23,804 nucleotides of DNA from a virus: positions 1 through 23,804 of the IMG/VR virus record IMGVR_UViG_3300025110_000128; one strand, 5' to 3'. The stretch's first letter is position 1, and every line of letters begins with the position of its first letter. Under the pieces are notes generated by a model that searched no databases, was not told where the DNA came from, and was given only the letters and a program-made list of their open reading frames with translations. This document shows positions 1-23,804 of this stretch, one piece after another. Position numbers and translations under genes: made by a program.

Positions 1-9
1 GCTCCTCCT

Positions 10-198
10 ATGGACCTCGCTTGGCGGTTGCTCAAAGGAGATTGCCCTACACCCTCCAAAGGTAAGTATTCAAACCAAGCCGCCGCTCAACGAGCAGCAG
101 ATTATCAGAGTCAACAATCAGGTCAACGTATCTCTGTATATCGATGCCAACAAGTTGGCGGCGGTGGTTGCGGCTTCTGGCACTTAACAAGCGGTTGA
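10..198 (+). CDS. Small WHLTS-motif zinc-ribbon-like protein, possibly 5'-partial
   Basis: This is the only convincing plus-strand gene. It encodes 62 residues from an ATG nine bases inside the window, but the frame stays open to the left edge and no Shine-Dalgarno is visible, so the true start may lie outside. The C-terminal half has the layout of a small protein often seen in phages and viruses: a basic, Ala/Gln-rich helix, then VYRC, a glycine run with a second cysteine (GGGGCGF), and the ending WHLTSG. Two cysteines suggest a minimal metal-binding knuckle. The function of that family is unknown to me. It is convergent with the minus-strand operon and its TGA ends one base before the last minus-strand stop codon, so there is no room for a separate terminator. 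Confidence 0.7.
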   Translation: MDLAWRLLKGDCPTPSKGKYSNQAAAQRAADYQSQQSGQRISVYRCQQVGGGGCGFWHLTSG

Positions 199-199
199 G

Positions 200-322
200 T
201 TACTCCTCTTCACCAGATGGTAAGTTTAACGCTCCTCTTAGCAATCTATCAATAACTAGCATGCATATTTCAAGTAGGATAAATAGGAATAGTATTTCCC
301 AGAATATCCCGCTTATGCTCAT
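200..322 (-). CDS. 40-residue single-span membrane micro-protein
   Basis: A 40-codon frame starts with ATG overlapping the chaperonin stop as ATGA and ends in TAA at 202-200. Residues about 4-24 (starting ISGIFWEILFLFILLE) are strongly hydrophobic apart from two glutamates and should form one transmembrane helix. A short positively charged stretch (DRLLRGAL) and a soluble tail ending SGEEE follow. The overlap with the chaperonin stop and the exact fit of the frame into the remaining space argue for a real gene. It is the last minus-strand gene before the convergent plus-strand gene. I recognise no family. Small membrane proteins of viruses can be holins, lysis proteins or envelope components, but nothing here picks one of these. 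Confidence 0.6.
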   Translation of the reverse strand: MSISGIFWEILFLFILLEICMLVIDRLLRGALNLPSGEEE

Positions 323-1818
323 GCACGCGGCCTCTTTGCAATGATATCATCAATCCGTAGAATAGAAGTTGATACCTCAGTGGCAGAGGTAATGATTTGG
401 CGCACAAGAGAAACAGGTTCGTAGATTCCTTTTTCTCCTGTATCCATGACTTCTCCTATTCCTTCTTCGTCAATATATAATCCCCAAGAGTCAGGACATG
501 AGCGCAATTCCATTACAATATCCAATGGGTCCATTCCAGCGTTTGCTGCAATAGCAGCAGGAATAATTTCCAAAGAGTCAGCATAGGCTTCTAAACACAT
601 TCTTTCACGCGCACTAATACCGCTAATTACTGTAGCCTTTTCACGAACGACGCCAGCCACCTTGGATAATACAGCACCTCCACCGGGGTATGCTCCACCA
701 TCTTTCATATAGAGACACGTAACACCAAGTGCATCATCGAACGCACGCTCGTATTCATCGAGTGTCTGACGGGTGGCACCACGGATAACAAGAGTAACAA
801 CATCGGCATCATCAGCCTTTACTGTAACATAGTCGAGGTCACCAATACGAGTTTGCTCTACATATGTTGCTCGGGGTGTAAGTTCACCATCGAGGTCTTC
901 CAGCCTGTGATAGACAGGATTACCTGTGATTCTGTTTAAGGCGAGCATATCGGATTCTTGTAATCGAGAGACAACACCTACACCATTTGCGGCCAACGCC
1001 TTAACAATAGCCTCGTGAACACCGTCTCGGACGAAAAGAATACCAACACCTAAGTCGAGAATTTTTTGCACCATGCCTCCGAGCATAGTCATTTCTTGTT
1101 GTTGGATGGACTGCAATTGACCGGGGTCGGTGAACTGCATTTGAATCTCTTTGAGATTGAATCCTTCAAGGCCACCGTTGAGCATGAGAATTATCCCTTC
1201 GTGTTCATGCTCTACCTCTGGTGCTGCAAATCCTTTGCTGAGAACAAGACCTTTGTGAACATAAGAATCACTCATAGAACCACCACTTTGTGTAATAACA
1301 CGAACTCTGTCCATATTACCATCTACGGATTCAGCCACATCAACAACAAGGTCTGCTGCTAATCGTAAATGACTCTCAGCGGCTTTACCTCTTAGAGCAG
1401 TAGATGCTACAAGATTAATGTCTACTTCATTTGCTTTAGGTAGACTATCCAGAGTGGTTTCACTTGCCATATTGAAAGAGCGTATGATTGTGCGCGGGTG
1501 TATTCCTCTTCTTAGTAATCCTTCACTTAATGCCAACATCTGTCCTGCTAGAACAACGACGCTCGTCGTTCCATCTCGGCATGCTGCCTCTTGTGTCTTA
1601 CTTGCTTCAACCATCATTGTCGCTCCGGGGTGAGCCGTGTCTAATTCCCTCAAAATCGTTACACCATCGTTTGTGATGATGGTCTCTCCTTGTTCATCAA
1701 TGAGACATTTATCCATTCCGGCTGGGCCAAGCGTTGACCTCACCGTTTCTGCTACGTTCACCGCCGCCGTGATATTACTCATCTGTGCTTCTCTTCCTGT
1801 GCTTCTTTCATCTGTCAT
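319..1818 (-). CDS. ths: Group II chaperonin (thermosome subunit)
   Basis: This is a viral group II chaperonin of 499 residues; cellular thermosome subunits have about 545. It would form the ATP-driven double-ring folding machine in the cytoplasm, perhaps folding virion proteins. Diagnostic motifs appear in order: GPAGMDK (31-37), TNDGVT (49-54), the nucleotide-binding RDGTT (81-85, where the usual first Gly is Arg), the catalytic-Asp region FDDALGV (360-366), the GGGA loop near 380, the helix SLEIIPAAIAANAGMDPLDI and the ending RIDDII. The apical domain with its helical protrusion seems present; the N-terminus and the C-terminal tail are short. The ATG at 1818 is preferred over an in-frame TTG at 1824 because it shares a TAATG with the upstream stop and has GAGGTGA about six bases upstream. 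Chaperonin genes are a known magrovirus trait. Confidence 0.95.
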   Translation of the reverse strand: MTDERSTGREAQMSNITAAVNVAETVRSTLGPAGMDKCLIDEQGETIITNDGVTILRELDTAHPGATMMVEASKTQEAACRDGTTSVVVLAGQMLALSEGLLRRGIHPRTIIRSFNMASETTLDSLPKANEVDINLVASTALRGKAAESHLRLAADLVVDVAESVDGNMDRVRVITQSGGSMSDSYVHKGLVLSKGFAAPEVEHEHEGIILMLNGGLEGFNLKEIQMQFTDPGQLQSIQQQEMTMLGGMVQKILDLGVGILFVRDGVHEAIVKALAANGVGVVSRLQESDMLALNRITGNPVYHRLEDLDGELTPRATYVEQTRIGDLDYVTVKADDADVVTLVIRGATRQTLDEYERAFDDALGVTCLYMKDGGAYPGGGAVLSKVAGVVREKATVISGISARERMCLEAYADSLEIIPAAIAANAGMDPLDIVMELRSCPDSWGLYIDEEGIGEVMDTGEKGIYEPVSLVRQIITSATEVSTSILRIDDIIAKRPRA

Positions 1819-2417
1819 TACCAAATCACCTCTATTTCGTCAATTAATCCCGTGTTAATATTTCGGGACTTGACCATTCCTTTCTCCACCCCGTGCTTAA
1901 ACAGGGTGAGGTTCAACTTGCAGTCTTCTAGGCAATACTTTGCTACTTCATCGTAACGCCCTTCACGCCATGCAATAGGCGCGTCTATAGATTTCATAGA
2001 TACTTTTCCTTCTCCGAAGGTAGCCTTGCATACTTCGTCTAATGGTATGCGGTTACCTGATATTTTGCGCAGACTCCACGCAGTATCAAGAACAATTGGT
2101 TCTTTCATACCAAGTAATACACCAGCGTAGTGGCAGTCAAGAGCATTTTTGAGTATGGGTAAATCAAACCCACGAATGTTATGCCCCACAATTCTACCAC
2201 CGTTTTCTATGTGCTTCTCTAAATGTGAGCCTAATTCTTTAGGATGAAGTGGGTGCATAATAGCACCATCTACTCTTACATCTTCTTTGCTGAAAATATG
2301 TGCGTTTTCACCATCCCATGTTGCAACTACGACAGGTTCAAAGAGATGGGTTTTATCCCAACCTCCTATCTCATACGAAAAGTTCGCTGTTTCAATATCA
2401 ATAGCCATATCTTTCAT
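1818..2417 (-). CDS. DEDDy-family 3'-5' exonuclease
   Basis: A 199-residue stand-alone exonuclease of the RNase H-like fold. The three motifs of a DEDDy enzyme are visible: ExoI DIE (Asp7, Glu9), ExoII HNIRGFD (Asn80, Phe84, Asp85) and ExoIII YCLED (Tyr161, Asp165). These acidic residues would bind the two metal ions that hydrolyse DNA or RNA from the 3' end. No polymerase or helicase domain is attached. The spacing resembles the proofreading domains of family B polymerases and predicted RNase H-like 3'-5' exonucleases. Because the PolB in this window has an altered ExoII motif, this protein could supply extra proofreading, but that is inference. The start overlaps the upstream micro-gene as ATGA, with GGAGG eight bases upstream. 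Confidence 0.85.
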   Translation of the reverse strand: MKDMAIDIETANFSYEIGGWDKTHLFEPVVVATWDGENAHIFSKEDVRVDGAIMHPLHPKELGSHLEKHIENGGRIVGHNIRGFDLPILKNALDCHYAGVLLGMKEPIVLDTAWSLRKISGNRIPLDEVCKATFGEGKVSMKSIDAPIAWREGRYDEVAKYCLEDCKLNLTLFKHGVEKGMVKSRNINTGLIDEIEVIW

Positions 2418-2512
2418 TCGTCTTTCCTCCGTGGATTACAGAACACACATTCTATACGATATCCAAGCATCTTAGATGCCCATAAACAAGAGTCACAAAT
2501 CTTATTCTTCAT
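2414..2512 (-). CDS. 32-residue CxxC/CxxC micro-protein
   Basis: A 32-codon frame whose ATG overlaps the preceding stop (ATGA) and whose TGA overlaps the exonuclease start (ATGA). It contains two CxxC pairs: ICDSC at residues 5-9 and ECVFC at 21-25, spaced by 12 residues, the minimum for a zinc ribbon. The tail NPRRKDE contains the GGAGG that serves as ribosome-binding site for the exonuclease gene. The four paired cysteines and the two coupled junctions make chance occurrence unlikely. Function unknown; such micro-ribbons could bind nucleic acid or a protein partner. Confidence 0.65.
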   Translation of the reverse strand: MKNKICDSCLWASKMLGYRIECVFCNPRRKDE

Positions 2513-2604
2513 TCCTCCTCACCTTTCCCTCGTAAACAAGATAGACAATAACGAAAGCCGCGCAGAGCAGGATTGAAACATTTACCTTTATGGCATATGT
2601 TCAT
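2509..2604 (-). CDS. 31-residue cysteine-knuckle micro-protein
   Basis: A 31-codon frame between two ATGA overlaps. The cysteines are at 4, 9, 20 and 23 (ICHKGKC, then YCLSC), with basic residues throughout and a GEEE tail encoded by the Shine-Dalgarno GAGGAGG of the next gene. The second pair, preceded by an aromatic residue, resembles the YCxxC half of treble-clef or zinc-ribbon proteins. No longer homologue is recognisable by eye. It lies second in a chain of three micro-genes between the putative helicase and the exonuclease and is surely on the same transcript. Confidence 0.6.
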   Translation of the reverse strand: MNICHKGKCFNPALRGFRYCLSCLRGKGEEE

Positions 2605-2657
2605 TCTTCTTCCTCCTTTTGTTTGAGTAATTCTTCTGCTCGACAAATATGACACAT
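2601..2657 (-). CDS. 18-residue CxxC micro-ORF
   Basis: A very short frame encoding MCHICRAEELLKQKEEEE. Its ATG overlaps the upstream stop as TAATG and its TGA overlaps the next start as ATGA. It has one CHIC pair followed by a charged helix; the four terminal glutamates come from GGAGGAAGAAGA, the ribosome-binding site of the next gene. One CxxC alone could bind zinc only as a dimer or with a partner. It may equally be a coupling or leader peptide whose main role is to bring ribosomes to the next start. The perfect double overlap supports translation; biological function is open. Confidence 0.4.
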   Translation of the reverse strand: MCHICRAEELLKQKEEEE

Positions 2658-4120
2658 TATTCTGCCTCACCGTTCCACTTTACATGTGTCCTACTATTGA
2701 CTTTGGTTTCCTTCATCATAGGCTTAGCCTTACGATAGTGATTGTAAACTACAGGGTCACTGCGCTCTTGTTGACGACCATACACTTTGAGTAGTTCTTT
2801 CTTAGTAACCCAACCATCACCTTTCTTCTCACCGAGGTCAACGGTCTTACAGGATGCAATTGCTTTCTTCCAAGCAGAGGCCATAGCCACCTTTTCAGCC
2901 TTAGCAGCACCAAGTTCAAGGTCGCTTTCTAACCAAATGATAAGACGTTCAAACACATCATAGAGAATCTCCATTGCCATGTCGATGTGTTCACCTGTAA
3001 TATCCCATTTCTCGGATGCATCATACCCTTCTCCTGATTGCTTCAACTGTAACTTTTCAATGATTACTAGATGTGTAGCAAAGATGTTCAGATAATTCTC
3101 TAAGTTAGGCATGAAGGATAGAACCACATCACCTAACTTGTTATCCATACCATGCACTAAATGATAGAACTCCTCAACCGCAGCATCCATACTGAGGTCA
3201 AAATCAGGGGTCTTGTTGAAGAGGTCAAGTGCTGAGGCTCTAACGAGGCGCTCTCTTTCCTCTCGTTCTTCTTTGATTGATTCATCAAACTGTGACCACA
3301 TCTTTGCATCTAATGTCTCACTGCAAGCGAATAGGTGTTCGCGCACAAGGGATTCTACCTCTTTGAAATGAACAGATAGTTCTTCTGTGCTCATAACTCC
3401 TTTCTTCTTACTTTCCCATACTCCACGCATACGACGTTTGGATACTTCCATTCTCATATCGTTATTCCATGGACAGTATAGAAGCAGAACTCTTTGAAAG
3501 AGTCCTTTTGTGAGCACATATTCTTTTACTCCAGCAGGAGGGAAAGTTGTAATCCAGAATGATACACGAGACTCGGTCTCGATAGTTCCGTCTTTCATGT
3601 GCTTTGTTAGTGTATTGCTGTGACTTCCAACAGGATTCATTGCTTGTTGTAAATACAGTATGACCTCTTGGAAGAACTGCTTAGGATTCGGTTGGAGGAG
3701 AACACTCCCCTCATCGAAGTTTAGCAACTTCTTTCCGTTAAGCAAACCGGGTTGCTCCTCAGTCGTGTATGACCCGTCGTCGTTCTTATAGGACTTAAAT
3801 GAGCCAATCATTCCTGCATCGGTTCCAGAAGTAAAGATATCAGACCTAATGTCTGCGTGTCTTGCTACTTCACCGATGAATTCCCAAGCGATGGACTTAC
3901 CTGTCCTCGTTGGTTGTATCCAGAAAAATTGCACTCTGGGGTCTAATGCGCTCGCCCACACTGGTATGCGGACATAGTCCACCACCGTGTGTCCCTGCAA
4001 GAAGAAGAACGACATCAGTCCAGCCATTTCGTTGAAAAACGAAGTCTGTCTAAAGCGCTCTACATATTCCCGCATTATGGGGTATCGTTCTACTGCCGTG
4101 TATTGGTTCCATTCTCTCAT
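2657..4120 (-). CDS. P-loop ATPase, putative replicative helicase
   Basis: A 487-residue protein with a central NTPase core. A Walker A-like loop QPTRTGKS lies at residues 69-76 (the usual first Gly is Gln), Walker B LLNFDEG at 132-138 with Asp136/Glu137, a sensor-like VSFWITT near 186-192 and a candidate arginine finger in KGLFQR near 210. The rest is largely alpha-helical and charged. The DE Walker B, polar sensor strand and downstream arginine fit AAA+ or D5/DUF3987-like phage helicases. No MCM or DnaB homologue is seen elsewhere in the window, and it sits one gap from the primase and XPF nuclease genes, so a replicative helicase role is plausible but inferred. The ATG at 4120 is chosen over an in-frame GTG at 4129 because AGGTGA lies six bases before it. 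Confidence 0.6.
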   Translation of the reverse strand: MREWNQYTAVERYPIMREYVERFRQTSFFNEMAGLMSFFFLQGHTVVDYVRIPVWASALDPRVQFFWIQPTRTGKSIAWEFIGEVARHADIRSDIFTSGTDAGMIGSFKSYKNDDGSYTTEEQPGLLNGKKLLNFDEGSVLLQPNPKQFFQEVILYLQQAMNPVGSHSNTLTKHMKDGTIETESRVSFWITTFPPAGVKEYVLTKGLFQRVLLLYCPWNNDMRMEVSKRRMRGVWESKKKGVMSTEELSVHFKEVESLVREHLFACSETLDAKMWSQFDESIKEEREERERLVRASALDLFNKTPDFDLSMDAAVEEFYHLVHGMDNKLGDVVLSFMPNLENYLNIFATHLVIIEKLQLKQSGEGYDASEKWDITGEHIDMAMEILYDVFERLIIWLESDLELGAAKAEKVAMASAWKKAIASCKTVDLGEKKGDGWVTKKELLKVYGRQQERSDPVVYNHYRKAKPMMKETKVNSRTHVKWNGEAE

Positions 4121-4231
4121 TATTCTCACCTTTATTGGTTTCTCACTACCTTATCACACAATAAATACAACTCCTCCGAGAGGGGTGCACTATATGAAGA
4201 TTCACAGTTCGGTAGTGGGGGAACTGGTGGT
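4121..4231 (-). promoter_or_regulatory. Intergenic gap with possible weak promoter
   Basis: This 111-bp gap is one of only two in the window. On the minus strand it holds TTCATATAG around 4190-4198, a fair match to an archaeal TATA box about 75 bases before the helicase ATG, and a GGAGGAG near 4170 not followed by a convincing start codon. A short CCTC/GAGG pairing could partly fold that GGAGG into a hairpin. It may be the promoter of the helicase-to-chaperonin block, but the TATA match is weaker than the one at 14991-15000. Confidence 0.3.
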
Positions 4232-4921
4232 TCAGCGCTCAACCCTCACTGGGGCTTCGCTAGTTAGTGCTTCTACAACACGGGCTCGGAGAACCTTACC
4301 CATGCGTGGCACTTGACGCAGACAATCTGCGCACGCCGCTTCCTCGATGCTACCACATTCATCAAGGATGGCGTCTACCATCTCCGGTCCGATGCCGGGT
4401 ATGGTTCTGAGCATATCAAAACGAACATCGTTCGTGCTGACTCTCTTTATGGCTTGAGCACCGTGGCGACTCGCAGCCTTGTAGGTCTTCTGATGAAGCG
4501 CACCCAAAAAGTAGGATGCTTCTAGAATGTTGGGTGCTCGATATACGAGACATCCAAAGTCCGCAGCGATGCGTGCTAACCCACCAGAGACCTGCTTGGT
4601 GGCTTTGCTAACCGTCATTCCTTCTCCGCCTCTGGCTCTTACACCAGCAACATAATCTCCAATGCTACCCCAGACAACAACGCCGAACAACGATGCATTC
4701 GCATCTAGGTTATCCAACTGTCTCATCAAGTGACCATTTCTTAGAGATTGTAGAAAGTCTCCCACTGTCTTTGCTTCGATATACCACTCGCCGCATTTGT
4801 AATCTCCAACGATTAGTTTCTCTCGTATCAAAGGAACAGGGGGTTTCATTTTCTGCGCGTGTCTCTCTACAGCATCAGGAAGAGGACCTCTCTCGTTGCT
4901 ATCAATGATGAGGGGTTTCAT
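4232..4921 (-). CDS. XPF/ERCC4-family structure-specific nuclease
   Basis: A 229-residue protein with the two-part layout of archaeal XPF without the helicase: an N-terminal ERCC4 nuclease domain and a C-terminal tandem helix-hairpin-helix. The active-site elements are IDSNER (residues 6-11, for the usual VDxRE), VGDY (38-41) and IEAKTVGDF (48-56), where the classical ERK triad reads EAK. The hairpins are LRTIPGIGPEMVDAIL (about 171-186) and QVPRMGKVLRARVVEAL. Family members cut branched DNA 5' of single/double-strand junctions, often guided by PCNA; here flap, fork or recombination-intermediate processing is likely. The start overlaps the primase stop as ATGA. The changed basic residue leaves activity probable but not certain. 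Confidence 0.9.
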   Translation of the reverse strand: MKPLIIDSNERGPLPDAVERHAQKMKPPVPLIREKLIVGDYKCGEWYIEAKTVGDFLQSLRNGHLMRQLDNLDANASLFGVVVWGSIGDYVAGVRARGGEGMTVSKATKQVSGGLARIAADFGCLVYRAPNILEASYFLGALHQKTYKAASRHGAQAIKRVSTNDVRFDMLRTIPGIGPEMVDAILDECGSIEEAACADCLRQVPRMGKVLRARVVEALTSEAPVRVER

Positions 4922-5991
4922 AGGTCACCCGTCCCATCCCACAGTTGGCAACGACCAAGGCACAACCCATCAGCCTCTAAGGAGGCACAGTGTTGTTGAT
5001 AACCTCTGTTGACGATGGACGCTACATGGTATCGTGTTAGACTTTCATCATAGTCTGCCCATTGTAGAGTAGTGATGTAATTTGTAATACGTTCTATATG
5101 CTCTTCTCGCATCTCTTGATTTGTTCTCTCTACAGGTAGGAAGTTCCGTAGACGACTCGCCAAATAAATGGCAAGAGATTTGCGTGCGTTGTGAGGAGGG
5201 TTACTCCCTACTTGGCATGCTGCTTCCATTAGACACGGCAAAATCTTGATACCATCCATGCTGATTGTATCAAAGTGCACAGTCTCTCCAACCCGCTTTT
5301 CAAATCGGGCGCGACGGACTTGTTCGATTGGTATATCTATGCCGTTATCGCCATACTCGAATATGCCATCTCTCGATGTCTCAGCACGCTCACAAACATC
5401 GTCCCAAGACCAAGCAAGCAACTCCTCGCTGCGCAAAGGAACGCTCCATCGCAGGACATGTTGTTTGGCGTTGAAGGAATTCGGGATACGAATCATCCTT
5501 GCCATATCAAATGGGACAGTGGGGTCCATACAAGTGAGGTCAAGGTCCTTCTTCCAACCATTAACGACCTTCTTCCCAGCAGCCTTGATGAGGGAGACCT
5601 CGCTCCCTGTGGCTGGGCGATGAACAGTGCTGAGACGAACCCAAACGTGGAATCCGTTACCACTAAACCAAACAGCGTGATGAACATTCTTGGACATCAA
5701 CATCTGATGGAGTCGTCGGACTTGCTCAAGAACGCGGTCACCACTAACATCAACGACTTGTGAGTTAACTCTCTCCTTTCGGTCAAAGTCAATAACAAAA
5801 TGACGCACAATAGCAGTGTTGTATTCACCGCGTCGTCCGTTGGGTTTGACTGCTCTGAATCCATATACAGACATGTAAGAACACTGGCAGTTTCTCTGTG
5901 CGGACCAATACGATTCCATCTCATTACCGCTGTGGACCACCTTTCTGAATAGCCCTACTTCTCTTGGGAAATCAAATGTGAGTAAACTCAT
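4918..5991 (-). CDS. Archaeo-eukaryotic primase, PriS-like with PriL-like C-terminus
   Basis: A 357-residue primase. The catalytic AEP motifs are VIDFD (Asp68, Asp70), SGNGFH (Ser110 to His115) and MIRIPNS (Arg168). From about 235 the protein continues into a helical region with Cys253, Cys335, Cys344 and Cys348, the one-plus-three pattern expected for the 4Fe-4S domain of the large primase subunit PriL (ending CASLEADGLCLGRC). It thus looks like a single-chain fusion of catalytic and iron-sulfur halves, as known in some archaeal plasmid primases such as PolpTN2. It would synthesise primers for PolB. The start shares TAATG with the upstream stop and has GAGGAGGAG just before; the end overlaps the nuclease gene as ATGA. 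No large-subunit gene is seen nearby, in line with a fusion. Confidence 0.85.
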   Translation of the reverse strand: MSLLTFDFPREVGLFRKVVHSGNEMESYWSAQRNCQCSYMSVYGFRAVKPNGRRGEYNTAIVRHFVIDFDRKERVNSQVVDVSGDRVLEQVRRLHQMLMSKNVHHAVWFSGNGFHVWVRLSTVHRPATGSEVSLIKAAGKKVVNGWKKDLDLTCMDPTVPFDMARMIRIPNSFNAKQHVLRWSVPLRSEELLAWSWDDVCERAETSRDGIFEYGDNGIDIPIEQVRRARFEKRVGETVHFDTISMDGIKILPCLMEAACQVGSNPPHNARKSLAIYLASRLRNFLPVERTNQEMREEHIERITNYITTLQWADYDESLTRYHVASIVNRGYQQHCASLEADGLCLGRCQLWDGTGDL

Positions 5992-6302
5992 TATGTCTCC
6001 TCCTCGTGAAAGTATTCTCTAAGAGTAGTTTGACGATATTCTGTTTGGTCTTTTCGTAACGAAATTGGGTTAGGCATACCTGTATCAATCCATACCGATA
6101 ACCTCTCCCATACCTCAACAATTTCTATTTCCTCGTCGAAGTAGTCAGGGTCAAGTCTGATGAATATCTCAGCGTCTGGCAATCTCTCAATGACGTATCC
6201 TTTCTTCATGTTACGTCCTCCCCACTCAACACTAATCTTGATATCGGTTTTCTCTTGTAGTGCTGCTTCTAATAGGAATGTAACTGCATTTCTTTTGTTC
6301 AT
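5991..6302 (-). CDS. Unknown protein, 103 residues
   Basis: Not recognised. A soluble, acidic protein with an N-terminal helix (NAVTFLLEAALQEKTD), a central beta-rich part (IKISVEWGG, IFIRLDPDYF, IEIVEVWERLSVWID) and a charged tail ending HEEET, whose final codons form the GAGGAGGAG ribosome-binding site for the primase gene. There are no cysteines, membrane segments or catalytic motifs. It sits between the Cas4-like nuclease (ATGA overlap) and the primase (TAATG overlap), so it is certainly co-transcribed and may work with one of them. Confidence 0.7.
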   Translation of the reverse strand: MNKRNAVTFLLEAALQEKTDIKISVEWGGRNMKKGYVIERLPDAEIFIRLDPDYFDEEIEIVEVWERLSVWIDTGMPNPISLRKDQTEYRQTTLREYFHEEET

Positions 6303-7219
6303 GTGCTCGCCTCCGCTTGAAACTGTGGGCAGTGTTGCATGTAATCACAACGAGAGCACTTCCACCCTTCTCTGCTTCCAGAGTTAACCATATCGAACTG
6401 CTCATTAAGATACATTTTGACCAACTTACCAAGACGAACCTTCATGGCTCTCTCGCTAACTCTTTTGCATTCCTCGTAAGTCATATGGTCCGCTGCACTG
6501 TAACGCCATCCCCAATGAGTAACGTCTCCAGTAAGACCTTTCTCAACAAGCACAGCAGGGTCAGTCATTTCAATGAGCATCTTGTAGTAGGACATCTCCA
6601 TTCGCATATCAGATAACTTGTAAGTCGGATTCCATTTACCTGTCTTCAACTCCATAAGACCAAGACCTCCATCCTCATCTCTGAATACTCGGTCAATGAT
6701 ACCTACCAGTCGAACAGGCACTCCTTCAACTTCGGTCTCTACATCCAATCTAACTTCGTTTGCAACAGGCATAAACTTCTCAGGGTCTGATATCATTAGA
6801 CGTGCAACTTCATTCTTCATCATCCAATCGATGTTGAGATTATAGTCGCGCTCATAGAAGGGCTCATCACGATTTTCTTCTCGTCGTCCCTCAATTAGTT
6901 CTTCTTTGTTAGGAAGAAAGCCGCGCAGTGTTGTTTCTACAGAACGGTTGTTGCCTGAAAGAGCACTTTTGCGCAAGTCTGAAAGCATATCTGTATCAAT
7001 ACGGTCGTAGTATTCTTCTATGGCTCTATGAACATCATCTCCTATAATGAGATAATCATGCATCTCTTGCTTAACATCATGAATCTTACTGAGAAACATC
7101 TGTTGTGCGCACCACTTAGTAGAAGTTAGTGTGGACTTACTAATACGAATAATAATACCATCTTCTCCCATCTCAGGAGTCCATGCGTATGAAGACCCAT
7201 CAGGATAAATGCGATTCAT
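6299..7219 (-). CDS. Cas4/RecB-like PD-(D/E)XK nuclease with Fe-S cysteines
   Basis: A 306-residue nuclease of the PD-(D/E)XK superfamily. Features in order: Cys37 in TKWC, GDDVH (His64), VGIIDR (Asp176), MELKTG (Glu190, Lys192), the MSYYKML helix for the conserved Q/Y motif, and a cluster KCSRCDYMQHC with Cys288, Cys291 and Cys297. One early cysteine plus three late ones is the 4Fe-4S arrangement of Cas4 and AddB-type nucleases. These process DNA ends during recombination or packaging. No cas1 or CRISPR array is present, so a replication or repair role is more likely than adaptation. The ATG at 7219 overlaps the upstream stop as ATGA and follows GGAGGAAGAAGA; an upstream in-frame start would add 17 residues read out of frame from the neighbour. 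Confidence 0.88.
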   Translation of the reverse strand: MNRIYPDGSSYAWTPEMGEDGIIIRISKSTLTSTKWCAQQMFLSKIHDVKQEMHDYLIIGDDVHRAIEEYYDRIDTDMLSDLRKSALSGNNRSVETTLRGFLPNKEELIEGRREENRDEPFYERDYNLNIDWMMKNEVARLMISDPEKFMPVANEVRLDVETEVEGVPVRLVGIIDRVFRDEDGGLGLMELKTGKWNPTYKLSDMRMEMSYYKMLIEMTDPAVLVEKGLTGDVTHWGWRYSAADHMTYEECKRVSERAMKVRLGKLVKMYLNEQFDMVNSGSREGWKCSRCDYMQHCPQFQAEAST

Positions 7220-7413
7220 TCTTCTTCCTCCAAAGGCGTATGATGTTTTAGAAAATAACTTTCTTCCCACTTAGTTGTGTAATTACCTCGTATATTATTA
7301 ACCACTAAAACAGTTATATCTTCTTCGTATACCATAGGGTCTTTTTCTGTTATGACCTCTACAATCTCAACAATAGTTTTTACATGTTTATTCTTCCACT
7401 TTGTTCCTAACAT
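7216..7413 (-). CDS. Unknown beta-rich small protein, 65 residues
   Basis: Not recognised. The 65-residue product is rich in beta-formers (VKTIVEIVEVI, ITVLVVNNI) with a conserved-looking TKWEESYFLKHH near the C-terminus, a pattern reminiscent of small SH3-like or barrel proteins of phages. It ends PLEEEE, where the glutamate codons are the Shine-Dalgarno for the nuclease gene downstream. The ATG shares a TAATG with the gene before it. Confidence 0.65.
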   Translation of the reverse strand: MLGTKWKNKHVKTIVEIVEVITEKDPMVYEEDITVLVVNNIRGNYTTKWEESYFLKHHTPLEEEE

Positions 7414-7613
7414 TATTCTTCCCCCAACATCTTAGTTAGTTTCTCGATAACAACTCCACGGGATATGTGTGGTCCTTGACCCTTCTTGTAGAAGGAGATA
7501 AGTTCCCTCAGTTGATTTTTCAAACCATCACAGCGGCCTCTGTAATAAGCCTCCTTTGCTAAGAGTTCAGTTAAATTATCCTTGGTTACTTTTATTGTAT
7601 CATAGTCGCTCAT
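7413..7613 (-). CDS. Unknown helical small protein, 66 residues
   Basis: Not recognised. The protein is predominantly helical and charged: a possible coiled coil (LTELLAKEAYYRGRCDGLKNQLRELI, residues about 14-39), then a basic linker and a final helix VIEKLTKMLGEE. It may dimerise. The last codons (GGGGGAAGAA) provide the ribosome-binding site for the next gene at a TAATG junction, and its ATG overlaps the MazG-like gene's stop as ATGA. Confidence 0.65.
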   Translation of the reverse strand: MSDYDTIKVTKDNLTELLAKEAYYRGRCDGLKNQLRELISFYKKGQGPHISRGVVIEKLTKMLGEE

Positions 7614-7882
7614 TCTTCTTCCTCCTCCATCATCATACGAAGTAGTATCAAGTATCCAATAAGGTCGTCAACGATATCGATATCGCTCTCGATGCTATCG
7701 TTACCACGAGCAAGACGAGACAACTTATCGTCGATGCGAACACGAATACCTGCTTGTGAATCTAACTTTGAGAATACGCGCAGAGGTTGTTGGACACTAT
7801 CTCCATACTGTTCGTTTTTAATTCTGAGCAGATTTACTACACGCGCAGCAGTTTCAGCAACACGTTTCGCGAAGTCAGACAT
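7610..7882 (-). CDS. MazG-like / DUF1599-type nucleotide pyrophosphohydrolase
   Basis: A 90-residue all-alpha protein of the phage type related to MazG/DUF1599. Typical signs are KNEQYGDS (residues 22-29), PLRVFSK (33-39), RIDDKLSRL (49-57) and the metal-ligand helix DIVDDLIGYLILL (69-81). Enzymes of this class hydrolyse nucleoside triphosphates to monophosphate and pyrophosphate and can remove unusual or damaged nucleotides from the pool. The short length and the EEEEE tail are as in many phage versions; here the tail is also the Shine-Dalgarno for the next gene. The ATG at 7882 follows GAGGTGG and shares TAATG with the upstream zinc-ribbon micro-gene, so it is preferred to GTG at 7891. Confidence 0.8.
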   Translation of the reverse strand: MSDFAKRVAETAARVVNLLRIKNEQYGDSVQQPLRVFSKLDSQAGIRVRIDDKLSRLARGNDSIESDIDIVDDLIGYLILLRMMMEEEEE

Positions 7883-7977
7883 TACCCCCACCTCTTGTTA
7901 CACTCTCGACAGAGTTGAGATATTGGGTGTCGTGGACCCGCTTTACCGCATACAGCACATCTTTTCATACCGGGCAT
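7882..7977 (-). CDS. Zinc-ribbon micro-protein, about 31 residues
   Basis: A short frame between PolB and the MazG-like gene. It encodes a clean zinc ribbon: RCAVCGK, a 12-residue loop with a PRHP turn, then LCREC and a basic tail NKRWG. It ends in TAATG shared with the MazG-like start. Two starts are possible: ATG at 7977 after GGAGTGAT, or ATG at 7968, three codons on, overlapping the stop of another possible micro-frame. The four cysteines in ideal spacing support a real product. Similar free-standing ribbons occur throughout this window. Confidence 0.6.
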   Translation of the reverse strand: MPGMKRCAVCGKAGPRHPISQLCRECNKRWG

Positions 7978-8057
7978 TTACCATCACTCCATTCGTCTAT
8001 TGTCGTCTGTCTTGTCGTTCCTGTTTTCATTCCCCATTGGGTTAATTTCTTCTGCAA
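7965..8057 (-). CDS. Possible micro-ORF after PolB (TTG start)
   Basis: A frame of up to 30 residues starting at TTG one base after the PolB stop (or 21 residues from ATG at 8030). It reads protein-like (KKLTQWGMKTGTTRQTTIDE) and ends DGKCPV with its TGA overlapping the alternative ATG of the zinc-ribbon micro-gene. The start is weak and the Shine-Dalgarno poor. The end, KCPV followed by KRCAVC in another frame, might reflect an old frameshift within a longer ribbon. A competing frame from ATG at 8037 encodes a low-complexity 17-mer and looks less likely. Confidence 0.3.
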   Translation of the reverse strand: MQKKLTQWGMKTGTTRQTTIDEWSDGKCPV

Positions 8058-8058
8058 T

Positions 8059-10398
8059 TTACCACCATCCGTAGTTCTTTGGTCGTGGAGCACCAAGCGC
8101 CCCATCAAGGTCCCATCCGAGCACTTTGTAAATACCCTTCAACTTAGCCCCAATCATCTTATCGATGATGGTGCTTGTATCTAACGTGAACCCTGAGACC
8201 TCGCTTGGTTCACGAAACGCGATTGTTTCTGTCGGCTCCATACCTCCCGGCACTTTATCGACATAAGTCCACTGCACTGAGTCTCCTTCGTCGAAGGGGT
8301 CGTATGCTATGTTTCTGTTATAGTAATCAGCAGCCTTGCTTGCACCACTTAACGTCTTATATTGTTTGATGGGCATACCAAGCCTTGTGCTCATGGTTAC
8401 CTCTTTCCAATCTATGTCGCCACTCTTGATTCTGCGCACGATAGGAAGAACATGTTCTCTGATGTCTTGTTCAGATGCACCATCAAATATCATATTCAGA
8501 ACATCTTTCTGAATGCCCTTTGTTATTGGAGCCAGCGCAGACCCTTTGAGGAAGTTGGCACTCTTGACCTTTCCAGCATCCTCCACAGGATAAGCAACAC
8601 GTCCAGCGTAGGCATTTGCTCCGACTAGAATCCAACGTGGCATCCACGCCTCTAATTCAGCCACCAATTCTTTGTTGCCTGTGGTCTCTTGAACCACCTT
8701 TGTGATGGCCTCAGCAAGGCCCTCTGCCTCTTCTTGAGGCACCTTGATGAAAGCGGAGTCTGTGAAACCATAGAGAGTCTCGTATCCCATATCTGTTGCT
8801 ACCTTATCGAGTAGACGAATACATCTACGTCCTTCGCTAGTAATGGTGTGGGCGATATCAGCATCAGCCCATCCATATCCAACATGCGCGGTCATCCCAT
8901 ATAGACTCGCCATGACGCGCTTTACTGCTGATTGTGTTGTATTCCACGCAGCACGCTCTGAGTCTGTTTCTGCATCTCTCATTCGTCGTTTACACTCACC
9001 ACGATATTCAAACAGATAATCAACTACTTGAGGAAGTATACCCTTCTGAGTTTGGTCCCAATAGGAACCATTGTCTAATCTAATAATACCCGGTCCCGGC
9101 TCGCTTCTCTTTGTTGTATAGCATAGATTGTATCCTGTGATGAATGATGGATACATTCCTTTGTAATCTATGATACCTACATTCTCGTAAAGACCGGGGT
9201 CCTTGAGAATAAATTCAGCACCCTTCAACTCCTCCTTCTCTACATGAGTTCGGGATGGAGACTTGAGTTCTGTTCTGCGCGAAAGCAATCCACGAGCGAA
9301 CTTTGTAACATTCGTTGTTGACTGCATGCTGACTCCACAGAGTCGAACCATCTCAACATAGAAATCTGTGACGTTACGAGCCTCATCGATACCTCTGAGT
9401 AACTCTGTATCTAGAAGACAATAGTCAACAAAGTCTCCCCAGTATTCATACCATCCATTGTGAACGTCCATCCCTTCGATTTCCTCAGTCAACTTAGAGC
9501 CAAGTTTGAGTTCCTCTGCAATAGTGTTCAGTTTTAGATTCCTTAATTGTCCTCCTCCACTGTCTTTCCATACTCGCTCAAAGCCAGTTCCTGTCTTTTC
9601 ACGAGCAGCAGTATCAAACTGCCAGCGTCCAGCAATAGGTTGGTCGGTAGGGTAGTAGGAGTCCTCTCCTCTCTTGGGTCTGCGCACGAATCCTAACGGA
9701 CTCAAGAGATTAGGTTTCTTGATTCGATTGATAAGATGTGGGATATCAAAGAAACATCCTGCATGAGCAATCATCATGTCTGGGTCTCTTTCGTGAAGAA
9801 AGTCGATGAAATTATCATGCAACTGCCTCTCACTAAAACACAGATGTAGTTCATACTCTACATCACGAACCTTTCTTTGGTGTAGTTCTCTGCTCCTCCC
9901 TGTTAGAGGATATGGGCAGTTGGTTTCTTCGTTAGCCCATGCAAATACAACAGGCATATCGAGGTCGCTATCAATAACTGCAATGACTGTCGTGAAGTTA
10001 TCATCACCTGTATTGCATTCGATATCATACCACCACTTACGAGGCTTCCAGTCAGGCATCTCAGGAACATTCTCCATGAGCCATTGGTCAACGAAAGGTA
10101 TGTCTGCTTCGTATGTCTTGTCGAAGAACTTACTCATGCGCGTAATGTCGAATGGGTTGTCTGTCTCAATCTTGATGAGTGGTGTCTTATCCAACCCTGT
10201 TGCTGTTATGTCTTTGCGCACGGCTGTTCCGGGGAACGACCGCTTGAGTCGCTCTAGTCGGAAGTCAGGTGTGTCCGCAGGCACCCAGAAGTAAGGGTGA
10301 AACTCCTCCCTCTTCTCAATGAGGTTACGGTCTTCATCCCTGTATCGGGAATAAATAATCGGGCATTCTCCATCTCTAAATATTGTATCTACTATCAT
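8059..10398 (-). CDS. polB: Family B DNA polymerase with proofreading domain
   Basis: A 779-residue replicative DNA polymerase, normal length for archaeal PolB and without inteins. The exonuclease domain has ExoI YDIE (Asp125, Glu127), an atypical ExoII AHAGCFFD (Asp218 present but Ala213 where Asn is usual) and ExoIII YCLLD (Tyr326, Asp330). The polymerase domain has motif A IIDYKGMYPS (Asp411), motif B KRVMASLYG (493-501, Ala in place of the usual Asn) and motif C YGFTDS (543-548), where the first Asp of YGDTDS is Phe but the metal-binding second Asp (547) is kept. Catalysis is therefore likely retained with altered geometry. The thumb follows to a GWW end. It would copy the viral genome with the clamp and clamp loader encoded just upstream. 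Start at a TGATG overlap. Confidence 0.95.
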   Translation of the reverse strand: MIVDTIFRDGECPIIYSRYRDEDRNLIEKREEFHPYFWVPADTPDFRLERLKRSFPGTAVRKDITATGLDKTPLIKIETDNPFDITRMSKFFDKTYEADIPFVDQWLMENVPEMPDWKPRKWWYDIECNTGDDNFTTVIAVIDSDLDMPVVFAWANEETNCPYPLTGRSRELHQRKVRDVEYELHLCFSERQLHDNFIDFLHERDPDMMIAHAGCFFDIPHLINRIKKPNLLSPLGFVRRPKRGEDSYYPTDQPIAGRWQFDTAAREKTGTGFERVWKDSGGGQLRNLKLNTIAEELKLGSKLTEEIEGMDVHNGWYEYWGDFVDYCLLDTELLRGIDEARNVTDFYVEMVRLCGVSMQSTTNVTKFARGLLSRRTELKSPSRTHVEKEELKGAEFILKDPGLYENVGIIDYKGMYPSFITGYNLCYTTKRSEPGPGIIRLDNGSYWDQTQKGILPQVVDYLFEYRGECKRRMRDAETDSERAAWNTTQSAVKRVMASLYGMTAHVGYGWADADIAHTITSEGRRCIRLLDKVATDMGYETLYGFTDSAFIKVPQEEAEGLAEAITKVVQETTGNKELVAELEAWMPRWILVGANAYAGRVAYPVEDAGKVKSANFLKGSALAPITKGIQKDVLNMIFDGASEQDIREHVLPIVRRIKSGDIDWKEVTMSTRLGMPIKQYKTLSGASKAADYYNRNIAYDPFDEGDSVQWTYVDKVPGGMEPTETIAFREPSEVSGFTLDTSTIIDKMIGAKLKGIYKVLGWDLDGALGAPRPKNYGWW

Positions 10399-10604
10399 CA
10401 GTAATCATCCCAGTCGTGTATTAGTGGGTCGGTCTCAGATATCCTAAGTATTGCATCACAGTCTAAACAGATGCAAGCCCAACCATTAATCGGGTCAGCA
10501 TCAGGGTTGTTGTATTGACTATAGTAGCACTCATGCATCTTCTCCCATGTGATGTTTCTACAATCACATTCTTCATCTTCTATCTCATTCTCTTCTTCAC
10601 TCAT
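10398..10604 (-). CDS. Cysteine-rich acidic small protein, 68 residues
   Basis: A 68-residue protein with a very acidic N-terminus (SEEENEIEDEE) and six cysteines at 13, 15, 26, 44, 46 and 49 (CDC, C, CIC, DC), which probably fold one or two metal sites. It ends in an acidic DWDDY. I know no family for it. It directly precedes polB and its stop overlaps the PolB start as TGATG, so it could be a polymerase accessory factor; that is only positional evidence. The ATG at 10604 is preferred to TTG at 10631 because AAGGTGG lies just before it. Confidence 0.65.
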   Translation of the reverse strand: MSEEENEIEDEECDCRNITWEKMHECYYSQYNNPDADPINGWACICLDCDAILRISETDPLIHDWDDY

Positions 10605-10605
10605 T

Positions 10606-11010
10606 TTATTCCACCTTCTCTTCAATTTCAAATGTAATGTGTTGTTTAGGTCGTCTATTTATCCATTGAACAGTAATACGGTTGTAACTGTTCTCAAACT
10701 TTTCACTCAACCCGTATGGGCCAAGTAGAATCTTTCCTATGTATTCTATGAATTCGTTATAACGTGAATCTTCATCAGGATATGAGTCACTCATAAGAGG
10801 TAGACGAATAATAACTCCTGTTTTACCTAATTGAATATTATGCGATATGTATCTATCGGACCCATTGGGCTCTCTTAACTGATGTTTTATCACGCTCATC
10901 AATAACTTCCAATCAGGGTCGGTGAATGGACTTCGTGATAAGAAAAACCATTCTCTATGTGACTCGTTACTTATGCGTGTTATGTCTGAGGTTGTAATTG
11001 TCCATTTCAT
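10606..11010 (-). CDS. Unknown protein, 134 residues
   Basis: Not recognised. A mixed alpha/beta soluble protein with basic and aromatic patches (HREWFFLSRSPFTDPDW near 18-34, RLPLMSDSYPDEDSRY, EFIEYIGKILLGPYG). It has no cysteine pairs or NTP-binding loops. Its ATG follows the clamp gene's TAA directly, with GATGGTGA as ribosome-binding site, and its last codons (GAGAAGGTGG) form the Shine-Dalgarno of the next gene. Location between clamp and polymerase suggests a replication-linked role. Confidence 0.7.
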   Translation of the reverse strand: MKWTITTSDITRISNESHREWFFLSRSPFTDPDWKLLMSVIKHQLREPNGSDRYISHNIQLGKTGVIIRLPLMSDSYPDEDSRYNEFIEYIGKILLGPYGLSEKFENSYNRITVQWINRRPKQHITFEIEEKVE

Positions 11011-11760
11011 TTAATCACCATCTTGGTCTAATGCAATCAACAGGAAGTCCTTATCCACATGGCGTAGAACCATGATGAAACCATCACTCGTGAACACATC
11101 TACAGAACCAGTAGGAACTGTCGCCATAAGTTCAGGGAGCCATTGTCCAAACACTGAGGAGCAATCCTCCCCATCATGTGTATGAAGTTCAGTGGCTACG
11201 CTCATGCGCACTCCTCCTTTCTTGCCTGCTTCTACAATGAACTGTCCTTCTGACGAATCATACTGTGTTGTGTAAATCATATCTTTACCGACAACCTTCT
11301 GCATTCCAACAATCTCCCCTAACCACTTAGAGGTGGTGGAGAAGTATGTCTTGAGTGCCTTTCCTTTGAAGGACTTCCATTGTGCGTTCTCTCCATCTTC
11401 AACTAAGATATTCATATCCTCTATGTTGAGACCTGAGCGTATGTAATTAGAACTAGGCACATCGATGCTACTCATTCCACAAGAGACCTGTAATCTATCT
11501 GGTCTCTGCCATAGACGAACAAAGGATTCCTTTGGTTGCACCTTTAGGAACGATAGCACAGTGTCGATATCAGAGAAGAGAATCTCTCCCTTCTCCTCTA
11601 CGTCACACGCCTCGGACCTATACAGTAGGTGTGTAGGCGTCCCCACTCCTCCTCTGAGAGTCGACTGTTGGGCAACAGCCCGGAGGTCACCGACCCCCGG
11701 ACCGAAGCCACTGAGAAAGGACTTAAGCAGTCCTCCGTTGATGTTGACTCTTGCTCCCAT
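11011..11760 (-). CDS. pcn: PCNA-like sliding clamp, divergent
   Basis: A 249-residue protein of exactly PCNA length. The identification rests on the C-terminal third: a helix-to-strand stretch VFGQWLPELMATVPTGSVDV followed by FIMVLRHVDKDFLLIAL matches the last PCNA domain, which ends in strands and the partner-binding tail. The N-terminus (VNINGGLLKSFLSGF) fits the first clamp helix. The central part is divergent and no single catalytic motif exists in this family. A ring clamp would tether PolB and perhaps the XPF-type nuclease to DNA. Gene context is strong: the clamp loader lies three genes upstream and PolB three genes downstream. The start overlaps the RadA-like gene's stop as TGATG. 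Confidence 0.75.
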   Translation of the reverse strand: MGARVNINGGLLKSFLSGFGPGVGDLRAVAQQSTLRGGVGTPTHLLYRSEACDVEEKGEILFSDIDTVLSFLKVQPKESFVRLWQRPDRLQVSCGMSSIDVPSSNYIRSGLNIEDMNILVEDGENAQWKSFKGKALKTYFSTTSKWLGEIVGMQKVVGKDMIYTTQYDSSEGQFIVEAGKKGGVRMSVATELHTHDGEDCSSVFGQWLPELMATVPTGSVDVFTSDGFIMVLRHVDKDFLLIALDQDGD

Positions 11761-12713
11761 CAGATTTCACCGCGCAGTTCGGGTAGTCCGTGCCACTGCG
11801 CAGGTTTTCCTGTCTGAGTGACCATGACTGTGCGTCTCTGGTCTACAAGGTCAGAGTTAGTCCTCCACTTGTGGAATTCAGCCTCATAGCGAACTTCTCC
11901 AGTCTTAGCACCTGTATCATCACGAACAGGGGTTTTGTGCATGCACACAATCTGATGAAGGTAGTTGCCCATCTGCTTCTCCCAGTCTGGTTTGTATTCA
12001 CCAGATGGTTTGTGACCATCGTATTCTTCTTTGAGGTGAGTCTCCACGAAGACGCGGACACCCTGACTCATCAGTTGACGACAAAGAGCCGTGAGCATAT
12101 GGAATCTGGTAGAACGAATCTGCCAGTTGAATCTCATACCCACTTTCTCATGAGGCTTAACCTTCGCCCCGATACCATCAGGTGCAGTGCCGAGGTCTTC
12201 GATGAACATACAGTTCTTTGCAACTGTGTCCCAAAGGTCAAGTGCCGTAATAAGCACAGTCCCTAGTTTAGGTCCACTGTAGTCAGGCTGCTTCTGTCGC
12301 TCTGCCCAATCCACTGCTTCGTTCATGATATCGATAACTCTCTGATGAGTATTGGGATAGTGAACCGCATCTCTCGTTCCCTTTTGAAAGACCCATGGGT
12401 TTAGCGCACGGATGTTATGCATCTTGTCTCTGTAGTAAGAAGACCGTAGAGTCTTCCCACCATTATCGAAGTCAACGATGAGGATGTTCTCATCATCTTT
12501 GATACTATCAAGAACGATTCCAGTCTTACAAGTGCCTTCGTGTCCAATGATACCACAGAAGACAGCAGATTCGATTACTTCGTTTGCCGCGCTCTGAATC
12601 TCTCCCCAGATAGAGCCTCCCGGTGTAGGAGAGGGAGGGGTGGCCGAAGCCACCTCCTCCACTACTTCCTCCTCTACAGGAGGGTTCTCCTTGAGGTTTT
12701 TGAAACCAGCCAT
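11760..12713 (-). CDS. RadA/RecA-like P-loop ATPase (AAA_24 type)
   Basis: A 317-residue ATPase resembling the short RecA-fold ATPases of phages (AAA_24/Sak4 type). An acidic, proline-rich N-terminal linker (residues 1-35) precedes Walker A GHEGTCKT at 57-64, in which the second conserved Gly is Cys62, and Walker B ILIVDFD at 77-83. Later helices include RFNWQIRSTRFHMLTALCRQL and the strand VRVFVETHL. Such proteins bind single-stranded DNA and help annealing or strand exchange. The neighbours (RPA-like upstream, clamp downstream) fit recombination-linked replication. Both ends are coupled: TAATG at the start, TGATG at the end. Magroviruses are reported to carry a RadA-like ATPase. Confidence 0.78.
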   Translation of the reverse strand: MAGFKNLKENPPVEEEVVEEVASATPPSPTPGGSIWGEIQSAANEVIESAVFCGIIGHEGTCKTGIVLDSIKDDENILIVDFDNGGKTLRSSYYRDKMHNIRALNPWVFQKGTRDAVHYPNTHQRVIDIMNEAVDWAERQKQPDYSGPKLGTVLITALDLWDTVAKNCMFIEDLGTAPDGIGAKVKPHEKVGMRFNWQIRSTRFHMLTALCRQLMSQGVRVFVETHLKEEYDGHKPSGEYKPDWEKQMGNYLHQIVCMHKTPVRDDTGAKTGEVRYEAEFHKWRTNSDLVDQRRTVMVTQTGKPAQWHGLPELRGEI

Positions 12714-14044
12714 TACTGACCGCCTCCGAACTGTCCGAGGCTTGTGTTACCACCTTCTCCACCAGCGATTGATAGGCGAGGCACAGCATAGACACCAATG
12801 GCCTTCACTGTAGGTGTATCACCGTCATCATTCCTCTTAAGGCCCAAGCGACCAAAGATGAGCACAGTAGATTTGACTGCGTATGGTTTCCATCCGTCAT
12901 CACTCAAGAAGTCGAATGCATGGTTGTTCTGAACAAGATGTCCGTGAACCCTCACACTAACTTCGCGTCGATACATGTTATTGCTGAACTCGCGTTGTAG
13001 AGAAAAGGAGGATACACGCATGGTGTAATCCTTACCTGTTGGGTCGTAATCGCTGTCCCATCCTGTAGCATTGATATCTGTGACTCGTCCTTTGATGACT
13101 ACCAAAGGTCCAACCTTGTTATCAATACCAGCAATGTGCTCAGACTTATCCTCGTAGACATCCATCAAGTCAACCATGTTTTCAACATAGCAGTCGAGTG
13201 CAGTCATGAAAGTCTCAGGCTTGAGTAGGCCACGGTCTTCCTCATCAACGAAATCGTTTGTGTAGACAATGTTGTCGAAGAACTTGTTGGCCCCACTGTA
13301 GGAATCCTCCCAGCCGGGGTTTACACTCTTACGTTCTCGCACCTTAATTCGACATGGTTCACCGATGCGAACAGTCTTACTTACAGATTCAACATCGCTA
13401 CCTGTTACAGTAATACGCAACACTTGCACATCATCCATTAGGTCCTCTTTGGTGTTACCCGCAAACCTGTATACTCGTGACCATAGAACAGGTCCGATAG
13501 GTTCACCGTGTCGTGCCCAGTCTGGGTTGTCCTGTAGTAGAGCAAGAGTCATCCCGTTGTCCCGAACAAGGAACCACGGGTCAACGCCTTCCTCAAATCG
13601 GTCTTGTGTTGAAGCGACCACTCCATTTGCCTTCTCTAGCATCCATACTCCATTCTCTACGAATGCTCGTGCTACCTTTCCACTCTGAATTGCTTCGTTG
13701 AGGTTCTGCCTTGCAGCAATCAATGCAGTCAATCTTTGCATTTCACGCTTGTCTCTTACCTTTGGCTCAGGGCCAAGGAACATTCCTACAAGTTCAGATG
13801 TGTTTGCTCCACTTGAAGTCATCACACGCTTCTCTACTACGAATGTCTCCGCAGCGTCGAGGATGAAATCCTCGTCTTCGTCAGTCACACTGGTTATACC
13901 AAGCGCGTCTGCGCAGTAGGACAGGAAGTCGGCCTTCGCCTCGTCCTCCGTCTTGCCGTGCAGTTCGGCCCACCAGTGCAGGCGTTCCAGCACATCTGTG
14001 CTGAGTCCGCCTTCGTCGTTCTTATTTCCATTCAATCCGGTCAT
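12713..14044 (-). CDS. RPA-like single-stranded DNA-binding protein
   Basis: A protein of about 443 residues. The N-terminal part is helical (LHWWAELHGKTEDEAKADF) and acidic. The C-terminal third looks like an OB fold: GPLVVIKGRVTDIN, YTMRVSSFSL, REVSVRVHGHL, VLIFGRLGLKRN and VKAIGVYAVPRL are successive strands, and the protein ends in a Gly-rich tail (GGEGGNTSLGQFGGGQ) of the kind seen in ssDNA-binding proteins. With RFC upstream and a RadA-like ATPase downstream, an RPA-type role coating single strands is the best reading, though fold assignment by eye is only moderate. AGGTGA is seven bases before ATG at 14044; an earlier ATG at 14050, in an ATGA overlap with the RFC stop, sits directly on the Shine-Dalgarno and is less suited. 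Confidence 0.65.
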   Translation of the reverse strand: MTGLNGNKNDEGGLSTDVLERLHWWAELHGKTEDEAKADFLSYCADALGITSVTDEDEDFILDAAETFVVEKRVMTSSGANTSELVGMFLGPEPKVRDKREMQRLTALIAARQNLNEAIQSGKVARAFVENGVWMLEKANGVVASTQDRFEEGVDPWFLVRDNGMTLALLQDNPDWARHGEPIGPVLWSRVYRFAGNTKEDLMDDVQVLRITVTGSDVESVSKTVRIGEPCRIKVRERKSVNPGWEDSYSGANKFFDNIVYTNDFVDEEDRGLLKPETFMTALDCYVENMVDLMDVYEDKSEHIAGIDNKVGPLVVIKGRVTDINATGWDSDYDPTGKDYTMRVSSFSLQREFSNNMYRREVSVRVHGHLVQNNHAFDFLSDDGWKPYAVKSTVLIFGRLGLKRNDDGDTPTVKAIGVYAVPRLSIAGGEGGNTSLGQFGGGQ

Positions 14045-14046
14045 TT

Positions 14047-14943
14047 TCATTCACCTTTTCCTTTTTTTTGTTCGTTCACCCCACGGTGGAGGGAAGCCAT
14101 CGTGCCCACTAACCAATCTATGAACCCTTCGTCTCCGATGGGCCATTGGTGTGCGGCCAAAACAGCGTCTCCCCAGACGCGGGAATATGTGTGGAATTCC
14201 TCCACAGTCATTGCGTCCCCGACCATGTCGCGGACCTTATCGTGTAATTGTTTCAGCATGTATACTCTGTTTGAGCCTCGTGCTGAAAGATGTAGTAGTT
14301 CTGAGCGAAGGTCTTCCCAGAGACCCCCAGCAAGAGAGAGTGCTGCGTTTGATGCAGCATCATCTCTTACAAGTCCAACCCATTCTGATGGGTCGCTATA
14401 GTGAAGTAGTTTTGTGAGAACACGCATGTCTCCTTGAGCGATAGCAAACGCAGCGCGTCTTTGCTCGCTGGTTGCATCATCTCTCACACCCGTGATGAGT
14501 TCCCCCATCTGAATATCAGTGTAGGCAGGGAAACCAAGATGGTAACACCTACTCTTTAGAGCAGGGATAATCGCATTCTCATTATTTGCTGTAAGGATGA
14601 AGAGAGCGTTTCCTGTCTCCATCATTCGGCGTAGGGCTTCTTGAGCCTGCTTCGTGAGACCATCAGCCTCGTCGAGAAGAATCACTCTCTGTGTGAGAGA
14701 GCGAGTGGTTGTGAGTGTCTTGAGATGAGTGCGCACCATGTCGATACCTCTATCGTCACTAGCGTTCAACTCGTGAATCTCGGCGTTCAGAGCACGAGCC
14801 AAAGCAAGTGCAAGTTCAGTCTTACCCCGACCGGGAGGTCCAGTGAATAGGAGGTCGGGCACCTCGCCCTTCTCCAACATCTTTCTGACCTTCCCAATCG
14901 GGTGGTGTTCATTGTTATATCCAATCATTTGTTCTATGTTCAT
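14047..14943 (-). CDS. rfcS: Replication factor C small subunit (clamp loader)
   Basis: A 298-residue AAA+ clamp loader. RFC boxes are clear: Walker A GPPGRGKT (35-42), NASDDRGID (60-68), Walker B ILLDEAD (88-94), sensor 1 ILTANN (116-121) and the SRC motif ALKSRC (128-133) with the arginine finger. The collar domain follows. Cellular archaeal RFC small subunits are a little longer (about 315-330). It would use ATP to open and place the PCNA-like clamp. No RFC large subunit is seen here, so the complex could be a homomer or include a host subunit. It is the first gene after the AT-rich gap, with the best promoter of the window and GAGGTGA before its ATG, so it probably leads the replication transcript. 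Confidence 0.95.
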   Translation of the reverse strand: MNIEQMIGYNNEHHPIGKVRKMLEKGEVPDLLFTGPPGRGKTELALALARALNAEIHELNASDDRGIDMVRTHLKTLTTTRSLTQRVILLDEADGLTKQAQEALRRMMETGNALFILTANNENAIIPALKSRCYHLGFPAYTDIQMGELITGVRDDATSEQRRAAFAIAQGDMRVLTKLLHYSDPSEWVGLVRDDAASNAALSLAGGLWEDLRSELLHLSARGSNRVYMLKQLHDKVRDMVGDAMTVEEFHTYSRVWGDAVLAAHQWPIGDEGFIDWLVGTMASLHRGVNEQKKGKGE

Positions 14944-14947
14944 TCAA

Positions 14948-14954
14948 TCACCTC
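14948..14954 (-). promoter_or_regulatory. Ribosome-binding site of rfcS
   Basis: GAGGTGA followed by TTGA and the ATG. It fixes the rfcS start and is a clean example of the second Shine-Dalgarno type in this genome (GAGGTGA, as at the chaperonin and HNH genes), different from the GGAGGAAGAAGA type. Confidence 0.75.
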
Positions 14955-14989
14955 TCTGCGACAAGCAGGAGTATAATGCGGTTCGCCCC

Positions 14990-15000
14990 ATTTATATAGT
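14990..15000 (-). promoter_or_regulatory. Archaeal TATA-box promoter for rfcS operon
   Basis: On the minus strand ACTATATAAAT is a strong archaeal TATA box, with an A-rich upstream stretch (TCTAAAATA) that could serve as BRE. Transcription about 25 bases downstream would start near 14968, giving a 5' leader of about 25 bases that includes GAGGTGA before ATG 14943. It is the only promoter with good sequence and good spacing in the window. Confidence 0.65.
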
Positions 15001-15071
15001 ATTTTAGAAATTATCAATATTATTATATTATTATTATACAATAATATATATTATTCTTTTATGATAATAAG
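15001..15071. other. AT-rich intergenic segment
   Basis: About 92 percent A+T (six G/C in 71 bases by my count) between the LAGLIDADG-like stop and the rfcS promoter, in a window that is otherwise mixed composition. It is made of TTA/TAA-type steps and a palindrome. It could be a duplex-unwinding element of an origin, a transcription-boundary element, or simply promoter-flanking DNA. No T-run terminator is obvious on the minus strand. Confidence 0.55.
15040..15055. repeat. 16-bp perfect AT palindrome
   Basis: AATAATATATATTATT is a perfect inverted repeat inside the AT-rich gap, about 40-55 bp upstream of the TATA box. It could extrude, bind a dimeric protein or arise by chance in such AT-rich DNA. 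Confidence 0.5.
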
Positions 15072-15434
15072 TCAATAAAATCGAGAATCGAATTCGGAAA
15101 TGAATTCTTCGATATCCTCATGGGTCATTTTTCGCGCGGAGGGCATCTCCATGGTGAAACGCAGGCGCGATAGGTTGCCTCTATCTTTTACTACGTGCGC
15201 GACCGGGCGTAGAAGATTGAGCAAAAGCGCAATCTCTTTCTTATCTCTGAGGATGCGCCCGTTGATTCCCTTATCTCTCAACCACATGGTGAGATGGGGT
15301 TCATCCTCCATCGATGCGTAGACCTTTCTGTGGATTGTATAACCCAACTTGGTCTTAGGGGAAAAGTGAATGCTGGCTTGGAAGCGAGCATCGCGAGCAA
15401 GCCACCCGAGGAAGAAGTCATCACTCAGGTCCAT
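15072..15434 (-). CDS. LAGLIDADG-like single-motif protein
   Basis: A 120-residue protein that resembles a one-motif LAGLIDADG homing endonuclease. Residues 8-16, FLGWLARDA, occupy the place of the LAGLIDADG helix and keep the acidic residue at the catalytic eighth position (Asp15). A strand RFQASIHFSP, the typical LGYTIHRKVYAS, a helix HLTMWLRDKG, GRILRDKKEIALLLNLL, and a C-terminal helix HEDIEEFI follow in the family's alpha-beta order. As a dimer it could cut a palindromic site, or it may be domesticated as a DNA-binding factor. It is free-standing, not in an intein or intron. The ATG at 15434 (after GGAGAG, 14-base overlap with the ligase-like gene) is favoured over 15536, which would translate the neighbour out of frame. 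Confidence 0.6.
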   Translation of the reverse strand: MDLSDDFFLGWLARDARFQASIHFSPKTKLGYTIHRKVYASMEDEPHLTMWLRDKGINGRILRDKKEIALLLNLLRPVAHVVKDRGNLSRLRFTMEMPSARKMTHEDIEEFISEFDSRFY

Positions 15435-16755
15435 GTTCTCTCTCCAATATTTCTGATAGTTGCAGGGCATCACTGAAACCCAGTGATGTATCCATGCGCA
15501 CGAGGTAAGCCCCGTGTAACTTCCCATGTTCCACACGAAGTGCGTGGAACTGTCCTATGAGTGGTGGACTGATATCAGTCCAGACTCTTGGAATGTGAGT
15601 AAAGGCAGGGAGAGTGGGAAGGCTCTCCATCTTTACATTAGCAATGCCTACAGGACTCGGGTCGAATCCATCAAGGGCTTCAATGCGTAACTCCACCCAT
15701 TCCTCATTCTTTTGAAGGCGTGCTCCTGTAATGAGGAGGGGGAGTTCAAAGACACGTCGTGGCATCACAAAACCTCCGACGTGTTGACTGTGAAAAAAGG
15801 GTCGGGTTCCATCGATAAGACGGAGTCTTTCTCCCTTTTCGAGATTCTGAGCAAGAAGACGCATGTGGTCGCTGTCCTTGACTCTCTGAGGAGAGACGCT
15901 TCTGTCCTCATGAGGTTGTTGCCACAAGTCTGGGTCATCAGTTGTGTGGAGCCACGTCGTCACTTCACCGTTCTGGTCAATCTCCACCACACAATCGACA
16001 CTCATGTCTATCTTGGGTGTGATACCTCTGACTCTTGAGCAAGACCAATCGAACACATAAGGTCTCCCTTGTGTTATGTGAGCAATGTATCTATTGCCTG
16101 TTAGTATCTCATAATAAGTATCATCAAATGGCTTCGTCCAGTATTGCCACTGTCTGTAAGATGGCCCCTTGAAACAGTAACCGGGCTCGATAGAAAACTT
16201 CTCTGGTAAGTTACCACGCTGTGCTCTGCGCAGAACCGTGGCTAGTTCCTCTACTGCGCAGGCTGACCTTATTCTTTCAGCACTGTAATTTTCTAATCGG
16301 TGACCGAATGTTCGTATGATACGAGTGCGGGGTATGAGTGGCTTCTCTCCCATTGCTCTATTCCAAAGGACCAGTGCATCGTTTCTACCCATTCTCTTAA
16401 ACACAGCACGGATGTCTGGTGGACTTTTCATATCTCCAAGAGCCTGCACTACATCCAAAGCCTCAGGAATCGTCATAGATTCTTCTGGTTCGTTAGGTGA
16501 TTCAGATGCAAGAGCAGGAACCAACGCTTCGTCGTCGACTAATTCAAACTCCTCTGGGAACATGCCGACGCTACGATGTAACGCTGACATAATATGCTCA
16601 GGTTTGAGTAAAGGTCTACCGTAAAGCAGTGAAAGGAACTCTCCAATCTCATCAATACGAGGAGCAAGAAATGAGTAGAGGATGTCTTCCTTGCGATGAA
16701 CGGCTCTTTCTTGCACAGCAGCAAGAATAACTGTAGCCGCTTCATCCAACCTCAT
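15421..16755 (-). CDS. Divergent ATP-dependent DNA ligase-like protein
   Basis: A 444-residue protein whose order resembles archaeal/eukaryal DNA ligases. The helical N-terminal part (EIGEFLSLLYGRPLLKPEHI near 36-55, then IRAVFKRMGRNDALVLWNRA near 115-134) looks like the DNA-binding domain. The C-terminus (LPLLITGARL near 338-347, then YLVRMDTSLGFSDALQLSEI near 417-436) looks like the OB domain and its arginine-rich end. Between them the adenylation core is degenerate: where KxDGxR should be, the protein reads EILTGNR (216-222), lacking the Lys and Asp. Lys208 in TKPFDD is a possible but poorly placed substitute. It may be an inactive ligase paralogue that binds nicks, or a family that my alignment misplaces. 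No strong Shine-Dalgarno is seen before ATG 16755. Confidence 0.5.
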   Translation of the reverse strand: MRLDEAATVILAAVQERAVHRKEDILYSFLAPRIDEIGEFLSLLYGRPLLKPEHIMSALHRSVGMFPEEFELVDDEALVPALASESPNEPEESMTIPEALDVVQALGDMKSPPDIRAVFKRMGRNDALVLWNRAMGEKPLIPRTRIIRTFGHRLENYSAERIRSACAVEELATVLRRAQRGNLPEKFSIEPGYCFKGPSYRQWQYWTKPFDDTYYEILTGNRYIAHITQGRPYVFDWSCSRVRGITPKIDMSVDCVVEIDQNGEVTTWLHTTDDPDLWQQPHEDRSVSPQRVKDSDHMRLLAQNLEKGERLRLIDGTRPFFHSQHVGGFVMPRRVFELPLLITGARLQKNEEWVELRIEALDGFDPSPVGIANVKMESLPTLPAFTHIPRVWTDISPPLIGQFHALRVEHGKLHGAYLVRMDTSLGFSDALQLSEILEREHGPE

Positions 16756-16770
16756 GGGTTGACCAACAGG

Positions 16771-17088
16771 TTACTCTTCTTCATCCTGTCGGAGTCCGTA
16801 GATATTAACAAGCCCAGAAGTAAGACCAGTGCGAACGTCTTTATCTCTAAACAAAGATGTCCCCCCAGCGACTTGACCCACTACTACAAACCTTTTATTT
16901 CTGAGTAGATTACTTAGGCTATTTACAGTAGGAGCATTTCTCCTAAACTTGTTTGACTCTTCACCTCTATTGCGCATGAACGACTTAGACCATTGCTCAA
17001 CAATACCTCTTGCAGTTAAGGGGCCGTGCTTTTTAATGAGGTCGGCTACTTCTTCTCGTTTCTTCTCGCTGTTCTTACGGCGAGCCAC
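16771..17088 (-). CDS. Small winged-helix-like protein, GTG start
   Basis: A 105-residue basic protein. The N-terminus (MARRKNSEKKREEVADLIKK) leads into HGPLTARGIVEQW, then PTVNSLSNLLRNKRFVVVGQ and a strand/turn, which is the helix-turn-helix plus beta-wing order of winged-helix DNA-binding domains. It ends RQDEEE. It could be a regulator of this block or a DNA-architectural protein. The start is GTG, five bases after the upstream stop's first base and preceded by GAGGAGGAG; no ATG fits. Family membership is by pattern only. Confidence 0.65.
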   Translation of the reverse strand: MARRKNSEKKREEVADLIKKHGPLTARGIVEQWSKSFMRNRGEESNKFRRNAPTVNSLSNLLRNKRFVVVGQVAGGTSLFRDKDVRTGLTSGLVNIYGLRQDEEE

Positions 17089-17090
17089 TC

Positions 17091-17762
17091 TTACTCCTCC
17101 TCATCGATAGGAGTCATAGAAACGAATGTTCCTTGCATATGAGGTGGGACAGCCATATCGTGCCACTCTGTGCCGATAACATCAGTAACAACATTTGTTT
17201 TGTTATCTACCATGTCGATAATATCTTCTCTCGACATAGCCTTGAGTGTATATTTATTGACGTTCCAAGTGTAGAATGAATCCTCCCCAACAAGAAGACT
17301 GTAGTCGATTGGAGACAAAGGCACTGCTTCACTACACTGAGGACAGTGAGCATTTACAGTCCAACGAGGAAACTCTTCCACACCATTTTCTGTGATTGCT
17401 GTATGCATCCCATCGTTGTTCCAGACAGCACGCTCTAAGTCAAAGTTAGCAATTCTCTCATCATTACAATGTGGACAGTCCCATTCAGAAGCAACTTGTT
17501 GCATAGTTTCCATGGCTTCTAAGGGGTCATCAGGTATAACAGCAACATCATCAGTAAAATAATTCCATCCTAATTTTTCTAAGACGATACCAACACGACG
17601 AGCAGGCTCTTTTGCTCTCTCGGTTCTAGACACTAATGATAGAGTCTTATCTTCTGTGCAAAAGAAAGTCATTTCTCCTTCTACCCATGATTTACCCGGC
17701 TCTAGTGTCTCTAGTATAGCCTCTGTCCATTCAATATCTACTTCACTTGGTTCCCAATTCAT
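17091..17762 (-). CDS. Two-CxxC zinc-binding protein, 223 residues
   Basis: Not recognised as a family. The N-terminal 90 residues are acidic and mixed alpha/beta. DCPHC (Cys96, Cys99) and HCPQC (Cys140, Cys143) form a split zinc ribbon with about 40 residues inserted. The C-terminal 80 residues contain helix SREDIIDMVDNK and end PIDEEE. The ribbon suggests nucleic-acid or protein binding. The final GAGGAGGAG codons are the ribosome-binding site of the winged-helix-like gene downstream; the ATG overlaps the gene before it as ATGA. Confidence 0.7.
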   Translation of the reverse strand: MNWEPSEVDIEWTEAILETLEPGKSWVEGEMTFFCTEDKTLSLVSRTERAKEPARRVGIVLEKLGWNYFTDDVAVIPDDPLEAMETMQQVASEWDCPHCNDERIANFDLERAVWNNDGMHTAITENGVEEFPRWTVNAHCPQCSEAVPLSPIDYSLLVGEDSFYTWNVNKYTLKAMSREDIIDMVDNKTNVVTDVIGTEWHDMAVPPHMQGTFVSMTPIDEEE

Positions 17763-18064
17763 TCTAATACTCTCCTTTCACGATACCAGATGAAGCCCAT
17801 ACATGCACTATGCGGTATGACCCACCATCCTCCTTCAAGCCTCAGAAGTAGTTGGTCTTCATCAAGCATTTGGTCGCAACCCTTGCAAACAACAGGAGGA
17901 AATTCAGTCATTCTAAGATACTCATAACCTATTATCTTCCATACTTTACCATCTTTATCAGTCATATCATGAAACTCTCCCGTTTCACCATCGTTTAATT
18001 GCCACCATCCGTCAGCCACGTTGCTCACATTAAGTGATGTTCTATCGTCTTCCTCTGTGTTCAT
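17759..18064 (-). CDS. Small CxxC-HxxC protein, 101 residues
   Basis: Not recognised. The 101-residue protein has an acidic, Trp-rich first half (DGWWQLNDGETGEF, KVWKIIGYEYL) and a metal site formed by CKGC (60-63) and HSAC (His85, Cys88), a treble-clef-like spacing. ATG at 18064 overlaps the HNH gene's stop as ATGA and follows GAGGTGA; a longer start at 18100 would read the neighbour out of frame and is rejected. Confidence 0.68.
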   Translation of the reverse strand: MNTEEDDRTSLNVSNVADGWWQLNDGETGEFHDMTDKDGKVWKIIGYEYLRMTEFPPVVCKGCDQMLDEDQLLLRLEGGWWVIPHSACMGFIWYRERRVLE

Positions 18065-18987
18065 ATTTTCACCTCTATATCTAATCCATATTTTTTCCAT
18101 AATGGTTTTAATTTTTTCATGTTTTCTTTCATGCCCATCAATTTTGTTTTTGTTTCTTGATACATCTCATCTTTCTTATCGAGAACTTTCAAGTTATCTT
18201 CCCATTCTCTAATTTGGTTACGCAATATTGCTTCTGGTGTATGAAACATAACCCTCCCCATAAAATCTAACTGGTCGAAATCTTTTCGTATATTTCTATG
18301 TGGAATTATGTTATCACTCATTGTTTCAAAACGCAATGTTGCGTGAGTCAGGTCATCATTACACATATCTTGACTCCAATCCTCTTCTTCTGTAAGACAA
18401 AGTAAATGATAGATATCTTCATCGTTTACTTTAAGATAATGATTAAGCCAGTGAAGCCCCATCATGTTACCATAACTAAATCCCTCTCCATGACCACCCT
18501 GCTTTAGTGCAGATATAATCATGTATTCTTTTTCATACTCTTTATGCTTATCAAGTAATTCACATTCCATTGGGTATCTTTGAAGAGCATCCTCAGGAGC
18601 ACAATCAAAATCAAAATCATATAGTTCTCCCTTATTTGGTTTGAAATCTATTTCGTAAGGCATGTCTCTTCCTCTGTCGTAAACTCTTGAGCAGGCAACA
18701 ACATAAGCCCAGTGTGCAAGATACGATTGCGCAGAAGTATTTCCATGGCAAAGTCTACACAGCAATAACGTATTAGATGGTTTACCTGAACCTGCTGAAG
18801 AATAATCAAGAATGTGTGACCTGTCTATACTGTAATACGTTCCACCACCGGAACCACAAGCCATACAAGATTTATTCCTCTTGTTTCTAATATCTCCAGT
18901 CCAATTAATGAGATGAGAAACAGGTGAGGATTTCCAGTAATCAATAATTTTAGGCCATTCTTTCATGCCTTCTTTTCTTCGACTCAT
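18061..18987 (-). CDS. HNH-type endonuclease-like protein
   Basis: A 308-residue protein with an N-terminal HNH-like (treble-clef) module: SCMACG (Cys41, Cys44), DRSHIL (His58 as the candidate general base), PSNTLLLC with Asn72, and CRLCH (Cys77, Cys80, His81). Such modules cut or nick DNA with one metal ion. The long remainder is helical and acidic, with a charged C-terminal coiled coil (KVLDKKDEMYQETKTKLMGM) and no recognised domain. It could be a free-standing homing endonuclease, a packaging nuclease or a host-attack nuclease. ATG 18987 is chosen for its GGGAGGTGA and ATGA overlap rather than TTG at 19005. It follows the pyrimidine-dimer glycosylase-like gene directly. Confidence 0.75.
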   Translation of the reverse strand: MSRRKEGMKEWPKIIDYWKSSPVSHLINWTGDIRNKRNKSCMACGSGGGTYYSIDRSHILDYSSAGSGKPSNTLLLCRLCHGNTSAQSYLAHWAYVVACSRVYDRGRDMPYEIDFKPNKGELYDFDFDCAPEDALQRYPMECELLDKHKEYEKEYMIISALKQGGHGEGFSYGNMMGLHWLNHYLKVNDEDIYHLLCLTEEEDWSQDMCNDDLTHATLRFETMSDNIIPHRNIRKDFDQLDFMGRVMFHTPEAILRNQIREWEDNLKVLDKKDEMYQETKTKLMGMKENMKKLKPLWKKYGLDIEVKI

Positions 18988-19508
18988 GTCTTCACCTCCC
19001 ACCAATCAGGTGGAGATGTATGTCTGTAGTGGACACCACCGGGGCTGTCTACCTTTGAGTGGTAGTAGGCTCGGTATGCTTTCACTACATCATCATCTTT
19101 GTATTCATCAGGCATGGCCTGAGCGAATGGTGTAAGTGCTGCTTTGGGACTTGGGTATTTGTCGGCAAACAAAAATATCAATCCAATCATCGAATGTATT
19201 GGTCGCTCACAAGCATGATTTTTGCCAAATCGTTTTGCGTATTCATTACACAAGGCTGTTGCATGGCGAGCAAGCCAAGCGAAGTTAGCCTCACTATCTC
19301 CAGCCCATACTGTGCATGGATGATGGTGATAACCACCTTTGTAGGGTGTGCCACTCTTGGTTAGTGGCATCTGCTCGTCAGTAGCACCGTGTCTGCGCAG
19401 GGCTGATGCCATCATCTGTGCTGACTCTGTTACCATCTTCGGCACTCTTACGCAGTCCATCGCTCTCGCTGCTTTCACTGGGTCTTTATCTAATACGAAT
19501 ATGTTCAT
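18984..19508 (-). CDS. Pyrimidine dimer DNA glycosylase family protein
   Basis: A 174-residue protein of the family annotated in many phages as pyrimidine dimer DNA glycosylase/endonuclease V-like (Pyr_excise). Recognisable blocks are MNIFVLDKDPVKAA at the N-terminus, VPKMVTESAQMM, HHHPCTVWAGDSEANFAWL, LCNEYAKRFGKNHA, the AMPDEY segment and AYRAYYHSK ending near PPDWWEV. The usual CDKHV box reads MDCVRV here, so one conserved position differs. The likely role is excision of UV-damaged bases, fitting a virus in sunlit surface water; experimental proof for this phage subgroup is thin. The start has AAGGAAGTGAG upstream and overlaps the preceding micro-gene as ATGA. Confidence 0.82.
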   Translation of the reverse strand: MNIFVLDKDPVKAARAMDCVRVPKMVTESAQMMASALRRHGATDEQMPLTKSGTPYKGGYHHHPCTVWAGDSEANFAWLARHATALCNEYAKRFGKNHACERPIHSMIGLIFLFADKYPSPKAALTPFAQAMPDEYKDDDVVKAYRAYYHSKVDSPGGVHYRHTSPPDWWEVKT

Positions 19509-19681
19509 GCGCTCACTTCCTTAATATCCTCTGCAAAAATCTTAGTGTAAGTCGAAAGTTCCACGCGACAAATACTGCAATACCATCCAACAAATTGAAC
19601 CGGAGTATCTCCATCCCAAGCGATATACGAGATACCACTCGATAGTGGAACCCAGTTATGCTCACCAATTTTACATTTCAT
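19505..19681 (-). CDS. 58-residue CxxC micro-protein
   Basis: A 58-codon gene fitted exactly between two neighbours with ATGA overlaps at both ends. The product has Cys3, His8 and WYCSIC (Cys35, Cys38), a plausible zinc knuckle, with a beta-rich middle (WVPLSSGISYIAWDG, VQFVGWY) and a helical tail IFAEDIKEVSA. The layout resembles the short zinc-ribbon proteins common in tailed viruses. Function unknown. Confidence 0.65.
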   Translation of the reverse strand: MKCKIGEHNWVPLSSGISYIAWDGDTPVQFVGWYCSICRVELSTYTKIFAEDIKEVSA

Positions 19682-19884
19682 TCTACCAACTCCTGTAGAA
19701 GATACCTAAGGGTAGGCTCAGCGAGATACCAGTCTTCCTCAGACTCACGCCAGAATATTCTGTATAGTAATAACGCTACACCATTCAAGGTGTTTTGTTC
19801 TGCTGCAACAAGTTTCTTTCCAATCTCTATTGCCTCTTCTATCGTTACACTTGTTCTATATGCTTTGTCTATTAATACGTTCAT
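19678..19884 (-). CDS. Unknown helical protein, 68 residues
   Basis: Not recognised. The 68-residue product is mostly helical (TIEEAIEIGKKLVAAEQNTL, GVALLLYRIFWRE, TLRYLLQELVE) with no cysteines or membrane segment. It starts at a TAATG junction after AAGGAGATGA, and its GGAGTTGG end is the ribosome-binding site of the next gene. Confidence 0.65.
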   Translation of the reverse strand: MNVLIDKAYRTSVTIEEAIEIGKKLVAAEQNTLNGVALLLYRIFWRESEEDWYLAEPTLRYLLQELVE

Positions 19885-20051
19885 TATATCATCTCCTTGC
19901 CACCCAAGGCTCCTACGAAACGTGTTTCGATACGGTGCATTTCATCAACCCAATCATCAGTAGGCATATTCAGTCCATTGCGGTTTGCATTTTTGACTAA
20001 ATCAAACAAACATGCATAGCGTTCGAGTAGTTCTCGCACTGTCATTTTCAT
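19884..20051 (-). CDS. Unknown helical micro-protein, 55 residues
   Basis: A 55-codon gene with ATGA overlap at its start and TAATG overlap at its end. The product is helical (MTVRELLERYACLFDLVKNA, then DDWVDEMHRIETRFVGAL). A second in-frame ATG two codons on (MTVRE) is an alternative start. Without this gene the region would look like an unexplained 160-bp gap. No family recognised. Confidence 0.62.
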   Translation of the reverse strand: MKMTVRELLERYACLFDLVKNANRNGLNMPTDDWVDEMHRIETRFVGALGGKEMI

Positions 20052-20302
20052 TCTTCTTCCTCCTCGTATACTTTGTATGTCTGATTGATGTTTATTTTAG
20101 TTCCACATCGTGTGCATATAACACTAAATATCTCTAACTTATCAAAGGTAGAGGTATAATCAAACGACCAAAAGTGCTGGTCTTCTGTTTGACATTCTAC
20201 CATTTTCGTCAGTCTTTCTCGTTCGTCAGCAGCATGTTTTGCCTCATTTGTGAGGTGATGTATTCGCTGCTCTAGTTCATTCAGTTCTTTCAAGGGGTCC
20301 AT
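20048..20302 (-). CDS. Coiled-coil plus CxxC protein, 84 residues
   Basis: Residues 1-36 form a charged coiled-coil helix (DPLKELNELEQRIHHLTNEA); Cys37 and His43 with CTRC (63-66) could form one zinc site; the end is YEEEEE, whose codons hold the GGAGGAAGAAGA ribosome-binding site of the next gene. Its own ATG is formed within GAAGAATGG of the upstream gene, which reads on for 13 bases of overlap. Function unknown. Confidence 0.65.
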   Translation of the reverse strand: MDPLKELNELEQRIHHLTNEAKHAADERERLTKMVECQTEDQHFWSFDYTSTFDKLEIFSVICTRCGTKININQTYKVYEEEEE

Positions 20303-20847
20303 TCTTCTTCCTCCAGTGGTTCTTCCCAGCCTTCAACAAGGTCAGGATTTAGTTTCGCGTGGCGCTCCTCCACGACTTCCATGTTTCTCAGATGTGTTTT
20401 ACCTGAGCAAAGCGTCATTGTATTTTGTAAGTTTTTGTCTATTAGGTTTTCAATCGATTCGATGCGTGTCTGATGCTTACTTACCCAGAGGGGGTGGTTT
20501 TGCACAAGTTCTGTTTGGTCAACCCATTCTCGGAAGTTCTCCCAGAACTGTTTCTTGTATTCAATAGTAGAATCACGCATACTAAAATCAAGTATCTCAA
20601 GTAGTAATGACTCGACCAAACGAGTCGGCCTCTTTTGTCTGATGCGCTGATTAAAGTCAGCGCCTCTTACATAATCAGCAGACAGAGTGGCTGTAGCGCC
20701 TGTCTCCATGTCCACTACTTTCAACTTTGGTTTCGTTCGATGGTCAAGTGTCTTATCGACTCTATCATCTTCCTGCTTCTTCATCTCTTTCATAAGTTCG
20801 CGCAGAAGTCTGTGCGAACCTGTAGTCCATTCTCCTTTTGTGTTCAT
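20290..20847 (-). CDS. Unknown basic/helical protein, 185 residues
   Basis: Not recognised. A charged, mainly helical protein: LLRELMKEMKKQEDDRVDKT near the N-terminus, a short beta region (KLKVVDMETGATATLSADYV), and long helices (RLVESLLLEILDF, EYKKQFWENFREWV, SIENLIDKNLQ). There are no metal or nucleotide motifs. The ATG at 20847 follows GGAGGAAGAAGA and overlaps the upstream stop as ATGA; an in-frame start at 20871 is the neighbour's coding region. The C-terminus EEEEWTP arises because the usual ATGA junction is ATGG here, so translation continues three codons past the glutamate run. Confidence 0.68.
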   Translation of the reverse strand: MNTKGEWTTGSHRLLRELMKEMKKQEDDRVDKTLDHRTKPKLKVVDMETGATATLSADYVRGADFNQRIRQKRPTRLVESLLLEILDFSMRDSTIEYKKQFWENFREWVDQTELVQNHPLWVSKHQTRIESIENLIDKNLQNTMTLCSGKTHLRNMEVVEERHAKLNPDLVEGWEEPLEEEEWTP

Positions 20848-21419
20848 TCTTCTTCCTCCTCGCACTGGCAACCGCGCACATCATTTGCACATTCACCACA
20901 TTCGTGGCAACCTTCGCAACAATAGCACATGTAGCAGACAAAATAACCATTACAATTATACATCATTTCATGCCCATTTGAAAAGCGCTCACACTCATCA
21001 CATTCTATGTGAGAATTATCACGAACACCATTGAGTTGAACAGCATAATCACCATCAACCCATACTTCAAGGCTAGGTTGTGTGCCCCAGATGGAACCAT
21101 TAGAGCCAGCCCACCCCATATCGTCTCGTTCGCAGGCTTCGATAGGAACGATAGCAAGAAGTCCTGCATCAACAGCAAGACTTACTCTATTCCCTTCGTC
21201 GTCTAACAGGTTATCAAAGTTCCAACAAGTGTCTCCACCGGGACTATCAAAGACCTGAACGTCTACTTTACTGCCATCCCTGAGAGGCCATCTTAATCTT
21301 ATACCGTGGGGGTTGTTACGATTATTCGGCTCTTCTTCTTTTGCCCAAAGCATTTCACAGAAGTCATGCCATCGGTCATCATCAATAACATAACATGGGT
21401 CACCAACGTAAAAGTTCAT
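20844..21419 (-). CDS. GDPCYVI protein with cysteine-rich zinc tail
   Basis: A 191-residue protein. The N-terminus MNFYVGDPCYVI followed by a Trp/Phe helix, then VQVFDSPGGDTCW and VSLAVDAGLLAIVPIEAC, is a pattern I recall from unannotated phage proteins. The last 50 residues are extraordinarily cysteine-rich (CDEC, then CYMCYCCEGCHECGEC, GCQC), enough for two or more zinc sites, before EEEEE. Binding to nucleic acid or protein is likely; the role is unknown. ATG 21419 follows the GGAGGAAGAAGA box; the longer frame from 21488 is the upstream micro-gene read out of frame. Confidence 0.7.
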   Translation of the reverse strand: MNFYVGDPCYVIDDDRWHDFCEMLWAKEEEPNNRNNPHGIRLRWPLRDGSKVDVQVFDSPGGDTCWNFDNLLDDEGNRVSLAVDAGLLAIVPIEACERDDMGWAGSNGSIWGTQPSLEVWVDGDYAVQLNGVRDNSHIECDECERFSNGHEMMYNCNGYFVCYMCYCCEGCHECGECANDVRGCQCEEEEE

Positions 21420-21595
21420 TCTTCTTCCTCCAGTTGCCAGTGGTCTGCCTTTGATTGTGCACGCACATAATTGTGTATAAACTCGCAAAAATCTACAACC
21501 AACTCCTCAGGTATTGTTACCAAAGTATATTTTGTGTGTTGTTTTGTTGTCCCCGTGGGGCATCCCGTTCCTATTTGTATGGTTATCTTATTCAT
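21416..21595 (-). CDS. Unknown micro-protein, 59 residues
   Basis: A 59-codon gene with ATGA overlaps at both ends, filling the space after the SNF2 helicase. The product starts with a strand (NKITIQIGTG), then YTLVTIPEELVVDFCEFI and a helix NYVRAQSKADHWQLEEEE. The EEEE codons are the ribosome-binding site of the next gene. No family recognised; two scattered cysteines do not form a pair. Confidence 0.65.
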   Translation of the reverse strand: MNKITIQIGTGCPTGTTKQHTKYTLVTIPEELVVDFCEFIHNYVRAQSKADHWQLEEEE

Positions 21596-23538
21596 TCCAT
21601 CACCTTCTTTCCTGCACGAAGTTCCTCAGCAAGGTGCTTCGCAATTGTTTGTTTGTCATTTGCTGTGCCGTCAAGCGCAGCCTTGATAATACTCTCTTTC
21701 TGTGAAAGTAAAATATCGAAGTGAGTATCGATTGAGTCTTTGAGACTCAGTATCACTTGTTGGCAGACAGACGACTCCTGAGTCATTCTCCTAACTCTGG
21801 CTGCTGCTTGTTGTTCCCATGCAGGAACCCACTGTCGTTCAACGAACAGTGTTGTATCTGCGTGGTCTAGGTTCACTCCCTCTCGCATCGCAGTAGTTGA
21901 ACAGATGAGGAAGTCCACACTTCCCTGTTGGAAGTGATGGATATGTTCCTCTCTGTCTTTCATGCTTGTGTCTCCTGTAATGAGACGAGTAGAGGGATGC
22001 AGTAAACTGAGACTCTCCCAGATTGCATCCAGCACATCTCTATGGTGCGCAAAGATAACGAGAGACTTTCCTGTCTGTTTGAGATATTGACTTGCCCACT
22101 CTACAGCAGTATCAGCCTTGCTCAATCCTGCTGCATGTCTCAACTCAGTGAGCATGTTGAGAACGAAACCGGGAGGCATTCCTCCCTCGACTGTTCTATA
22201 GTGGTCCCACTCATTCATAAGGTGTTGATAAGTAATCTCGTAATGATTATCTGTGCTCTCAACCTCAATGATATTCTGAATAAGAGAAGGCATCTGTCCA
22301 CTTAGACGCTCATCATCCATAGTGCGACGAAGCATAGTGTCCATGAGTAATTGCTTGAGAGGCATTGTCTGCCCATCCTCGCTATGCTCAATGTTACTTG
22401 CACCATTGAAATCCCACCCATGTCCATTGTGAATCGCTGCACAATACTTCTTACCAAAGTGATATCGATTATCAAAATGCGTAGGTTTGAGCATGTTTAG
22501 AACAGGGAATGCCTCGATAGGGCGATTAAGAATAGGTGTGCCCGACAGACAGATGATACCATTAACACAAGACTCACTTGCTAAGGTTCTCGTAGCAATA
22601 GACTTTTTGGTTTTCTCGTCCTTTAGATTATGGCACTCGTCTATAATGATACAGTCATACCTATCGTTAAGAAGAGTATCAATACGATGAGTAAGGATAT
22701 CATAATTGATAACGGTGAAATCACTTACATCATATTCTCCATTTCTCCCAGAGATTATACTCACAGTAGAATTAGTCCACTTCTTTACTTCCTTTGCCCA
22801 GTTTGCTTTAACAACTGCTGGGCAAATGATTAGTGTTTTACTAAATCCTCCTGCGACTGAGCAAAGCATGGCTTGTAATGACTTACCCAAACCCATACCA
22901 TCAGCGATGAGTATACGTTTTTGTCCACCAGCCATGAACATGTTTGGTGCAACCCACTGATAGGGTCGAATCAACTCTGCGCTCTTAATACCCGGTAACC
23001 ATAGAGCAGGTGCATCTACTGCACTCGAAAGTTCTACACGTTTTGCTGTCGCTTCTCCTTGGTCTTGCACACCCTCAGTGTTGAGTATAGCATCAGCCAA
23101 CTCAGAATAGATTGGCTGCAATCCTTTTGCTACAGCAGCAGCGTTTGCTATGGGTATTCTCCATTGCTTTGTCTCCTTCTTCCATCGACCATTGCCAGCA
23201 GTTTTGATGACTGCGTTAATGTCTGCATAGTCAGAGCGAAAGGGCCAACTCATGAGTAAACCTGCACCTTTCTTCACAATGATAATCTCTCCAGCCGCAC
23301 CCTTTTGATTAGCATTAACATCAAGGTCGAAGTGAAAGCCGAAACCCTCCAATACACTCAAAGCAATTGTAAGGTCTGTTGCATTGTCCTTAACAGACCA
23401 TGACTTTCTCTCTGCATCCCACTTGCAACGTGGGAAAGGCAAAGCAGCCTTGAGTTCATCTTTGGCTTGAGGGTTGTATGAAAAATCCAGTGCAACTCTC
23501 GGTCCGTAATCGTCTTTGTATCGTGTCCATGTAGTCAT
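21592..23538 (-). CDS. SNF2-family (SMARCAL1-like) helicase
   Basis: A 648-residue superfamily 2 ATPase. The N-terminal 190 residues carry two repeats that resemble HARP-type substrate domains (CKWDAERKSWSV near 38-49 and GRWKKETKQWRIP near 117-129). Helicase motifs follow: Q-like PYQ, motif I ADGMGLGKS (212-220), motif II IIIDECHNL (DECH, 300-303), motif III LSGTP (331-335), motif IV VIFAHHRDV, motif V STTAMREGVNL and motif VI QQAAARVRR (the usual Gly is Ala). This is the architecture of SMARCAL1/annealing helicases, which rewind RPA-coated DNA and remodel forks. An RPA-like protein is encoded in the same genome. SNF2 proteins are common in large tailed viruses. Start overlaps the upstream gene as ATGA. 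Confidence 0.92.
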   Translation of the reverse strand: MTTWTRYKDDYGPRVALDFSYNPQAKDELKAALPFPRCKWDAERKSWSVKDNATDLTIALSVLEGFGFHFDLDVNANQKGAAGEIIIVKKGAGLLMSWPFRSDYADINAVIKTAGNGRWKKETKQWRIPIANAAAVAKGLQPIYSELADAILNTEGVQDQGEATAKRVELSSAVDAPALWLPGIKSAELIRPYQWVAPNMFMAGGQKRILIADGMGLGKSLQAMLCSVAGGFSKTLIICPAVVKANWAKEVKKWTNSTVSIISGRNGEYDVSDFTVINYDILTHRIDTLLNDRYDCIIIDECHNLKDEKTKKSIATRTLASESCVNGIICLSGTPILNRPIEAFPVLNMLKPTHFDNRYHFGKKYCAAIHNGHGWDFNGASNIEHSEDGQTMPLKQLLMDTMLRRTMDDERLSGQMPSLIQNIIEVESTDNHYEITYQHLMNEWDHYRTVEGGMPPGFVLNMLTELRHAAGLSKADTAVEWASQYLKQTGKSLVIFAHHRDVLDAIWESLSLLHPSTRLITGDTSMKDREEHIHHFQQGSVDFLICSTTAMREGVNLDHADTTLFVERQWVPAWEQQAAARVRRMTQESSVCQQVILSLKDSIDTHFDILLSQKESIIKAALDGTANDKQTIAKHLAEELRAGKKVME

Positions 23539-23804
23539 TCTTCTTCACTCTCCATAAAGCAGATTAGTTCAGCGCAAATGTCGGGATAGTCCTCTAACTT
23601 AGACCACAACTGTTTCCACTCACGCTCTATCTCATGCAAACGCTCAATCTCTTCAAGGAGAAGTGGTGCGTCTGCTATGAGTTGTGCATCAACACCAAGC
23701 ACCCGCTGTGCAACCATCCCATCACCACTCTCAATAGTGTGTTCACCGAGTTCCTCATCATATTCATTCGTCCACGGTGCGGGTGTATGTCCTTCGTATT
23801 TGTC
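23535..23804 (-). CDS. GHTPAPW-motif protein, 5' part outside window
   Basis: An open frame runs from the right edge to TGA at 23537-23535, giving 89 visible residues and no start before the edge that is needed. The edge sequence DKYEGHTPAPWTNEYDEE matches a common short phage protein pattern (GHTPgPW, later DAQLIADAPLLLEEI). An internal ATG at 23717 would cut off this conserved part, so the gene is treated as partial. The C-terminus is helical (RLHEIEREWKQLWSKLED) and ends ESEEE at an ATGA overlap. The function of this family is unknown. Confidence 0.75.
   Translation of the reverse strand, partial: DKYEGHTPAPWTNEYDEELGEHTIESGDGMVAQRVLGVDAQLIADAPLLLEEIERLHEIEREWKQLWSKLEDYPDICAELICFMESEEE

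Follow-up and report, generated by a model that had tools for sequence, protein, structure and literature searches.

A DNA ligase-derived protein without the motif I lysine in the replication operon of a putative magrovirus

The protein encoded at positions 15421 to 16755 (minus strand) of the window, that is, of the whole 23,804-base virus record, a genome fragment carrying a long minus-strand operon, is a ligase-derived pseudoenzyme. It is not classed here as a DNA ligase because the motif I lysine, which defines the ATP-dependent enzymes (PF01068 and relatives), was looked for and is replaced by isoleucine. The reading we favour, with a probability of roughly 0.6, is that of a ligase that lost its lysyl-adenylate chemistry and persists as a DNA-binding but non-catalytic component of the viral replication machinery. 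Few enzymes are as uniform as DNA ligases, and to our knowledge every known ligase needs the motif I lysine; a viral family with a three-domain ligase body minus this residue would be a rare ligase pseudoenzyme in a replisome. The features expected of a nucleotidyltransferase-fold pseudoenzyme were found together: the fold is present, the catalytic lysine is absent and the gene is under purifying selection.

A ligase architecture without catalytic lysines

The ligase-like gene starts with ATG, has no internal stop codon, could be aligned with its homologues and encodes 444 amino acids. Motif I lies at residues 216-222 (EILTGNR; 16090 to 16110, minus strand) and is in ungapped register with the ligase of Pyrococcus furiosus (2cfm, sequence confirmed by phmmer), K249-Y-D251-G252-A-R254-V-Q-V-H258 corresponding to I217-L-T219-G220-N-R222-Y-I-A-H226. 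That is, KxDGxR has become ILTGNR, with Ile217 (codon ATA at 16105-16107) in place of the adenylated lysine and Thr219 in place of the aspartate, while the likeness to the archaeal enzyme is retained at the glycine, arginine and histidine (G220, R222 and H226). The sequence-only reading had reported a motif with neither Lys nor Asp, and the alignment bears this out. A sequencing error was ruled out, given that the isoleucine recurs in independent records with ATA, ATT or ATC codons.

Single-sequence searches of the protein against Pfam, PHROGs, NCBIfam, PADLOC and PDB sequences returned nothing ligase-like, and tblastn against a phage collection gave no match. No ligase-family match was obtained in the window, nor for any of eight family members at E-values up to 10, all remaining below the curated cut-off. 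Homologous loci were collected from IMG/VR, with identities to the window protein from 98 down to 47%. A first profile comparison made with these loci was only suggestive (P 0.026, with one of 100 shuffles reaching 25.9). What decided the comparison was the addition of L080, a remote syntenic orthologue found by a clamp-loader search, which is 24% identical and matches the family HMM with an E-value of 1.4e-39. The enlarged profile aligned with archaeal ligases colinearly across all three domains (query 1-439 against P. furiosus 1-548; E 2.7e-4), scoring 40.8 against a maximum of 21.9 among 100 column-shuffled controls.

Structure prediction gave a concordant picture. The full-length AlphaFold2 model, for which four sequences were used, had low confidence (pLDDT 41.5), yet DNA ligases occupied the first 29 places of its Foldseek search, led by those of Thermococcus, human and Pyrococcus (best E 2e-5). 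A second model, covering residues 190-444 and built from eight sequences, reached a pLDDT of 60, and 122 of its residues superposed on the P. furiosus nucleotidyltransferase domain at 2.7 Å with a Z-score of 8.8. A Z-score near 8 can reflect a common arrangement, but here the match list consisted almost purely of ligases, the 50 structural matches listed being all DNA ligases except for four rows of snurportin-1 or its complexes. Taken together, the family profile and the two models show that the protein is of ligase descent and has kept the three-domain order (DNA-binding, nucleotidyltransferase, OB) of archaeal ATP-dependent ligases such as those of Thermococcus gammatolerans (9dfa) and P. 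furiosus. The ligase-like shape and domain order, which had been proposed from the letters of the window alone, thus held up in both kinds of comparison.

The helical N-terminal domain (residues 1-189; 16189 to 16755, minus strand), the counterpart of the ligase DNA-binding domain, was assigned from the profile alignment, the helices of the model and conserved basic residues, among which Arg133, Arg145, Arg148 and Arg161 are invariant in the family alignment. It is followed by the nucleotidyltransferase-fold domain (residues 190-338, boundaries approximate; 15742 to 16188, minus strand), assigned from the second model and its VIA superposition on the P. furiosus ligase, and by an OB-fold-like C-terminal domain (residues 339-444; 15424 to 15741, minus strand), for which Foldseek, the domain model and the profile alignment agree. 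The protein is shorter than the archaeal ligase, which has 561 residues, and a segment between motifs I and IV is shortened.

Differences from the archaeal enzymes extend beyond the Lys/Asp to Ile/Thr changes of motif I, since the lysines of motifs IV, V and VI are replaced as well and the protein falls below Pfam detection. In place of the EGxxxK of motif IV stands KGERLR (residues 307-312; 15820 to 15837, minus strand), with E changed to K and K to R; relatives have EGEVLR or similar, and column 312 is Arg or Lys in the family. This register was assigned manually within the interval that separates motif I from the OB domain, with a model strand at 309-315. The motif V counterpart, FVMPR (residues 329-333; 15757 to 15771, minus strand), also placed by hand and in a region of low model confidence, has Met and Arg for the two lysines, and in the motif VI counterpart, AYLVRMDT, the lysine of RxDK is Thr423. 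For motifs IV to VI the register, set by hand with the help of model strands, is less certain than for motif I. Not a single lysine is invariant in the family alignment. Lys208 was ruled out as a substitute nucleophile, being Val in six of the eight aligned family members, and any other shared lysine was ruled out likewise, none being invariant.

Variation and selection within the family

At the position of the motif I lysine, Ile is found in the window protein and in L001, L002, L004, L032 and L035, Leu in L080, and Lys in L033 and L034. Inspection of this residue across homologues therefore upheld the loss of the lysine for nearly the whole family, with the exception of these two members, and the alignment indicates that the loss is a family trait rather than a peculiarity of the window contig. 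In the two lysine-bearing proteins motif I reads EKSSGAR (L033:2792-4129) and EKSNGAR (L034:8001-9332), and the remaining catalytic motifs are as degenerate as in the rest of the family. In a FastTree phylogeny L035 adjoins the L033/L034 pair and L032 lies outside both, with node supports of 0.998-0.999. This suggests a single secondary I-to-K change in L033/L034 as the simplest account. Because the tree is unrooted, lysine would be ancestral only if the root lay on the branch of the lysine pair, against which the Leu of L080 argues.

In the next most distant syntenic member, L081:4151-5452, the alignment lacks the motif I stretch, although a match to the family HMM persists. At the syntenic place in L090 (4334-5533) there is a 399-amino-acid ORF with only a marginal match to the family HMM (E 0.24). 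The nucleotidyltransferase part of these two counterparts is shrunken or barely recognisable. A further homologue, L047:7941-9343 in a record of 79 kb, is interrupted immediately downstream of motif I by a frameshift that probably reflects an error in sequencing; being broken near that motif, it was excluded from the alignments.

The ligase-like protein is under strong purifying selection, with dN/dS values of 0.04 (window/L001), 0.12 (L033/L034) and 0.09 (L034/L035); two wider pairs were saturated. It is thus constrained although, judging from its motifs, it cannot self-adenylate by the known route, and its conservation across virus relatives indicates that it probably serves a purpose other than DNA sealing.

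The replication operon

In the order of transcription the operon encodes an SNF2 helicase, small ORFs, an HNH-type protein, the ligase-like protein, a 120-amino-acid ORF, an RFC small subunit, proteins of 445, 317 and 249 amino acids, a family B polymerase, a PD-(D/E)XK nuclease, a weakly primase-like protein, an ERCC4-type nuclease and a thermosome-type chaperonin. The RFC small subunit, or clamp loader (14047 to 14943, minus strand), matches the PHROGs clamp loader family with an E-value of 9.5e-39 as well as Pfam AAA, and the polymerase (8059 to 10398, minus strand) matches Pfam DNA_pol_B (1.6e-28). By appearance the 445-residue protein would be a single-strand binding protein, the 317-residue one a RecA/RadA-like ATPase and the 249-residue one, encoded at 11011-11760, a sliding clamp; searches of the libraries and the PDB returned no match backing these names. 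At every locus examined the ligase-like gene stands ahead of RFC in the replication operon, and the order ligase-like gene, RFC, 430-450-residue protein, ATPase-like protein, protein of about 250 residues and PolB is shared by close relatives and by the remote L080, L081 and L090.

The 120-residue ORF (15072 to 15434, minus strand; weak DUF7945 match) has its ATG overlapping the end of the ligase-like gene, to which it is likely translationally coupled, and its product is a possible partner of the ligase-like protein. A similar ORF follows the ligase-like gene in L004, L032-L035, L080, L081 and L090 and is not listed in L003. On the other side, the ORF list places a 105-residue ORF upstream in the same direction of transcription (16771 to 17088, minus strand). 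Many genes of the window end in three to five Glu codons (e.g. GAGGAGGAAGAAGAATGA), namely those at 7216-7413, 7610-7891, 16771-17088, 17091-17762, 20048-20302, 20844-21488 and 23535-23717, and these terminal runs seem to serve also as the ribosome-binding site for the overlapping gene that follows.

Proposed role and alternative explanations

A DNA-binding replisome subunit is suggested by the architecture (a helical domain with four invariant arginines, a nucleotidyltransferase core without catalytic lysines and an OB domain) in combination with the position in the genome. The protein is predicted to still hold nicked or primed DNA through its Arg-rich helical domain and OB domain. It could act there as a placeholder or clamp, organising intermediates of the lagging strand or passing nicks to the host ligase, and may contact the viral clamp or clamp loader; sealing would be performed by the host's own ligase.

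The main rival is that the protein is a decoy or nick protector, occupying nicks or the clamp and so denying the host's repair machinery or ligase access to viral or host DNA. The same anatomy, a ligase-type DNA-binding domain without the chemistry, would serve such a role, but the fixed place in the replication operon alongside clamp loader and polymerase better suits a replisome subunit than an antagonist, and we consider the decoy role unlikely. Less likely still is a ligand binder of another kind built on the nucleotidyltransferase fold, as exemplified by snurportin-1, whose m3G-cap-binding domain (1xk5), like the window protein, has this fold without ligase chemistry and appears among the structural matches (Z 8.5, 123 residues, 3.3 Å). 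Snurportin-1, however, is a eukaryotic RNA-cap binder, has neither the N-terminal nor the OB domain of ligases and is encoded outside any replication operon, whereas the window protein retains both domains and has DNA replication genes as neighbours, so that we give this explanation little credence. That there is no ligase kinship at all and the resemblance arose by chance would fit the lack of any single-sequence database match; given a profile score far above 100 shuffles and two models whose matches are almost exclusively ligases, it is the least probable of the explanations considered.

Two further explanations retain some ligase activity, and both appear very improbable. Motif I lysine mutants of some ligases can still seal pre-adenylated ends, and the protein might accordingly seal nicks already bearing a 5′-AMP without adenylating itself. 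An invariant acid, Asp254, and an Arg or Lys at the motif IV position remain for such a reaction, but the window protein has other residues in place of the lysines of motifs V and VI and the Glu of motif IV as well, and L081 is without the whole motif I stretch. Equally slight is the chance that the family is mixed, Lys217 of L033 and L034 being the working lysine of an active ligase and Ile a recent local loss. The sequences YYEKSSGAR and YYEKSNGAR are compatible with a minimal KxxG motif; against this, the pair is nested in the tree with L035 and then with L032, both of which have Ile, the remote L080 has Leu, and the other motifs of the two proteins are equally degenerate.

Source virus and a second ligase-derived domain

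Genes typical of the Magrovirales replication module (PolB, primase-like protein, ERCC4 nuclease, clamp loader and chaperonin) are present in the window, and the 118-kb relative G003 carries opposite modules. The Magrovirales are marked by such a replication module, an opposite structural module, a genome of about 90-118 kb and hosts among the Poseidoniales; going by its genes, the source virus resembles a magrovirus, and it apparently infects marine archaea. Genome contigs searched with a profile of the family alignment contained no relative, and a search of them with the window thermosome gave no match; these searches thus yielded neither a cellular nor a proviral copy, nor a link to a host.

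Magroviruses are said to encode a DNA ligase (ICTV profiles PMC10768690 and PMC12999244; survey PMC10160649), and this ATP-dependent enzyme has been placed beside the prohead protease (PMC7318539). In related records, which may be incomplete (G003 is without end repeats), we looked for domains of ATP-dependent and of NAD-dependent ligases, for the N-terminal domain of ligases and for RNA ligases, and used a six-frame ligase HMM, the families varying by record. No canonical DNA ligase of either cofactor type, and no canonical RNA ligase, was found in G001 (70 kb), G003 (118 kb), G005 (63 kb), G006 (42 kb) or G009 (79 kb). Strings of the form K.DG.R do occur in G006 and G009, but they belong to a helicase-like ORF and to the prohead protease rather than to ligases. 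A reliance of the virus on the host ligase is consistent with the lack of a canonical ligase in these possibly partial records of up to 118 kb. In every relative read, the ligase-derived sequences found either have no catalytic lysine or, in two proteins that are otherwise degenerate, carry it. This bears on the published view that magroviruses need little help from the host in replication because they encode a DNA ligase of the ATP-dependent type; if the reliance on the host is true, these viruses, an abundant group infecting marine archaea, would depend on the host for nick sealing.

The sole ligase-domain match in the searches of these records was a degenerate domain adjoining the prohead protease in G003 and G009. 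The gene annotated as the magrovirus ATP-dependent DNA ligase (PMC10768690, PMC12999244, PMC7318539) resembles the window gene in belonging to the same virus group by gene content and in being ligase-derived, but it is another gene, and at its place the relatives have a domain, part of a giant protein, in which Trp occupies the lysine position; we infer that the annotated ligase is probably this dead domain. There may be an even chance that DNA ligase has turned structural twice in these viruses, as a Lys-free replisome subunit and as a Trp-for-Lys domain of a giant protein of the morphogenesis module, with no working ligase encoded, which would contradict the published annotation, and the host sealing the nicks. 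The second domain was seen at L005:1321-2754 (G003:C1:30522-37709), L049:523-1995 (minus strand), L051-L068 and L113. Its profile matches ligases over the nucleotidyltransferase and OB domains (E 1e-6) and does not match the family of the window protein. Trp replaces the catalytic lysine in all 19 copies read (SWPAGTR, SWADGTR, SWWDGYR), and the Gly and Arg of KxDGxR are kept at all of 18 loci, L054 reading WADGTR and a further record, G012, WWDGYR.
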